Translations under genes and position numbers: made by a program
Notes under the pieces: model-generated
The model's database searches: none
What the model saw: the letters and a program-made list of their open reading frames with translations, nothing else
Told to the model about the DNA's origin: nothing
In this document: positions 1 through 64,000 of the stretch, in pieces
Numbering within the stretch: the stretch's first letter is position 1
Layout: each line of letters starts with the position of its first letter
DNA from: Gemmatimonadaceae bacterium
Lineage (GTDB): Bacteria > Gemmatimonadota > Gemmatimonadetes > Gemmatimonadales > Gemmatimonadaceae
Length of the DNA stretch: 64,000 bases
Assembly (NCBI GenBank): GCA_019637355.1
Contig: JAHBVT010000001.1
Span: 3,007,192 to 3,071,191, forward strand
Direction: 5' to 3'

Positions 1-1477
1 CGCCGGTGGTCATAAACACGACCGGAATGCCGTAACGGGCGTACATATAGTGGTCGGAGCGGCAGTAGAACTGCTCGGGGTGTCCGGTGGCGTCGTACTG
101 GTAGTCGAAGGCCCAGCGATAGCCGCGTTCCGTGCTGACCTGCTCGACGAGATCGCCGAGCTGCGTCGAGAGCCGCCGGGAACCGATCAGCTGGATGTAG
201 TTCGGTCCGCCATCGGTCTCCTCGCCCGCGCCGCCGCGACCGACCATATCCAGGTTGACCTGCGCGACGATGGCCTCGCGGGGAACCGTGGGGAAATCGG
301 TGAAGTGTTCGGCGCCAAAGAGGCCGAGCTCCTCGCCGGTGTGCCACACGAAGAGCACCGAACGCCGCGGTCGGTTGCGGTCGGCGGCCATCGCGCGCGC
401 GACCTCCAGCACGCCCATCGCGCCGGAGCCGTCGTCGTCGGCGCCGTTGAAGATCGAATCCATCCGCGCCACCGGATGCACGCGGCGGATCGAATCCATA
501 TTCACGCGCACGGAGGTGTAGACGTCAGGCGTCACGCGCCCGCCGTTGGCCAGCTGCTTGCGCCGGAGCTCGAGGTGGAAGGCACGCAGCGAATCGTGAT
601 CCACGCGCGCGCCGGTGCCGACGTGATCGCTGTGCGCGCCGATGGCGACGTACTCGTTGCGCAGCGCCGCGTCGCGGCCAGGCAGGATGGCGACGACGTT
701 GTACGACTCAACGGCCTGCTGGCGGAAGCGGATGCTCCCGCGGAGCGGCGTGCCTTCCTGTCCGGGCCGCGCTGCGGCGAGGTCGCTCAGGCCGAGGACC
801 GCGGCGGCAGTCGCGCGCGAGATGTGGAGGTAGGCGGGCAACTCGGGCGTCGGCGGTGGCGGCCCGTCCGGCTGCACCTGCCCTGCGGCCAGCGCCTCGC
901 GCAGGGCCGGTTCCATCAGCTCGAAGTTGGCGATGACGATGGCGGCCGCAGACGCAAAGCGATTCTGGATTTGGACCTTCACGACCGACGGATTGTCGAG
1001 CGGCGTCGCGACGAGGACGACCTTGCCCTGCACGTCGGCGCCACGGAGCAGTGTCTCGCTGCCCCAGATGCCGGCGAAGACCACCGGGACGCCATCAAAG
1101 GTGCGCGCACGCGACCCCTGGTTGCGCGGCAGGTAGTCGCGGTACGGCCGCAGTGCGGTGCCTGCGGCGGTCACGGTGGCGCTGGAAGTGTCGAGGACCG
1201 TCGTCACGAGCGGCACCCGCTGCAGGAAGCTGCCGCTGTCGCCGGCAGGCTGCAGTCCGAGCCGCCGCAGTTCTTCGGCGATGTAGCGGGTGGCCCGGCG
1301 GTGATCTTCGGTGCCGGTGAGACGGCCGCGCATCGAGTCGGCGGCGTAGGCTTCGAGGCGGCCGCGCAGGGCGGCCGGAGACATCGGCTCGGGGGATCGC
1401 TGCTGGCCCGTGGCCGGTAGCGGGAGCGCGGGCAGGAGGAGCAGGGCGACCGCAGCGACGGCAGCGAATCGAGACAT
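1..1477 (-). CDS. M28 family zinc aminopeptidase, exported (C-terminus cut by window edge)
   Basis: The minus-strand frame opens at the ATG at 1477 with a hydrophobic signal peptide rich in Val, Ala and Leu, and runs off the window after about 492 codons. Mid-protein there is a PA-like insert region, then the M28 di-zinc signature in order: AHSDH (about residue 280), NGADDDGSG (about 343), HTGEELGLFG (about 374, catalytic Glu pair) and NLDMVG. These are the metal ligands and general base of periplasmic or secreted M28 aminopeptidases that trim peptides from the N-terminus. The last visible residues include a His in SDHYMYARYG, where family members carry their final zinc ligand. A tRNA-Phe gene is divergent upstream. 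Family assignment is firm; substrate is unknown. Confidence 0.93.
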   Translation of the reverse strand, partial: MSRFAAVAAVALLLLPALPLPATGQQRSPEPMSPAALRGRLEAYAADSMRGRLTGTEDHRRATRYIAEELRRLGLQPAGDSGSFLQRVPLVTTVLDTSSATVTAAGTALRPYRDYLPRNQGSRARTFDGVPVVFAGIWGSETLLRGADVQGKVVLVATPLDNPSVVKVQIQNRFASAAAIVIANFELMEPALREALAAGQVQPDGPPPPTPELPAYLHISRATAAAVLGLSDLAAARPGQEGTPLRGSIRFRQQAVESYNVVAILPGRDAALRNEYVAIGAHSDHVGTGARVDHDSLRAFHLELRRKQLANGGRVTPDVYTSVRVNMDSIRRVHPVARMDSIFNGADDDGSGAMGVLEVARAMAADRNRPRRSVLFVWHTGEELGLFGAEHFTDFPTVPREAIVAQVNLDMVGRGGAGEETDGGPNYIQLIGSRRLSTQLGDLVEQVSTERGYRWAFDYQYDATGHPEQFYCRSDHYMYARYGIPVVFMTTG

Positions 1478-1602
1478 TCGGCGACGAGACAAGGGGAAGG
1501 TGGGGCGGGAGCCGCCCCGGTAGGGGGTAAGACGCAGGCGGGCCGACGAGGGTTGCATCGGCTTGAGTCGAGCGGGGGGAGTGGCTAGCTTTCGTTGCTT
1601 GC

Positions 1603-1675
<73 letters not shown>

Positions 1676-1689
1676 CTCTGGAAGATACG

Positions 1690-1725
1690 ACAGCGGGGAG
1701 CCGGTAGGTGCCGGCTCCCCGCTGT
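1690..1725. terminator. Hairpin terminator after tRNA-Phe, probably bidirectional
   Basis: A perfect 15-bp inverted repeat (1690-1704 and 1711-1725) has a 6-nt loop and is followed by TT. It sits 14 nt past the tRNA and 19 nt before the stop of the convergent VKOR gene, so it can serve both. Confidence 0.8.
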
Positions 1726-1744
1726 TTGCGTTCCGCCCTCGCCG

Positions 1745-2230
1745 TCAGCGGGGCGGGATATCCCTGACGCGCCGCCATTCCATCCAGACAATGACGGCCA
1801 GCAAGGTGATGGAGACAGCCGAGATCGCGCACCAGGGGCAGAAGGTGCGGAGCTTGTAGAACTCCGCCCACTTCAGGCGCAGGGTGAACAGCACCGCGGG
1901 GTAGACCAGCGCCATCTGCGCGAAGGCCACGCCGCGCAGATCACGGAAGCGCTCGAGGCTGCCGACGAGCGCCACGAGGAATAGCACGACGTACCCGACC
2001 GCGCCGATGAAGGCGACGTCCACGCCGAAGAAATAGCTCCAGGGGCTGTACTGGACCACGGCGCAGCCGCCGCTCCCCCCGCAGGCCAGTTGACCGGCCT
2101 TGCCGATCTTCCAGAGATGGAGATAGGTGGCGACGAAGGCGTTACCGAGCGCGATGAGCGCAACGAGCTGGCGCCAGCTGAGTCCCAGCAGTCCGTCGCG
2201 GGGTGGGGCAGGGTGAACGGAGGGCGTCAT
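1745..2230 (-). CDS. Vitamin K epoxide reductase (VKOR) family membrane protein
   Basis: This 161-residue protein has about four hydrophobic helices. It carries the redox cysteines of the family: a loop pair C50 and C56, and the CPWC active site at 131-134 near the start of the last helix. Bacterial VKORs reoxidise DsbA-like or thioredoxin-like partners and pass electrons to quinone, so they support disulfide formation in the periplasm. The ATG at 2230 is chosen because the protein then begins just before the first helix; an open frame upstream of it lacks family features. No thioredoxin domain is fused here. The CcdA/TlpA and TlpA genes later in the window are related thiol-redox functions but not an operon with it. 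Confidence 0.9.
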   Translation of the reverse strand: MTPSVHPAPPRDGLLGLSWRQLVALIALGNAFVATYLHLWKIGKAGQLACGGSGGCAVVQYSPWSYFFGVDVAFIGAVGYVVLFLVALVGSLERFRDLRGVAFAQMALVYPAVLFTLRLKWAEFYKLRTFCPWCAISAVSITLLAVIVWMEWRRVRDIPPR

Positions 2231-2308
2231 CAGGGCGTAAGTTAATGCCGACCGATGCGCGCGCCCCCATCCTTCCGCCGCGCGCCGCCCCGTAGCAGGA
2301 GACCGCCA

Positions 2309-3724
2309 ATGCCCATTCGCAGCTTCGCCTGCCGCGCCGCCCTGGCGCTGCTCGCGCTTCCGAGTCTCGCGCTGGCCCAGGCGCCGGCGCGTCCGGCGGC
2401 GCCGGTGGCGATCACCAACGTCACGGTCCTGACGATGGAGGGCGACCGCCGTCTCGCCGACCACACGGTGATCGTGCGCGACGGCCGCATCGCCGCGGTG
2501 GGACCCAGCGCCTCGACGCCCGTGCCCAGCGGCGTGACGCGCATCGACGGCCGCGGCAAGTTCCTGATGCCCGGCCTGGCCGAGATGCACGCGCACGTGC
2601 CGCCGGGCAATCCCACGAGCGAGCAGCTCGCGGAGATCATGTTCCTGTACGTCGCCAACGGCATCACGACGATCCGCGGGATGCTGGGCGCGCCGTACCA
2701 GATTGACCTCAAGGCGCAGTTGGCCAGCGGGGCGATGCTCGGCCCGCAGTTCTTCCCGGCCGCGCCGTCACTGAACGGCAACAGTGCGCCGACGCCGGAG
2801 GCGGGCGTCGCGCTGGTGCGCCAGGCGAAGATGACGGGCTACGACCTGGTGAAGATCCACCCGGGCGTGAGCCGCGCCACCTGGGACGCGTCCGTGGCGG
2901 AGATGCGCGCGCAGGGCCTCACCTTCGGCGGGCACATCCCGTTCGACGTCGGCATCGTGCACGCGATGCGCACGGGCATCGCGACGATCGACCACGTGGA
3001 CGGCTATCTCGAGGCCGCGGTGCGCGACTCGTCGGTGTACGCGCCCGGCAACCAACTGGGCGAGATCATCGATGCCGTGGACCCGGCGCGCTTTCCGGCG
3101 CTCGCGCAGATGGCGCGCGAACGGAATGTGTGGAACGTGCCGACGATGTACCTCTGGGAGAACTTCTACAACGACCGCACCCCGGAGGAGCTCGGCGCGT
3201 TGCCGGAGATGCAGTACGTCTCGCAGCAGCAGGTGAACGCGTGGATGAACCAGAAGCGCGGCCGCGCGCTGGCGGACGAGAACCAGCGGATGACGCCGGA
3301 GCGGCGCGCGCGCTATCTCGCGCTACGGCGCCAGATGCTGAAGGCGCTGGCGGACGCGGGGGCGCCGCTGCTGATGGGCACCGACTCGCCGCAGATGTTC
3401 AACGTACCCGGCTATGCCCTGCATCGTGAGTTGCAGGTGGCCGTCGCGTCGGGCCTGACGCCGCAGCAGGTGCTCGAGAGCGGCACGCGCAACGTGGGGC
3501 GCTATGTGCGCGAGAGCCTCAAGCAGGACGGCAGCTTCGGGACGGTGGCCGTGGGGCAGTGGGCGGACCTCGTGCTGCTCGACGCTGACCCGACGCAGGA
3601 CCTCGCGCACCTCACGCGCCGAGCCGGCGTACTGGTGCGCGGCCGGTGGGTGAGCGCCGAGGAGATCCGCGCGGGACTGGAACGAATCCGGACGCGTCAC
3701 GCCGCCGGGCGTCCGGGGAACTGA
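2309..3724 (+). CDS. Exported metal-dependent amidohydrolase
   Basis: The 471-residue protein starts at the ATG at 2309, seven bases after an AGGAG Shine-Dalgarno (2297-2301). A signal peptide ends near LALAQA. Amidohydrolase-superfamily landmarks appear in order: EMHAH (HxH metal site, about residue 94), a Lys in LVKIH (about 181, likely the carboxylated bridge), His in GGHIP (about 208), His in TIDHVDG (about 228) and Asp in GTDSP (about 356), followed by the C-terminal ADLVLLDADP segment. It resembles the imidazolonepropionase/prolidase-like exported group common in this phylum. The substrate cannot be deduced. The VOC gene follows two bases after its stop, so the two are probably cotranscribed. 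Confidence 0.92.
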   Translation: MPIRSFACRAALALLALPSLALAQAPARPAAPVAITNVTVLTMEGDRRLADHTVIVRDGRIAAVGPSASTPVPSGVTRIDGRGKFLMPGLAEMHAHVPPGNPTSEQLAEIMFLYVANGITTIRGMLGAPYQIDLKAQLASGAMLGPQFFPAAPSLNGNSAPTPEAGVALVRQAKMTGYDLVKIHPGVSRATWDASVAEMRAQGLTFGGHIPFDVGIVHAMRTGIATIDHVDGYLEAAVRDSSVYAPGNQLGEIIDAVDPARFPALAQMARERNVWNVPTMYLWENFYNDRTPEELGALPEMQYVSQQQVNAWMNQKRGRALADENQRMTPERRARYLALRRQMLKALADAGAPLLMGTDSPQMFNVPGYALHRELQVAVASGLTPQQVLESGTRNVGRYVRESLKQDGSFGTVAVGQWADLVLLDADPTQDLAHLTRRAGVLVRGRWVSAEEIRAGLERIRTRHAAGRPGN

Positions 3725-3726
3725 CG

Positions 3727-4116
3727 ATGGCGAACTGGCTCAAGCGCATCTCGCCGGTGCTGCTCGTGGATGCGATCGAACCCTGCCTCCCCTTCTGGGA
3801 TGCGCTGGGCTTCGAGAAGATGGCCGACGTGCCGCACGGTGGCCGCCTCGGCTTCGTGATCCTCGAGAAGAGCGGGCTCGAGGTGATGTACCAGACGCGG
3901 GAGAGCGTGGCGGCGGACATCCCGGCGCTGGCCGACGCGCCGGGCGGCGGGACCTTCCTGTTCCTGGAAGTGATGGACCTCGACGCGACCATCGAAGCGA
4001 TCGGCGATGCCCCGGTGGTGTTCCCGCGCCGCAAGACCTTCTATGGAATGGACGAGATCTGCGTCCGCGAGCCGGGCGGCAACGTCATCACCTTCGCGAT
4101 GGCGGTCAGCGACTGA
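3727..4116 (+). CDS. VOC/glyoxalase-fold protein
   Basis: A 129-residue single-domain protein of vicinal-oxygen-chelate type. It has the family's paired beta-alpha-beta-beta-beta pattern: an opening SPVLLVDAI strand, PFWDALGF helix, LEVMYQT, and a closing MDEICVREPGGNVITFA strand ending in a typical metal-ligand Glu context. It could be a dioxygenase, isomerase or resistance-type binding protein; nothing visible fixes the reaction. The start at 3727 lies two bases after the amidohydrolase stop, indicating translational coupling. Confidence 0.82.
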   Translation: MANWLKRISPVLLVDAIEPCLPFWDALGFEKMADVPHGGRLGFVILEKSGLEVMYQTRESVAADIPALADAPGGGTFLFLEVMDLDATIEAIGDAPVVFPRRKTFYGMDEICVREPGGNVITFAMAVSD

Positions 4117-4140
4117 CCGCCACCGCCGCCGGCACTGGAC

Positions 4141-5445
4141 TCAGGTGCCGAGCTCGTCGAGCCGCGGATTGACGATGCTGTTGTAGATGGAGCCGAAGGT
4201 GAAGCTCAGCCCCACCGCGCCCCCCACGCGAAATGCCGTGGCGAGGGCGCGTTGGCGCGTCAGGACCTCTTCGTCGCTGGCGCCGCCGCGCGGCAGGTAG
4301 AGCTGGTCATTGACCTTGGCGGCATCGCCGCGGATCTCCAGCGCCAGCCCGCGCGAGAGCCGGAACTGCGCCCGTCCGTTGAAACTCACGTTGTACCGCG
4401 CGGCATCGTGCAGGAAGTGCGTGTAGCGCAGCGTGGCGTCCAGCGTGCCCCACTGCTGCCGCGACTCGCCGGCGAGGATGGCGCGGGCCACGGGCCGCAG
4501 CTCTTCCAATTCTTCGAAGACCGTTTCTTCGCGGTAATCGAAGTAGCGCCCGCCCAGCGCCAGTGCCGCGATGAGTTGCCGCGAGGTCGCATCACGCCAC
4601 GGGAAATAATTGAACTCCGCCGAGACATCGAGGCCGGCGTGCGCATCCTGGTTGCGGAAGTCCGAACGCCCACCGGTGACGCGCGTGCCGACGGACCAAT
4701 GCTCGCTCACGCTGCGCACGACGCGCGCGCTGAGGTCGCGGGACCGCAGGATGTAGGTGCGCTTGCTGCCGTCGGAGAGCGTGAACGTGTTGGCGCGATA
4801 GTCCTCGTTGGCCGAGGCCGTGAGCTTCAGCTCCTCGGTGACGCGCGTCGCCGAGACGTTGCCGTTGACCTGGTACGAGGAATTGAGGCTCTCGGCGCTG
4901 CCGCTGCCGTTGACGCGGGCGCGGTAGACCCAGAAGTCCCAGGGATCGCGGATGACAGACGGGCCGTTTGAACGCGCGCCCTCAGGCGGCTCGTAGCGCA
5001 CCGAGAACGGCGCGGCGCCGCTGACGCGCACCGCATACGGGAACAGCCCGACCTGCAGCGCCCGCGCCACTTCGCGGCGGCGCATATCGTCAGTCGAGTT
5101 GGGCAGCACCGTGGCGCGCAGCGTGTCCACGCGGGCCGCGAAGGGACCACGACCGATCAGCGCCAACGTGTACTCCGTCCCGCCGGCCGCGGTGCCGAGT
5201 CCGGTGATCAGCGCGTGGATGTCGGCATCGAGCCGATCCTGCGTGAACAGCACGAACGGCAGGGTCGTAATCAGGTAGTTCCGGTCGCAGCCACCGGTCG
5301 GGCAGTCGAGGAAGACGCGGAGCCGCGGCTCGCCGGCGGGCTCGGCCCGTGAACCACTCCCCGCCTGGGCGGGCAGCAGGGAGGCGACAAGGGCAACGCC
5401 GAGGACAGCCGGCGCGAAGGATCGCAGCAGGTGGTGAATGCGCAT
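4141..5445 (-). CDS. Outer-membrane beta-barrel protein of an uncharacterised family (FLDC...CDxxY)
   Basis: The 434-residue protein has a signal peptide ending at PAQA, then an N-terminal segment with the pattern FLDCP-(x)-CDRNY and ALITGL...GGTEYTL. A long run of alternating polar/aromatic strands follows, ending in GLSFTFGSIYNSIVNPRL as a terminal beta-signal-like stretch. I recognise the motif set (DPWDFWVYR, YREETVF, QLYLPRG, EVLTRQRALA) as a family seen in Acidobacteria, Bacteroidetes and relatives without a known function; this is from memory, not a search. It lies 78 nt downstream of the ATP-grasp gene on the same strand, so read-through from the TldD operon is possible. Confidence 0.7.
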   Translation of the reverse strand: MRIHHLLRSFAPAVLGVALVASLLPAQAGSGSRAEPAGEPRLRVFLDCPTGGCDRNYLITTLPFVLFTQDRLDADIHALITGLGTAAGGTEYTLALIGRGPFAARVDTLRATVLPNSTDDMRRREVARALQVGLFPYAVRVSGAAPFSVRYEPPEGARSNGPSVIRDPWDFWVYRARVNGSGSAESLNSSYQVNGNVSATRVTEELKLTASANEDYRANTFTLSDGSKRTYILRSRDLSARVVRSVSEHWSVGTRVTGGRSDFRNQDAHAGLDVSAEFNYFPWRDATSRQLIAALALGGRYFDYREETVFEELEELRPVARAILAGESRQQWGTLDATLRYTHFLHDAARYNVSFNGRAQFRLSRGLALEIRGDAAKVNDQLYLPRGGASDEEVLTRQRALATAFRVGGAVGLSFTFGSIYNSIVNPRLDELGT

Positions 5446-5523
5446 TATTGAAGAATTACGGGGAACGCCTAGTGAACGCTGGACGCGTTCCGGTCGCAGT
5501 GCGTCACGGTCGCCCGGGCCGTC

Positions 5524-6537
5524 TCACTCGGCGTCGCGGAGCCCAAGACGAATGATGCGTTCGAGCAGCTTGGGGTAGGGCACGTCGTCGAAGTTGGCGG
5601 CGGCCGCGAACTCCTCGTGCTCGGCGATGTCCGGGTTCGGATTGGCCTCGAGGAAGTACAGCCGGTCATCGGCGTCGAGCCGGAAGTCGATGCGCGCGTA
5701 CCCTGTCAGCTCGAGAATCCGGTAGATGCGCTTGCTGTCGTGCAGCAGGCGCTCCTCGACCGCCGGATGCAGCTCCTGGGCGGCGCGGATGACGATGCCC
5801 TTCTTGGTCTGGTAGTCGGGGTCGTGCTTGGCCTTGGCCGTGGCGATGAGCGGTTCGTCCGGGTCGCCCTTCTCGGCGTGCAGCTCCCAGGGCGTGAAGG
5901 CACGCAGGCGATCGTTGCCCAGCACGCTCACGTAGAGCTCGCGGCCGTCGATGAACTGCTCGGCGATGGCATCGGTGCCCACGCGCTCGTGCACGAAGCG
6001 CACGCGCTCGGCCAGCTTCTCGTCGGAGTCCACGATGGAGGCCTGCGAGATGCCGGTGGACGAGTGCTCGATGAGTGACTTGACGATGAGCGGGAAGCTC
6101 AGGTGCCGCGGGCGACGCACCTTGCGGCCGATCGGGAACACCGCGAAGTCCGGTACCCGGATGCGATGATAGTGCAGCAGCTTCTTGGACAGCGCCTTGC
6201 CGCGCGAGAGCATCAAGCCGCGCGGATTGCAGCCGGTGTAGGGCACCTTCATCAGCTCGAGGAACCCGACGACGTTGTGGTCGTTGGTGGTCTCGCCGTG
6301 GAACTCTTCGAGCAGGTTGAAGACGATGTCGGGCTGGAGTACGTCCACGGCTTCGCGGATGGGGCGCAGTTCCCACTGCACGCCGAGCACGTGGACGTCG
6401 TGGCCGAGCCGACGCAGCGTGCCGATCACGTCGATCTCCGTCTTGCGCTCGTAGGCCTCCTTGGGCGTCAGCGAACTGATCACCTCCGGCGGCGCGAGGT
6501 CCGGGTGCGTGAGCACGAGGATGCGCAGCTTCCTCAT
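5524..6537 (-). CDS. ATP-grasp ligase, D-Ala-D-Ala-ligase-like
   Basis: A 337-residue ATP-grasp protein. The N-terminal preATP-grasp fold (ILVLTHPDL) is followed by NLLEEFHGE, SRGKALSKK, PLIVKSLIEHSSTGIS (ATP-binding lysine and glycine/serine loop), EQFIDGREL, YARIDFRL and FLEANPNPD (E297 and N299 as Mg ligands). The layout matches D-Ala-D-Ala ligases and RimK-like amidoligases that join an acyl-phosphate to an amine. It is the last gene of the TldD-TldE-metallopeptidase-ligase operon and overlaps the peptidase stop by ATGA (6534-6537). That context suggests peptide bond formation on a small peptide rather than cell-wall D-Ala-D-Ala, but this is inference. Confidence 0.88.
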   Translation of the reverse strand: MRKLRILVLTHPDLAPPEVISSLTPKEAYERKTEIDVIGTLRRLGHDVHVLGVQWELRPIREAVDVLQPDIVFNLLEEFHGETTNDHNVVGFLELMKVPYTGCNPRGLMLSRGKALSKKLLHYHRIRVPDFAVFPIGRKVRRPRHLSFPLIVKSLIEHSSTGISQASIVDSDEKLAERVRFVHERVGTDAIAEQFIDGRELYVSVLGNDRLRAFTPWELHAEKGDPDEPLIATAKAKHDPDYQTKKGIVIRAAQELHPAVEERLLHDSKRIYRILELTGYARIDFRLDADDRLYFLEANPNPDIAEHEEFAAAANFDDVPYPKLLERIIRLGLRDAE

Positions 6538-7553
6538 ACGGCGATCCAGTCGCGGCGGCCCTGCCCGACGAGGAAGCTCATCGTGCGGGCGGTGAGCAGG
6601 ACCATAAAGTCGGTGAGCAGCTGCCGTTCGGAGCCGACGACGCGGAGCTTGAGCTCGCGGCAGCGGCCGATCATATCGGTCAGCACCTGGTTGAGCGAGA
6701 ACTCGTATTCACCCGTCCAGCGGGACACGATGCGGCGGATGTCGGCGCGGTGCCGGCGGAGGAAGGCCGCCGCCGTGGGACGGTGGCGATGTCGCGGAGC
6801 GTTGGAGAACAAGCGGAGCAGGTCGTCGTCGTAGGTCTTGGGATACTCGACCGAATATATCGCGCGACGGTAGGTGTAGTGCTCGAACAGCGTGGTCTTG
6901 ATGCTGCGCAGCGGGTCGACGACGCTGCGATTGCGGTGCGAGGGGACGACGCCGGCGAGTTCCTGCATCAGGCGATCGACGTATTCGAGCTTGTGCAGCG
7001 CCGGCCAGCCGGCGTAGCGGCGCCGCCAATCGCTGCGCGGCTTGAGCCACACGGCGAAGGTCTCGGCGAAATCCTCGTCGGGATGGCTCTGGGCATACCA
7101 GCGGCGCAGGTGCTGCACGTACTTCTTGCTGGCGGGGTTCGGCCGGTAGGCTTCGGGGTACTTGGTGCTCGATTTCCCGAAGAGCCGCTGCCACTCGCGC
7201 CGCCGCTGGAGCTGGTAGCCGTGCTGGATGGCGTGCCCGCACTCGTGGCGCAGGATCTTCATACACTCGTGGTGCGAGCCGCCCTCCACCTCGATCAGCT
7301 GCGTGCGCTCCAGCCGCATCAACCGCGGGTGCAGCAGGTAGAAGGGCACCGCGAAGCCCGACACACCACCGGGCGAGAACCACTCGTCGCTGACCCACAC
7401 GTGCGGCTTGAGGCGCAGCCCGCGGTCCTCGAGTTCGCCGTGCAGCTCGTCGACACAGGCGCCGACCCAGGTGCCTTCGAGCGTGACACCCAGGTCGCGC
7501 AGCCGCAGCTGCATCAGGCGCGCATCATCCCAGCGCGCCCAAGGAAAACGCAT
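6534..7553 (-). CDS. Putative zinc metallopeptidase (HExxH)
   Basis: A 339-residue protein without a signal peptide. It contains RHECGHAIQHG, with the HExxH zinc site at H103, E104 and H107, preceded by a family-typical segment around PHVWVSDEWFSPGGVSG and followed by DEDFAETFAVWL, a likely third-ligand Glu region. It matches the gluzincin-like putative zinc-binding metallopeptidases of unknown substrate. The ATG at 7553 is chosen because it shares its A with the TAA stop of the TldE gene (7551-7555, TAATG). It is tightly coupled with TldD/TldE upstream and the ATP-grasp ligase downstream. Confidence 0.85.
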   Translation of the reverse strand: MRFPWARWDDARLMQLRLRDLGVTLEGTWVGACVDELHGELEDRGLRLKPHVWVSDEWFSPGGVSGFAVPFYLLHPRLMRLERTQLIEVEGGSHHECMKILRHECGHAIQHGYQLQRRREWQRLFGKSSTKYPEAYRPNPASKKYVQHLRRWYAQSHPDEDFAETFAVWLKPRSDWRRRYAGWPALHKLEYVDRLMQELAGVVPSHRNRSVVDPLRSIKTTLFEHYTYRRAIYSVEYPKTYDDDLLRLFSNAPRHRHRPTAAAFLRRHRADIRRIVSRWTGEYEFSLNQVLTDMIGRCRELKLRVVGSERQLLTDFMVLLTARTMSFLVGQGRRDWIAV

Positions 7554-8977
7554 TACACCGCGTCCGAGAGCGAGGTGAACGCAAAGTCCCGCGCGCGCAG
7601 GGCAGGGAACACGGCGCCGCTGCCGGTGCGTACCGACGGGCCCAGCGCATCCACCTTGTTGAGCACGAGCAGCGGCGAATCGTTGAACCGGAAGTTCTTG
7701 ATCGACCGCGTGATGCGTCCGTTCTCCACCAAGAACGTGCCGTCGCGGGTGAGTCCCGTGTACACCAAGGTGCGCTGGTCCACGGCCCGCAGGTACCACA
7801 GCCGCGTGACGACGATGCCGCGCTCGGTGCTGCGGATCATCGCATCTATAGAAGAGTCGCCGCCAAGCATCTTGAAGCCGCCGCCCCCGCCGCCGAAGCC
7901 TCCGCCCCCACCGGTGGGGCGCACGCCGCGGCGCTGCGCCCACACACGGTCGTACGAGAGCTGCTTCAGCGTCCCGTTCTCCACCCACACTTCGCGGCCC
8001 AGCGGCAGGCCGTCGTTGTCGAAGGGCGCGCCGAGCACCTGCGGGTCGGCCGGATCGCTGACCAAGGTGACGCGTGAGTCGAAGATGCGCTCGCCCAGCT
8101 TGGTGCCGCCGCCGGGTCGCGACATCGCCGAACGTCCTTCCTCAGCGGCACGCGCGCCGAGCGTCCCGCGCACGGCGCCGAGCAGGTCCGCCGAGGCCTG
8201 CGGCTCGAAGATCACCGTGTAGCGGCCCGGCTCCACCGCGCGCGGTTCGCGTGAGGCGCGTGCGCGCTCCACCGTACGCGTGGCCATCGCGCGGAAATCG
8301 ATTTTGCTCCAGTCGTTCTCGTCGGCGCCGGTCCACGACGACCCCGTGCCATCGGTGGTGCGCACGGTGAGCGTGTAGTTGGCGCCGGTACTGCGGTGGA
8401 AAGCGAAGAGGCCGGCGCTGTTGCCGATGGCCCGCACGCTGGCGCCGCACTCGATGAAGCCGGCGACCTGCAGGTCATTGGCCCGGCGCGAGAGCTCGAG
8501 CGCGGTGAGCGCCGCGCGCGCGCGGTCCTCGGCGGAGAGCTGCGCCGTGCTGTCGAACCACGCCGGGATCGCCGTGTACTGCTGCGGTCCGAGCTCCGGC
8601 AGGGATTCCGGATCCTCCGGCGCAAGCCGCGCCAGGGCTTCTGACTGCGCGACTGCCTGCTCGAGCCCGCGCGGCGAGAGGTCGTTGGTGAGCACCGTGG
8701 CGCTACGCTTGCCGACGAACGACGTGATGCTCAGCGTCGCGTTGTCGGTGACGCCCGAGGTGGACATCTGGTTGTCGGCGAAACGGACGTTGGTGTCGTA
8801 GCTGCTGTTGACGCTGACGCGGCAGGCGTCGGCCCTGGAGGCGCGCAGCGCGCGCTGGACGACATCCTCGCATTCGGCGCGCGTGAGGACCACGGCCTCG
8901 TCGAGCACGCCGAAGCGTTCGGCCTCGCGCCGGGCGATGAGGCGCTTGGGCGCGCCGGCAAAGGGATTGGCGCTCAC
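7553..8977 (-). CDS. TldE/PmbA-type subunit of a TldD/E protease
   Basis: The 474-residue protein resembles the PmbA/TldE fold: N-terminal alternating region with YDTNVRFADNQ and SGVTDNATLSI, and a C-terminal region with GERIFDSRVTLVSDP and LVYTGLTRDGTFLVENG. It lacks the zinc motif HExxxH, as expected for the non-catalytic partner of the TldD-TldE heterodimer, which degrades unstructured peptides. It has no signal peptide, whereas the TldD partner upstream has a Tat signal. A Gly-rich insert (about residues 354-369) lies between conserved blocks. Its ATG overlaps the TldD stop by ATGA (8974-8977). Confidence 0.88.
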   Translation of the reverse strand: MSANPFAGAPKRLIARREAERFGVLDEAVVLTRAECEDVVQRALRASRADACRVSVNSSYDTNVRFADNQMSTSGVTDNATLSITSFVGKRSATVLTNDLSPRGLEQAVAQSEALARLAPEDPESLPELGPQQYTAIPAWFDSTAQLSAEDRARAALTALELSRRANDLQVAGFIECGASVRAIGNSAGLFAFHRSTGANYTLTVRTTDGTGSSWTGADENDWSKIDFRAMATRTVERARASREPRAVEPGRYTVIFEPQASADLLGAVRGTLGARAAEEGRSAMSRPGGGTKLGERIFDSRVTLVSDPADPQVLGAPFDNDGLPLGREVWVENGTLKQLSYDRVWAQRRGVRPTGGGGGFGGGGGGFKMLGGDSSIDAMIRSTERGIVVTRLWYLRAVDQRTLVYTGLTRDGTFLVENGRITRSIKNFRFNDSPLLVLNKVDALGPSVRTGSGAVFPALRARDFAFTSLSDAV

Positions 8978-10599
8978 AGCGTCACCCCCGTGTTGATCAC
9001 GTTGATGTCCTTGAAGCGGCAGGGCGGGCAGCCGTGCGAGACGGCGTTGGCCTGGCCGGGCTGGCCCTTGCCGTCGTTGAAGGTGCCGCCGAGTTCGTAG
9101 GACGACTTACCGCCGATGAGGTCGATGGAGTTCCAGAACTCGGGTGTGCGCATCACGTAGGCGACGTCCTTGAGCTGGCCGACGATCTTACCGCCGCGCA
9201 CCTCATAGCAGATCTGCGCGCCGAACTGCGCGTTGTAGCGCTGCTGGTCGATCGAGTACGACGCGCGGCCGATCATTGCGATGCCCTTGTCGGTGGCGGC
9301 GATGAGGTCGTCCCAGCTGCGGTCCACGCGCTGGTCAGGCACGATGCTGACGTTGGGCATCCGCTGGAAGGCGACATCGCTCCAACTCTGCGCGTAGGCG
9401 CAACCGTGCGAGCGCACCGGCATCCCGTTCTTCTCGTACCACGGCCGCAGCCACTCGGCCTGCTCGCGCGTGGTCTGGTAGTCCCAGAAGACGCCGTTCT
9501 TGACGATGTCGAACTCATCCGGCTGCACGCCGTCGTCGTCATAGCCGATGGTGGCCAGCGCGCCGGCCTCGGAGCGGTCGCCGCGGATGGTGAGGTGTTC
9601 GGGGCCGAGCTTGAGCTTGCCGAGCACGTCGTCGGGCGGGGCGATGAAGCTGGTGCCGGCGTAGTTGGCCTCGTAGCCCATCGCGCGGTCAAGCTCTGTG
9701 GGGTGCCCGATGCTCTCGTGGATCGTGAGGAAGAGTTGCGACGGATGCAGGATGAGATCCCAGCGCCCGACTTCGACAGACTTGGCGCTGAGCTTCTCGC
9801 GCGCCTGCTCCGCCCAGACGGTGGCGTTGTTGACGATGTCGGCGTCGAGCACGTACTCCCAGCCGCGCCCCATCGGCTGCACGACTTCCGGCCCGCGCGT
9901 GGCGACCTGTGTGCGGTCGTCGCTGATGGCGGTGACGGACATCGTGACCCAGCTGCGCACGACGTCCTGGCTGATGACCGAGCCTTCGGTGTTGGCGTAG
10001 CTGCGCTCTTCCTTGACGAAGGAGAGGTTGGAGTTGACGAAGCGGATGTTGCTCACGCGCTGCGCGGCTGCATTGGCCTGGAAGAGCAGCGCGACTTTCT
10101 CCTCGACGGGCACGGACCACGGGTCGATCGTGTAGCTCGACTTCCACGTGGCGTTGGGATGCGTGGGTGCGGCGGCGAGGCGGACTTCGCGATCGCGTGC
10201 CACGCGGTTGGCGCGGGCGAGCGCCACGGCCTGCCGCGCGGCGCGCGCGACGCCGTCGGTGGTCAGCGCCCGCGTGGCGGCGAAACCCCAAGTACCGTCC
10301 ACCAGCACGCGCACGCCGCAGCCGATGGTGTCCGTATCGAGCACGTTGGTGACCTGCTGTTCGCGGGTGCCCAAGTTCTGGCGGCGTTGGCGCTGGACGC
10401 GCACGTCGGCCCAGGAAGCGCCCGCGAGCCTGGCGGCGTTGAGCGCCTCCATCAACAGGACGCGGACCTGCGGGTCCGGCTCGGTGGTGGCGGTGAGAAT
10501 CGGCGAGCCCGATTCAGCGGCCTCGAGGCGTCGGGACGCGAGCGCGACGGCGCTGGCGGCGAGGCCGGTGGAGGCGAGGAACTCACGACGTGAGGTCAA
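8974..10599 (-). CDS. TldD-type metalloprotease with Tat signal
   Basis: The 541-residue protein opens with MTSRREFLAST, a twin-arginine motif followed by a short Ala-rich hydrophobic stretch, so Tat export is predicted. The catalytic HExxxH motif of TldD is intact in TIHESIGH (about residues 293-298) with the downstream EANYAGTSF. The closing GCPPCRFKD...TGVTL matches the zinc-side C-terminus of the family. TldD with TldE cleaves small peptides and matures some RiPPs in characterised systems. Export is unusual, since classic TldD/E is cytoplasmic. It heads an operon with TldE, a zinc peptidase and an ATP-grasp ligase. Confidence 0.92.
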   Translation of the reverse strand: MTSRREFLASTGLAASAVALASRRLEAAESGSPILTATTEPDPQVRVLLMEALNAARLAGASWADVRVQRQRRQNLGTREQQVTNVLDTDTIGCGVRVLVDGTWGFAATRALTTDGVARAARQAVALARANRVARDREVRLAAAPTHPNATWKSSYTIDPWSVPVEEKVALLFQANAAAQRVSNIRFVNSNLSFVKEERSYANTEGSVISQDVVRSWVTMSVTAISDDRTQVATRGPEVVQPMGRGWEYVLDADIVNNATVWAEQAREKLSAKSVEVGRWDLILHPSQLFLTIHESIGHPTELDRAMGYEANYAGTSFIAPPDDVLGKLKLGPEHLTIRGDRSEAGALATIGYDDDGVQPDEFDIVKNGVFWDYQTTREQAEWLRPWYEKNGMPVRSHGCAYAQSWSDVAFQRMPNVSIVPDQRVDRSWDDLIAATDKGIAMIGRASYSIDQQRYNAQFGAQICYEVRGGKIVGQLKDVAYVMRTPEFWNSIDLIGGKSSYELGGTFNDGKGQPGQANAVSHGCPPCRFKDINVINTGVTL

Positions 10600-10700
10600 G
10601 CGAGGATCTCCGGAGAGCGGGATCGGGCGCGGGGGGAGAATGTGGCCCCGGTGCGCCGGGATGGCAAACGCGGTCTACGGGTACTCTACGTGACGCGAGG

Positions 10701-11093
10701 TCACGACGCTGGGAACCCCGTCGTAAATGCCACCAGCCACCCCGGCAGCTCAGCCAACTGGTCCTTCTGGAAGAACCCGATTGCCCCCGCATCGCGGGCA
10801 GCGCGTCGCAGCGGGTCGCCGGCGTAGTCGGTCACGATTACGATCTGCGCCGATGCGTCGTTAAGTCGGATGGCACGAGTCGCCGTCAGCCCATCGGTAC
10901 CGCGCATCCCGATGTCCATCAGCACCAGGTCGGGGCGGCGCTCGCGGAACTGCCGGATCGCGACGCTGCCGTCGTCACATTCGATGATCTCGCCGGCGAT
11001 GCCCGCGACCAACGATGCAATCAACGCGCGCATACTGGCGCTGTCGTCGACGATCATCACGGTGGGCCGATTGGGGGAGGACGCGAAGCTCAT
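10701..11093 (-). CDS. Single-domain response regulator (receiver only)
   Basis: A 130-residue CheY-like protein. The acidic pair is D16/D17 (IVDDSAS), the phosphoacceptor is D60 (LVLMDIG), T88 lies in VTD and K110 in FFQKD; all five conserved positions are present. No output domain follows. The ATG at 11093 is preferred over an upstream in-frame start because a receiver normally begins there and a palindromic site (11149-11170) would otherwise abut the start. It lies downstream of the kinase/NarL pair on the same strand and 101 nt upstream of the TldD operon. Its partner kinase is probably the neighbouring propeller sensor. Confidence 0.9.
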   Translation of the reverse strand: MSFASSPNRPTVMIVDDSASMRALIASLVAGIAGEIIECDDGSVAIRQFRERRPDLVLMDIGMRGTDGLTATRAIRLNDASAQIVIVTDYAGDPLRRAARDAGAIGFFQKDQLAELPGWLVAFTTGFPAS

Positions 11094-11148
11094 ACGCGAA
11101 CGATGCGCGGGCCGCCGGACGCACACATCGGGTGCGGTCCCGGGGGGT

Positions 11149-11170
11149 GCATAGGGGGTGCCCCCTATGC
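11149..11170. promoter_or_regulatory. Palindrome GCATAGGGGG-TG-CCCCCTATGC, candidate operator
   Basis: Perfect 10-bp arms flank a 2-nt centre. That centre is too short for a hairpin loop, which argues for a protein-binding operator rather than a terminator. It lies 55 nt upstream of the receiver-gene ATG and 39 nt after the NarL-type regulator gene. A near copy sits in front of the kinase gene at 14917-14936. The likely ligand is the NarL-type regulator encoded next to it. Confidence 0.6.
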
Positions 11171-11209
11171 CGCGGGGAGGCTCATCTTGCCAAGCGGCGC
11201 GCGACCCGC

Positions 11210-11857
11210 TCAGCGCAACCGCGCGCGATGCTCCACGGCATAGCGGAGCAGTGCATTGGAGCCTTTGAGCCCGAGCTTGCTGATGATGTGCGAGCGGTGA
11301 TGCTCCACGGTCTTGGGGCTGATTCCCAACTCCTTCCCGATCTGCTCGGTGGTGTGCTCCAGCGCCACGAGTCGCAGGACGCGGCGCTCGGCGGGACTCA
11401 GCGCGTCCAAGTTGCCGCTCACGCTCCCGAGTCGTGCGCCGTCCGCCGCGACCAAGTGCCCCGCGAGCGTCGGCGCGACGTAGGAGCGCCCTTCAGCCAC
11501 CAGGGTGAGACAGGTGATGATGTCGGGCACGGCGGCATCCTTGAGCATAAATCCCTTGGCGCCGAGCGAAAGCGCGCGCCGCACGATGTCGCCGTCATCG
11601 TGGCCGGTGAGCATCACGCAGGCCGTGGGGAGCGCGGCGCCGACGACCGCGGCGAGCACGTCGAGCCCATTCTTCTTCGGCATATCCACGTCCAGCAACG
11701 CCACGCGCGGCTTGTGGCGCTCGATCAACGCGAACGCTTGCTCGCCGTCGTTGGCCTCGGCGACAATCGTGAAGCTGCCGTCCGAGCGAATGGCATCCAC
11801 GAGCCCGCGGCGAAACAGCGGATGATCATCGGCGAGCAGAACGCTGCGGGCGCTCAC
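11210..11857 (-). CDS. NarL/LuxR-type response regulator
   Basis: This 215-residue protein has a receiver domain with D10/D11, phosphoacceptor D56 (ALLDVDMP), T84 and K106 (GFMLKD). A LuxR-type helix-turn-helix follows: LSPAERRVLRLVA, TTEQIGKELGISPKTVEHHRSHIISKLG (about 150-200). It is a phosphorylation-controlled DNA-binding regulator. Its ATG overlaps the stop of the kinase gene by ATGA (11854-11857), so kinase and regulator form a cognate pair. Two similar GGGGG/CCCCC palindromes flank this pair and are plausible targets. Confidence 0.94.
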   Translation of the reverse strand: MSARSVLLADDHPLFRRGLVDAIRSDGSFTIVAEANDGEQAFALIERHKPRVALLDVDMPKKNGLDVLAAVVGAALPTACVMLTGHDDGDIVRRALSLGAKGFMLKDAAVPDIITCLTLVAEGRSYVAPTLAGHLVAADGARLGSVSGNLDALSPAERRVLRLVALEHTTEQIGKELGISPKTVEHHRSHIISKLGLKGSNALLRYAVEHRARLR

Positions 11858-14800
11858 AGTGCAGTCCGCGTGAGCGTCGGCAACACGAAGCGGTACTCAC
11901 AGCCCTCGCCGGGTGCAGAGGTCACCTGCCAGGTGCCGCCCAGCAAGCGCACGCGTTCGGCGATGCCGGTCATTCCGAAGCCCTCGGCGCCGCTGGGCGA
12001 GAATCCGCGTCCGTCGTCGCGCAGTCGGAGCATCACCTCGGAGCCCATCACGGTTGCCTCCACCCAGAGTGTAGTCGCCTGCGCGTGCTTGATCACGTTG
12101 TTCACGACCTCTTGGACGATCCGGAACACGTGAATGCGTGCATCGTCGTCAAATCGCTCGTCCATGGACGCGAGCGTGAGGTCGAGCGTCAGCCCTGCCG
12201 CCTCCGTTGCCTGCAGGAGTTGGGATTCGATTGCCTGGGTCAGCCCGAGGCGATCGATTTGGTGCGGCCGGAGGGCCCGCGCGAGGCTGCGGACACTCTC
12301 CAGCGCGCCTTGGGCGGCGCCACCGATCAGCTCCAGGTGGTGCCGCGCGTCGTCCGGCACGCTGTCGGCGCGCAGTGCCAGCGTGGAGCGATTCGTGACC
12401 ACGAGCAGTTCCTGGCTCAAGCCGTCGTGCAGCTCACCGGCGATGCGCTTGCGTTCGCTTTCCTGTCGATCCAACAGCTCGCGCGCAAAGGCCTCGCGCT
12501 GTGCGCGCTCGCGGGCGAGAAGCGCGAAGCGTCGCCGCACCAGCTGCACGGCCAAGAGCAACACGAGCAGGCTGAGCAATGGTGTGAACCACCAGCGCTG
12601 CCAGACGAAGGGCACCACGTTCACGGCCAGAGTAGTCGGTGTCGTGGTCCAGTCGCCCCCGCGATTTGCTGCGCCGACGAGGAACCGGTGCTCGCCGGCC
12701 GGCGGCGCCGTGTAGTACGCGACGCGTCGCGCACCCACGTCCACCCAGTCGGGGTCGAAGCCCTCGAGCCGATATCGAAAGCGGGTCTTGTCCGGCGCCG
12801 TGAACGTCGGAGCGGTGTAGTGGATCTCCAACTGTCGCGTTCCCGGCGGCACGACGAGGCGCGTGCTGACGTCGAGCGGCACGCCGTCCGCCGTCGCACG
12901 GAGGATCCACGTTTGGGGAGCGGCGGCCACCTCGACAACGCGCGTCGGGTCGATCACGGCGACGCCCTCGATGGTGGCAAACCACAGGGTGCCGTCGCCG
13001 TGGCGAACGCCGGAGGGCTGGAATCCGCCGTTGGCCTCGGCGTTCAGCATCCCGTCGGCGCGGTCGTAGAGCGTGGCGCTGAGCCGCGGACGACGGCCAT
13101 GCGCGACGGCCTCAAGATCCGCGACGCCCGCACGGAAGATTCCGTGATTCGAACTCATCCAGAAGTTGCCGGCACCGTCTGGCACGATGGACGAGAGAAA
13201 GTCATCTGGCAGCCCGCGCGCGGCATTCACGGTCGTAAAGGTCGTCCCGTCAAACCGGGAGAGCCCGCCACCATAGGTGCCGAGCCAGAGTGCGCCCGTA
13301 TCATCTCGCACGATGGCCCGTACGTAGTCGTGGCTGAGGCCGTCGGCGGCGGTCCACCAGCGCGTAGAGTCGCCGCGAATGCGGCCGAGTCCGCTCACGG
13401 AGCCCACCCACACCGTCCCGTCCGTGTCCTCGACGAGTGCGCGGATGCTGCGCGTTGCGGCCACATCGCCGGCGTGCCAGCGCGCGAGCTGGCCGTTGTG
13501 CAGTACCGCGAGACCGCGGCTGGTGCCGACCCACAGCCGTCCATCGCGCGCGGCAAGCAGCGCGAAGACTTCGTCGGCCGGGAGGCCGTCGGCCATCCGG
13601 AACTGGCGGAGCGAGCGGTCCGCGCGCACTTCGTGTAGGCCACCGCCGTGCAAGCCGATCCAGAGACTTCCCGTGGAATCGTGCGCGAGCGCCCAAACGC
13701 AGGGCGAGGGAGTCCCGATGGCCGCCACGGTGACTGCGGTGACGGTGGTGCTGCTGCCGCTGCGCACGCGATGCAGTCCGCCGCAGTTGCCGCCCACAAT
13801 CATCTCGGCGCGCTGGCGGTCGGGAATGAGTGCGGCCATCGAGGCACCCCGCAGGCCGTCGGCCGCTGTCAGGGTGCGCACGAACTGTGCGCGCAGGCGA
13901 AACAGGCCGCGGACTTCGCTGCCCATCCACAGATTCCCTTCGCGATCGAAGGCCAGCGTCTGCACGCGATCCGCCAGCACGGCGATACGCTCCGCGCCTG
14001 CGCCCTCGCGCAGCGCCTCCGGGCTCACGCGCCAGACTTCGCCGCGCGGGAAGGTAGCGTACCACAACGCGCCGTCCGGGGCGTTGACCATCCCCGAGAC
14101 GAACCACCCGGGCGGCCGCAGCGCGGGCTCAACCAGCAGGAAGCGGTCGTCGATCTCGCGCCACATCCCCCTGCCACTGCGCGAGCGATGCCAGCGACGT
14201 CCCTGCGAATCGCGGATCAGGAAGTCACCGATGTCGCGCGCCCAGTGCGCGTCGGAGGTCGCGACGTCGAACGCATTGCCGCGTCGCGCGACACTCCCCG
14301 CCCAGAACATGTTCACCCAGATGCCGTCCTGTCCGTCTGCGACGACGCCGGAGACGGCAGCGGACCTGAGCCCGTCCGGCGTGCCGTAGGTGCGGAGCGA
14401 ATCTCCGACGAGTTGCACGAGCCCGAGCTGTGTACCGGCCCACACGACGTTCGCGGAATCCACGAACACCGCGTTGACCAGATCTGAAGGGAGTCCATCC
14501 ACCGCGCGCCACGTCGTGAAGCCGTGCGCGCTGCGGCGAATCAGTCCGTGCTCCGAGCCGATCCAGAGATCGCCGCCGGACCCGCCGGCGATCGACAACA
14601 GGCGCTCCGAGCCTAGCCCCGGATGTTCCGCGCGCGAGAACGTCTCAAACTGTATGCCGTCGAAGCGCGCCAGTCCGCCGTTGGTCGCAAGCCAGAGGAA
14701 CCCGTCGCGTCCCTGATGGATGGCGTTGACGGTGCTCTGTGGCAGCCCGTCGTCAATCGTCCACTGCTGCAGCGTCCATCCACGCGCGACGCTGACGCCC

Positions 14801-14865
14801 TGCGCGCCCAGGGGGCTGCTCACGAGGACGATGGCGAGCAGCGCGGCGCGCGAGAAGCGGAGCAT
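11854..14865 (-). CDS. Two-component sensor histidine kinase with two-bladed propeller sensor, Y_Y_Y and HisKA_3 domains
   Basis: The 1003-residue protein begins with a signal peptide ending at PLGAQG. A periplasmic region (about 25-650) of repeated Reg_prop units follows, with motifs like GDLWIGSEHGL, GRLWVGTSRGL and GALWLGTYGGGLSRF. A Y_Y_Y-like segment (FRYRLEGFDPDWVDVG, about 670-740) precedes one transmembrane helix (about 745-768) and a HisKA_3 dimerisation domain with phosphoacceptor His in GELHDG (about 812). The HATPase domain has VNNVIKHA, DDGRGF and GFGMTGI. This is the layout of Bacteroidetes hybrid sensors but without fused receiver or AraC parts; the regulator is a separate gene. 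The start at 14865 gives the signal peptide directly. Three of the window's six CATG sites lie in it. Confidence 0.94.
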   Translation of the reverse strand: MLRFSRAALLAIVLVSSPLGAQGVSVARGWTLQQWTIDDGLPQSTVNAIHQGRDGFLWLATNGGLARFDGIQFETFSRAEHPGLGSERLLSIAGGSGGDLWIGSEHGLIRRSAHGFTTWRAVDGLPSDLVNAVFVDSANVVWAGTQLGLVQLVGDSLRTYGTPDGLRSAAVSGVVADGQDGIWVNMFWAGSVARRGNAFDVATSDAHWARDIGDFLIRDSQGRRWHRSRSGRGMWREIDDRFLLVEPALRPPGWFVSGMVNAPDGALWYATFPRGEVWRVSPEALREGAGAERIAVLADRVQTLAFDREGNLWMGSEVRGLFRLRAQFVRTLTAADGLRGASMAALIPDRQRAEMIVGGNCGGLHRVRSGSSTTVTAVTVAAIGTPSPCVWALAHDSTGSLWIGLHGGGLHEVRADRSLRQFRMADGLPADEVFALLAARDGRLWVGTSRGLAVLHNGQLARWHAGDVAATRSIRALVEDTDGTVWVGSVSGLGRIRGDSTRWWTAADGLSHDYVRAIVRDDTGALWLGTYGGGLSRFDGTTFTTVNAARGLPDDFLSSIVPDGAGNFWMSSNHGIFRAGVADLEAVAHGRRPRLSATLYDRADGMLNAEANGGFQPSGVRHGDGTLWFATIEGVAVIDPTRVVEVAAAPQTWILRATADGVPLDVSTRLVVPPGTRQLEIHYTAPTFTAPDKTRFRYRLEGFDPDWVDVGARRVAYYTAPPAGEHRFLVGAANRGGDWTTTPTTLAVNVVPFVWQRWWFTPLLSLLVLLLAVQLVRRRFALLARERAQREAFARELLDRQESERKRIAGELHDGLSQELLVVTNRSTLALRADSVPDDARHHLELIGGAAQGALESVRSLARALRPHQIDRLGLTQAIESQLLQATEAAGLTLDLTLASMDERFDDDARIHVFRIVQEVVNNVIKHAQATTLWVEATVMGSEVMLRLRDDGRGFSPSGAEGFGMTGIAERVRLLGGTWQVTSAPGEGCEYRFVLPTLTRTAL

Positions 14866-14916
14866 TGTGCGTGGAAGGTACGCGACGCCGTCGCCGGCGG
14901 CTATGCGAGGCGGAGC

Positions 14917-14936
14917 TATAGGGGGAAGCCCCCATA
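14917..14936. promoter_or_regulatory. TATAGGGGG-AAG-CCCCCATA, second copy of the candidate operator
   Basis: A near-palindrome in the divergent region between the kinase gene (ATG 51 nt away) and the lipoprotein gene (ATG 79 nt away). It shares the core TAGGGGG-N(2-3)-CCCCC with the perfect palindrome at 11149-11170. Position suggests autoregulation of the kinase operon and possibly control of the lipoprotein gene. Confidence 0.55.
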
Positions 14937-15015
14937 CGCCCATCGGGACCCGCCCCGATTTGCGCAACGCACGGTAGGCCTATCCTCCCATCAACCTCTC
15001 ACTGGATTGGCTCCT

Positions 15016-17952
15016 ATGCGCAAGTTCTTCGCTCTCGTCGCCGTGCTTCTGCCGCTGTTCGCTGCCTGCAGCGACAGCAGCGGCCCCCTTGGCGTCGCGT
15101 CCCACGGCGACGCCACCGCCGACGCTCGCGGCGGACCGCCAGCAGGCAAGGGACCGCCGAACCGGACCGCGCCGCTCCTCCTCACGCCGTCCGACCTTGC
15201 GCTCAAGGTGGGCGATCGCGCCCAGTTGGACGTGGAGCGTATCCAGCGTGGCCCGGGGAAGACGGCCCTCAAGGCGATGGCACGTTGGGAGAGCTCCAAC
15301 CCGCGCGTCGCTCGCGTGGATCGTCGCGGCAACGTGACCGCCGTTGCGAAGGGCAGTGCCATCATCACCGCACGCACGCGGGCGCACGGCACGGGCCAGG
15401 CGACCGTCACGGTGCGGGCCCGCACGGCACAGGAGCCCCCGCCGCCCCCGCCGCCGACCGTCCCGCAGAACATCGGGCCCGTGACCGCGGGACACGCGCT
15501 CACGCTGGCTGAGGACGAGTCCGTGCTGCTGCTGCTCTCGGCCACCGATGCGGACGACGACGCGTTGGAGTTCACCGTCAACGTGCCCGCGCACGGCAGC
15601 ATCGAACTCGTGAACGACACCGAATGCGACGACACCACGCCGGTCACCTGTACCCAGGCCGTGCGCTACACGCCCAATGCCAACTACTTCGGCACGGACG
15701 CATTCACCTTCTCCGTGACGGACGACTCGCTCACCGCCGCGGCAGCGGTCGCATTGACCATCACCCCGGTGAACGATGCGCCCACCGCTCGGCCGGACAC
15801 CGTCCTGGCGACCGGTGCCTCGAGCTTCCTCATTGATGTACTCGCCAATGATGACGACGTGGACGGTGACACATTGCGGATCGTTTCGGTCTCGCAGCTT
15901 CCCGGGCACATCGCGACTGCGGCAATCGAGGACGGCAAGATCCGCTTCACCGCCGTCTCCGAGAGCCAGTCATTCCTCCTGACGTACGTCATTACCGACG
16001 GCGAAGCGCGGGTGACGGCGCAGATCGTCATCTCGCGCAACAACACCGCGCCGGTCGCGAAGCCAGACGCGTACTCGCTGCGACCCAACCGTAGCGTACT
16101 GCTCGACGTGATGGCCAACGACAGCGACGCGGACGGCGATGCGCTGCACATTGTCGAGTTCCACGCCGGCCTTGCCGCACCGAACCATGGCGGCAGCCTG
16201 AGCGTCGTCGATGGTCAGATCCGCTATACGCCAAAGACTGGATTCATCGGCGTCGAGACGTTCCAGTACCAGGTCAGCGACGGCTTCGCCTCTGCCGTGA
16301 GCACGGTGACCGTCACGATGGCGAACGTCGCGCCGGTGGCCAACGACGAGTACGTCACTGTCGCGCTCTTCTCGTCGCAGGCTGTGATCAATGCGATTGC
16401 CAACGATACGGACGCGGACGGCGACTCCATCTGGATCTCGTCGGTGGGCACGCCCAATGCCGGCGGCAGCGCCAGCCTGGTGGAAGGCACGATTCGCTAT
16501 ACGCCCGCGGGCAACACGCATCACCTCGAGTCGATCCCGTACACAATCACCGACGGCATTGCCTCCGCGTCGGCCCACGTGCGCGTGACCGTCGCCAACC
16601 AGCTTAGTCCGCAGGTCGCGCAGCGACTCGCCAGCGGCCACACCCTGCTGGCCGTTTCCGAGTGGCTGCGCGTGACACACGCACTCTCGGCGGCCAATGC
16701 GTTTCAGGTGATTCGTGTAGCGAACGGGGCACCCGATCCGCGCACGGTGCTCGCCGCCGTCTGCAAAGATTTCGGCCTCGATGGCGATCCGGCGCCGGGA
16801 GGCAGCGGCCCAATCGCAGGACGCGGCTGTATGCAGCTCGCCATCGCGGCAGGGATGTCGGCGGAGAATGCCGGTGCCGTGCTCGTGATCGCGTTCAATA
16901 TGCCAGTGCAGACCGTGGGCACCGCGCTGATGACGGCCAACTTCCCGCACGCGCAGATCCTCCGCGCGCTCAAAGACATCTATACGATTGGCCCACGCGA
17001 AGCGCTCCGCCTGGCTCGGGTCCACGGATTTGGCGGCGTCGGCGAGCAGGCACAGATACAGAACGTGCGCGATGCGTATGGCATCACCTCGCCGATCGAG
17101 ATGGCCGCCGTCGCTGCCGGAACCCTCAGTGATGCCGCCTGGGTGCCGGCGCTGCGCGTACTCTACAACATCAATACGCCGCAGCACCTCATCACCGTGC
17201 TGCAGGAGGCCGGGCTGCCCTCCAAAGTCATCGGCGGGCACGTCCTGACGTTCGGCCTGAGCACCGCGCAGACGGTGGCGCTCGCGCAGGCGCAGAACAG
17301 CTCGCTGCGCTTCTGGCTGCTGCAGTGGAAGCTGGGCTCGGTGTCGGCCACGGTTTCCACGCTCAGGAATGACTTCGAGGTCGCCACCGCCGACATTGCG
17401 CCGACGATCAACCAGTACTGGATGGGGCAGGGGATGTCGGTGCAAAGCGCGCTGAGCCAAACGACCAGCACTCTGGCCGAGGCGGGATACTCCGGCAGCG
17501 AGATTGTGCAGGCGCTTCCGTCCATCAACGGGGCGGGGATGACGCCGCTCGAGTTCGGACGCGCACTTCAGGTCTCTGGCTTCACGCCCGTGGAGCAGGC
17601 GGAGCTGCTGCGCGATGCGTTCTCGCTTGCGGCCGTACAGGCAATGTCCGTTCTCAAGGAACTGCAGAACGACGTCGAGGCCGTCGGTCGTGCGATGAAC
17701 GTGGTCTACGAGATGTCCGACCTGAGCATCGCCAAGCTGATGCAGCAGGTGCAGTACACCGTGGACGAGACGGGGCGGTACCTGCTTAGCGTCGCGACGG
17801 CGGTCAACGACAACGACGTCGTAAACTGGGTCAGTCAAGCGCTGAGAGACGCGGGATACGCAGCCGACACCGTGCTACAGTTCCTGGCAGGCGTCGCGAG
17901 CACCGTCAAGGGCTTCATCGACTCCGTGGCCTGCATCATCGGACTATGCTGA
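15016..17952 (+). CDS. Large lipoprotein with BIG2 domain, tandem cadherin/Ig-like repeats and an alpha-helical repeat tail
   Basis: The 978-residue protein starts at the ATG at 15016. A lipobox LFAAC places the lipidated cysteine at position 18. A BIG2-like domain follows (about 50-133: LTPSDLALKVGD, SSNPRVARVD, GNVTAVAKGSAIITA). Four Ig/cadherin-like units come next (about 145-528) with the repeating signature N-D-x-D-x-DGD and IRYTP...FIG-x-E-x-FQYQVSDG. The remaining 450 residues are predicted helical, with degenerate units of about 35-40 residues such as ALRVLYNINTPQHL, VLQEAGLPSKV and TSTLAEAGYSGSEIVQAL. I do not recognise a function. It is probably a surface or periplasmic adhesin or scaffold. 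It is divergent from the kinase gene. Confidence 0.82.
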   Translation: MRKFFALVAVLLPLFAACSDSSGPLGVASHGDATADARGGPPAGKGPPNRTAPLLLTPSDLALKVGDRAQLDVERIQRGPGKTALKAMARWESSNPRVARVDRRGNVTAVAKGSAIITARTRAHGTGQATVTVRARTAQEPPPPPPPTVPQNIGPVTAGHALTLAEDESVLLLLSATDADDDALEFTVNVPAHGSIELVNDTECDDTTPVTCTQAVRYTPNANYFGTDAFTFSVTDDSLTAAAAVALTITPVNDAPTARPDTVLATGASSFLIDVLANDDDVDGDTLRIVSVSQLPGHIATAAIEDGKIRFTAVSESQSFLLTYVITDGEARVTAQIVISRNNTAPVAKPDAYSLRPNRSVLLDVMANDSDADGDALHIVEFHAGLAAPNHGGSLSVVDGQIRYTPKTGFIGVETFQYQVSDGFASAVSTVTVTMANVAPVANDEYVTVALFSSQAVINAIANDTDADGDSIWISSVGTPNAGGSASLVEGTIRYTPAGNTHHLESIPYTITDGIASASAHVRVTVANQLSPQVAQRLASGHTLLAVSEWLRVTHALSAANAFQVIRVANGAPDPRTVLAAVCKDFGLDGDPAPGGSGPIAGRGCMQLAIAAGMSAENAGAVLVIAFNMPVQTVGTALMTANFPHAQILRALKDIYTIGPREALRLARVHGFGGVGEQAQIQNVRDAYGITSPIEMAAVAAGTLSDAAWVPALRVLYNINTPQHLITVLQEAGLPSKVIGGHVLTFGLSTAQTVALAQAQNSSLRFWLLQWKLGSVSATVSTLRNDFEVATADIAPTINQYWMGQGMSVQSALSQTTSTLAEAGYSGSEIVQALPSINGAGMTPLEFGRALQVSGFTPVEQAELLRDAFSLAAVQAMSVLKELQNDVEAVGRAMNVVYEMSDLSIAKLMQQVQYTVDETGRYLLSVATAVNDNDVVNWVSQALRDAGYAADTVLQFLAGVASTVKGFIDSVACIIGLC

Positions 17953-17980
17953 GGTGCTGAGTGGACGTGCGCTGCTGGTG

Positions 17981-18014
17981 TGAGGGCGGGTCCGCTGTCG
18001 CGGACCCGCCCTCA
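17981..18014. terminator. Bidirectional hairpin terminator
   Basis: A perfect 15-bp inverted repeat (17981-17995 and 18000-18014) with loop TGTC lies between the convergent lipoprotein and YeiH-type genes. No long T-tract follows. Confidence 0.78.
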
Positions 18015-18026
18015 TCGCGCGCTGAA

Positions 18027-19037
18027 TCAGAGCAGTTGCGTGAGCGCGAATCCAAGCACCACGAGCAGCAACAGGCCAACTGACGCGGCAAACGCCGCGC
18101 GACCCCCGACGCGCCGCACGTCACGGACATCCACACTGAGCCCGAGCCCGGCCATCGCCGCGAGCGTAAGCCGATGCGCGGCGTCCGACGCGAGCTCGGC
18201 GTTGGCGACCGAGAGGAGGCCGGTAGCGCGAAGCAAGGCCAGGACCGCAAAGCCGATGATGAACCACGGCAGGCCGACGCGGGGTGCCTTGAGCCCGGCC
18301 GCATCGGCGTGACTGCGGCGCCACCACGCGGCGATCAAGAGGACCATCGGGCCAAGCAGCAGGACGCGCGTGAGCTTGACGAGCGTCGCCATCTCGCCGG
18401 CCACGTTGCTGACGGGATACGCGGCCGCGAGCACCTGCGGTACGGCGTAGACCGTGGCGCCGGCGAGCACACCGAACTGCTCGTGGCTCAGGCCGAGTGG
18501 CCGGATCAGCAGAGGCAGCGTAACGACGGCGACCACACCGAGCAGTGCAGTGAAGGCCACGGCCGACGCGGTGTCCTCGCGGCGCGCGCCGATGCTCGGC
18601 GCGACAGCGGCGATCGCCGAGTTGCCGCAGATGGCGTTGCCGGCGGCGATGAGCGTGCTGAGCGAGGGCGAGAGGCCGAAAGCGCGTCCGATGGCAATGC
18701 CGCCGGCGAGCGCGAGCGCGACGAATGCGACGAGGCCGAGCGCGAGTGGCGCGCCGGCGCTGCGGAGCAGCGCGAGGTTGACGGAAGCGCCGAGGAGGAC
18801 GACGGCGACCTCAAGCACATCCTTGGCGGCGAAGTCGATGCCGGGCTCGAGGGCGTCGCGCGGTCCGGTTGCGCCGCGGGCAAGCATTCCGAGGAGGATG
18901 GCGAGAACGAGCGGGTCCACCCACATCCGTCCGAGTGCGCGGACTTCCCACGCACCGACCAGGCTGGCGGCGATGGCGACGAGCGCGACGAGCGCGAGCC
19001 CGGGGGCTCGCGCGGTCCATCGCGTCGCGAAGGTCAC
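18027..19037 (-). CDS. YeiH/UPF0324 family putative sulfate exporter
   Basis: A 336-residue membrane protein with about ten hydrophobic helices. The family hallmark AGNAICGNSAIAA lies near the middle, with GASVNL and VYAVPQVLAAAYPVS around it. UPF0324 proteins are proposed anion (sulfate or sulfonate-product) exporters; biochemical evidence is thin. The transketolase gene ends 24 nt before its start on the same strand, so it is probably cotranscribed with it. Confidence 0.9.
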   Translation of the reverse strand: MTFATRWTARAPGLALVALVAIAASLVGAWEVRALGRMWVDPLVLAILLGMLARGATGPRDALEPGIDFAAKDVLEVAVVLLGASVNLALLRSAGAPLALGLVAFVALALAGGIAIGRAFGLSPSLSTLIAAGNAICGNSAIAAVAPSIGARREDTASAVAFTALLGVVAVVTLPLLIRPLGLSHEQFGVLAGATVYAVPQVLAAAYPVSNVAGEMATLVKLTRVLLLGPMVLLIAAWWRRSHADAAGLKAPRVGLPWFIIGFAVLALLRATGLLSVANAELASDAAHRLTLAAMAGLGLSVDVRDVRRVGGRAAFAASVGLLLLVVLGFALTQLL

Positions 19038-19061
19038 GGTGCGGGGAAGACGCGCGCCGTA

Positions 19062-21083
19062 CTACGCGCGCCCCGACACGGCCGCGACCACCGCCTGCGC
19101 GGTGATCCCGTACTCCTCGAACAACCGCGGTGCCGGCGCCGACGCGCCGAAGCCATCGATGCCGACAATCGTGCCGTCCACTCCGACCCAACGGTGCCAG
19201 CTCATCGGATGCGCAGCCTCGACCGCCACACGCTTCACGCCCGTCGGCAGCACGCTGGACTGATACTCCGCCGGCTGCTGCGCGAACAGCTCCATCGACG
19301 GCATCGACACCACGCGCGTCGCCACGCCCTTCGCCGCGAGTTCGGCCTGCGCCTTGAGCGCGACCTCGACTTCCGAACCGGTCGCGATGATCACGGCCTT
19401 GAGCGTCGCACCCTCCGGTGCATCCTTGAGCACGTACGCGCCTTTCGCCAACCCGCTCGCCGCCGCGTGCGTGCTGCGATCGACGAGCGGCAGCTTCTGG
19501 CGCGTGAGCACGATGGCCGACGGTCCGGTGCGATGCTTGAGCGCGGTGCGCCAGGCTTCGGCGGTCTCCTGCGCGTCGCCGGGCCGCAGCACGAGCAGGT
19601 TGGGAATGCAACGCAGCGCGCTGAGGTGCTCCACCGGCTGGTGCGTCGGACCGTCCTCGCCGAGGCCGATGGAGTCGTGGGTGAACACGTAGATCACCTG
19701 CTGACGCATCAACGCTGCGAGACGGATCGCCGGGCGCATATAGTCGGCGAACACGAGGAAGGTGCCGCCGTAGGGGATGATGCCGCCGTGCAGCGCCATC
19801 CCGTTCATCACGGCGCCCATCGCGTGCTCGCGGATGCCGAAGTGGAAGTTCCGGCCGCTGCGCTGCGTCGCGCTGTAGATGCCGCCGTTCTTGACGTTGG
19901 TGAGGTTCGAGCCCGTGAGGTCGGCGGAACCACCGATGAGCTCCGGCACCGCAGGGCCGATCGCGTTGATCACGCTGCCGCTGGCCGCGCGGCTGGCGAC
20001 GTTGCCGTTCTCGCTGGTGAACTCGGGCAGCGACTTCTCCCAACCCGAGGGCAGGTCGCCGTGCCAGCGACGCCCCAGCTCCTTCGCCTCGCTCGGGAAC
20101 GCCTTGGCATACTCCGCAAACCTCCGCATCCACTCGGCCTGCATATTGACGCCGCGTTCCTTGGCGAGACGCCAATGCTCAAGCGCCGCCGTCGGCACGT
20201 GGAACGGCTCGTCGCTCGGCCAGCCATAGGCCGCCTTGGTGAGCTTGATCTCGTCCTTGCCGAGCGGCTCGCCGTGGGCCTTGGCGGTGTCGGCGCGATT
20301 GGGTGAGCCGTAGCCGATGATGGTGCGCGTGACGACTAGCGTCGGGCGCGCGGTGTCGCGCTTGGCCTCGGCGATGGCGGCGTCGATCTGCGATTGGTCG
20401 TTGACGTCGCTGATGTGCAGCACCTGCCAACCGTAGGCCTCGAAGCGCTTCTCAACGTCGTCGCTGCAGGAGAGGTCGGTACGGCCGTCGATGGTGATGC
20501 GGTTGTCGTCGAAGAAGCCGATGAGCTTGCCGAGCTTCTGGTGGCCGGCGAAGGAGGCGGCCTCGTGCGAGATGCCTTCCTGCAGGCAGCCGTCGCCGGC
20601 GATGAACCAGGTGTAGTGATCGATGACGCCGTGGCCGTCGCGATTGAACGTCGCGGCGAGATGCGCTTCGGCGACGGCGAAACCCACGGCGTTGCCGACA
20701 CCCTGGCCGAGCGGGCCGGTGGTGGTCTCGATGCCCGCGGTGTGTCCGAACTCCGGATGGCCGGGCGTCTTCGAGCCCCACTGGCGGAAGTTCTTGATCT
20801 CGTCGAGCGAAAGGTCGTAGCCGGAGAGATACAGCGTCGAGTAGAGCAGCATCGACGCGTGGCCGGCGGAGAGGATCACGCGATCGCGGTCAGGCCAGTG
20901 CGGATCGGCGGGGTTGTGGCGCACGTGCCGCGTGTAGAGCGCATACGTGAGCGGAGCGAGCGCCATCGGCGTGCCGGGATGTCCCGACTCAGCGGCTTGT
21001 ACCGCATCCATCGACAGGGTGCGGACGGTATTGATGGCCAGGGACTGCAGGGAGGCGTCAGGCTGGGACACGGGCGGGACCAA
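19062..21083 (-). CDS. tkt: Transketolase
   Basis: The 673-residue length is typical. The TPP-binding motif begins AGDGCLQEG and closes with DDNRITIDG; the substrate-side histidines are in [24 protein letters not shown] and [11 protein letters not shown]. The C-terminal domain has MSWHRWVG and IDGFGASAP. It transfers two-carbon units between ketoses and aldoses in the non-oxidative pentose phosphate pathway, in the cytoplasm. No Calvin-cycle or other sugar-phosphate genes are nearby. Confidence 0.97.
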
Positions 21084-21113
21084 GGCGGGAGAGGCGCGGC
21101 GCGAGCCTTGAAA

Positions 21114-23165
21114 TTACCCAGTCCTCACCCGTGATGCGATGCGCTCGGCGATGATTGTGCTGACGGCGAAGATGGTCTCCTGCGGATTCACGCCCGGCGC
21201 GGTGGGCAGCAGCGACCCATCAGCCACGAACACTCCCGGGGCCCCGAAGCGCTCGCCGTGCGGGTCGGTGCCGGCGCTGCGGCGATCGGTCCCCATCCGG
21301 CAGGTGCCGTTGACGTGCGCCGAGAACATCGGGATGTCGCAGGGGCCCAGCGGGCGGTCGCGCAGGCGGTGGACCTCGCCGGGCGAGCGGAGAATGACAG
21401 GCCGGCTGTGCCCGGAGATGACCTCGCGCGCCCCGGCGGCAAAGTGCAGTTGGGCTGCGGCCTCGAGCCCGGCCTGCACGTGGGCGCGGTCCTGCCTCCC
21501 AAGGGCGTAGCGGATCGAGACGGAGCCGTCTCGGCGGGCACGGACGTCGCCATTGGAGATGCCGCGGTCAGCGCCGTCGCGGGTCAGGACGATGAGCGTG
21601 CCGGTGTTCCGGAAGTCCTGCATCAAGGCGCGGTGTGGGGCGCCGATGCCAGGGCAGGCGGTGGCGGCGAGGGCGGGGTGCATCGGCGGCGTCTCGATCC
21701 AGGCGCCGTAGCCGTTGGCGTCGAGCTGATGGAATTCGTCGCAGATGGTGGACATCGGGATGCCGCCGGCGGCGTAGATCTCGCGATCATAGCGGCCGAG
21801 CAGGCCCGTGGTGGGATGCAGGCGCAGGTACTTGCCCACCGCCCCGCCGCCGAGCCCGGAGCGCTGCAGCAGCACCGGAGTGCCCACGGCTCCTGCCGCG
21901 ACGACGACGACCTTGGCTTCGATTCCAAGGTCGCGGGCGCGTCCATTGGGCGGTGTGTGGCGCAGCACCACGCGCTTGGTGGGGAAGGCGCCGCCGCGTT
22001 CAGTGAGCTCGATGCGCTCGGCGCGGGCGTGCGTGACGAGGCGCGCGCCGGCCGCGACCGCGCGAGGCAGGTAGGTCTCGAGGGTGCCCTGCTTGGCGCC
22101 GGTCCGGCAACCGTAGCCGCAGAAGCCGGTGCGCACGCAGCCGCGCGCGTTGATCGCGGCGGCCCGTGCACGCCAGCCGAGTGCCGTGGCGCCGTCGAGG
22201 ACGATGCGATTGTTGGGCGAGTGCGCGTCGTCGGGCACGGGGCGCGCGTGCAGCTCGGACTCGATGCGCGCGAACACCTTTTCCATTGTCGCCGGATCCA
22301 TCCCCTCGCTGCCGTGCCGCCGGGTCCATTCGTCCAGGACCCAATCCGGCGTGCGCAGCATCAGCATCCAGTTGACGGTCGTGCTGCCACCGACAGCCAC
22401 GCCCTGCACGATGGACACGCCGAGGTCGTCGGTAGTGCGCAGACCGCCGTCGGCGTAGAGGCGTTCGAAGAGCGGGCCTTCGCGCTCGTCGAAGTCTGCG
22501 CCGCTGAGTAGCTCGCCGCGCTCGACGATGATGACGTCGAGTCCGGCCTCGGCGAGGCGCGCTGCGGCGGTGGCGCCGCCGGCTCCGGTCCCGATGACGA
22601 CGGCATCGGCGCGCAGGTCGTTGCCATCGAGCACGAGCGGTGAGAGCGAGCTCGTGCGCGGTACAGGACGATGCGCGGCCTCGGGAATGGCGGCGCGCGC
22701 GACTGGCTCGGCGTCACTGGGGTTGCCGGGGAGGGCGCCTTCCCAGGGGACGGCTGGGCCGCGCGTGTGGTATGCGCCGCGGTACCCGACCTCACGTTGC
22801 GCCGCCTCGCTGGAATACTCCACCAGTAGCACGAGCCGGCGCAGGGATTGGACGATGCTGCGCATCACGGGGAGGCGGGCGAATGCCCAGGCCTCGAGGA
22901 TGCGCTGGCGTGCGGCGAGCGGCTGGCGCTCGAAGCGCAGGGGCCGTTGGCCGGCGAAGACGGACGCCGGTCGCGCCCCGAGGATGGCGATGGCGTAGCC
23001 GAGGTCACGACGTTTGCGGGCTTCGAGGCCCGCGAGGCGGGCGAGCAGCGCGTCGACGAGGGCGGCCGCACGGGCCGGATCGCCGAAGGCGTGCGGTACC
23101 ACGGCCTCCGCAATGGCAGCGAGCGTGGCGCGGCGCGACTCGGAAAGCGGGGCGGGTGTGCGCAC
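21114..23165 (-). CDS. GMC oxidoreductase, long-chain-alcohol-oxidase-like
   Basis: About 683 residues from a GTG at 23165. An N-terminal helical part (ESRRATLAAIAEAVVP...) resembles the gluconate-dehydrogenase subunit-3 / fatty-alcohol-oxidase leader. The FAD Rossmann motif VVIGTGAGGATAAARLAEAG and the GMC signature GGSTTVNWMLMLRTP follow. The catalytic end has HVNGTCRMG and GVNPQETI, giving the usual His/Asn pair. It oxidises an alcohol with FAD; the acceptor is unknown. The start is uncertain: ATG at 23237 is in frame but would leave 18 nt to the divergent gene. A TATATA box seven bases before the GTG hints at a short leader. Confidence 0.87.
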   Translation of the reverse strand: MRTPAPLSESRRATLAAIAEAVVPHAFGDPARAAALVDALLARLAGLEARKRRDLGYAIAILGARPASVFAGQRPLRFERQPLAARQRILEAWAFARLPVMRSIVQSLRRLVLLVEYSSEAAQREVGYRGAYHTRGPAVPWEGALPGNPSDAEPVARAAIPEAAHRPVPRTSSLSPLVLDGNDLRADAVVIGTGAGGATAAARLAEAGLDVIIVERGELLSGADFDEREGPLFERLYADGGLRTTDDLGVSIVQGVAVGGSTTVNWMLMLRTPDWVLDEWTRRHGSEGMDPATMEKVFARIESELHARPVPDDAHSPNNRIVLDGATALGWRARAAAINARGCVRTGFCGYGCRTGAKQGTLETYLPRAVAAGARLVTHARAERIELTERGGAFPTKRVVLRHTPPNGRARDLGIEAKVVVVAAGAVGTPVLLQRSGLGGGAVGKYLRLHPTTGLLGRYDREIYAAGGIPMSTICDEFHQLDANGYGAWIETPPMHPALAATACPGIGAPHRALMQDFRNTGTLIVLTRDGADRGISNGDVRARRDGSVSIRYALGRQDRAHVQAGLEAAAQLHFAAGAREVISGHSRPVILRSPGEVHRLRDRPLGPCDIPMFSAHVNGTCRMGTDRRSAGTDPHGERFGAPGVFVADGSLLPTAPGVNPQETIFAVSTIIAERIASRVRTG

Positions 23166-23255
23166 GCCGGAGATATATAGGCGGAGCCGGACGGCCGAGC
23201 CAGCGCCTGTTCTAATGATTGGCTGTTCGTGCGCCATCTGCGCATATTTGCCGCA

Positions 23256-25364
23256 ATGTCCCGTTTGACGACGGTCGGCGAATCCGCGACGCTCTCGCGG
23301 GAGCTTTCGGATTTCCTGATCGAGTTTTCGATCGGGCTGCACAAGCACGCGATCTATCCGGCCGGGCATCCGCTGCTCGAGAACACCACCTCGGAGCTGA
23401 GTTCGCGGCTGGCGACGCTGTTGCGCGAGCGCGATGCCTTATCGCTGGGCGTGGCGCGGCACCAGTTGATCATCGAGGGCGTGGCCACCGATGACGGCAA
23501 TCCGGTGCTGCGTGAGTTAGCGAACCGCTTGCACAAGCATCATCTGGGTGCGGTGAAGTTCAGCGCCGGTGTCACCGAAGACGAGCTGACGGATATGCTC
23601 GCGACGGTGTCGGTGGATGCCGGGCGGCTGCCGCGTCCGCTGGGCCTCGAAGGCCCCGACGTCCTGACGCAGTGGCCGCACATCCGGTTGTTTCCGCTGA
23701 CCTTTGCGCAACTGCAGTTGCTCGAGGACGACGCGGGCGCGGGGGACGACGAGGGCTCGCGAGCGTCGGGCAGTCGTTCGGCGGCCCTGTGGGTCGGGTT
23801 GGCGCGCGCTGCGTTGGTGTCGCAGTTGGAGAAACTCGACACGGACGATCCGGCCGGCGTGGACCCGTCGGTGGTCGCACAGGCTATCGAGGAGCACAAG
23901 CGCGATGCGGCCTACGACCAAGTCGTGGTGGGCTACCTGCTGCAGATCGCCGAGGAGCTCAAGCACAAGAGCGGGCGCGACGCGGCCGCGCTGCAGCGAC
24001 GCATTTCGCAACTCATCGCGCAACTCTCGCCGCAAACATTGGAGCGGTTGGTGCAGATGGGCGGCAACCGCAAACAGCAGCAGAAGTTTGTGATGGATGC
24101 GGCGCAGGGAATGGCGTTGGACGCGGTGGTGGAGTTGGTGCGGGCGGCATCGGAGACGTCTGGCCAGAACGTCTCGCACTCGATGGTGCGGATGCTCGCG
24201 AAACTGGCGGCGCACGCGGAGTCTGGGCCAGTGATGACGCGCGCGCAGGCTGACGGAGCGCTGCGTGACCAGGTGAAGAAGTTGCTGGAAGGCTGGCAGC
24301 TCGACGATCCGAATCCCGATGGCTATCGCGTGGCGCTGGAAAAGATGGCGGCCGCCGAGCCGACGCTGCGAAAGGCGGAGCATAGCTTTCCGATTGAGCC
24401 CGAGCGCTTGCTGGCGATGGGATTGGAGATCGAGACCCTGAGCGAGCAGGTCTGGCGGTCGGCCGACGTGATGGCATCGCGTCCGGACGTTGCCCCGTTG
24501 CTGAACCTCGTAGATAACGCGCCATCCGTTTGGATGCGCGATACGCTGTGGCGGCACGTGGCGACGCCGCCGCGGTTACGGCTGCAGTTGGAGCGGGACC
24601 CTTTGCCGCTACAGAACCTCGAACGGATGGTGCGACGGATGAGCGTCGCGGCAGCCGAGCCGATCCTCGATGCGCTGGAGGAGGCTCGCGACGAGAAGCG
24701 GCAGGCGGCATTGGTCGACTTGCTCGGGCGCATCGGTGCGCCGGTGGGTCCGGAGCTGCTCAAGCGGCTCTCGGGCTTGCGCTGGAGCTTGGTGCGTCCG
24801 TTGCTCTCTCTGCTGGGCCGGCACCCAGAGTGGGAGAGCGGTTATGATGCCACGCAATGGATGGACCACCCCGACGCACCCGTGCGCCGTGAAGCCCTGC
24901 GGCAGTTGTTGCGCAACGTCACCTCGCGCGACGCGGCGATCGTGCGGGCGCTCGCCGATGCGGACGAAGGAAACGTGCGGCTTGGACTCGGTGCGGCGAT
25001 GACGAACTGCCCGCGCGACGCGGCCCTCGTGCTCCGCGCGCGGGCCGACGAGGCCCTGCTCGCGCCGGACCTGCGAGCGCTAGGCATCCGTGCGCTGAGC
25101 TCCTCTCGTGCGCCGGATACGCCCACGTGGCTGGCCGGACGCGTCGTGAAGACGGGCAAGCTGCTCAGGCGAGAGACCCTGGTGGGCAAGACTCCAGAGA
25201 TGTTGGCGGCGCTCGAGGGGCTGGCGATTCACTGGCGTGAGCACGAAGCGGCGCGCCTGCCGCTGCAGTTGGCCGCAGCCAGCGGCGACCCAGAGATTGC
25301 CGCGGCGTCCCAAATGAGCGCCCGTCAACTCCCGATGGCCACCACCCCTGAGGCAGAGACCTAA
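23256..25364 (+). CDS. GHP-domain plus HEAT-like repeat protein in c-di-GMP operon
   Basis: The 702-residue cytoplasmic protein begins at ATG 23256; an upstream GTG at 23229 is possible. Residues about 15-125 form a domain with IYPAGHPLL, a central QLIIEG, LRELANRL and VKFSAGVTEDEL. The same domain opens the next protein in the operon. The rest is alpha-helical; toward the C-terminus (about 480-660) HEAT-like units occur, with LVDLLGRIGAP, LLSLLGRHPEW and APVRREALRQLL. No catalytic motif is visible. HEAT arrays usually bind proteins, so a scaffold or regulator of the HD-GYP and GGDEF enzymes is plausible. The stop TAA shares its last A with the next ATG. Confidence 0.72.
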   Translation: MSRLTTVGESATLSRELSDFLIEFSIGLHKHAIYPAGHPLLENTTSELSSRLATLLRERDALSLGVARHQLIIEGVATDDGNPVLRELANRLHKHHLGAVKFSAGVTEDELTDMLATVSVDAGRLPRPLGLEGPDVLTQWPHIRLFPLTFAQLQLLEDDAGAGDDEGSRASGSRSAALWVGLARAALVSQLEKLDTDDPAGVDPSVVAQAIEEHKRDAAYDQVVVGYLLQIAEELKHKSGRDAAALQRRISQLIAQLSPQTLERLVQMGGNRKQQQKFVMDAAQGMALDAVVELVRAASETSGQNVSHSMVRMLAKLAAHAESGPVMTRAQADGALRDQVKKLLEGWQLDDPNPDGYRVALEKMAAAEPTLRKAEHSFPIEPERLLAMGLEIETLSEQVWRSADVMASRPDVAPLLNLVDNAPSVWMRDTLWRHVATPPRLRLQLERDPLPLQNLERMVRRMSVAAAEPILDALEEARDEKRQAALVDLLGRIGAPVGPELLKRLSGLRWSLVRPLLSLLGRHPEWESGYDATQWMDHPDAPVRREALRQLLRNVTSRDAAIVRALADADEGNVRLGLGAAMTNCPRDAALVLRARADEALLAPDLRALGIRALSSSRAPDTPTWLAGRVVKTGKLLRRETLVGKTPEMLAALEGLAIHWREHEAARLPLQLAAASGDPEIAAASQMSARQLPMATTPEAET

Positions 25365-26512
25365 TGACGGAAGCGGTCAAGTTCCTGACGAGTTTCGCCC
25401 AGGCGCTGGCGACGATGTCGCTGTACTCCGAAGGGCATCCGGCGCGCGCGCGCGGCGTGGACCAAGCCTATGAGCGGCTCTCGCTGCTCCAGGAGACGGA
25501 CCCCAAGCCGCGCTTCTCGTTCTTGGGTCAGGACGTGGTCTACGGCGAGCTGGCACTGCGCGAGCTCGGCGATTGGGACTGGGGCCTGCGCCTCGCCAAT
25601 GCCGGCGTGCAGCGCGTGGAGTTCGCCCGCGGCACGTCGCGCGAAGAGTTCGAGCTTTTCCTCGAGGAGGTGCTGGCGCGCATCACGCTGCAGGCCATCG
25701 ACTCCAGTACGCGCAGTCCGGAGAAGCGCTCGACGATCAAGTTCGGCGCCATCGGCGTGAAAGGCGCCGATGAGCAGAAGCTGATCATCCCGGCGTCGAC
25801 CACGAACTTCACCTACACGCTCGGCGAGGAAGCCGAGACCGTGGAGTGGATGCACAAGGAGGTGCAGGAGACGGGCGAGCTGCCGCTGTTCGAGGCGGAA
25901 TCGGTGGTGCGCTCGCTCTCGCTGGCGATGCACGGCGACCGGAACCTCGTGCTGCCGCTCCTGCAACTCAAGGAGTTCGACCAGTACACGACGACGCACT
26001 CGCTGAACGTCTCGGTGCTGACGATGGCGTTGGCCGAGTGGATGGGGATGGGGCCCAGCGACGTGCGGGCCTTCGGCGTGGCCGGCCTGCTCCACGACCT
26101 CGGCAAGGTGCGCATCCCGCTGGAGGTGCTGACCAAGCCGGGCAAGCTGACGGACGAAGAGTGGGTGATTATGCGGCGGCACCCCGTCGATGGGGCAAAG
26201 ATCATCTATGAGAGCGACCGTGACCTCGACCTCGCGGCGGCCGTCGCGTATGAGCACCACATCATGATCAACGGGCAGGGCTATCCCCAGCGGCACTTCG
26301 AGCGTGGCGTGCACGCCGCGAGCAAGTTGGTGCACGTCTGCGATGTGTACGATGCCCTGCGCACCAAGCGGCCGTACCGCGAAGCCTGGGATGCGGAGCG
26401 TGTGCTGAAGCAGATTGAATCGGGCGCTGGACCGGACTTCGACCTCGAAGCCGCCACCGCCTTCATCGGGATGATGCGCCAGTGGGAGGCGCGGGAGGCG
26501 GTGCTGGCGTGA
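25364..26512 (+). CDS. HD-GYP domain phosphodiesterase with N-terminal GHP domain
   Basis: This 382-residue protein has the GHP-type N-terminal domain (about 5-110: LYSEGHPARAR, LRELGDW, VEFARGTSREEF). A linker follows, then an HD-GYP domain: SLNVSVLTMALA, LLHDLGK (about 243-249), RRHPVDGAKII, EHHIMINGQGYP (about 297-308) and VCDVYDALRTKRPYR. HD-GYP enzymes hydrolyse cyclic di-GMP. The metal ligands H and D of the HD pair and the HH pair are present; the signature reads GQGYP instead of the usual GxGYP with Asp before it. Starts by TAATG overlap with the upstream gene and ends in a GTGA overlap with the diguanylate cyclase. Confidence 0.93.
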   Translation: MTEAVKFLTSFAQALATMSLYSEGHPARARGVDQAYERLSLLQETDPKPRFSFLGQDVVYGELALRELGDWDWGLRLANAGVQRVEFARGTSREEFELFLEEVLARITLQAIDSSTRSPEKRSTIKFGAIGVKGADEQKLIIPASTTNFTYTLGEEAETVEWMHKEVQETGELPLFEAESVVRSLSLAMHGDRNLVLPLLQLKEFDQYTTTHSLNVSVLTMALAEWMGMGPSDVRAFGVAGLLHDLGKVRIPLEVLTKPGKLTDEEWVIMRRHPVDGAKIIYESDRDLDLAAAVAYEHHIMINGQGYPQRHFERGVHAASKLVHVCDVYDALRTKRPYREAWDAERVLKQIESGAGPDFDLEAATAFIGMMRQWEAREAVLA

Positions 26513-27393
26513 ATCCACCACGGTTCCGGTCCTTGCAGGACCTTGAGAGCCTGCGCTCGCTGGTCGCGAACCTGCGCGAGGCGATCTACATCACCGACTC
26601 GCGCGGCAACGTGCTCGACGCCAACCCGGCGTTCTTCCAGCTGATGGGCGTGCGCTCGCTCGACGACCTGCGCGCCTACGGCGCCAACGAGATGGTCGTC
26701 GATCCCTCGCGGCGGCTGCAGGAGCTCGACCTCGTCGAACGCGAGGGCTTCGTGCGCGACTTCGAGCTGCAACTGGTACGTCCGGACGGCAGCCTGCTCA
26801 CGGTGCTGGATACGATGTACTCGCTGCGCGACGTCGCCACTGGCGAGACGCTCTTCCACGGCATTCTCGTGGACATCACGCAGCGCAAGGCGATGGAAGA
26901 GGAGCTGCGGCAGCAAAGCCAGCGCGATCCGCTCACCGGTTGCTACAACCGACGGTACCTCAGCGAGCTGGATGCGGTGCTCAGCGTCGGGGACGAGAGC
27001 TGGGGCTGCCTGTTCATCGACATCGACCATTTCAAGCAGTACAACGACACGCACGGCCACCAGATGGGCGACAACACGCTGATCCGGATGAGCCGGTTCC
27101 TGATGCGGCAGGTGCGCGCCGAGGAGCCGGTGGTGCGCGTGGGCGGCGACGAGTTCGTGATTGTCTTGCGCGGGGCACGGCAGGCGCAGGTGGAGATGGT
27201 CTGCGACCGTCTGCGGCAGGCTGCCCTGCGCACCGCACCGGTGCCGTTCAGCCTGGGGTCGGCGCTGCGCGAGCCCGGCGAGAGCCTGATGTCGACGATG
27301 AACCGTGCGGACCAGAACCTGCTGGCGGTGCGTGTGATCGAGCGCACACCGACCCGGCTCGTAAAGGCCCAGGACGAGGATCTTCCGGCCTAG
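26509..27393 (+). CDS. PAS-GGDEF diguanylate cyclase
   Basis: A 294-residue protein from GTG 26509, inside the GTGA overlap with the HD-GYP gene. A PAS domain (about 10-130: REAIYITDSRGNVLDANPAF, LVRPDGSL, GILVDITQRK) precedes a GGDEF domain with DPLTGCYNRRYL, DIDHFKQYND, HGHQMGD and RVGGDEF (about 210-216, active site intact). It makes cyclic di-GMP from two GTP. The inhibitory RxxD site is altered: the place five residues before GGDEF reads RAEE. With the HD-GYP gene it forms a synthesis/degradation pair in one operon. Confidence 0.94.
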   Translation: MNPPRFRSLQDLESLRSLVANLREAIYITDSRGNVLDANPAFFQLMGVRSLDDLRAYGANEMVVDPSRRLQELDLVEREGFVRDFELQLVRPDGSLLTVLDTMYSLRDVATGETLFHGILVDITQRKAMEEELRQQSQRDPLTGCYNRRYLSELDAVLSVGDESWGCLFIDIDHFKQYNDTHGHQMGDNTLIRMSRFLMRQVRAEEPVVRVGGDEFVIVLRGARQAQVEMVCDRLRQAALRTAPVPFSLGSALREPGESLMSTMNRADQNLLAVRVIERTPTRLVKAQDEDLPA

Positions 27394-27451
27394 GTGTGCA
27401 AGTCCGGCGGCGGCCGGCGTCTCCTTGGCAACCTAAGCCGGGAGTCCCCTC

Positions 27452-29632
27452 GTGTTCCGCCGTCTGCTGACCCTCATTTCCGCCGCCGTGCTCACCGCCC
27501 CCGCCGCCAGCGCCCAGGTGGTGGAACCGCGCTGCGAGCAGCGCGTCTGCGTCGCGGCGCCCTGCCTCCCGCCGCCTTGCGGCGTCGCCTCCACGGGCGT
27601 CGTGCGCACGGGGCGCGAGGTGAACGTCACGCTCGACGGGCGCGTGTTGCGTTACGAGGTCACTGAGCGCTGGACGAACCGTGGCCGCACGTTGGGCGAA
27701 GCGGACTACGTGTTGCCGCTCCCGCGCGGGGCGGCCTTCGAGGACCTCGCGCTGATGATCGACGGCGAGATGGTCAACGGCGAGATCCGCAACGCCGGCG
27801 AGGCGCGGCGCATCTATGAAGAGATCGTCCGCCGCCAGCGCGATCCGGCGCTGGTGGAGTGGATGGACCACGGCGTGCTGCGCACGCGCATCTTCCCGAT
27901 CCAACCAGGCGAGACGCGCACGGTGACGGTGCGGTACCGCGCCGTGGCCGAGCGCGAGGGCGATGCGCTGCGCATCGACGTGCCGGCGCCGCGCGGCCAA
28001 GGCACGGCCGCCAGCGGCACCGCGCTGCGCTTGCGCTGGCCGGTGGACGAGCAGTTCGGGGACGCGTGGTCGCCGACGCACCAGACCGAGACCGCGCGGG
28101 CCGGCGAGTTCCGCGAACTGCTGGCCAAGGACGCCGTCGGGACGGTCACGCTGTTGCTGCCGGTGCGCGCCCGCGGATCGGCGATGACGGTGCTTACGCA
28201 CGCGCCGCGCCGCAACGAAGGCTATGTGCTCATCACGCTCACGCCACCGGCGCGCACGACCGCCAGCACGCCGCGCGACGTGACCTTCGTGATCGATGTC
28301 TCCGGCTCGATGAGCGGCGGCAAGCTGGCGCAGGCGAAGGCGGCCGGCCGTCAACTGCTGAACTCGCTGCGCAGCGGCGATCGCTTCCGCTTGGTGGCCT
28401 TCTCGGGTGACGTCACCGACTTCGCCGATGGCTGGAGCACGGTGAACCGCGCAACGCTCGAGCGCGCGGAGAGCTGGTTGGACGGGCTCGCCGCGACGGG
28501 TGGCACGAATATCGCTGGTGCACTGGAGCGCGCACTGGAGGTCCAGACGCCGGCCGGCCGACTCGGCTTGGTGCTGTTCCTCACCGACGGTGAGCCGACG
28601 GTGGGTGAGCGCAATCCGGCGCGGCTGGCGGCGCGTGCAGCCGAACGCCGTGGCGAGCGCCGCATCTTCACGTTCGGGTTGGGCGCGGACGTCAACGCCG
28701 GCCTGCTCGAGCAGTTGGCGCTCGACGGCGCGGGCACGGCGCATTTCGTGCGGCCGCAGGAAGACGTCGAGCGCGTCGTCGGCGTCGTGGCCCAGCGCAT
28801 CACGCAGCCGGTGGCGACGGACATCCGCCTGCGCGCCGAGGGCGTGACGTTGCAGCAAGTGATGCCGGCAGGGCGCATCGATCTCTTTGCCGGCCAGGAG
28901 CTGACGGTGCTAGCGCGCTACACCGGCGCGGCGCCCTCGGCACGCATCACGGTCGTGGGACGCGGCGCCAACGGTGACGTGACCTGGTCGACCACCGCGC
29001 TCTTCCCCGAGCAGCGCTCGCAGGATGCCTTTGTCGGGCGCCTCTGGGCCACGCAGCGCGTGGGCTGGCTCAGCGCCGAGCGCCGTCGCAACGGCCCGTC
29101 GCCGGAGCTGGACGACGAGATCAAGGGTCTGGGCGAGACTTGGGGCATCCCGACGGCGTTCACGTCGTACTTGGTGCTTGAGCCTGGGATGATGGCCCCG
29201 CCGCCGCCGTCGGCGGACGTGCGTGGCGGTCGCGGAATGGGGTCGATGGCGAGCCCGACGGCGGCGCCGCGTGACGCGGCCTTCGAGCAGGCCCGCGCGG
29301 CCTCGGAGCAGCGTGCCGCGCGCAGCGTCGCGTCGCAGGACGCGATGATGGATCCCACGCGCGCGAAGCGCACGGCCTCGCGGAGCTTCGTGCTGCGCGA
29401 CAGCACGTGGGTGGACACGAGAGCGGCGGGCGCGGCAGCACGCACCCTGCGCGTACGCCCGTACTCGGATGCATACTTCGCGCTTATGGAGCGGACGCCG
29501 GAACTCCGGGAGATCTTTGCGCTGGGCGACCGCGTCGAAGCGCGCGGACGCGCGGTGACCCTGGTCCTCGCGGCCGACGGCGTCGAGCGCCTCTCGGCGG
29601 CGGACCTCGCCGCCGCGGCCCGGGACTGGTAG
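27452..29632 (+). CDS. Exported VIT plus von Willebrand factor A domain protein
   Basis: The 726-residue protein starts at a GTG at 27452 with a signal peptide (LTAPAASAQV). The VIT domain spans about 45-185 (ADYVLPLPRGAAFEDL, IYEEIVRRQRDPALVEW, FPIQPGETRTV). The VWA domain (about 275-450) has an intact MIDAS motif DVSGSMS (about 281), with the supporting Thr in ATGGTNIAGAL and Asp in FLTDGEPTVGE. A beta-rich region and a low-complexity Ala/Arg segment follow. VIT/VWA proteins bind protein partners through a metal site. Six bases separate it from the sigma factor gene, so a stress-sensing role in that operon is possible. Confidence 0.9.
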   Translation: MFRRLLTLISAAVLTAPAASAQVVEPRCEQRVCVAAPCLPPPCGVASTGVVRTGREVNVTLDGRVLRYEVTERWTNRGRTLGEADYVLPLPRGAAFEDLALMIDGEMVNGEIRNAGEARRIYEEIVRRQRDPALVEWMDHGVLRTRIFPIQPGETRTVTVRYRAVAEREGDALRIDVPAPRGQGTAASGTALRLRWPVDEQFGDAWSPTHQTETARAGEFRELLAKDAVGTVTLLLPVRARGSAMTVLTHAPRRNEGYVLITLTPPARTTASTPRDVTFVIDVSGSMSGGKLAQAKAAGRQLLNSLRSGDRFRLVAFSGDVTDFADGWSTVNRATLERAESWLDGLAATGGTNIAGALERALEVQTPAGRLGLVLFLTDGEPTVGERNPARLAARAAERRGERRIFTFGLGADVNAGLLEQLALDGAGTAHFVRPQEDVERVVGVVAQRITQPVATDIRLRAEGVTLQQVMPAGRIDLFAGQELTVLARYTGAAPSARITVVGRGANGDVTWSTTALFPEQRSQDAFVGRLWATQRVGWLSAERRRNGPSPELDDEIKGLGETWGIPTAFTSYLVLEPGMMAPPPPSADVRGGRGMGSMASPTAAPRDAAFEQARAASEQRAARSVASQDAMMDPTRAKRTASRSFVLRDSTWVDTRAAGAAARTLRVRPYSDAYFALMERTPELREIFALGDRVEARGRAVTLVLAADGVERLSAADLAAAARDW

Positions 29633-29638
29633 GCGCCG

Positions 29639-30163
29639 ATGGACACGGCTGAACGTCTCTTCGTCACCTACCACGCGACGCTGGTGCGGTATCTCACGCG
29701 CCGTCTGGGCGATCGCGACTGGGCGGAAGACGTGGCGCAAGAGACGTTCGTCCGGGCCCTGCGGCAGGAGACGATCGTGAACGAACGGGCCTGGCTGTTT
29801 GCGGTGGCACACAACCTGGTGCGCGACGGAGCGCGGCGCGACGCACGCAACCGTCGGCACCTGGAGCTGCTGGCCGATGAGGTGCGCGCGACGCACGACG
29901 CCGAGGAGTCGGAGCTCGAGCAGACGCAAGCGCGCGCCGAGCAGTTGCGATTCGCGCGGCAGGCCCTGGCGACGCTCGGCGAACGGGACCGGCAGGCGCT
30001 GCTCTTGAAGGAAGAAGGCTTGGACTATCAGGAGATCGCCGACGTGCTCGGCATCGAGAAGAGCTCCGTGGGCACCACGCTCTCGCGTGCGCGGCGCCGC
30101 TTGGCGGAGTCCTATGAAGCTTTGGCGGCCGATGGCCGAGGAGGCGCGAATGTCGCGTCCTGA
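29639..30163 (+). CDS. ECF RNA polymerase sigma factor
   Basis: A 174-residue sigma-70 family protein. Region 2 lies in residues 1-75 (LFVTYHATLVRYLTRRL, AEDVAQETFVRAL, AWLFAVAHNL). Region 4 lies at about 108-160, with LLLKEEGLDYQEIADVLGI as the start of the helix-turn-helix. It directs RNA polymerase to a small regulon. Its last 14 bases overlap the ATG of the probable anti-sigma gene. Confidence 0.95.
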   Translation: MDTAERLFVTYHATLVRYLTRRLGDRDWAEDVAQETFVRALRQETIVNERAWLFAVAHNLVRDGARRDARNRRHLELLADEVRATHDAEESELEQTQARAEQLRFARQALATLGERDRQALLLKEEGLDYQEIADVLGIEKSSVGTTLSRARRRLAESYEALAADGRGGANVAS

Positions 30164-31112
30164 TGAAGGGCTGATCCATCAGTGGTTGGATGGCGAGTGC
30201 ACGCGGGAGGAATCGGCGCGCATCGAAGCGCTGGTGGCGAGTGATCCGGCGTGGGCCGCCGCGGTCGCGGAAGCGCGCGGGTTGATTGCGGCGAGCTCGC
30301 GCATTGTGGGCGCACTGGATGCCGTGCCTCGGGCGACGCCGAGCGCTGCGCCGTCAGCGGCGTCCGCGCCGCGTCAACGCCGTCGCGCCGTGCCGTCGTG
30401 GGCGGGACTGGCGGCGGGGCTCGTGCTGGTCGCCGGGACGGCGTACGTGCTGCGTGAGAAGAGCACGGAGCCGTTTGCAACCGTGACGATGCCGTCAACG
30501 GACGCATTGCCGGCGGCATTCGACACCGCGCCCGGCGTGCAGATCGCGAACGATCGCCAGCTGCTACAGTCGCCGCGCGAGGTGCCGCCGGCGGGTGGGC
30601 TGAGTCAAGCGCAGGGCCAGGGGGCGGCGACGACGCCTGCTGCGCCTTCGGTCGCTGCCACCGCCGCTGCGCCAACCACTCCCGCGCCGACCACCACTGC
30701 GCCTGCCCTGGCGGATCCCTCCGCGCCTGCGGCACGCGGTGAAGTAGACGCCGCGAAGCGCCGGGCCGTCGAGGAAGCGGCGTCGCGCGAACGCGTGCAG
30801 GATGCCGCCGCGCGCCGCGCGCAGCTTGCCGCAGACTCGCCGCGCGGGGCGCTCGCGCGCGACGCTGTGCCGACGTCCGCCGCTGCGGCGCCCGCCCCGC
30901 CGCCGTTGCCGACCTTGCCCGGCTGCTGGCGTGTGAGCGCGCCGCCGGAACTCGCCGGTGTGCTCGAGGCGCCGGAGATTCGGCGCGCCAGCGGGGACAC
31001 GCTCGTGCTGGTCACTGCGCGCGGCGATGTCACCGTCACGCGCGCCGGTACCCGACTGAGCGGTGGATTGAACGCAATCCAGGAACCCTGCGGACAAGAC
31101 GCGCCCAACTGA
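30150..31112 (+). CDS. Probable membrane-bound anti-sigma factor
   Basis: A 320-residue protein starting at the ATG at 30150, inside the sigma factor gene. An N-terminal HQWLDGECTREESARIEAL segment resembles anti-sigma domains; only one cysteine and one histidine of a zinc set are present, so it may be a zinc-free variant. A hydrophobic helix (about 90-112) precedes a long Ala/Pro/Thr-rich linker. A C-terminal periplasmic domain opens with GCWRV and ends near EPCGQ, with two cysteines that could pair. Its place after the sigma gene supports the role; sequence alone is weak. Confidence 0.78.
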   Translation: MSRPDEGLIHQWLDGECTREESARIEALVASDPAWAAAVAEARGLIAASSRIVGALDAVPRATPSAAPSAASAPRQRRRAVPSWAGLAAGLVLVAGTAYVLREKSTEPFATVTMPSTDALPAAFDTAPGVQIANDRQLLQSPREVPPAGGLSQAQGQGAATTPAAPSVAATAAAPTTPAPTTTAPALADPSAPAARGEVDAAKRRAVEEAASRERVQDAAARRAQLAADSPRGALARDAVPTSAAAAPAPPPLPTLPGCWRVSAPPELAGVLEAPEIRRASGDTLVLVTARGDVTVTRAGTRLSGGLNAIQEPCGQDAPN

Positions 31113-31129
31113 CGCGCCGGTCCGTCAGT

Positions 31130-31549
31130 TCAGGCGTCGTCGGGAAACGTGGAAGGCACGGCCTGCGCACACGCGAGCAAGGCCATCGCCGCCTTGGCGT
31201 GCATCATCAGCATCGTGAGCGGCCCCTGCACGGCAATCGCCCCGCGCGTCACGCCGACGATGGGATCGAGCTCACCGCGCACGACCGACTTCCACACGGC
31301 GTAGGGCGCGCTGAGCACCAACTCGGCCGTCACGTCATTCGCGGCGACGATGCTGGCCGCGTGGCAATTGCCGCGGTCGAGCGCGAGTTCCATCGCCAAG
31401 GCGTCGGGATACCCGTACTCCGGCGCCGGGCGCAGGACCAACGCCAGCGGCCAGGTCCACTTGGCCGCGGCGGCGCGATAGGCGGCGTCGGCGGACACGA
31501 CCGCGCGGAACGCGTCGGCCCACTCCGGGGTGAAGGGGCGCAGCGCCAT
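31130..31549 (-). CDS. SCP2 sterol-carrier-like protein
   Basis: A 139-residue single-domain protein. The pattern of strands and helices (LALVLRPAPEYG, LAMELALDRGNC, AELVLSAPYAVWKSVVRGELDPIVGVTRG, LTMLMMHAKAAMALL) matches SCP2/sterol-transfer domains, which hold a lipid in a tunnel. The ATG at 31549 is four bases after the stop of the neighbouring propeller gene on the same strand; longer in-frame starts run into that gene. No partner enzyme is fused. Confidence 0.8.
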   Translation of the reverse strand: MALRPFTPEWADAFRAVVSADAAYRAAAAKWTWPLALVLRPAPEYGYPDALAMELALDRGNCHAASIVAANDVTAELVLSAPYAVWKSVVRGELDPIVGVTRGAIAVQGPLTMLMMHAKAAMALLACAQAVPSTFPDDA

Positions 31550-31553
31550 CGGC

Positions 31554-32468
31554 TTACTTGACCGTCCAGAACTCAACGCGGTTGTCGAGGAAGAGCGGCA
31601 CGGCGACGAGGCGGCGCGCCGGATCGTAGCCGAGGTCGGCGGGGGCGTTGAGCCCGGAGCGGAGCTGCGTGCTCACGCCGTCGGCGAACACGGTGAGCGA
31701 CGAATCGGCCCAGCTAGAGTACAGCGCGCGGCCATCGGCGAGGAAGACGAGGCCATCGCCGCCGCCGGGGCCGGTGCCGACGACGGTGACCGAATCGCGT
31801 CCGCCGCTCCACGCAAAGATGTTCTGCGAGTTGAAGCCGACAATGAGCCAGCGGCTGTTCGCGGCGTCCCGGGCGATGCCGTTGGCCGCGCTCTGGGCGG
31901 GCAGCACGACGGCCTCGCGCGCGTTGCGTCCGTCGAGCACGAAGACGCGGCTCTTGCCGGGATGCGTCACGGAGCCGTCGCTGGCAAACGCGATGCCGCT
32001 GTCAGTAATATAGATGCGGCCGTCTGGCCCCGCAGCGACGTCGTTGAGGAAGGTTGCGCCCTGCGCCGAGAGCTCGAGGGTGGTCACGGCCTTGCCCGTG
32101 TTCACGTCGAAGGCGCGCAGGGCGTCGATGTCGGCCACCCATAGCGTGTCGGCCACCAGCGCCATTCCCTTCGGTGCGTGCAGCGTGATGTCTGCGTCGG
32201 CGCCGTTGATGTACGGCAGCGAGTCCATCCGCGCGCCGTCTGCGGTGAGGCGGAGGATGTAGCCGTTGCCGTCCTTGGCCGTCGGCGACCCGTTGATGTT
32301 GCTCACGTACCAGACGTTGCGGGTGGCGTCCCAGAGGACGGACTCGGGCGTGCTGAGGCCCTCGGCGAGCACGGCGACGGGGGCGTTTGCCGATGCGGCC
32401 GACCGATCGCCGCAGGCGAGGGAGGCGAGGGCGAACGGGATGAGTGCGGCGTGCGTAGGGAGGCGCAT
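31554..32468 (-). CDS. SMP-30/NHL-like beta-propeller lipoprotein
   Basis: The 304-residue protein has a lipobox LASLACGD with Cys near residue 19. Propeller blades with repeating patterns follow: LSTPESVLWDATRNVWYVSNI, GMALVADTLWVAD, DVAAGPDGRIYITDSG, and a closing LGYDPARRLVAVP. It resembles SMP-30/gluconolactonase-like or NHL-type propellers; catalytic metal residues were not confirmed. Heptad repeats on the + strand lie three bases upstream of the ATG. It is probably cotranscribed with the SCP2 gene. Confidence 0.8.
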   Translation of the reverse strand: MRLPTHAALIPFALASLACGDRSAASANAPVAVLAEGLSTPESVLWDATRNVWYVSNINGSPTAKDGNGYILRLTADGARMDSLPYINGADADITLHAPKGMALVADTLWVADIDALRAFDVNTGKAVTTLELSAQGATFLNDVAAGPDGRIYITDSGIAFASDGSVTHPGKSRVFVLDGRNAREAVVLPAQSAANGIARDAANSRWLIVGFNSQNIFAWSGGRDSVTVVGTGPGGGDGLVFLADGRALYSSWADSSLTVFADGVSTQLRSGLNAPADLGYDPARRLVAVPLFLDNRVEFWTVK

Positions 32469-32471
32469 AAT

Positions 32472-32495
32472 GACGGAGGACGGAGGACGGAAGAC
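32472..32495. repeat. GACGGA(A/G) heptad array, three copies plus a partial
   Basis: Units are GACGGAG, GACGGAG and GACGGAA followed by GAC. The array begins three bases upstream of the lipoprotein start codon; on that mRNA it reads TTCCGTC-type units rather than a Shine-Dalgarno. Similar arrays occur at 47355-47381 and 52990-53073. Confidence 0.7.
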
Positions 32496-32595
32496 AACAG
32501 CGGCGCAGGGGCAATCTACTCGTGGCGCGCCTCGCTGCCTGCTACAATCTCTGTGTGCGGCCTTGCGGTTCCCCACCTTGTCGGAGGATGTGCCC

Positions 32596-35500
32596 GTGTC
32601 TGCTCGCTCGTGGTCGCTTCGTACGCTCGCGCTGGCCAGCGCGCTGCTGCTCTGCCTTCCCGCCGCGGCGCTGGACGCGCAGCGCATCGACAGCTCGGCC
32701 TTCAGCGCGCTGCGCTGGCGCGAGCTCGGGCCCGCGCGTGGCGGCCGCTCCGTGGCCGTGGCTGGTTCGACGGCGCGACCGCTGGAGTACTGGATGGGCA
32801 CCACGGGCGGTGGCGTCTGGAAGACCACCGACGGCGGAATGAACTGGCAGCCGGCGACGGACGCCTACTTCGGCGGCACGATCGGCGCGATCGCGGTGGC
32901 GGAGTCGAACCCCGACATCGTGTACGTCGGCGGCGGCGAGACGCACATCCGCGGCAACACCTCGCACGGCGACGGCCTCTGGAAGACCACCGACGGCGGG
33001 CGCACGTGGCGCCTGATGGGGCTGCGCGAGACGCGCCACATCGCGCGCGTGCGCGTGCATCCCACCGACCCGAACACGGTGTATGTAGGCGCGCTGGGGC
33101 ACGCCTTCGGCAACAACCCGGAGCGTGGCGTCTACAAGACCACCGACGGCGGCGAGACCTGGCAGCGCATCCTGTTCCGCAACGACTCCACGGGCATCTC
33201 GGACCTCGTGATGGATCCGAACGACCCGAACACGCTCTACGCGGCGTTCTGGCACGCGTACCGGCGGCCCTGGATGCTGAACTCCGGCGGGCCGGGCGGC
33301 GGCATCCTCAAGACCACCGACGGCGGCGCGACGTGGACGGAGCTCACGGCCAACCGCGGCCTGCCGAAGGGTGTGTGGGGCAAGGTGGGTCTCGCGGTGT
33401 CGCCGGCGAACTCGCGGCGCGTGTGGGCCATCATCGAGAACGACTCGGGCGGCGTGTACCGCTCGGACGACGGAGGGCAATCGTGGGAGTGGCTGAACCG
33501 CGACCGCTCGCTGCGCCAGCGCGCCTGGTACTACAGCAAGATCTACGCGGACCCGAAGGACACGAACGTCGTCTACGGGCTCAACGTGCAGTTCTTCCGC
33601 AGCACCGACGGGGGCCGCACGTTCCGCCAGCAGATCCAGGTGCCGCACGGCGACAACCACGATATGTGGATCGCGCCCAACGACCCGATGCGGATGGTGC
33701 AGGCCAACGACGGCGGCGCCAACGTGAGCTTCACCGGCGGCGGCACGTGGACGGGGCAGGAGTATGCCACGGCGCAGATGTACCACGTCTCGGTGACCAA
33801 CCACTTTCCGTACCAGGTCTGCGGCGCACAGCAGGACAACACGACCCTCTGTGGCCCCAGCCGCAAGCAGGGCAACATCACGATCAGCGACTGGCAGAAC
33901 GCCGGTGGCGGCGAGTCGGGCTACGTGACGCCGCATCCCACCACTCCTGACATCATCTACGCCGGTAGCTACTCGGGATACCTGACGCGCAAGGATATGC
34001 GCACCGGCCTGCAGCGCAACATCAACGCCTGGCCGCTGAACCCGATGGGCCACAGCTCGGAGGACATCCGTTTCCGCTTCCAGTGGACGTTCCCGATCGT
34101 GGTGTCGCAGCACGATCCCTCGGTGCTCTACGTCGCCGGCAGCGTGCTCTTCAAGAGCACCAACGAAGGCCAGAGCTTCTCGATCATTTCACCCGAGCTC
34201 GCTCGGCGCGACCCGCGCACGATGGGTCCGTCCGGGGGCCCGATCACCAAGGACCAGACCGGCGTCGAGACCTACGGCACGATCTTCGCGCTGGCCGAGT
34301 CGCCGAAGAACCGCAACGTGCTGTGGGCCGGCACGGACGATGGCTACATCTGGATCACGCGCGACGGCGGCGCCAATTGGCGCAACGTCACGCCGCGCGA
34401 CATCGGCGACTTCGCGCGCATCAGCATCATCGATGCCTCTGCGTTCGACGAAGGCACGGCCTACGTCGCCGCCAACCGCTTCCAGCTCGACGACTTTGCG
34501 CCCTCGCTGTGGAAGACCAGCGACTTCGGCGCGACCTGGACGAAGATCGTGAACGGCATCGCCGGCGAGGAGTTCACGCGCGTGATCCGGCACGACCCCG
34601 AGCGCCGCGGACTGCTGTACGCGGGCACGGAACGCGGCGTGTGGGTGAGCTTCGACGACGGGGCCAACTGGCAGCGCTTGCAGCGCAACCTGCCGCCAGT
34701 GCCGGTGCACGACCTGGTCGTGAAGGAAGGCGATCTCGTGGCCGGCACGCACGGCCGTTCGTTCTGGATCCTCGACGACCTCTCGGCGCTGCGGCAGGTC
34801 ACCCCGGAGCAGTTGGCGAAGCCCGCGCACCTGTTCACGCCGCGCGATGCGTATCGCATCAACTGGGGTGGCGGTGGATTCGGCGGCGGCGGCGGCGGGG
34901 CGCAGGCTGGCGGCAGCCGGCCGGGCCAGAACCCGCCGAGCGGCGTGGTCGTGTACTACCACCTCTCGCGCGCCAACCAGCCGGTGACGCTGGAGTTCCT
35001 CGCGGCGGACGGCAGCGTGATCAAGTCGTACGAGAACGATGGTCAGCCGGTGCGCGCGCCGCAGGGCGGGCAGGGCGGGCAGGGTGGCGGCCCGGGCGGA
35101 TTCGGCGGCGGTGCGGGGCAGCGGCCGGGCAACGCCGTCGGGTTGAATCAGTTCGTGTGGAATATGCGCTACCCCGACGCCGTCACGTTCCCGGGGATGA
35201 TTATGTGGGCCGGCAGCACGCTGGGCCCCGTGGCGCCGGCGGGCACGTACACGGTGCGTCTGACCGTGGGCACGGAGACGCAGACGGCGCGCGTGAACCT
35301 GTTGAACGATCCGCGTACCACGGCCACCGCCGCGGACCTACAGGCGCAGTTCGACTTCCTGATCCAGGTGCGCGACAAGACCTCCGAGGCCAACAATGCG
35401 GTGCGCACCATCCGCAACGTGCGCGCGCAGATCGAGGAGCGCGTGGCTTCCGCGCCGCGCCTGCGCCGCAACGCGGATGCGTTGCTGCGCCAGTTGGCGG

Positions 35501-35847
35501 CGGTGGAGGAGGAGATCTACCAAGTGCGGAACCAGAGCTCGCAGGATCCGCTCAACTTCCCGATCCGCATCAACAACAAGATCGCGGCGTTGGTGGGTGT
35601 GGCGTCGTCGGGCCCCTACCGCCCGACCGACCAGACCGTCGCCGTCTACGAAGAGGTCTCGGCGATGCTGAAGGTGCAGACGGACCGTCTCGGCAAGGTG
35701 CTCCGCGAGGACCTGGCGCGCTTCAACGCCCAACTCCGCTCGGCCCGCTTGGAACCGGTGGTGCCGAGCACGGACTTGCCGGCCGCTCCGCGCGGGCCGG
35801 TGGCCGATGACGACGTGCTACTAGACGCGGAGCAACCCGCCGCGTGA
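32596..35847 (+). CDS. Exported VPS10/BNR-repeat (sortilin-like glycosyl-hydrolase-type) protein
   Basis: A 1083-residue protein from GTG 32596, eight bases after GGAGG (32583-32587), with a signal peptide ending near ALDAQ. About 700 residues consist of BNR/Asp-box blades with recurring WKTTDGG, YKTTDGGETW, LKTTDGGATW, YRSDDGGQSW and WITRDGGANW. These form one or more beta-propellers of the VPS10/sialidase-like class. Two Gly-rich linkers (about 756-775 and 821-845) precede a C-terminal part with a fibronectin-like segment (GPVAPAGTYTVRLTVG) and a helical stretch. Such proteins are abundant in this phylum; no catalytic activity is established. Confidence 0.9.
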   Translation: MSARSWSLRTLALASALLLCLPAAALDAQRIDSSAFSALRWRELGPARGGRSVAVAGSTARPLEYWMGTTGGGVWKTTDGGMNWQPATDAYFGGTIGAIAVAESNPDIVYVGGGETHIRGNTSHGDGLWKTTDGGRTWRLMGLRETRHIARVRVHPTDPNTVYVGALGHAFGNNPERGVYKTTDGGETWQRILFRNDSTGISDLVMDPNDPNTLYAAFWHAYRRPWMLNSGGPGGGILKTTDGGATWTELTANRGLPKGVWGKVGLAVSPANSRRVWAIIENDSGGVYRSDDGGQSWEWLNRDRSLRQRAWYYSKIYADPKDTNVVYGLNVQFFRSTDGGRTFRQQIQVPHGDNHDMWIAPNDPMRMVQANDGGANVSFTGGGTWTGQEYATAQMYHVSVTNHFPYQVCGAQQDNTTLCGPSRKQGNITISDWQNAGGGESGYVTPHPTTPDIIYAGSYSGYLTRKDMRTGLQRNINAWPLNPMGHSSEDIRFRFQWTFPIVVSQHDPSVLYVAGSVLFKSTNEGQSFSIISPELARRDPRTMGPSGGPITKDQTGVETYGTIFALAESPKNRNVLWAGTDDGYIWITRDGGANWRNVTPRDIGDFARISIIDASAFDEGTAYVAANRFQLDDFAPSLWKTSDFGATWTKIVNGIAGEEFTRVIRHDPERRGLLYAGTERGVWVSFDDGANWQRLQRNLPPVPVHDLVVKEGDLVAGTHGRSFWILDDLSALRQVTPEQLAKPAHLFTPRDAYRINWGGGGFGGGGGGAQAGGSRPGQNPPSGVVVYYHLSRANQPVTLEFLAADGSVIKSYENDGQPVRAPQGGQGGQGGGPGGFGGGAGQRPGNAVGLNQFVWNMRYPDAVTFPGMIMWAGSTLGPVAPAGTYTVRLTVGTETQTARVNLLNDPRTTATAADLQAQFDFLIQVRDKTSEANNAVRTIRNVRAQIEERVASAPRLRRNADALLRQLAAVEEEIYQVRNQSSQDPLNFPIRINNKIAALVGVASSGPYRPTDQTVAVYEEVSAMLKVQTDRLGKVLREDLARFNAQLRSARLEPVVPSTDLPAAPRGPVADDDVLLDAEQPAA

Positions 35848-36335
35848 GCGGATTCGTGTTGCGGCCCGGCACCGCCGCCGACGAGGCGGCGGTGTTGGCG
35901 CTCAACAATGCGCAGGTGCCGCACGTCAACGCGCTGACCGCGGAGCAACTCCGCACCATCGTGGCGATGGCGGCCTACTACCTGGTGGCCGAGGATGCCG
36001 AAGGCCTCGCGGGTTTCGTGCTGTGCATCCCGTCAGGCACGGACTACTGGAGCGAGAACTACGCGTGGTTCTCGTCGCGGTACGCGGAGTTCCTGTATCT
36101 CGACCGCGTGGTGACGGCGCCACGCACACAGCGGCGCGGGGTGGGACGCGCGATGTACACGGCGCTGCACGAGTGGCTACCCGGGCGTTGGCCCCGCGTG
36201 GCCCTGGAGGTGAACCTGCGGCCGCCGAATCCGGTGTCCATCGCGTTCCACGAGGCGATGGGCTACGTACCGGTGGGCGTGCGCGAGTATGCGGACGGGG
36301 CGAGCGCGGTGCAGATGTTCGTCCGGGAGGCGTGA
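35844..36335 (+). CDS. GNAT family N-acetyltransferase
   Basis: A 163-residue GNAT protein. The acetyl-CoA loop is visible in VVTAPRTQRRGVGRAMYTAL (motif A, R/Q-x-x-G-x-G/A), with a preceding FLYLDRV strand and a C-terminal NPVSIAFHEAMGYVPVGV. The GTG start at 35844 overlaps the upstream stop as GTGA. The substrate is unknown. Confidence 0.9.
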   Translation: MSGFVLRPGTAADEAAVLALNNAQVPHVNALTAEQLRTIVAMAAYYLVAEDAEGLAGFVLCIPSGTDYWSENYAWFSSRYAEFLYLDRVVTAPRTQRRGVGRAMYTALHEWLPGRWPRVALEVNLRPPNPVSIAFHEAMGYVPVGVREYADGASAVQMFVREA

Positions 36336-36396
36336 GCTGACCCTGGGTCCGCTGGGCTCCCTGACGCCCCGCGGGTTCGCGGGGTAGAATCTGCAT

Positions 36397-37962
36397 ATGC
36401 GGTCCACCCCCACGATATTGGCGGCGTTGCTTGCGGTCGCAGTCGCCGCCCCGACGTACGCGCAACTCCCCGAGCGCGCCCCTACGACACCCGACTCGGT
36501 TCTCACGCCGGGCCTGGGCGACGCACCGTTCATCGAGTGGCGTGGCGAAGTGCGCAGCCACGGCCGCTTCGGTGCGGCCTTCCTGCTGCGCGGCGCGCGC
36601 TACCAGGTCCTGGTCGTCACGCCGATGGCGCTGGATGTGCTCTCGGAGGACTCGCTGGTCGTGCGGCACGCGCGCGGCTGCCGGGACGCCCTGCAACTCC
36701 CCGACACCTTGGTGCAGAGCGTCGCCGAGATGCGGGCCTGGGAGGCCTTCGACTCGGCGACGGTAGCTCGGCCGGTGGTGGCCTTCACGGTGCTGCCGGC
36801 CGATCCGGTGCGGATGGAATGCACCCGCAGCGAGCTGACGCGCTTTGCGGCGATGGCCCGCGGAGCGGTGTTCGGTGTGCCGGCGCGCTACAACCCCATC
36901 TTCGACGCGGTTACGGCGGAGCTCCGGCGCGACGGCGAACTCCAGGAGGCGCACCTACTGGGCAGCGCACCCGTGCGGAAGTACGTCGTCGGACAAGCGG
37001 TGGAAGACGAGACGCGACAGGTGCGGCTGTACGTGTCGCCCGAGGTCTTCGCACCCTACGACGACGGCCGGCCGTCGTCGCTGTCGCTGTTCGTGTGGAG
37101 TCCCGGCGAGGAAGCGCCGGACATCCTCCCGATGCCGCCGGAGCTGAGCCGTGCGGTGTGGGCGCAGTTCCAACCTTGGCGCGCCCGTCGGCTGGGCGCG
37201 GACGGGCGGCCGCCGCTCGAGCGGCTGAACCTGGAGTTCCCGGTGCCGCGTGACACCGGCTTGCAGCGCGCGCACGCTCAGTTCGCGGCAGGCGAGTGGG
37301 GCCGGTCCACCGCCACCACGCTGAGCCGCCTGGCTTGGCTGCCGCATCCCAGCCGCCGCGAGACGCGCAACGCGATGCTCCAGGCCGCCGCGACCTTCGT
37401 GGCCTACGGCAACGACGAGGACGCGACGTCGCTGCTCAAGGACATCGTCGAGTACTACCCCTGCCTGACGATGACCCAGTCGGCACCGGAGGAGATGCAC
37501 GCGATCATCGAACGGGCACGTCCGGCGGCGAGGTGCACGACAGTGCCGCTGTGGAAGGTGCTCGGGGCGTCGCTGGTTCCCGGCGGCGGGCAGGCCACGA
37601 CGGCGGAGCGGCGCTCTTTCGGCACTTCACTGCTAATGGGCACTGTCGGCGCCTACGCACTCGCCCAGGGTGCGCACGCGTACTCGCGTTCGAAGTACAA
37701 CGCGTACCTCAAGAATGACTACACGGGCGGCGTCCCGCCGGCGGCGGATTTCCAGAAAGCCGAGAACGCGCGGCTGTTCGGCAACGCACTCTTGATCGGT
37801 GCGGCTGCGACGTGGGCCTTTGCGGCCATCGAGGCGGTGGTCTACGAGTATCGCCACGACCGGCGGATTAAGGAGATGCGAAACCTCGGCGCGCCGCGGT
37901 CGCGGCGCGTGGGGATTGCGCCGGCGACCCGAGGCGTCGGCATTGCGCTGGAGTGGCGCTGA
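36397..37962 (+). CDS. Exported protein of unknown function with C-terminal DUF5683-like membrane part
   Basis: The 521-residue protein has a signal peptide (LAVAVAAPTYAQ). About 350 residues of mixed fold follow with no motif I recognise. From about 390 there is LGASLVPGGGQ, the Pro-Gly-Gly-Gln signature of DUF5683-type membrane segments, then two hydrophobic helices (TSLLMGTVGAYALAQGA and LLIGAAATWAFAAIEAVV) and a basic tail. The stop and the next ATG overlap (TGATG, 37960-37964), so it is coupled to two small lipoprotein genes, suggesting an envelope complex. Confidence 0.6.
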   Translation: MRSTPTILAALLAVAVAAPTYAQLPERAPTTPDSVLTPGLGDAPFIEWRGEVRSHGRFGAAFLLRGARYQVLVVTPMALDVLSEDSLVVRHARGCRDALQLPDTLVQSVAEMRAWEAFDSATVARPVVAFTVLPADPVRMECTRSELTRFAAMARGAVFGVPARYNPIFDAVTAELRRDGELQEAHLLGSAPVRKYVVGQAVEDETRQVRLYVSPEVFAPYDDGRPSSLSLFVWSPGEEAPDILPMPPELSRAVWAQFQPWRARRLGADGRPPLERLNLEFPVPRDTGLQRAHAQFAAGEWGRSTATTLSRLAWLPHPSRRETRNAMLQAAATFVAYGNDEDATSLLKDIVEYYPCLTMTQSAPEEMHAIIERARPAARCTTVPLWKVLGASLVPGGGQATTAERRSFGTSLLMGTVGAYALAQGAHAYSRSKYNAYLKNDYTGGVPPAADFQKAENARLFGNALLIGAAATWAFAAIEAVVYEYRHDRRIKEMRNLGAPRSRRVGIAPATRGVGIALEWR

Positions 37963-38675
37963 TGCGGCGCTTGCGGTGGCTGCTGTGTTGCCTGCCGCTC
38001 GCCGCCTGCGAGATGATGGGGCCATACGACCGCACCAACCCATTCGACCCCGGGGCTCCGTACCCGATGATCCTGACGGGTGTTCCCGACACCGTCGATG
38101 CCCGCGGGGTGCGCTTCACGGCAGTCGTGGAGCGCGATCCACCCCTCGGGTCGCTCAGCCCCAGCGTCAAGTGGGGAGCGACGGATCCGCGCAACGGGGT
38201 GCCGGCGCCCGCGCCGCCGCCGCCGAGCCATCTTATCCTCTCGCTGTTTGACGGCGAGTTCGTCGCCAGCACGGCTCTTACGGCGGAGTTCGAGCCGGTG
38301 GCGATCTTCGCGCAGTTCGGCGCTCGCGTGCTGGTTAGTGTGAAGATCGTCGTGGGCCAACGTGCCCGCACGCTCACCTTGAGCTGCGGTAGCGTGGCGG
38401 CGCCCCTCGCCTGCGACGCATCGCCCGTTGCCGTCGGAGATACGATCGCGGTACGGAGCACATCACGCGACGCCAACAACCACCTGTTGAGTGGGCTGGT
38501 CCACGCGATGGACCGCGCGATCGTGACATCCCGCAATCCGGACGTTGCGGTGTCGGCCGCGACGCGGAACGCGGCGGGCACCTACGCTGTCGCGGCCGTC
38601 GGCGGCGGAAGCACTTGGATCGTGATTACAGTGGACTTTGCGACGGACTCCGTTCGCATCGTGGTGAACCCGTGA
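37962..38675 (+). CDS. Small lipoprotein, tandem paralogue 1 (YDRTNPFDPG motif)
   Basis: A 237-residue lipoprotein with lipobox LPLAAC. Just after the cysteine comes GPYDRTNPFDPGAPY, then LTGVPDTVDARGVRF and a beta-rich body ending in STWIVITVDFATDSVRIVV. The body resembles bacterial Ig-like folds. The next gene is a paralogue with the same order of motifs. Function unknown; coupled to the DUF5683-type gene by TGATG. Confidence 0.75.
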   Translation: MRRLRWLLCCLPLAACEMMGPYDRTNPFDPGAPYPMILTGVPDTVDARGVRFTAVVERDPPLGSLSPSVKWGATDPRNGVPAPAPPPPSHLILSLFDGEFVASTALTAEFEPVAIFAQFGARVLVSVKIVVGQRARTLTLSCGSVAAPLACDASPVAVGDTIAVRSTSRDANNHLLSGLVHAMDRAIVTSRNPDVAVSAATRNAAGTYAVAAVGGGSTWIVITVDFATDSVRIVVNP

Positions 38676-39373
38676 CACCGACCAGACAACGCGTTGCCTT
38701 GATGTGCATTTTGGCTGGCTCAATCGGCTGCGGCCTCGAAGGGCCGTATGACCGGACGAACCCGTTCGACCCCGGCTCGCCTTACCTGATGACCCTCGTC
38801 GATGTGCCCGACACCGCCGGTGCGGATGGACTGCGCTTCACCGCGACCGTCCACCGCGACCCACCGATCACCGCGAACGCGGCCGTGCAGTGGGTCACCG
38901 CAGACCCGAACGCGCTCAATTCGCCAAGCACGCTCACGCATCTCTTTGGCGGAGAGTTCGTCGTGAGCAACCGCGTGACGGCCGAGCTCAAGACGATGGC
39001 CGTGGGCGCACGCTTCACGGATCGCATCGAGGTCGGACGCTATGTGATCGTCGGGCAACTCTCCGCCACGCTGGGATTGTTCTGTGGGACGGTCGGGGCG
39101 CCCGTCGCCTGCGATGCCGCGCCCTTCGCGCCCGGCGCGTCCGTGCTGATTCGCAGCGCACCCCGCGACTCGCTCAACGTCCTGGTCCGCGGACTGAGCT
39201 TCGCGATGGAGCGCGCGCAGGTCACGCTGCGCACGCCGGGCGTCCTCAGTTCCGTCGTGTCGCCGAACGCACAAGGCAGCTATACCTTCACTGCGACCGG
39301 CATCGGTGAAACCTGGGTCGTCATCCGAGTGGACCGCGCGCTGGACTCGGTGCGCGTTGTGGTCGCTCCTTGA
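38672..39373 (+). CDS. Small lipoprotein, tandem paralogue 2
   Basis: A 233-residue protein from GTG 38672 (GTGA overlap). The lipobox is in LAGSIGCG. It shares GPYDRTNPFDPGSPY, VPDTAGADGLRFTATV, a central FGGEFV with a following TAEL, two cysteines in LFCGTVGAPVACDA, and the closing WVVIRVDRALDSVRVVV with the previous gene, so the pair arose by tandem duplication. Both have matching paired cysteines in the middle, perhaps a disulfide. Function unknown. Confidence 0.75.
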   Translation: MTPTRQRVALMCILAGSIGCGLEGPYDRTNPFDPGSPYLMTLVDVPDTAGADGLRFTATVHRDPPITANAAVQWVTADPNALNSPSTLTHLFGGEFVVSNRVTAELKTMAVGARFTDRIEVGRYVIVGQLSATLGLFCGTVGAPVACDAAPFAPGASVLIRSAPRDSLNVLVRGLSFAMERAQVTLRTPGVLSSVVSPNAQGSYTFTATGIGETWVVIRVDRALDSVRVVVAP

Positions 39374-39387
39374 GCCGGAGGTCGCGC

Positions 39388-40212
39388 GTGCGGACGCTGC
39401 TCTGTGGGTTGCTGCTCACGCTGGTGATGTCGAACGCGCTGGCGGCGCAGACGCCCGCCCCAGGACCGGCCGCCGGCCATCGCGGACTCGTCCTCGGCGA
39501 TCTTACCTGGCTCGAAGCCGAGCGCGTTCTCACGCGCGATGCCGTCATCGTGATTCCGCTGGGCGCCGAGGCGAAGGAGCACGGCCCGCACCTGCGGCTC
39601 GACAATGATCTCACGCTGGCGCAGTACTATCGTCGGCGGGTGCTGGAGGCCGCGGAGGTGATTGTCGCGCCCACGGTCAACTATCACTTCTATCCGTCCT
39701 TCGTCGAGTATCCGGGTTCGACGACGTTGCGCTTCGAAACGGCGCGCGACCTCATCGTGGACATCGTGCGCAGCCTCGCGGCGTATGGACCGCGCAAGTT
39801 CTACGTGCTCAACACCGGCATCTCGACGCTGCGTCCGCTGGCGGCGTCGGCGGAGATCCTGCGGGCCGAAGGCATCCTGTTCGAATACACGAACATCGGC
39901 ACGATTGCCGGCGAGGCCGAGGCGCGCGTGAGCCAGCAGTTGCGCGGCACGCACGCCGACGAGACGGAGACCTCAGCGATCCTCTATATGGACCCTGCGC
40001 GCGTGGATATGTCGAAGGCGGTGAAGGACGACGCGCCGCGCGGCGAAGGCGGACTGACACGGGATCCGAACGGGCGCGGGACCTATTCGCCGTCTGGCGT
40101 ATGGGGCGATGCGACCCTGGCCACGCGCGCCAAGGGCGAAGTCATCGTGGAGGCGTCGGTGGCCGGCATCCTCGCGGAGATCGAGGCGCTGCGGCGCCGT
40201 CCGCTGCCCTGA
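39388..40212 (+). CDS. Exported creatininase-family amidohydrolase
   Basis: A 274-residue protein from GTG 39388, six bases after GGAGG (39377-39381); a TTG overlapping the upstream stop is a poorer alternative. A signal peptide ends near ALAAQ. The metal-binding blocks are IPLGAEAKEHGPHLRLDND and THADETETS; the first follows the KEHGPHL variant rather than the classical E-x-HG. The family hydrolyses cyclic or linear amides such as creatinine or formamides using two metals. Export is a notable departure from the cytoplasmic creatininase. The TonB-plug gene is convergent six bases away. Confidence 0.86.
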   Translation: MRTLLCGLLLTLVMSNALAAQTPAPGPAAGHRGLVLGDLTWLEAERVLTRDAVIVIPLGAEAKEHGPHLRLDNDLTLAQYYRRRVLEAAEVIVAPTVNYHFYPSFVEYPGSTTLRFETARDLIVDIVRSLAAYGPRKFYVLNTGISTLRPLAASAEILRAEGILFEYTNIGTIAGEAEARVSQQLRGTHADETETSAILYMDPARVDMSKAVKDDAPRGEGGLTRDPNGRGTYSPSGVWGDATLATRAKGEVIVEASVAGILAEIEALRRRPLP

Positions 40213-40218
40213 GCTGGC

Positions 40219-41373
40219 CTAGCGCTTCAACCAGACGACGATGCCCGACGGTTCCGGCGGACAGGCGCAGCCCGAGCTCGGTGGGAACCGGCTGCACAGC
40301 GAGCGCGAGTTCTCGGACCCCTCCGGGTAGATCTCCACCATCTCCACTTCGTTGGCGCGGAAGAAGTTGAGCCAGCCGCCGGTCCCACCTGCGCCGCCGG
40401 CGCTCGCCCCGCCGCGCGATCCACCGCTCGTGCCGCCTGGGTCGATGGAAATCGGTGCGTTGCGCCGCGATCCGAGTCCGTCGAAGCCCGACCGTGCCGC
40501 CGCTGCGTTCAAGGGCTCGTGCCCATCCACGAGGATGCAGCTGAGGTTCGTCTCGCGCATCGCGATCGCGCCTTGGCTGGCGCCGAGCGCGATGCCTAGC
40601 GGCGCCGTGTCCCATCGCTCAAGCTCGTCTCGCCCGACGATCACCGACCGCGCCCCGCGCATCGCGTGCCGCCGGTTCGCCTCGAGCACCACCTGCGCCG
40701 CCAGCGCGGCCGGGAAGCGATCGTTGCGGTCAAAAGGACGGAGGCGAATGGTCACATCGCGATCGATCTGCGCGATCATCCGCACGCCGTACTGCGCGAC
40801 GCGGTATCCCGGTGCGCGGAACTGCAGGATGTACGACCCGGGACGCAGGTCGATCAGGATGAAGCGTCCATCGTTCCCCGTCTCGGTGCGCCGATCCAAG
40901 CCGAGCACGTCCACCACGACCCCAGGGACGGGGCGGTCCCGGTCATCGAGCACCGTGCCAACGACCTGGTTCATCAACTGCCCAACGACGGAGATGGCAT
41001 CCAAGCGCGCGACCGTGGGCGCGAGCACGATCGCGATGTTCAGAGTTTGTCCGAGCGGGACTTCGAGCTCGGCCACGGCCGGCTGGTAGCCCAGCGCGCG
41101 AATCGTGACACGCAGCTGGCGCGTGGGGAGGCCGCCCAGTGCGAAGGCGCCGCTGGAATCCGTCCGCGCCTGCAGGACCGGGGAATCGATGGTCACCCGG
41201 GCGTCCGCAATGGGATTGCCTTGCGGGTCGCGGACGACGCCGGCGAGCGCGCCACGCGACGTAACGGTGACGCTGGATTCTTGAGCGCTGGCGGGCGTCG
41301 CCGTGCCGAACAGTGCGAACGCAACGATCACTCCGAGCCCACGCCAGCGACGTTCCTGAGCAACCGTGCGCAT
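40219..41373 (-). CDS. Two carboxypeptidase-regulatory domains plus a TonB-plug-like domain without barrel
   Basis: A 384-residue exported protein (signal ends at TPASAQ) with a good GGAGGTT upstream of ATG 41373. Two CarboxypepD_reg domains (about 38-115 and 135-205) have AGVVRDPQGNPIADARVTI and GTVLDDRDRPVPGVVVDV. The last 170 residues look like a TonB receptor plug: GRDELERWDTAPLGIALG, CILVDGHEPLN, VEMVEIYPEGSE and CACPPEPSGIVVWLKR. A Gly/Ser-rich insert interrupts it. No beta-barrel follows, so it cannot act as a classic receptor. Confidence 0.78.
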   Translation of the reverse strand: MRTVAQERRWRGLGVIVAFALFGTATPASAQESSVTVTSRGALAGVVRDPQGNPIADARVTIDSPVLQARTDSSGAFALGGLPTRQLRVTIRALGYQPAVAELEVPLGQTLNIAIVLAPTVARLDAISVVGQLMNQVVGTVLDDRDRPVPGVVVDVLGLDRRTETGNDGRFILIDLRPGSYILQFRAPGYRVAQYGVRMIAQIDRDVTIRLRPFDRNDRFPAALAAQVVLEANRRHAMRGARSVIVGRDELERWDTAPLGIALGASQGAIAMRETNLSCILVDGHEPLNAAAARSGFDGLGSRRNAPISIDPGGTSGGSRGGASAGGAGGTGGWLNFFRANEVEMVEIYPEGSENSRSLCSRFPPSSGCACPPEPSGIVVWLKR

Positions 41374-41452
41374 CAATAGAACCTCCGTGGCCAAACGATA
41401 CCCCTCAGCCGCCGGAATGTCACGCACGGCCCCTCCCCGCTAGCTTCCGGTC

Positions 41453-42343
41453 GTGACCCGTCGCGATACCTGGGACCTGTTGCTGCTCGGCGCCGTGTGG
41501 GGCGCCGCATTTCTCTTCACGCGCATCGCCGTCCCGCACTTCGGAGCCGTGGCCCTGGTCGAGGTGCGCGTCGCGCTCGCCGCGGCCGTGCTCGTGGCCT
41601 GGCTGGCGGCCCGCGGCCAGCTCGGCGCGTTGCGCGGACGCTGGGGCGCGCTGGTGGTGATCGGCGCAATCAACACAGCGGTGCCCTTCGCGCTCTTCGC
41701 CTATGCCACGCGCACGGTGCCGGCCGGCTTCGCGGCGGTACTGAACGCCACGGTCCCGCTCTTCGGTGCGCTGGTGGGACGCATCGTGTTCGGCGAGCGC
41801 TTGGGCATCGACCGCGGCGTGGGATTGTTCATCGGCTTCGTGGGCGTGGTGATCTTGGTGATCCCCAAGCTGTCGATCGGCGGCGGTTCACTTGCAGTGA
41901 GCGCGGCACTCAGCGGCGCGTTGCTCTACGCGATCTCGGCGCACCTCACGCGGCGGATGCTCCCGGGGATGTCGTCGTTGGCGATCGCCGCCGGCAGTCT
42001 CGTGACGTCCACCGCGCTGCTCGCGCTGCCGGCGCTGTGGCTGCGTCCGGCGACGATGCCGCCGGCCGGCGCGTGGTGGAGCGTCGTGGCGCTGGCGCTG
42101 CTGGCCACTGCACTGGGCTACGTGCTGTACTTCAGGCTGCTCGAGCGCGTCGGCCCCACCGGCGCGATGGCCGTGACCTACCTAATCCCGATGTTCGGGA
42201 TGGTGTGGGGCGCGCTCTTCCTGCGCGAAGCGGTGACGGCGACGATGCTGATGGGCTGCGGCTTCATCCTCGGCGGCGTGGCCGTCACCACCGGCATCTT
42301 CAGAAGCTGGGTACCGTCGCGCCGTCTACCGCCATCCCCATAG
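41453..42343 (+). CDS. EamA/DMT superfamily permease
   Basis: A 296-residue protein with ten hydrophobic helices in two EamA repeats, for example [38 protein letters not shown] and [21 protein letters not shown]. It starts at GTG 41453. It likely exports or imports a small metabolite; the substrate is not visible. Its last 44 bases overlap the convergent FabI gene. Confidence 0.9.
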
Positions 42344-43208
42344 CGTGGTAGCCCTTGTCCACGTAGAGCGTGGTGCCGGTGATGCCACTGGCGAGGGGTG
42401 AACAGAGGAAGGTCGCCGCGTGGCCGACTTCGACGGCCTCCAGTGCTTCGGGGAGCGGCGTGTTGGACTGGCAGTACTTCACCATATTGTCGATGATGCC
42501 GATCGCGCTGGCGGCGCGCGACGCATAGGGGCCCGCCGAGATGGTATTCACGCGGATGCCGTACTTGCGTCCCGCTTCATACGCGAGCACGCGCGTGTCG
42601 CTCTCGAGCGCGGCCTTGGCCGAGCTCATCCCGCCGCCGTAGCCGGGAATCGCGCGCTCGCTGGCCATATACGTGAGCGAGGCCACGCTGCCGCCGCTGC
42701 GCATCAGCGGCCCGAAGTGCCGCACCATCGAGATCAGCGAGTAGGCGCTGGCGCTCACGGCGGCGAGATAGCCGGCGCGGCTGGTGTCCATCAACGGCTT
42801 CTTGACCTCAGGCCCGTTGGCCAGCGAATGCACGACGATGTCCAGCGGCTTGTCGCCGAAGTCGGCCTGCATCTTCGCGGCGAGGCCGGCGATGGAGAAA
42901 TCGCCGACGTCCTTGTAGCGCTTGCTCTCGCGCAGCTCCTGCGGTGCGTCCTCGAGCGTGTCGAAGACGGCGTCGAGCGGATATATCTTCTCGAAGCTGA
43001 GCAGCGAGCCGTCCTTGAGCTTGCGCGACTCGTCCATCTTCCCGCGTTCGAGCAGGTTGAGGAAGATGTTGAGCGCCGGCGGCCAGGTGGCGACGCAGAC
43101 GGTGGCGCCGGCCTCGATGAGGGCCTTGGCGATGGCAAAGCCGAAGCCGCCGTCATCGGCGACCCCAGCGACGAGGGCACGCTTGCCCGAGAGATCGAGA
43201 GTGAGCAT
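42300..43208 (-). CDS. fabI: Enoyl-[acyl-carrier-protein] reductase, plant/chlamydial-type FabI
   Basis: The 302-residue length and the long insert at about 45-100 ([15 protein letters not shown]...) match plant and chlamydial enoyl reductases rather than the 260-residue E. coli type. The NADH-binding start is [15 protein letters not shown]. The catalytic Tyr190-x7-Lys198 lies in [15 protein letters not shown], with Tyr180 earlier. [17 protein letters not shown] follows. It reduces trans-2-enoyl-ACP in fatty acid elongation. The start at 43208 gives a clean Rossmann N-terminus. It is 43 nt downstream of the Sua5 gene on the same strand. Confidence 0.93.
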
Positions 43209-43251
43209 ATGCTGAAATGAAGGGTGCCCGGGCCGCAGGGCAAGGGCACGC

Positions 43252-44262
43252 TCAGCCCGGATGTGCCGCGCGCCGCAGGCGGTCGTGGATGGCATCCCAG
43301 CCGGGGCCCGCCGGCGGACGTTCGATGAGCAGGACTTCGCAGCGCCGTTCGTCGGCTTCGTGCAGGGCATCGTAGAGGCCGGCGGCGTAGCGCGCCGGGT
43401 CGGCGCCCAGCGAGACTCGCATCGTCGGCGTCCACGAAAGCTCGGGCGCGAGCGTGCAGAGCAGTAGGCCCGTTGCGGCGCTCGCGGGCTCGCCCACAAG
43501 CCGCGCCGACAGCTCTGCCGGCTCCAGCAGCTCGACGCGCGCGCGCGGCGCATAGTGCCGCGCCGCCATCCCCGGCGAGGCCTGTGCTGCATCGGCGCGA
43601 GCCGGCGCAGCGCCACGACTCACCGGTCCCACCACGGCCTCGAGCTCCTCGCGCGTGATGCTGCCTGGACGCAGTAACACCGCGCGGCCGCCGCTGACGT
43701 CCACCACGCTGCTCTCGATGCCGACGCGCGTGTGCCCAGCGTCGAGGATGAGATCCACCGCGCCACCGAGCCCGCGCGCCACCTGGGCCGCCGTGACGGG
43801 CGAGACTTCGGTGAAGCGGTTGGCGCTGGGCGCGGCGAGCGGCAGTCCGCAGGCGCGAATCAACGCCAACGCGACCGGATGGTCCGGCACACGCACCCCG
43901 AAGGTGTCGAGCCCAGCCGAGAGCGCTGCCGGAACCGTCGCCTTGCGACGCACGACGAGCGTCAGCGGACCCGGCCAGAACCGTTCAGCCAAGGCCTGCG
44001 CCATCGTCGGCCATTCGGCGGCGAGGCTGCGCGCCTGCGCTGCGTCGGCGACGTGCGCGATCAGCGGATTCTGTGCCGGTCGCCCCTTGGCGGCGTAGAT
44101 GCGCGCGATGCTTTCGGGCGAGAGCGCGTTGCCGGCCAGTCCGTACACCGTCTCCGTCGGCATCGCCACGAGCCCCCCGCGGCGGATGACCTCGGCCGCC
44201 CGCGCGATGACGGCGGCGTCCGGCGCCGCCGCATCCACCGGGACGATGACGGGCGAGCTCAT
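43252..44262 (-). CDS. Sua5/YwlC/TsaC-type threonylcarbamoyl-AMP synthase
   Basis: The 336-residue protein has a YrdC-type N-terminal domain with [33 protein letters not shown] and [12 protein letters not shown], and a C-terminal Sua5 domain ([13 protein letters not shown]). It makes threonylcarbamoyl-AMP from Thr, bicarbonate and ATP for tRNA t6A37. The full two-domain form is the Sua5 type. Its ATG overlaps the M20 gene stop by ATGA, placing a housekeeping tRNA gene in an amino-acid operon. Confidence 0.94.
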
Positions 44263-45455
44263 CCGCCTCGTAGTGCGCGGCTCGCGGTGCGCGCGCACTC
44301 GGCGAGGATCGCGGCGGCCACGAAGAGCGCGTCTTCGTCGGGATCGAAGCGCGGCGTGTGCACACCGGCGCGCGGCCGCCCTTCGCGCCAGGTCCCGATG
44401 CGCATAAAGCAGCCTTCCACACGTTCAGTGTAGAACGCGAAGTCCTCGCCGCCCATATTCGCCACCGGCAACGTGTGCAGTGATTCCGCACCGAGCAATG
44501 CCGCGGCGGCATCCTGCGCCCAGGCGGCGGCGCGCAGGCCGTTGAGCAGCGGCGGTGTGCCTTCGGATAGCTTCACTTCGGCCGTGAGCCGGTGCGCCGT
44601 CGCGACGGCGTGGGCGAGGCGTTCGAGCTCTTCGCAGAGCAGCGCGCGCGAGCCCGGCGTCGTGGCGCGGATGGTGCCGGTGCAGCGTGCGGTCTCCGGA
44701 ATCACGTTCGGCGCCGAACCGGCCTCGAACTGGCCGACGGAGATCACGCCGGGCAGGGCAGGGTCGAGCCGCCGCGAGACGATCGTCTGCACGTCGCTGA
44801 CGAAGGCCGCCATCCCGACGATCGGGTCGAGCGTGTCTTGCGGCCGCGCGCCGTGGCCGCCGCGTCCGGTGAAGACGATCTCGAAAGTGTCTGTGCTGGC
44901 TGCCAGCGCGCCGGCCGTGGCGACGAGTTCGCCAACGCTGTAGCGCCAGTCGACGTGCCCGCCGAAGATCGCCCCGACGCCCTCCAGCGCGCCCTCGGCG
45001 ATCATCCGCGCGGCGCCCTCGCCGACTTCTTCTGCGGGCTGGAGGAACAGACGCACTTCGCCGAGGGCCGGTTGCCGCGCGAGCAGCAAGCCCGCGCCGA
45101 CAGTCCAAGCGGCGTGCATATCGTGGCCGCAGGCGTGCATCACGCCCTCGTGCATCGAGGTCCAAGGCTGGCCGCTGGCTTCTTGGATCGGGAGCGCGTC
45201 GATGTCGCCGCGCAGGGCCACGGCCGGTCCGTCGGGATTGACGCCGGGGATCCGCGCTACCAAGCCCGTGTCGGCGATCGCGGTGATGTCGGTGATGCCG
45301 ACGTCGAGCAGGGCCTCGCGCAGGCGCTGCTGCGTCTGCCGCTCCTGCCACGAGAGTTCGGGTCGTCGGTGCAGCGAGCGTCGCAGCTCGATGAGGAACT
45401 TGCGATCGGCGTCGGTGAACTGGTCGGCGACTGCTGTGGGCAGGGTCGGGGTCAC
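44259..45455 (-). CDS. M20 family amidohydrolase (N-acyl-amino-acid deacylase type)
   Basis: A 398-residue M20/hippurate hydrolase-like protein. Metal and active-site blocks are LRGDIDALPI, HACGHDMHAA, FLQPAEEVGEGA, GGHVDWRY, TGRGGHGARP and NMGGEDFAFY, all present. The family deacylates N-acyl amino acids. Its place after the racemase and GNAT genes fits the L-selective desuccinylase of the D- to L-amino-acid pathway. Overlaps both neighbours by ATGA. Confidence 0.92.
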   Translation of the reverse strand: MTPTLPTAVADQFTDADRKFLIELRRSLHRRPELSWQERQTQQRLREALLDVGITDITAIADTGLVARIPGVNPDGPAVALRGDIDALPIQEASGQPWTSMHEGVMHACGHDMHAAWTVGAGLLLARQPALGEVRLFLQPAEEVGEGAARMIAEGALEGVGAIFGGHVDWRYSVGELVATAGALAASTDTFEIVFTGRGGHGARPQDTLDPIVGMAAFVSDVQTIVSRRLDPALPGVISVGQFEAGSAPNVIPETARCTGTIRATTPGSRALLCEELERLAHAVATAHRLTAEVKLSEGTPPLLNGLRAAAWAQDAAAALLGAESLHTLPVANMGGEDFAFYTERVEGCFMRIGTWREGRPRAGVHTPRFDPDEDALFVAAAILAECARTASRALRGG

Positions 45456-46573
45456 GCGCGGAGCTCCTCGGTGCGGACCGTCAGGGCCCGGATGCGTTCT
45501 TCGTCAACGGCGACGCCGAGTCCCGGCGCCGCCAGCGGTACGTCAACCATTCCCTGCGCGTCCATCGTCCACTCGGGCGTGACGACGTCCTGCGCCCAGT
45601 AGCGGCGGCTCGGCGAGAGGTCGCCGGGCAGCGTGAAGTTCGGCAGCGAGGCCAGCGCGACGTTGTAGGCGCGCCCGATCCCGCTCTCCAGCATCCCGCC
45701 GCACCAGACCGGAATGGCGTGCTCCTCGCAAAAGTCGTGGATGGCCAGGCTCTGCGCGAAGCCGCCGACGCGGCCGGGCTTGACGTTGATGATGCGGCCG
45801 GCGCGCAGCGCGACCATATCCTGCGCCCGTTCGAGCGAGGTAATCGACTCGTCGAGGCACAGCGGTGTCCGTAGCCGCTTCTGCAGCTCGGCGTGCCGCA
45901 CGATGTCGTCGTGCGCGAGCGGTTGCTCGATCATCATCAGGTTCAGGGCATCGAGTTGGGCGAGGCGGTCGGCATCGGCCAGCGTATACGCGTTGTTCGC
46001 GTCGGCCATCAGGTGCGCTTCGTCACCGACGGCGTGCCGTACGGCCGCCACCCATTCGACGTCGCAGCCAGGCATAATCTTGATCTTGACCTTCTGGTAC
46101 CCCGCCGCCACCGATCGGGTCGCCTTCTCCACCAGCGTCGCGATGTTCGGCTGGATGCCGAGCGAGATGCCGGTGGCGATCTGCGTGCGCGTGCCGCCGA
46201 GCAGGCGCGCGAGCGGCAGCCCAGCCTGCAGCGCGGCCAGCGACCAGCAGCCCATCTCGAGCGCGGCCTTGGCCATCTGGTGTCCGCGCACGTCCTGCTC
46301 GAGCAGTTCGTGCACCGCCGTGTGCGCGACCGGCTTGCCGAGCAGGCGCGGCGCGAGGAATCGCACCAGGGTCGGCCAGGCGGTGTCGATGGTCTCCGAC
46401 GAATAATTGGGCGCGTCATCCACCACGCTCTCCGCCCAGGCCATCGCACCGTCGCGGTCGTAGAGCTCTACGAGCAGGATGCGACGGTCGCTCCACACGC
46501 CGGACGAAATGCGGAACGGCTCCACCAGCGGGAGGCGGATTTCGCGGAGGACGATGCGGTCGAGCGTGATCAC
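45452..46573 (-). CDS. Enolase-superfamily N-acylamino acid racemase / o-succinylbenzoate synthase (NSAR/OSBS)
   Basis: A 373-residue MenC-type enzyme. The KxK base pair is K163/K165 (KVKIKI), metal ligands are D191, E216 and D241, and the opposite base is K265 (NVKPGRVGG). Positions closely follow the Amycolatopsis NSAR. This subfamily can be OSBS in menaquinone synthesis or a racemase of N-succinyl amino acids. No menaquinone gene is nearby, and the flanking GNAT and M20 genes favour the racemase role. Overlaps the M20 and GNAT genes by ATGA. Confidence 0.92.
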   Translation of the reverse strand: MITLDRIVLREIRLPLVEPFRISSGVWSDRRILLVELYDRDGAMAWAESVVDDAPNYSSETIDTAWPTLVRFLAPRLLGKPVAHTAVHELLEQDVRGHQMAKAALEMGCWSLAALQAGLPLARLLGGTRTQIATGISLGIQPNIATLVEKATRSVAAGYQKVKIKIMPGCDVEWVAAVRHAVGDEAHLMADANNAYTLADADRLAQLDALNLMMIEQPLAHDDIVRHAELQKRLRTPLCLDESITSLERAQDMVALRAGRIINVKPGRVGGFAQSLAIHDFCEEHAIPVWCGGMLESGIGRAYNVALASLPNFTLPGDLSPSRRYWAQDVVTPEWTMDAQGMVDVPLAAPGLGVAVDEERIRALTVRTEELRA

Positions 46574-47349
46574 GGCTGCGTCCGGCTCAGGAGATAGCGG
46601 CCACCGTCGTCGTCGGCGAGGAAGCCGAGCACGCGGTAGCCGCGCGGGAGATAATGCGTGAACGCGCGTCGCGTGGCCGCACGCCAGCGGCGGGCGCTCG
46701 CGATGTCGTTGCGCACCAAGGCATAGATGTCGCGCGGCACGCGCACCACTACCTGCGGGGCCTCGGCCAACGGGAGCTCCGCGGCGTCGGCACCGACCAC
46801 CAGCGGCGCGTCGTCCGGGATTGTCGCGAGCGCTGGGGCGCCCTGCGTCTCATCCACGGGCCAGGCCACGATGAAGCGATCGGTCGGCATATCGCCCTGC
46901 AGCGGCGAGTTGGTGGTCTCACCGTACATCGATTCCACATACTCGGCGGCGCGGGCGCCCAATCGCGTGAGGTTCAGGTGGGCGTTGCGCGCGACGAGTG
47001 GATCGAAGGTCCAATGGATGAACTCGACGCCAAGCGTTCGGCAATGCTCGCGCTGGAAAGCCTTCAGGCGCTCGCCCACGTGGTGCCCGCGCGCATCGGG
47101 ATGCACCGCGAGCATATCGGACCAATGGGCGAGGCGGCCGTCGCGCAACCCGCTCATCCCGAGCACGAAGCCGAGCATCTTGCCGTCCTCGGCGAAGGCA
47201 CCGGCGCAGATGCCGCCCAGCTTCTGCATCACGATGAGAATGGCGGGCGGGATTTTATCAGCATAACCGACGCCCCAGATGAGTTCCTGGAGTGCAACAC
47301 ACTGGGTGCGGTCAGCGTGGCTTTCGAAGTGGCGGATCTCGTAATGCAC
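46570..47349 (-). CDS. GNAT acyltransferase of the COG3375 type (predicted amino-acid N-succinyltransferase)
   Basis: A 259-residue protein from GTG 47349. It has a GNAT core with LAVHPDARGHHVGERLKAF (acyl-CoA loop) after MLGFVLGMSG, then FIHWTFDPLVARNAHLNLTRLGARAAEYVE, typical of COG3375. In Geobacillus kaustophilus a GNAT protein in an analogous operon succinylates D-amino acids. The frame continues upstream to 47385 but only through heptad repeat DNA, so the GTG was chosen. No clear Shine-Dalgarno precedes it. First gene of the GNAT-NSAR-M20-Sua5 run. Confidence 0.85.
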   Translation of the reverse strand: MHYEIRHFESHADRTQCVALQELIWGVGYADKIPPAILIVMQKLGGICAGAFAEDGKMLGFVLGMSGLRDGRLAHWSDMLAVHPDARGHHVGERLKAFQREHCRTLGVEFIHWTFDPLVARNAHLNLTRLGARAAEYVESMYGETTNSPLQGDMPTDRFIVAWPVDETQGAPALATIPDDAPLVVGADAAELPLAEAPQVVVRVPRDIYALVRNDIASARRWRAATRRAFTHYLPRGYRVLGFLADDDGGRYLLSRTQP

Positions 47350-47354
47350 AAAAG

Positions 47355-47381
47355 GACGGAGGACGGAAGACGGAAGCGGAA
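47355..47381. repeat. GACGGA(A/G) heptad array
   Basis: Units GACGGAG, GACGGAA, GACGGAA and a short GCGGAA, starting five bases upstream of the GNAT start codon. The same unit as at 32472-32495 and 52990-53073. Confidence 0.7.
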
Positions 47382-47409
47382 GCACGGCGCCCCAGCTAAA
47401 CTAGGCGCT

Positions 47410-48240
47410 ATGCAATGGGTTCGCATTGGGGCATTCGCGTGGCTGCTCGTGCTGGCACCGACGGCGGTAGCCGAGGCGCAGGCTTCGACGGACAGTGCGC
47501 CGCCGCCGCCCTCGCCGGCGTTCAGCTGGCCGGAGGTGAAGGGGTTCTCGGCCACCTTCGCGCTGGGCGGGCTCGCCTACCTCGCGGACCAAGGCGCGCG
47601 CGACGCCGTGCGGGCGAGCGGTCCCCAGGGCTCGGCGGCGCTCGATGGCCTGACCGCGTACGGAAATGCCTTCGGGCAGCCGGGAGTGGTCGTCGCCGGA
47701 GTGCTCCTGTACGGTGGCGGTCTGGTGGCCAAGCGTCCGGTCGTCGCGTCAACGGGATTCCGGGCGCTGGAGGCCATCGCCGTGAGTGGTGTCGTGACCT
47801 CGGGGCTCAAGGGCATCCTTGGACGCGCGCGTCCCGCCGTTGCGCCTGATGCGCCAGATGATTGGCAGTTCGCGCGCGGGATGCGCGTTAAAGGGGGCGA
47901 CTATCAATCGATGCCCTCCGGACACTCGACCGCCGCCTTCGCGTTCGCCACGGCCGTGACGCTCGATGTCCGCCGTCGCGCGCCGCAGCACGCGCGGTGG
48001 GTCGGGGCGCTGAGCTACGCGTCAGCGCTCAGCACCGCCTACGCCCGGATGCACGACGACCGCCATTGGCTCAGCGACGTCACTGTCGGCGCCGGCATCG
48101 GAATCGTGACGGCAATGGCGATTGACCGCTGGCACGCCACACGTCGCGACGATCCCATCGACGGGTTCTTCCTGCGCCCGCTGATCGCCGCTTCGCCCCA
48201 CGGCGGGGCGATGCTCGGCGTGTCGATCCACACCCGATGA
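47410..48240 (+). CDS. PAP2 family phosphatase, exported or membrane-bound
   Basis: The 276-residue protein has a signal-like N-terminus (LVLAPTAVAEAQA). The three PAP2 motifs are KGILGRARP, SMPSGHS and ARMHDDRHWLSDV, with the catalytic His residues in place. The family dephosphorylates lipid phosphates such as undecaprenyl-PP or phosphatidic acid at the outer face of the inner membrane. Overlaps the 2H-phosphoesterase gene by ATGA. Confidence 0.92.
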   Translation: MQWVRIGAFAWLLVLAPTAVAEAQASTDSAPPPPSPAFSWPEVKGFSATFALGGLAYLADQGARDAVRASGPQGSAALDGLTAYGNAFGQPGVVVAGVLLYGGGLVAKRPVVASTGFRALEAIAVSGVVTSGLKGILGRARPAVAPDAPDDWQFARGMRVKGGDYQSMPSGHSTAAFAFATAVTLDVRRRAPQHARWVGALSYASALSTAYARMHDDRHWLSDVTVGAGIGIVTAMAIDRWHATRRDDPIDGFFLRPLIAASPHGGAMLGVSIHTR

Positions 48241-48761
48241 ACAGCGGCATCTTCATCACTGCCGAGCTCGAGGGCGAACTCGCGGCGCAGATTCACGCGC
48301 TGCAGATGGAGTTCGACCCGAAGATGGCGCGCGCCTTGCCGCCGCACATTACGCTCACGGGTTCGTCCGGCGCCGGGCCGTTGCCGCCGGAGCTCTCGGT
48401 GGCGGAGCTGAAGGCGGCGATCATCCCCGTGACGGAGCGATTTGCTCCGGTGACGCTCGTGTTCGGCGCGCCCGAGCGGTTCATCGGGCGCAACATCGTC
48501 TCGCTGCGGCTGGACCCGCACGGTCCGCTGCGCGCGCTGCACGAGGCCCTCAAGGGCTGTGGGCTCCCCTTCCAGCCGGCGCGCTGGCCGTTTACGCCGC
48601 ACTGCACGCTCAACTTGTATCCCGAGCTGACGCAGGAGCGCTTGCGCAAGATGCTCGCCGTGCGCATCAGCGAGCCGTTCACGATCCGTCGCTTGCACGT
48701 GTATCACACACGGGAGCCGCAGGCTCCGCGGTTGTTGTTCGAGGCGCCGCTGCTCGGCTAG
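48237..48761 (+). CDS. 2H phosphoesterase / 2'-5' RNA ligase family protein
   Basis: A 174-residue protein with the two H-x-T-x motifs of the 2H superfamily, PHITLTG (about residue 37) and PHCTLNL (about 122), which form the active site. Family members cleave or make 2'-5' or cyclic phosphodiester bonds in RNA or nucleotides. The ATG overlaps the PAP2 stop. The substrate is unknown. Confidence 0.88.
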   Translation: MNSGIFITAELEGELAAQIHALQMEFDPKMARALPPHITLTGSSGAGPLPPELSVAELKAAIIPVTERFAPVTLVFGAPERFIGRNIVSLRLDPHGPLRALHEALKGCGLPFQPARWPFTPHCTLNLYPELTQERLRKMLAVRISEPFTIRRLHVYHTREPQAPRLLFEAPLLG

Positions 48762-48776
48762 CGCATCGGGACTGCC

Positions 48777-48801
48777 ACGGGCGCGCGGCCCGCGCGCCCG
48801 T
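48777..48801. terminator. Bidirectional GC hairpin terminator
   Basis: A perfect 11-bp inverted repeat (48777-48787 and 48791-48801) with loop GCC lies between the convergent 2H-phosphoesterase and TlpA-like genes. No T-tract follows. Confidence 0.7.
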
Positions 48802-48807
48802 CGTGCC

Positions 48808-49317
48808 TCAAGGCCGCAGCGCGCGCTGCACCGCCGAGTCGATGTCCTGATCACCACCCACGCCGCCGTAGATCACCTTACCGCTGCCGTCGAGCACCAC
48901 CACATAGCTCGTCGCCGGCACGTCATAGTTGGTGACCGCCTGACCACGCCGGTCATAGAAATGCGTGAACCCGCGCAGATGCTCAGCCACGTAGCGCCGC
49001 ACGCGCTCGGGCGATTGGTTCACGCTTACCGCCACTCCCACGAAGCGCACGCGATCACCATAGCGGCGCTGTGCGGCTTCCATCGCCGGCTCGAGCTGAC
49101 GGCAGGACGGGCACCACGTGGCCCAGAACTCGATCACCGTCGGCTTGCCTCCGCCGATAACGGAGCTGAGGTTCGCGGCAGCGCCATCGAGCGTCTCGAC
49201 CGCGGCGGCGGGACCGAGCGTACCGAGCGGAAGGCCGGTGTCTTGCGCACCGGCCGTCGCGGCCGTGCAGAGAAGGAGCGCGCCAAGCGCGCGTCGGAGC
49301 ATCGTCAGCGTCTTCAT
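48808..49317 (-). CDS. TlpA/thioredoxin-like periplasmic oxidoreductase
   Basis: A 169-residue protein with signal peptide (LLLCTAATAGAQ) and active site C69-P-S-C72 in EFWATWCPSC. A cis-Pro context lies in VPATSYVVVLDG. It is reduced by a membrane partner and delivers electrons to periplasmic disulfides. Its ATG overlaps the CcdA stop (TGATG), pairing it with the electron donor. Confidence 0.93.
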   Translation of the reverse strand: MKTLTMLRRALGALLLCTAATAGAQDTGLPLGTLGPAAAVETLDGAAANLSSVIGGGKPTVIEFWATWCPSCRQLEPAMEAAQRRYGDRVRFVGVAVSVNQSPERVRRYVAEHLRGFTHFYDRRGQAVTNYDVPATSYVVVLDGSGKVIYGGVGGDQDIDSAVQRALRP

Positions 49318-50033
49318 CAGAACAGCAGCTTCCCCATTTCAATGAGATAGTACTCGGCTACCGCGAGCATCACGACGCCGAAGCCCTTCTTCACCCAGTT
49401 CATCCACGCGCCGGCGCGCGGCAGGCGGGCCAACGCGCCACTCGAGAGCCCGACGACCACAAGCAGCGTGCACATCCCGAGCGAGAACACCAAGAGATAC
49501 ACGAAACCCAGCGTAGGGCTCCCTTGCGTCCCTACCCACGTGAGGATGGCGGCCATCACCGGCGCCCCGCAGGGCGCGGCGACGAGCCCGGACATCGCAC
49601 CCATAACGAGGGCGCCGCTCACGCGTCCGGCCGTGCCCGCTGTGGCGGCGCGTGCCTGCCACGAGGCCGGCAGACGGATGGGAATCACGTCGAACATCGC
49701 CAGCGCAGCGAGGATCAGCACGTTGGCCATCGCGAAGTACAGCCACGGGTTGGTGCTGATGGTGCCGAACATCGTGCCCGTCACGCCGGCGATGATGCCG
49801 AGCGTGGAATAGACGGCGGCCAGACCCACCACATACGCCAGCGTCAGCAGCAGCGTGCGCCCTCGGGGCGGCTTCGCGTCCCCGACCGTCTGCCCGCCGA
49901 CGATGGCAGCAGTAATCGGGATCATCGGGTAGATGCAGGGATTCAGGCTCGTGAACACGCCCGCGAGGAAGACCAGCCCGAGCGCAGTGAGCGGGCTGGA
50001 CGAGAGTTGGGCGGAGATGCCGGTGAAGTCCAC
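49317..50033 (-). CDS. CcdA/DsbD-type transmembrane thiol electron transporter
   Basis: A 238-residue membrane protein with about six helices. The redox cysteines lie in FTSLNPCIYP (C33) and LVAAPCGAPV (about 154), each near the centre of a helix, as in CcdA. It moves electrons from cytoplasmic thioredoxin to periplasmic TlpA-like proteins, here the adjacent gene. Used in cytochrome c maturation or disulfide repair. Confidence 0.93.
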   Translation of the reverse strand: MDFTGISAQLSSSPLTALGLVFLAGVFTSLNPCIYPMIPITAAIVGGQTVGDAKPPRGRTLLLTLAYVVGLAAVYSTLGIIAGVTGTMFGTISTNPWLYFAMANVLILAALAMFDVIPIRLPASWQARAATAGTAGRVSGALVMGAMSGLVAAPCGAPVMAAILTWVGTQGSPTLGFVYLLVFSLGMCTLLVVVGLSSGALARLPRAGAWMNWVKKGFGVVMLAVAEYYLIEMGKLLF

Positions 50034-50045
50034 GAATCGATTCGG

Positions 50046-51119
50046 TCAGGGCGCGGCGACGAGGCCGGTGATGACGAGCGGAATGCCGGCTTGCACGGGC
50101 CCGGCCCTACGAAGATGCAACACGAGCCCGCCGTCTGGGCTGCGGACGGCTGACTCCACCCCCGACGAACTCCGCAGCCAGCCGGCTGGTTCGCCGGGGC
50201 GCAGGCTCTCGCTGGGTGTCGTCGCCGGACGCCAAGTGCCGTCGATCGCCGCGGTCACGACGGCACGGCGGGCCAGCAGGGTCGGCGCGTGCGCTTGGGT
50301 CGCGGGCGTCGCCGTAGGCATCGCTGCTTCCTCCAGCATCCCGAGCGAGGCCAGCACCCGCTGCGCCCCTTCGACGAACGCCGCCGTCGCTCGAGCGTCC
50401 TCGCGCGCGGCTCCGCGTTCAAAGACAGTGATGGCCGGCACACCGCTCAGATGCGCAGCCGTCTGCAAGAAGCGCGACTCGGCGAGGTCGCGCGGCCCGC
50501 CTTCGTCCCAGACGATGGTCGGCGTCGCCCAGACAGCCGCGAGCGCGCGCGCCGCCGAGTCTACGCGCGGGTCGAGGCCGGGGCGTGCCGCGTAGGCGAA
50601 AGCGCCGACGGCTTCGTCGCCATCGGAACCGTGCAAGTCCACGAGGTAGTCCGCCTGCGCGACGACCTCGCGCAACAGGCGCGCGGCCAGCCGCTCGGTC
50701 GGGCGGCCGTCGGGATTGCCGGGAAACACCCGGTTGAGGTTGAGGGAGTCGTCGGGCGAGACCTGGGCGAGCCCGGCAGCGAAGCCTGCGGCATTCGCCG
50801 GCGCGACGAGCAGCACGCGGCCGCGGCGTAGGCGGCCTGGTAGGAGCAGCCGAAGCGAGTCCACGGCGTGTACCGCCGCGACCTTCCCGCCGTGGACGCC
50901 GGCGACGAAGGCGACCGTCGGTCCAGCGGCCGGACCCGTGATCGCGGTCACGGGCAGCGCAGGAGCCGGCGGGTAGCGTTGCTCGGGCGTCCCGGTGCAG
51001 GCGGCGCCGGCCAGGACGATCCAAACCGCCAGCAGCCGGGTATACGCCTGAAACGAGAAGCGCCGCTCGCGCGTCCCTGTGGCAACCCCGTTCCGGAGAC
51101 ATCCCGTGTTCAGCCGCAT
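50046..51119 (-). CDS. Lipoprotein of the succinylglutamate desuccinylase/aspartoacylase (M14-like) type
   Basis: The 357-residue frame has a lipobox LAGAACTG (Cys near 41). Metal-site landmarks are GVHGGKVAAVHAVD, where the usual HGxE glutamate is a lysine, NLNRVFPGNPDG (a strong family block), YLVDLHGSD and ITVFERG. It may deacylate or hydrolyse a small amide, but the missing zinc-ligand Glu questions that. The only in-frame ATG before the signal is 51119, which overlaps the small ORF on the other strand by 14 bases, so the start is uncertain. Ends 12 nt before the CcdA gene on the same strand. Confidence 0.75.
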   Translation of the reverse strand: MRLNTGCLRNGVATGTRERRFSFQAYTRLLAVWIVLAGAACTGTPEQRYPPAPALPVTAITGPAAGPTVAFVAGVHGGKVAAVHAVDSLRLLLPGRLRRGRVLLVAPANAAGFAAGLAQVSPDDSLNLNRVFPGNPDGRPTERLAARLLREVVAQADYLVDLHGSDGDEAVGAFAYAARPGLDPRVDSAARALAAVWATPTIVWDEGGPRDLAESRFLQTAAHLSGVPAITVFERGAAREDARATAAFVEGAQRVLASLGMLEEAAMPTATPATQAHAPTLLARRAVVTAAIDGTWRPATTPSESLRPGEPAGWLRSSSGVESAVRSPDGGLVLHLRRAGPVQAGIPLVITGLVAAP

Positions 51120-51219
51120 CCGTGGAATGTATGAGGCCCTGACCCAGACCCTCGAGGCAAGCTGGCTGCCGCTGGTGGTGGGCTTGGCGGTCGTCGCGGT
51201 GCTGGCACGGGTGACCTGA
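51106..51219 (+). CDS. Small single-pass membrane protein candidate (37 aa)
   Basis: GTG 51106 is eight bases after GGAG (51094-51097). The 37 residues have a charged start (FSRIRGMYEALTQ), then one hydrophobic segment (WLPLVVGLAVVAVLARVT). It lies before ettA and faces away from the desuccinylase-like gene. I do not recognise the sequence. Evidence is the Shine-Dalgarno plus a clean transmembrane pattern. Confidence 0.4.
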   Translation: MFSRIRGMYEALTQTLEASWLPLVVGLAVVAVLARVT

Positions 51220-51262
51220 CGGGTCGGCGGGCCGCCGACCGGGGCGGCGCGAGTATCTTTCA

Positions 51263-51294
51263 CGGCTGGATGCGCTCGAGTGCGCATCCAGCCG
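51263..51294 (+). promoter_or_regulatory. Leader hairpin before ettA (or terminator of the small ORF)
   Basis: A perfect 13-bp inverted repeat (51263-51275 and 51282-51294) has loop TCGAGT and is followed by GTTTCGATTT. It ends 26 bases before the ettA GTG. A TATCTT just upstream could be a -10 box, putting the hairpin at the mRNA 5' end. Confidence 0.5.
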
Positions 51295-51320
51295 TTTCGA
51301 TTTGACAGGAGAGATCCCGC

Positions 51321-52988
<1,668 letters not shown>

Positions 52989-52989
52989 A

Positions 52990-53073
52990 GACGGAAGACT
53001 GAAGACGGAAGCTTGAAGGGCGCGCTGAGCTCACTCGGTGCGCCCTTCAAGCTTCCGTCGTCCGTCATCCGTC
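52990..53073. terminator. Large inverted repeat built from GACGGAA heptads, bidirectional terminator
   Basis: A 20-bp perfect stem (53004-53023 with 53040-53059) and a 16-nt loop lie between the convergent ettA and His-rich genes. Both arms extend into heptads: GACGGAA, GACTGAA, GACGGAA, GCTTGAA on the left, and TTCCGTC, GTCCGTC, ATCCGTC on the right. A TCTTT follows on the + side. Confidence 0.75.
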
Positions 53074-53074
53074 T

Positions 53075-53647
53075 TTACTCGTGCCCGTGCATCCCCGCCA
53101 TACTCCCGTTCGCGATGCCGAGGTGGTGCGGGGCGTGGTGATCGCCGAGCGCCACCACGCCGATGAAGCCGAGCCCGCGGATGCGGGCGACGGCACGCGC
53201 GTCACTGGGGTTGGCTGCGAGGGCGGCGAAGCGGACGCCATCGGGAACCTCGGCCACTGACATCCGGATCGCGCCGGTAGCGTCGCCGGTCCGCGCGCGC
53301 GCCTGGGTCATCCGGCGGATCGCCTCAAGCGTACGACCGCTCCCCGTCACGGTGAACGCGGCGCCCCCAGCTACCGATTCGGCCCGCACGGTCGCGCGCA
53401 TCGTCACCTCGTCCATATCGATGAGGTGCTGCCGCAGTGCCTCGATGTTCACCTTGGACCAATCCGTGCGGGGGTCGGCATCGAGCATCCGCACGATCTC
53501 GGCGATGGCCGTGAACGCGGACTGCCCGCCTTCCTTGGGCGGGTCGGCGGCGGGATGCTGCATCCCCGGGGTGTGAACGTGATCCTGCGCCTGCGCCGGG
53601 ACGGCAAGCGCAACAACGGCGGTGAGACACATCACGAAACGGCGCAT
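53075..53647 (-). CDS. Exported His-rich protein of unknown function
   Basis: A 190-residue protein with signal peptide (VVALAVPAQAQ). The mature start is HVHTPGMQHPAADPP and the end is HHAPHHLG...MAGMHGHE. The His/Met-rich ends recall metal-binding tails. The body has IVRMLDADPRTDWSKVNIEALRQHLIDMDEV and FAALAANPSDARAVARIRGLGFIGVVALGDHH. It could bind copper or another metal; no known domain is recognised. Divergent from the next gene. Confidence 0.6.
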   Translation of the reverse strand: MRRFVMCLTAVVALAVPAQAQDHVHTPGMQHPAADPPKEGGQSAFTAIAEIVRMLDADPRTDWSKVNIEALRQHLIDMDEVTMRATVRAESVAGGAAFTVTGSGRTLEAIRRMTQARARTGDATGAIRMSVAEVPDGVRFAALAANPSDARAVARIRGLGFIGVVALGDHHAPHHLGIANGSMAGMHGHE

Positions 53648-53736
53648 CGGTTTCTCCGTAAGTTTGCGGTGCCGCCCTTCCGCAGATGCGGCGGCCACCA
53701 TCAATGTAGTTGTACCACCAACCACCATCACCACGT

Positions 53737-54930
53737 ATGCGTCGCGCGCTCAGCACGTTCATCGCTTTTCTGCTCCTCGCCACCCCGTTGTCCGCGCAGG
53801 ACCTCACGATCACCACTGACGTCCTCGACCGCTTCGTCACGGCGCACGACCGCGAGCGCGAGGAGATCGCCGCGCTGGATCCGCAGCTGCGCGAGGTGGA
53901 CCAGAAGATCCGTCGCTTCCGCGAATGCCGCATTGCCTTCGAGGCGGCGGGCTCAGCGTCACGCAGTCGTCTTGGCGGATTGGCTGCCCGTGCCGGCATC
54001 CGCGCCCGCTGCGGCGCCAATGACGAACAAGAAATCGCGCGCGAGAAGGAGACGCTGCGCACGCAGGCCACGGCGCGCGCTGCGCAGGCCGGCAACTTCA
54101 CGGTGCCGCAGTTCTCGCGGCTGCGCCTGCGGCTCGAGCGCATCTACGCCTACGGCGACCGGGTCGGCCTGTCCGACTCCGAGCTCGACGCCGTCAACGC
54201 GCGGCGCGAACGCTTCGGCAGCATCTACGGTGTGAACGCCGCGGCCGTCACGGCGGCCGTCGAAGGGCTCGGGCGCAGCACAAGCGGGATTCCCACCGCC
54301 GGGCAGTGGACTCCTGACTACACGTGGCTGTACGTCGCCCAGCTCTGGGGAATGATGTACGGCACTGGCGCGAACGTCTTCGACGAGGCCTACCAGCCCG
54401 GGCAGTGGACGCGATGGGAGCTGGTCGGCGGCGGCGCGGACGAGAAGATGCTCATCGAGCGCGCCTTCATCAGCCGGGCCGAGGACGGCAGCGAATGGTG
54501 GCGCTACAAGTCGGTCACGGCCGGCGACACGCTGGTCCTCGAGGGGCTCTTCAAGAGCGCCGGCGACGGACTGCAGGAGCTCGTGCGGATGCGCGGGCGG
54601 ATGCCAGGCGAGCGCGAGGCCAGCGAGTTGATGGTGCCCGAGAATATGGCGACGCTGCAGGCCTGGGGGATGTTCCGCTCGCGCCCGACCAAGGAGAGCG
54701 TGGACGGCGCGACGGTCGGCACGGAGAACGTGAGCACCCCGGCCGGTAGCTTCTCTGCGCGCCGCGTGCGCTTCGGCGGCGCAGGAGCGCGGCAGGAATG
54801 GTGGCTGAGCGCGCAGGTACCGGGGGGCTGGGTGCAGTACGTCGTGCGCGCTGACGAGAAGGAAGACGGCTTCACGATGCGCTTGGCGGCGCACGGGACC
54901 GGCGCCCGCAGCGAACTCGGGTCGCGCTGA
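53737..54930 (+). CDS. Exported protein of unknown function
   Basis: A 397-residue protein from ATG 53737 with signal peptide (FLLLATPLSAQD). The first 150 residues are charged and helical (DREREEIAALDPQLREVDQKIRRFREC), possibly a coiled coil, with two cysteines. The second half is beta-rich (MLIERAFISRAEDGSEWWRYKSV, GSFSARRVRFGG, EWWLSAQVPGGWVQYVV), resembling a lipid-binding or lipocalin-like sheet. No family recognised. An upstream in-frame ATG at 53710 would add residues with no signal character. Confidence 0.6.
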   Translation: MRRALSTFIAFLLLATPLSAQDLTITTDVLDRFVTAHDREREEIAALDPQLREVDQKIRRFRECRIAFEAAGSASRSRLGGLAARAGIRARCGANDEQEIAREKETLRTQATARAAQAGNFTVPQFSRLRLRLERIYAYGDRVGLSDSELDAVNARRERFGSIYGVNAAAVTAAVEGLGRSTSGIPTAGQWTPDYTWLYVAQLWGMMYGTGANVFDEAYQPGQWTRWELVGGGADEKMLIERAFISRAEDGSEWWRYKSVTAGDTLVLEGLFKSAGDGLQELVRMRGRMPGEREASELMVPENMATLQAWGMFRSRPTKESVDGATVGTENVSTPAGSFSARRVRFGGAGARQEWWLSAQVPGGWVQYVVRADEKEDGFTMRLAAHGTGARSELGSR

Positions 54931-54970
54931 GTCGCTCGACATTCCCAGTGGCCCGGGCGAGATTCGCGTG

Positions 54971-55879
54971 ATGAACAATCTCGCCCGGGCCTTCGCGCTG
55001 CTCGCCGTCGCCGCGGCCCCCGCCGCCCCCGCCGCAGCGCAAGACACCAAGCTGGTCGTTCTCGGCACGGGCACGCCCAACGCCGATCCCGAGCGCAGCG
55101 GTCCGGCGCTGGCCGTCGTGCGCGGCGAGCGCTCGTACTTGGTGGACGCCGGACCTGGCGTCGTACGGCGTGCCAACGCGGCCGCCGCACGACACGGCCT
55201 CACGGCACTCACTCCGCCGCAACTGCGCACGGTGTTCCTGACGCACCTGCACTCAGACCACACGCTGGGCCTGCCCGATGTGATCTTCAGCGGATGGACG
55301 CTCGAGCGCGACGTGCCGCTCGTGGTGTATGGTCCGCCCGGCACGAAGGCGATGGTGGACCACCTGCACGCGGCCTATGCCGCGGACATCCGCAATCGTC
55401 TGGATGGCGCCGAACCGGCCAACGCCGATGGCTGGAAGGTGACGGTGCACGAGATCGAGCCGGGCGTCGTGCTGGACGACGGCAACCTGCGGGTGACGGC
55501 CTTCGCCGTGCCGCACGGTGACTGGGAGGTCGCGTTCGGATATCGCTTCGATGCCCCCGACCGCTCGATCGTCATCTCGGGCGACACGCGCGCCAGCGAT
55601 GCAGTCGTCGCCGCTTGCAACGGTTGCGACCTCCTCGCGCACGAGGTGTACTCGGCGGTGCAGTTCCGCACGCGGCCTCCGGAGTGGCAGCAGTATCACG
55701 CGCGGGCGCACACTTCCACTGACGAGCTGGCGGCCATCGCCCAGCGCGCGCGGCCGGCGGCGCTGCTGCTGTATCACCAGCTCTACTGGGGCACCGACGA
55801 CGCCGGCCTCGTGGCCGAGCTGCGGAGTGCGGGTTGGCGCGGTGCGCTGGAATCCGCGCGCGACCTCGGCGTCTACTGA
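54971..55879 (+). CDS. Exported metallo-beta-lactamase-fold hydrolase, RNase Z-like
   Basis: A 302-residue protein with a signal peptide (VAAAPAAPAAAQD). The zinc motif HLHSDH (about residue 91) is complete, with GTGTPNADPERSGPA at the opening strand, GDTRAS as the fourth metal block and a late ARAHTSTDELA His. This follows the arylsulfatase/RNase Z-like MBL group. The substrate is not visible. ATG 54971 is chosen over GTG 54968. Confidence 0.88.
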   Translation: MNNLARAFALLAVAAAPAAPAAAQDTKLVVLGTGTPNADPERSGPALAVVRGERSYLVDAGPGVVRRANAAAARHGLTALTPPQLRTVFLTHLHSDHTLGLPDVIFSGWTLERDVPLVVYGPPGTKAMVDHLHAAYAADIRNRLDGAEPANADGWKVTVHEIEPGVVLDDGNLRVTAFAVPHGDWEVAFGYRFDAPDRSIVISGDTRASDAVVAACNGCDLLAHEVYSAVQFRTRPPEWQQYHARAHTSTDELAAIAQRARPAALLLYHQLYWGTDDAGLVAELRSAGWRGALESARDLGVY

Positions 55880-55889
55880 ACGCGACGCG

Positions 55890-56615
55890 TCAGCGGACCA
55901 CCCACACCCACGAGAGCACGAGCGTGTGGTTCCATTCGTGCACCTGGCGGGAGGTGATGCGGCTCCATTGGTGCAGGTAGCCGAGCTCCACGCGCTGGCG
56001 TGCGTCGATGGGGATGCCGACGCCGACCTGCGCACGATTCTGAAAGCGGCGCTTCAGCGCGTCGTCGTGCCCGATGGGCAAGAAGAATTCGTTCGCCACG
56101 AAGCCCAGCGCCGGCCCCGCCGACGTCGGCTGCCACGCGAGCGGACGCTGCGCCCTCGCGAAGTATCGGACGCGCTGCTGATACGTGAACGGGCTGAGGT
56201 CCCCGTCCGGCTGCACGACGCCACCCCAGCGCTGCTCGAGTCGCAGGCGCTGCACCACGCTGCCGCTGCCCACCGCCGAGCTCAGCACGAGCTGCTGCCA
56301 GGTGCGGTGCTCACGGATTGGCAGCGGGTTGGGCGATTCGCCGTACGGCGCTGTCGCGATGTACGCGTAGCCCCCGCCCGCACGCAGTCCGTCGCGCAGG
56401 GTCACCTGCACGCCCGGACGCAACAGCACCTGCTGCGGCTCGGCGCCAAGGTCCATCCGGCGCCAGTGGCCATCGAACCACAGCGCCGTGCGCGGCGCCA
56501 CGGCGTGGTCCACGAAGGTGTTGAGCCAAGTGGCCGGCTGTTGCAGGGTGGTCCAATCATCCTGCGCGGCGAGTGGTGCGGCGCCGAGCGCCAGCACGAT
56601 GATGAGTCGTCGCAT
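55890..56615 (-). CDS. DUF2490 outer-membrane beta-barrel
   Basis: A 241-residue protein with signal peptide (LALGAAPLAAQ). The DUF2490 pattern is visible: WLNTFVDHAVAPRTALWFDGHWRR, RLRLEQRW, RVRYFARAQRPL, ANEFFLPIG and a terminal HEWNHTLVLSWVWVV with a C-terminal aromatic-type strand. It is probably a small barrel of unknown function. Convergent with the MBL gene ten bases away. Confidence 0.82.
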   Translation of the reverse strand: MRRLIIVLALGAAPLAAQDDWTTLQQPATWLNTFVDHAVAPRTALWFDGHWRRMDLGAEPQQVLLRPGVQVTLRDGLRAGGGYAYIATAPYGESPNPLPIREHRTWQQLVLSSAVGSGSVVQRLRLEQRWGGVVQPDGDLSPFTYQQRVRYFARAQRPLAWQPTSAGPALGFVANEFFLPIGHDDALKRRFQNRAQVGVGIPIDARQRVELGYLHQWSRITSRQVHEWNHTLVLSWVWVVR

Positions 56616-56696
56616 CCCGAAGGATAACAAGGTGCGCAGGGCGCGACCTCCCGCTAACTTCGCGGCATCACAACTTTACTCGCTCACGACGCAGCC

Positions 56697-57470
56697 TTGA
56701 TCTACTCGCGGTACGTCGCCCTCGGGGATTCGTCCACCGAAGGGCTGGAAGATCCCGGCACTGACGGACGGCACCGCGGCTGGGCGGACCGTCTGGCGCA
56801 GCACGTAGCCGATGCCCAGCGTGCGCCGCTGCAGTACGCCAACCTTGCGGTGCGCGGTCGCAAGACGCGGCACTTGGTGGAGGAGCAGCTCGCGCCGGCG
56901 CTGGCGATGCAACCTGACCTCGCCACGGTGTTCTCGGGCACCAACGACATCATCCGCTCCAACTTCTCGCTCGATTCGGTGATGGCCGACCTGCGCACGC
57001 TGCACACGGCGCTGCGCGGCGCTGGGGCGACGGTGCTGACGATCACGATGCCCGACCTCAGCGAAGTGGCGCCATTCGCGCGACGCGCGCGACCGCGGCT
57101 GCTCGCATTCAACGAGGCGGTGTGTGCGCTCTGCGCGGAGACGGGCGTGTTGCTCCTGGATGTGGCGCGCTTTCCGAGTGCCTGCGATCCGCGGCTCTGG
57201 CACGAGGACCGCCTGCACGCCAACGCCGAGGGGCATCGCCGCATCGCCGCGGGGCTCGCGCACACGCTCGGCCTGTCTGGCTTCGACGATTCTTGGGCTG
57301 CGGCGCTGCCGCCAGCGCCAGCGCCGAACGCGGCGGCGCGTGCGGCGGAAGACCTCCGCTGGGCATCGAAGTATCTGTTTCCGTGGCTTCTGCGCCGTGC
57401 GCTCGGGCGCTCGTCGGGCGACGGGGTGGAGCCGAAATACCCGCAACTGCGTCCCGTGCTGCCCGGCTGA
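56697..57470 (+). CDS. SGNH/GDSL hydrolase
   Basis: A 257-residue protein from TTG 56697, since no ATG or GTG precedes the GDS block. SGNH blocks are VALGDSSTEG (Ser about 12), a Gly in LAVRGRKTRH, GTNDIIRSN (Asn about 82) and DRLHANAEGH (Asp/His about 170). It is a Ser esterase or lipase of unknown substrate. No signal peptide, so it is probably cytoplasmic. The C-terminus has an extra 70 residues with a basic helix. Confidence 0.88.
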   Translation: MIYSRYVALGDSSTEGLEDPGTDGRHRGWADRLAQHVADAQRAPLQYANLAVRGRKTRHLVEEQLAPALAMQPDLATVFSGTNDIIRSNFSLDSVMADLRTLHTALRGAGATVLTITMPDLSEVAPFARRARPRLLAFNEAVCALCAETGVLLLDVARFPSACDPRLWHEDRLHANAEGHRRIAAGLAHTLGLSGFDDSWAAALPPAPAPNAAARAAEDLRWASKYLFPWLLRRALGRSSGDGVEPKYPQLRPVLPG

Positions 57471-57509
57471 CCCGCTTCACGCCGGGCCAGAAATGCGCCA
57501 TACTGGGAA

Positions 57510-57992
57510 ATGGCGACGCTCTACGAAATCCCCGTCACGACGATCGACGGCCGGGACCAGACGCTGGACGCATACCGCGGCCAGGTGCTGCTCGTCGTCA
57601 ACGTAGCGAGCCAATGCGGCTTCACGCCGCAGTACACGGGACTGGAACGCCTGCAGCGCGAACTGGGTCCGCGCGGGTTCAGCGTGCTCGGGTTCCCCTG
57701 CAACCAGTTCGGCGCGCAGGAGCCCGGCGACCCGGAAGAGATCAAGTCGTTCTGCTCGCTACGCTACGACGTGAGCTTCCCGATCTTCAGCAAGGTGGAG
57801 GTCAACGGCAGCGGCACGCATCCGCTGTTCGCCAAGCTCAAGCGCGAACGCCGCGGCGTGCTCTGGACCGAGGCGATCAAGTGGAACTTCACGAAGTTTC
57901 TCGTCGGCCGTGATGGTCGCGTGCTGGCGCGCTTCGCGCCGAAGGACACGCCGGAGATGATCCGCGGCGCAATCGAAAAGGCGCTGGGGTAG
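57510..57992 (+). CDS. Cysteine-type glutathione peroxidase family protein
   Basis: A 160-residue GPx with the catalytic tetrad visible: C36 (NVASQCGFT), Q70 (NQFGAQEPG), W125 and N126 (KWNFTKFL). C82 could be the resolving cysteine. The Cys replaces selenocysteine, as in most bacterial forms, which often use thioredoxin. It reduces peroxides in the cytoplasm. Confidence 0.94.
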   Translation: MATLYEIPVTTIDGRDQTLDAYRGQVLLVVNVASQCGFTPQYTGLERLQRELGPRGFSVLGFPCNQFGAQEPGDPEEIKSFCSLRYDVSFPIFSKVEVNGSGTHPLFAKLKRERRGVLWTEAIKWNFTKFLVGRDGRVLARFAPKDTPEMIRGAIEKALG

Positions 57993-58059
57993 TCCCCCGG
58001 CGCCTGTTCGACTGCCTTGCGCTGCCCGCGTCTTGCGCGTTCCGGTTCGCGCTGCGCGC

Positions 58060-61000
58060 TCAGCGCATTCCGGCCTTGGTGTCCGGATCGCGGCGCAGTC
58101 CGTCCACGCTCGGGCCCGGCCGCTGCCGCGGCCATTGCTCGGCCAGCGTCATCCCGTCGTAGAGCCGGCCGTTCTTCATCACCGCGCTGATGCTGTTGGT
58201 ATTGCGCAGGTCGGCGAGCGGGTCGCGATCGAGGATCACGAGGTCGGCCAGCTTGCCGGCTTCGATTGAACCGAGCTGCTGTCCCAGCCCGATGGCGTCG
58301 GCGCCGACGGTGGTCGCCACGCGCAGCACGTCGTGGTTGGACCAGCCGCCTTCCTTGAGCAGCCACATCTCCCAGTGGTAGCCGAGGCCCTGGAACTGGC
58401 CGTGACTGCCGATGCCCACGCGTCCGCCCTGCTGGAAGATCTTGTACGCATCGGCGGCGTGCTTGGGGAAGGCGTACTCGTCATCGGAGAACCAACCACC
58501 CGGCGTACCGTCGGTGGGGCGGCGGCCGACGCGGCGGCGCGTGTTGGCCGCGAGCTCCGCGTACGGCATCCAGCGCCGCACCTTGGGATCGTCATACGGC
58601 TTCTCGCGTGTGTAAAACCAGTTCTCGCCCCAGGGGCCGCCGTAGTTCACGACCAGCGTCGGCGTGTAGGCGATGCCCGTCCACGCGAAGAAGCCCGTGA
58701 CGTCGCCGTACAGCGGCGTCACCGGAATGTTGTGCTCCTGGCCGCTGTAGCCGTCCTGTGCCATCGAGAGGTTGAGACGGAAGTCCAGCGAACCCTCGGT
58801 GGTCGGCATAATCTCCTGTTCGCGCGCGGCCTGGATGATCCACTGCCGCTGCTCGCGATTGCCGGCCACGTACATCTTGATGGTCTTGGTGTCGTAGTAG
58901 CGGCTGTAGCGCCGCAGCACGCGCCGCGCGTCCTCGAGGTTGCGCACGTTCTCTTCCCAGAACACGCCCGGGCCGGTGCTGTACACGCGCGGGCCCATCG
59001 AGAGTCCCGCGTCCACCATATCGCCGTAGGTGAGCACGTCGGTGGTCGCGGTCTGTGGGTCGCGTGTGGTCGTCACGCCATAGGCGAGGTTGGCGAGGTA
59101 CATCCACGGCTGCGCCTTATGGATGCCCCACGACGGCCACATATGCGCGTGGGTGTCCACGAAGCCCGGGATCACCGTGCGTCCGCTGACGTCGCGGATG
59201 GTGGCGTCGGCGGGAATCTCCACGCTGCCGCGCGCGCCCACGGCGCGGATGCGGTTGTTGACGATGACGATGTCGGCGTTCTCGATGATCTCGGTGCCGC
59301 GCATCGTGATCGCGCGGCCACCGCGCAGCACCAGCGTCCCGCGCGGGATGTCCCGCGCGATGGGCACGCTCACGCGGCGCTCCACCGGCTCGTAGGGCTT
59401 GGGCTTGAGCGTGGTGTCGGCGCGCCAGGTCGCAGAATCGCGCAGCGCCAGCTCGCGCACCCGCGCCGAGTCGATGTCATAGCGCGCGATGGCATTGCCG
59501 ATGCCCCAGAGCACGGAGCGGCCACTGGTGAGCCACGACGGGAACTGCCCGCCGATGTCGGTAAGCTTGCGCGACGGGAACGCCGCGTTGTCGACATTGG
59601 CGACGGAGATCGTCACCGCCTCGCCACGCACCTGCGGCACGGTCACCACGTAGATGTGGTTGCCGACGGTCGCGAGCGCTTGGTCGCCGCGCGGCGCCAT
59701 TATCGTGAGGCTGGCCGGCGGTGGCGGGTTGTCCTCGCGCGGATCGTCGCTGTCCTCCTCGCAGTACACGTGCGACTCGGCGCACTCCACCGAGCTGCCG
59801 GGCGCGATCGGACCGGTCACGCGCACGATGCGGATCTCGTCGGTGCCGTCCCAGCGGATGGACGAAAGCCCCTGACCGCTGGAGAGGACGATGCGTGAGG
59901 TATCCTGCGTGAAGTGCGGCCGCGTGCGGCCCTGCGTCTCGGCGATCACCGTCGCGGCGCCGCCAGCGGCCGGCACCCAGACGAACTCCGTCGCCGCGCC
60001 CGGCGCACCCTGCGCGACGGCGTCGGCGAAGGCGCGAGCAGGGCCGCGGATGGCGACTACGCGACGGCCGTCCGGCGACCAGGCCGGCTGCTGATAGAAT
60101 GCCGGCTCCGTCGTGAGCGGGGCGGGGGAGGCGTTGCGTGCATCGAGCGCGATGCGCATCACGCGGCCGGCGCTGCCGTCCCAGGTGACGTAGGCCAGCG
60201 TGCGCCCGTCGGGCGACCACGCCGGCTGCGCCTCGACGACATCGGCGTTGGTGACGCGCCGCGGCGTGCCGCTGGGCCAATCCATCACATAGAGGCGGTC
60301 GAGCACGGTGAAGGCGAGGCGACGCCCGTCCGGCGAGAGCGCCGGATCACGCAGTTGCCGCGCGACGAAGGTGGACGAATCCGACACCGCGTACTCGAAC
60401 TGCACGCGGGGGCCGGCCGCGATCTCGGCCTGCACGCGGAATGGAATCTCCGCCTGGCCTGAGCCGTCCATCGCGATGCGCCAGAGCTTGCCGCCGTACG
60501 AGGCAACCAGGCTGCGGCCGTCTGGCGTGAAGGCCATTCCCGGCAGCGCGTCGAGCGCGGCGCGCGATTCCATATCGTCGCGCTGGGTGGGGAAGGCCAG
60601 CCAGCGGTCCTCGCCGGTGACGAGATCGCGCAGGCGCAGACCCGTCTGCGCGTCGAAGCGCGAGCCGTAAACGACGACGCGATTGTCCGGCGAAAGCGTC
60701 GGACGTGCCGCCGAACCGTACGAGAAGGTCTGCGTCACCGAGCGACCCGTCTCGCGGTCGTAGCGCACGAGCTGGTACTGCGGGAAGTTCGCGTTGTAGT
60801 GCCAGGCACCGTTGCGTTCGGCGAACCACACGTAGCGTCCGTCGCGGGTGACCGCGGGGCCGGAATGCGCCTGCGTGGCGGCGTTGCCCGTGGTCGCGAT
60901 CAACTGCGTGCCGCTGCCGCCGTCGCGATGGTAGATCCACAGCTTGGTGGTGCCGCCGCGGAAGGGCGCGCGCGCCGCCACGAGATACTGTCCGTCCGGC

Positions 61001-61428
61001 GTCCACGTGGGCGACACGTAGCGGTTGGTCTTGCCGCGTGTCAGTTGCGTCTTCTTGCCGCTGGCGACTTCGAGCAACCAGAGGTTGTCGCCGCCGTCCT
61101 CGTCGCTCACGTAGACGATGTGCTTGCCGTCCGGCGAGAAGCGCGGCTGCGCGTCGAAGGGCATCCCGCTGGTGAGCGCCGTCGCCGTGCCGCCGCCGAT
61201 CGGCATCGTGTACAGGTCGCCGAGCATATCGAACACCAGGGTGCGGCCGTCGGGCGAGACGTCCACCGAGAGCCACGAGCCTTCGGTGGTGTTCAGCGTC
61301 CAGTTCCGCGTGGCCTCCAGCGGCAGGCCGCGGCGCGCCGGGCGGGTGGCGGCGCTGTCCTGCGCCGGCAGGACGAGCGGGAAGAGCAGGGTGCAAGCCA
61401 GCAGTCGCAGGATCGCGGGAACGCGCAT
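58060..61428 (-). CDS. Exported TolB-like propeller fused to an amidohydrolase
   Basis: The 1122-residue protein from ATG 61428 has a signal peptide (LLFPLVLPAQ). About 700 residues carry PD40/TolB-like blades (VDVSPDGRTLVFDM, PRFSPDGKHIVYVSDEDGG, PTWTPDGQYLVAA, PAWSPDGRTLAYV). An amidohydrolase domain of about 400 residues follows, with FVDTHAHMWP (HxH), KTIKMYVAG (likely the Lys), GQEHNIP, GSHGQFQGLG and AGKLADLVILDRDPLAD. This fused architecture is known in this phylum and relatives. The Asp after the barrel expected in many members is not obvious. Substrate unknown. Confidence 0.92.
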   Translation of the reverse strand: MRVPAILRLLACTLLFPLVLPAQDSAATRPARRGLPLEATRNWTLNTTEGSWLSVDVSPDGRTLVFDMLGDLYTMPIGGGTATALTSGMPFDAQPRFSPDGKHIVYVSDEDGGDNLWLLEVASGKKTQLTRGKTNRYVSPTWTPDGQYLVAARAPFRGGTTKLWIYHRDGGSGTQLIATTGNAATQAHSGPAVTRDGRYVWFAERNGAWHYNANFPQYQLVRYDRETGRSVTQTFSYGSAARPTLSPDNRVVVYGSRFDAQTGLRLRDLVTGEDRWLAFPTQRDDMESRAALDALPGMAFTPDGRSLVASYGGKLWRIAMDGSGQAEIPFRVQAEIAAGPRVQFEYAVSDSSTFVARQLRDPALSPDGRRLAFTVLDRLYVMDWPSGTPRRVTNADVVEAQPAWSPDGRTLAYVTWDGSAGRVMRIALDARNASPAPLTTEPAFYQQPAWSPDGRRVVAIRGPARAFADAVAQGAPGAATEFVWVPAAGGAATVIAETQGRTRPHFTQDTSRIVLSSGQGLSSIRWDGTDEIRIVRVTGPIAPGSSVECAESHVYCEEDSDDPREDNPPPPASLTIMAPRGDQALATVGNHIYVVTVPQVRGEAVTISVANVDNAAFPSRKLTDIGGQFPSWLTSGRSVLWGIGNAIARYDIDSARVRELALRDSATWRADTTLKPKPYEPVERRVSVPIARDIPRGTLVLRGGRAITMRGTEIIENADIVIVNNRIRAVGARGSVEIPADATIRDVSGRTVIPGFVDTHAHMWPSWGIHKAQPWMYLANLAYGVTTTRDPQTATTDVLTYGDMVDAGLSMGPRVYSTGPGVFWEENVRNLEDARRVLRRYSRYYDTKTIKMYVAGNREQRQWIIQAAREQEIMPTTEGSLDFRLNLSMAQDGYSGQEHNIPVTPLYGDVTGFFAWTGIAYTPTLVVNYGGPWGENWFYTREKPYDDPKVRRWMPYAELAANTRRRVGRRPTDGTPGGWFSDDEYAFPKHAADAYKIFQQGGRVGIGSHGQFQGLGYHWEMWLLKEGGWSNHDVLRVATTVGADAIGLGQQLGSIEAGKLADLVILDRDPLADLRNTNSISAVMKNGRLYDGMTLAEQWPRQRPGPSVDGLRRDPDTKAGMR

Positions 61429-61521
61429 CGGGGTGCTCCAACGGGGGGAGACGGTCCGCGCACGCTGCGCGGAGCTACAGGCGGAGAACTTCTCCTCGCC
61501 GCCGCGGATTGTCCACTCACG

Positions 61522-62121
61522 ATGCCCGATTCCGACGCCACCGACTCTGCCACACCCGCCGAGCCGCCGCCGTCGCCGGCAACGCGCTGGCAGCGTTTCC
61601 GGCGCTACGTCACCTGGACCAACGCGCTCACGCTGCTCCTGCTCGCGTGGGTCGCGCCGCGGTTGCTGCCGCACCTCGGCGCCGTGGTCGGCGTGGAATC
61701 CGGTCCGGCGACGACGCCCGCCTACGCCTACGTGGGGCTCGACGGCGAGCCACTCTCCGACGAATCGCTGCGCGGCAAGGTGGTGCTCGTGAACTTCTGG
61801 GCGACTTGGTGTACGCCCTGCCGCGTGGAAATGCCGGCGCTGGACCGGATGCACCGCCGGCACGAGGATGCGGGCTTTGTAGTCGTGGGGCTGGCGGTGG
61901 ACCGCGTGAGCACCGAGGCCGTGCGCGACTTCGTGCGCGAGCGAGGCGTCAGTTATCCGATCGCGCACGTGGACCCAAGCGCTGAGGCGACCTTCGGCGG
62001 CGTGCGTGGATATCCGACGTCGTTTCTGCTCGACCGCCAAGGACGCATCCGGCACACGGTGATCGGGCCAGTGGCGCCGGTGAGCCTCGAGCCCGCCGTG
62101 CGCCGGCTACTGGCCGAGTAG
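61522..62121 (+). CDS. Membrane-anchored TlpA-type thioredoxin
   Basis: A 199-residue protein. One N-terminal membrane segment (ALTLLLLAWVAPRLLPHLG) anchors a TlpA/ResA-like domain with CTPC at C97/C100 (NFWATWCTPC), DRMHRRHEDAGFVVVG, and cis-Pro in GGVRGYPTSFLLD. It likely reduces disulfides, for example in apocytochrome c. The start at 61522 was chosen as the first ATG past the divergent amidohydrolase promoter region. Confidence 0.92.
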   Translation: MPDSDATDSATPAEPPPSPATRWQRFRRYVTWTNALTLLLLAWVAPRLLPHLGAVVGVESGPATTPAYAYVGLDGEPLSDESLRGKVVLVNFWATWCTPCRVEMPALDRMHRRHEDAGFVVVGLAVDRVSTEAVRDFVRERGVSYPIAHVDPSAEATFGGVRGYPTSFLLDRQGRIRHTVIGPVAPVSLEPAVRRLLAE

Positions 62122-62155
62122 GTGAATCACCGACTTGCCGCTCGGCGCCGCCATC

Positions 62156-62192
62156 GTAATATTACTTGTTGGTTATACGACGATTGACAATC
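62156..62192 (+). promoter_or_regulatory. Two small palindromes upstream of the OsmC gene
   Basis: GTAATATTAC (62156-62165) and GATTGACAATC (62182-62192) lie 43 and 16 bases before the OsmC ATG in an unusually A+T-rich stretch containing TTGTTGGTTATAC. This may be promoter plus operator; no regulator can be named. Confidence 0.4.
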
Positions 62193-62208
62193 CCAGCCGG
62201 AGCACGCG

Positions 62209-62679
62209 ATGGGCACGTACCACGCCACGATCAAGTGGAACCGCGGCAACGACGAGTTCCTCCGCCAGAAGTACTCGCGCGGCCACACCTGGCACTTCGA
62301 CGAAGGCATCACCGTGCCGGCGTCGGCCTCGCCGCTGGTCCTGCGCGCGCCGCTTTCGGTGGCCGCTGCGGTGGACCCCGAGGAGGCCCTCGTCGCCTCA
62401 CTCAGCAGTTGCCATATGCTTTTTGCGCTCTCGCACCTCTCCAAGCACGGCGCGGTCGTCGAGTCGTACGAAGACGCGGCCGAGGGCGTGATGGAGAAGC
62501 GACCCGACGGCAAGACGGCATTGGTGCGCGTCACGCTCAAGCCGGTGATCACCGTCAGCGCCAACGCGCCGGACGCCGAGACCTTCGCCAAGCTGCATCA
62601 CGACGCGCACGAGGAGTGCTACATCGCCAACTCGGTGAACTTCCCGGTGCTCGTGGAGCCGCAGCTGGTCGTCCGCTGA
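62209..62679 (+). CDS. OsmC/Ohr family peroxiredoxin-like protein
   Basis: A 156-residue OsmC-family protein. The two reactive cysteines are C68 (LSSCHMLFALS) and C137 (HEECYIANSV), with an acidic E59/E60 region typical of the fold. Members reduce organic hydroperoxides using lipoyl or other thiols in the cytoplasm. Its sequence is closer to OsmC-like Ohr relatives than to YhfA. A terminator follows. Confidence 0.92.
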   Translation: MGTYHATIKWNRGNDEFLRQKYSRGHTWHFDEGITVPASASPLVLRAPLSVAAAVDPEEALVASLSSCHMLFALSHLSKHGAVVESYEDAAEGVMEKRPDGKTALVRVTLKPVITVSANAPDAETFAKLHHDAHEECYIANSVNFPVLVEPQLVVR

Positions 62680-62686
62680 GTGCGCG

Positions 62687-62713
62687 GCGGGCGCGCCGCT
62701 GCGGCGCGCCCGC
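62687..62713. terminator. Bidirectional GC hairpin terminator
   Basis: An 11-bp perfect inverted repeat (62687-62697 and 62703-62713) with loop GCTGC lies between the convergent OsmC and bestrophin genes; its right arm ends at the bestrophin stop. Confidence 0.7.
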
Positions 62714-63532
62714 TCAGTCCGCCACGAGGATGCCGCGCACGTCGCGCGCGATCACCTGGCCGAGCTCGTCCAGCGGCAGGTCGTTCTTGTCCGTGCCGAA
62801 GGGCTCCTCGATCTCGCCCGCCAGCAGCTCGAGCCCCATCGTCGCGAAGAACGTGAACATACAGGCGATCACCGTGCCGTAGCCGAACTCGAGCACCAGC
62901 CCGAACGGCATAACGAACGCGTACAGCAGCACGAACTGCTTCACGTAGCTCGAATACGAGAACGGGATCGGCGTGTTGCGGATGCGTTCGCAGGAGCCGG
63001 CGATGTCGTCGAACTGCTGCAGCAGCGGCGTGAGGCGCAGCAGCGCGTCCGGACCAAGCGCCCCGCCCTCGGCGTCCTGCCGGACCTCGGCGTGGAGCTC
63101 GCTCAGCAGGCGGTTCGGCAGGTGCGGGCCCTGGCTACCCACGGGCCGGCGCAGGTGCGTCGCCAGGGTCGGCGGGAAGTCGGCGAGCAGCGTCGCGTAG
63201 CGCGCCCGGCGCTCCAGCGGCGCGGCGGCGAGATGCCGAGACAGCCCGCGCGAGACGTTCACGAGCTGGCCCCAGAGGCGTCGCCCCTCCCACCAGCGTT
63301 CGTAGGCCGTGTTGGTGCGGAACACCAACAAGAGGCCGAGGATGATGCCGAGGATGGAGAGGAACGAGGGCCCCAGCGGGACCGCCACGCGGAACAGGTC
63401 GGTCTCCACCCAGACCACCAAGGCGGCCCAGGCACCGGCGCCGAGCACGTCGAAGAACAGCGTCCGGAAGACCGGGCTCCGCGGGAAATCCAGCAGCACG
63501 CGGACCCACTGCTTGGGGTCGTAGGCGATCAT
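62714..63532 (-). CDS. Bestrophin family (UPF0187/YneE) anion channel protein
   Basis: A 272-residue membrane protein. Family motifs are FRTNTAYERWWEGRRLWG near the first helices, RIRNTPIPFSYSSY, and EIEEPFGTDKNDLPLDEL near the C-terminus. Bacterial bestrophins are pentameric channels. ATG 63532 was chosen because the family begins just before the first conserved tryptophan/phenylalanine region; longer frames enter the divergent promoter. Confidence 0.93.
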   Translation of the reverse strand: MIAYDPKQWVRVLLDFPRSPVFRTLFFDVLGAGAWAALVVWVETDLFRVAVPLGPSFLSILGIILGLLLVFRTNTAYERWWEGRRLWGQLVNVSRGLSRHLAAAPLERRARYATLLADFPPTLATHLRRPVGSQGPHLPNRLLSELHAEVRQDAEGGALGPDALLRLTPLLQQFDDIAGSCERIRNTPIPFSYSSYVKQFVLLYAFVMPFGLVLEFGYGTVIACMFTFFATMGLELLAGEIEEPFGTDKNDLPLDELGQVIARDVRGILVAD

Positions 63533-63569
63533 ACCGATATTATACCGAGTCCCCGAACCCCCATCGCCT

Positions 63570-64000
63570 ATGCGCTCCGCCATCCTCGCCCTGCTCCTGA
63601 CCGCCTCGGCCACCGCCGCCGCCGCCCAGCAGCGGCCCGTGCCGATGGACAGCGCCCGCGCCCGCCAGCTCTACGTGAGCAACCGGCCGGAAGACCATCC
63701 GGTGGCCAACTACGCGCAGCACATCGCCGCCAAGGCGCGCACCGACAGCATCTTCGCCGCGCGCTCGGCCGGCGTGATGCGCTACGAGAAGATCACGTAC
63801 CGCTCGCAGGTGGACGGGCTCGAGATTCCGGCCTACGTGTTCTCGCCGCTGACCACGCGCCCGCGCGGACACGCGGCGATGGTCTGGGTGCACGGCGGCG
63901 TGCACGGCAACTGGGACCAGAACTACCTGCCGTTCATCATCGAGGCGGTGCAGCGCGGATATGTGATCCTCGCGCCGGAGTACCGCGGTTCCACCGGCTA
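63570..64000 (+). CDS. Exported alpha/beta hydrolase, prolyl-oligopeptidase-like (cut by window edge)
   Basis: The frame begins at ATG 63570 with a signal peptide (ILALLLTASATAAAAQ) and stays open to the end of the window, 143 codons. The visible part has IPAYVFSPLT, MVWVHGGVHGNWDQNY (oxyanion-region HGG) and VILAPEYRGSTG, the usual lead-in of S9/dienelactone-hydrolase-type alpha/beta hydrolases. The nucleophile, Asp and His lie beyond the edge. Confidence 0.8.
   Translation, partial: MRSAILALLLTASATAAAAQQRPVPMDSARARQLYVSNRPEDHPVANYAQHIAAKARTDSIFAARSAGVMRYEKITYRSQVDGLEIPAYVFSPLTTRPRGHAAMVWVHGGVHGNWDQNYLPFIIEAVQRGYVILAPEYRGSTG

Follow-up and report, generated by a model that had tools for sequence, protein, structure and literature searches.

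TldD and TldE form a heterodimer that is active only when both subunits are present and that matures microcin B17 (PMC5810440). The E. coli proteins have a three-domain architecture and adjacent subunit genes, and only TldD carries the HExxxH metal site. Two further described families are relevant to the locus analyzed here. Peptidase_Mx (PF15887) is itself labelled a 'putative' peptidase family, and D-Ala-D-Ala ligase (Ddl) is an ATP-grasp enzyme. The literature searched, outside the ATP-grasp amidoligase paper of Iyer et al. 2009 (PMC3268129), contained no description of these two enzyme types as a pair. An arrangement alike in outline is that of the graspetide-type branches 7 and 8 (PMC8939145), in which an ATP-grasp adjoins a peptidase with no local precursor; that source is a survey of graspetide ligases whose text contains no D-Ala ligases, TldD or Gemmatimonas, and the likeness is one of description only.

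Four overlapping genes and a Tat-tagged TldD

The window, i.e. the whole stretch of 64,000 nucleotides that was analyzed, comes from a Gemmatimonadaceae bacterium and encodes TldD, TldE, a peptidase and a ligase in a row (Table 1). Open reading frame calls place all four on the minus strand, where a preliminary description had put them as an operon, and Pfam matches back each of the names that it gave. The TTG start of TldD is preceded by GGAG about 8 nt upstream. As read from the sequence, TldD and TldE are joined by a four-base GTGA overlap, TldE and the peptidase by TAATG, and the peptidase and the ligase by an ATGA overlap. The last two joins had been described correctly, while the first had been given as ATGA. 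Since the same overlapping joins are seen again in relatives, the overlaps are not due to chance, and the proposed co-translation of all four genes is upheld.

Table 1 Features of the TldDE-peptidase-ligase locus, in coordinates of the window.
Feature	Position	Strand	Basis
TldD-like metalloprotease subunit, catalytic subunit, 541 aa	8974..10599	-	TTG start; PmbA_TldD_1st/2nd/3rd; Arch_mtprotase_TldD below cut-off
Tat-type signal of TldD, MTSRREFLASTGLAASAVALASRRLEAA	10516..10599	-	sequence; motif kept in relatives; TatC encoded in genome
HExxxH metal site of TldD, HESIGH, residues 294-299	9703..9720	-	sequence; motif defined in PMC5810440
TldD Asp509, in place of E. coli TldD Cys454 (third metal ligand)	9073..9075	-	sequence
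TldE/PmbA-like non-catalytic partner, 474 aa	7553..8977	-	GTG start; PmbA_TldD_3rd E 2.7e-43; no signal, no HExxxH
Zincin metallopeptidase, 339 aa, no signal	6534..7553	-	ATG start; PF15887 E 9.7e-9; alignment; AlphaFold pLDDT 90.6; zincin-type structural match
HExxH of peptidase, HECGH, residues 103-107	7233..7247	-	H103, E104, H107 invariant in alignment
Peptidase Glu164 in DEDFAETFA, invariant, candidate third zinc ligand	7062..7064	-	alignment
D-Ala-D-Ala-ligase-like ATP-grasp ligase, 337 aa, no signal	5524..6537	-	ATG start; PF07478 E 5.5e-25
EANPNPDIA motif of ligase, vs EANTLPGMT in true Ddl	5623..5649	-	sequence comparison

Both TldD and TldE carry PmbA_TldD domains 1-3 (Pfam), and the HExxxH motif is present in the former and absent from the latter. 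Judged by their sequences, the two are an ordinary catalytic/non-catalytic pair, with the domain architecture, gene adjacency and one-sided metal site of their E. coli counterparts. They differ from these in the Tat signal on TldD, in the lack of a link to a microcin gene and in the Asp at the third metal ligand, a replacement already recorded for Gemmatimonas TldD (PMC5810440).

The N-terminus of TldD reads MTSRREFLASTGLAASAVALASRRLEAAES, a Tat-type signal with a twin-arginine motif and a hydrophobic stretch, and TatC was found in the genome. RR-x-F-[LIVM] occurs in all full-length TldD relatives sampled, and no Tat motif was found among the sampled TldE. This agrees with the earlier claim that, of the four proteins, TldD alone has a signal sequence, and extends it to the sampled relatives as far as TldD and TldE are concerned. 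Because every sampled TldD has the Tat motif and no sampled TldE does, export of TldE bound to folded TldD via Tat is plausible.

The peptidase and the Ddl-like ligase

The peptidase matches PF15887 above the gathering score (35.4 versus 27 bits), yet the match is partial: peptidase residues 101-171 align to model positions 90-165 only, about 75 of 236 positions. Like Peptidase_Mx, the protein has an HExxH followed by a downstream Glu-rich motif region (DEDFAETFA), and both are conserved in the alignment. A full-length PF15887 member (L167) has a zinc ribbon, for which the locus peptidase gave no match; peptidase subfamilies 1 and 2 likewise lack zinc ribbons, whereas subfamily 3 has them. A sequence search of the PDB with the peptidase returned no credible match. 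By fold, the best match is to an M34 zincin domain (Z 8.7), and Pro-Pro endopeptidases match with Z of about 7. As far as the predicted structure goes, these matches are to the common zincin core only, and we draw no function from them.

The ligase has a Ddl fold (Foldseek E 8e-26), with an identity of 25% or less in the PDB fold matches, and shares with Ddl the C-terminal domain (PF07478) and the Mg/ATP residues. Of these, K153, R282, D284 and N299 are invariant and E297 is conserved at 90% or more, which on sequence grounds makes the protein a predicted ATP-grasp carboxylate-amine ligase. Unlike Ddl, it lacks the N-terminal GGSSAERDVS motif and both substrate motifs, HGxxGEDG (HGGxGEDG in the comparison with Ddl) and NTxPGMT (within EANTLPGMTxxS). 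The changed positions comprise GEDG, the Tyr after the second Lys, NTLPGMT and the Ser that follows it. All NCBIfam Ddl models score far below cut-off (125 bits versus 243 for the best model), and a separate true Ddl is encoded elsewhere in the genome. Motifs, cut-offs and the separate Ddl together led us to reject the ligase as the housekeeping Ddl.

Gene neighborhoods of the pair and of TldDE

The peptidase adjoins the ligase in 78 of the 80 loci of one collection, in 59/60 Gemmatimonadota loci and in 30/40 Acidobacteriota/Planctomycetota loci, and the pair is present in Gemmatimonadota, Alphaproteobacteria, Acidobacteriota and Planctomycetota. For the zinc-ribbon subfamily the order is reversed, ligase then peptidase, with 11 of 12 loci adjacent, and in L101, L144, L145 and L193 the two genes lie on opposite strands and are still adjacent. 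Adjacency is thus kept in three peptidase subfamilies despite altered gene order or strand. The peptidase and ligase distance matrices correlate (r = 0.83, Mantel 0/2000; subfamily 1, 41 non-redundant pairs) and the main groups of the two trees agree, so that peptidase and ligase diverge in parallel. The preliminary description was thus right to connect a peptidase with a ligase that forms peptide bonds, here as a two-gene pair. Having stayed together in at least four phyla while order and strand changed, the two genes almost certainly share a single biochemical job.

Some relatives of the peptidase stand alone, most of them divergent (L195, L196, L201, L207, L208 and L225-L228), so the peptidase either can function with no ligase next to it or has degenerated there. 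A full-length PF15887 relative and other weak matches in Alphaproteobacteria have no Ddl-like neighbor. No third conserved gene was found beside the pair from one phylum to the next; conservation of a transketolase, a methyltransferase-like protein and an alcohol dehydrogenase beside it is local only. A defence system was considered and gave no PADLOC match, and no plasmid-borne relatives were found.

These neighborhoods bear on two other explanations. The ligase could be a small-molecule dipeptide or amide synthetase whose product the peptidase hydrolyzes, so that one compound is made and broken. Ddl-like ligases join free amino acids, the locus ligase has that fold with changed substrate motifs, and the pair is a self-contained two-gene module in many phyla, all of which would fit. 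We nevertheless hold this to be rather improbable, as the pair has neither a linked exporter nor a linked enzyme dedicated to amino acids and the zincin resembles extended-peptide enzymes (PPEP and M34 types), though the fold does not show the substrate. Less probable still, and in our opinion highly unlikely, is RiPP maturation, in which TldDE and the peptidase would remove leaders and the ATP-grasp would form an amide within a ribosomal peptide, after the manner of microcin B17 or the graspetides. The precedent of microcin B17 for TldD/E (PMC5810440) and the link of some graspetide-type ATP-grasps to peptidases with no local precursor (PMC8939145, branches 7 and 8) speak for it. However, the overlapping joins, the 78 bp that separate the operon from the next downstream stop and the roughly 100 bp upstream leave no room for a precursor, and no conserved small gene of at least 80 aa, the size range covered by the clustering, adjoins the pair in any of the phyla. 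Furthermore, no transporter, methyltransferase or C39 peptidase is linked across phyla, and the ligase is Ddl-like.

The four genes had been read as one pathway, with loss of their order beyond close strains named as evidence against it. The order is kept only within the genus Gemmatimonas. In several phyla, many genomes have the pair but not TldDE, including genomes with no TldD match at all (e.g. G010, G031 and G065), and closest TldDE orthologues are found without the pair (L156-L163). We detected no co-occurrence of TldDE and the pair (29/57 versus 9/14, Fisher p = 0.55), none of the 40 Acidobacteriota/Planctomycetota loci has TldDE close to the pair, and in L008 and L103 TldE is separated from the peptidase by intruding genes. 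Gene order and the absence of co-occurrence rule out the four-gene pathway as a conserved unit.

A looser association within Gemmatimonadaceae survives. TldDE lies at most about 6 kb from the pair in 5 of the 11 genera having both (loci include L018, L091, L092, L135, L141 and L143), in three geometries: upstream on the same strand, convergent after the ligase and divergent upstream. Three independent proximity events give a p of 7e-5 in a crude post hoc binomial estimate, and because proximity in three geometries exceeds this crude chance estimate, TldDE and the pair may not be fully independent. The proximity and the overlapping joins are also what could be expected if all four genes formed one trans-membrane peptide pathway, with exported TldDE yielding short peptides outside, to be recycled or re-joined by the peptidase and ligase in the cytoplasm, or the reverse. 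Set against the missing co-occurrence, the occurrence of each module without the other, the loci of other phyla and the intruding genes, such a pathway is unlikely.

A two-module reading

Overall, we lean towards two modules on one transcript: a cytoplasmic peptidase-ligase pair and a Tat-tagged TldDE placed in front of it in Gemmatimonas. The peptidase would cut a peptide or protein end, and the ligase would use ATP to activate a carboxylate and then join an amine. Both would act in the cytoplasm on a common end, either by trimming and then ligating or by adding and then removing. TldE, which has no signal of its own, would be carried across the membrane as the partner of folded TldD, after which their complex would degrade or trim small unfolded peptides outside the cytoplasm. 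The TldDE module is set ahead of the pair in Gemmatimonas, where some exchange between the two modules may take place.

A more far-reaching version, which we offer tentatively and think doubtful, would have the peptidase erase and the ligase write (or trim and extend, respectively) an as yet undescribed peptide or protein end modification in four phyla, coupled in Gemmatimonas to a Tat-exported TldDE acting on these same peptides beyond the cytoplasm.

The Tat-tagged TldD with its untagged TldE offers a clean way to test whether Tat also exports a bound partner. By family match, the pair would be annotated as 'D-alanine-D-alanine ligase' and 'putative metallopeptidase', and its Ddl-like ligases ought to be kept out of Ddl counts. 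Should the pair turn out to modify the ends of peptides or proteins, bacterial biology would gain a further writer/eraser pair.

The operon and its TldD/TldE proteins

All four minus-strand reading frames were found where the preliminary description had placed them. Two of the joins it reported, TAATG between TldE and the peptidase and ATGA between the peptidase and the ligase, agree with the sequence, whereas the supposed ATGA between TldD and TldE reads GTGA, the GTG start codon of TldE lying within the overlap with the end of TldD. TldD itself starts with TTG, with GGAG about 8 nt upstream. The 3.15 Mb source genome belongs to the Gemmatimonadota and is closest to Gemmatimonas and Gemmatimonadaceae.

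Features of the operon, its surroundings and related loci
Locus	Position	Strand	Feature
Window	10599-8974	minus	TldD
Window	8977-7553	minus	TldE
Window	7553-6534	minus	Zincin-like peptidase
Window	6537-5524	minus	Ddl-like ATP-grasp ligase
Window	2255-3724	plus	Amidohydrolase near the operon; match to Xaa-Pro dipeptidase model below cut-off; signal-like N-terminus
L164 (own genome C1:2383000-2402000)	7502-13556	minus	Tandem TldD-TldE-TldD-TldE array
L005 / L165	8501-9919	minus	Divergent TldD paralogue, 31% identical; twin-arginine motif kept
L091	2384-4018	plus	TldD with Tat signal followed by lipobox-like GACASG
L103	5085-7160		Insertion of about 2 kb between TldE and peptidase, with DUF2442/DUF4160 gene pair
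L130	10312-11085	minus	Conserved 257-aa protein upstream of second peptidase subfamily
L166 (own genome C1:2880000-2897000)	7206-9805	minus	ATP-grasp (PF07478)-SET fusion of 482 aa; overlaps another ATP-grasp gene (384 aa)

The families of the four proteins are already known. TldD and TldE each contain all three PmbA_TldD domains (Pfam); TldD carries HESIGH at residues 294-299, and TldE lacks HExxxH. Only TldD holds the metal site in this system, and both subunits are needed for activity (PMC5810440). Asp509 of TldD occupies the position of E. coli TldD Cys454, and Asp can stand in for this Cys in Gemmatimonas (PMC5810440). The proposed Tat signal on TldD alone holds, as RR-x-F-[LIVM] occurs in every full-length TldD sampled and in no TldE. 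Since the source genome also encodes TatC, it is reasonable to infer that TldE is co-exported bound to folded TldD.

Tandem arrays as in L164 also occur in other Gemmatimonadaceae; counting L164 and L165, the source genome has four Tat-type TldD genes. The divergent paralogue appears to be the sole full-length TldD without HExxxH, and the L091 protein is perhaps a Tat lipoprotein.

A conserved peptidase-ligase pair

Only residues 101-171 of the peptidase are covered by its PF15887 match (E 1e-8, Pfam), and it hits none of the NCBIfam models. H103, E104, H107 and E164 are invariant in an alignment of 53 relatives. Its AlphaFold model (pLDDT 90.6; best Z 8.7 over 136 residues, spanning approximately residues 21-202) places it among the zincins, a match that favours a metallopeptidase core and from which a substrate cannot be read.

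Pfam assigns a Ddl C-terminal domain to the ligase, and Foldseek matches its fold to Ddl (E 8e-26), but its scores fall far under all NCBIfam Ddl cut-offs. In an alignment against five true Gemmatimonadota Ddl sequences, one of them the source genome's own, it keeps the ATP/Mg residues; GGSSAERDVS, HGGxGEDG and the Tyr that follows the second Lys are missing, and PNPDIAEHEEF stands in place of TLPGMTxxS. An ATP-grasp ligase with substrates other than those of Ddl is therefore the most likely identity. Elsewhere in the genome, the ATP-grasp genes of L166 adjoin a putative MATE-type transporter and a type I glutamine synthetase, a predicted and unusual amide-forming cluster.

In one genome collection the ligase directly follows the peptidase in 78 of 80 loci, mostly with the same overlap; of the other two, L021 is truncated by the end of its contig and L064 genuinely departs from the pattern. 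Both genes are present in 59/60 Gemmatimonadota loci, the exception again lying at a contig end. A second peptidase subfamily, about 40% identical to that of the window, has the same order, and a third, which carries zinc ribbons at its N-terminus, has it reversed in 11 of 12 loci. The two genes are adjacent on opposite strands in four loci (L101, L144, L145, L193). About a quarter of the Acidobacteriota and Planctomycetota genomes sampled encode the peptidase, with the ligase beside it in 30/40 loci; nine of the other ten, mostly divergent, lack an adjacent ligase and one is at a contig end. Sampling across the class Alphaproteobacteria turned the peptidase up less often (3/190 strong matches), even though it is present in many Bradyrhizobium. 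As the locus sets partly overlap, these counts are not fully independent.

Peptidase and ligase pairwise distances correlate with r 0.97 overall and r 0.83 within the window's subfamily (41 non-redundant pairs, Mantel 0/2000). Both trees put L019, listed under Gemmatimonadota, sister to Alphaproteobacteria. No third gene conserved next to the pair across phyla was found. RiPP maturation is the weakest reading and quite improbable, because the operon has no room for a precursor and clustering of ORFs of at least 80 aa gave no conserved neighbour. The L130 protein has equivalents in 21 loci, has no Pfam match and looks methyltransferase-like by eye.

Peptidase-linked ATP-grasp loci are known from a graspetide survey (PMC8939145). 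We found no account of a Ddl-like, cross-phylum, self-contained pair in the literature searched, with the most relevant survey, Iyer 2009, outside that search.

TldDE as a proposed separate module

Conservation of the four-gene order beyond close relatives was not borne out: co-directional TldDE upstream of the pair is limited to the genus Gemmatimonas (window, L008, L009, L012, L016, L102-L104, L126, L127). Even there, a beta-lactamase-fold hydrolase (L008) or about 2 kb of other genes (L103) intrudes between TldE and the peptidase. The closest TldDE orthologues in other genera (TldD about 70% identical; L156-L163) occur without the pair, and the pair is present in 29/57 genomes with TldD versus 9/14 without (genomes scanned for both; Fisher p 0.55). 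A single trans-membrane pathway for all four genes seems rather unlikely. On its side, TldDE adjoins the pair divergently in genus g19 (L018/L112) and convergently, after the ligase, in g6, g14 and g20 (L091, L092, L135, L141, L143). In these three the alcohol dehydrogenase that elsewhere follows the ligase sits further off, which insertion there, or loss in the others, would explain. Finding three geometries in 11 genera goes beyond what a crude chance model would give (p about 7e-5), in a post hoc test on incomplete contigs where how many events count as independent was a matter of judgement.

We propose two modules, the core pair and TldDE. The pair most likely acts in the cytoplasm on one peptide or protein end, the zincin trimming or removing and the ATP-grasp enzyme making an amide, in either order; turnover of small-molecule dipeptides by the pair is a doubtful alternative. 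For TldDE, the likeliest role is that of an exported complex that degrades peptides and that, in this lineage, came to share the pair's expression unit.
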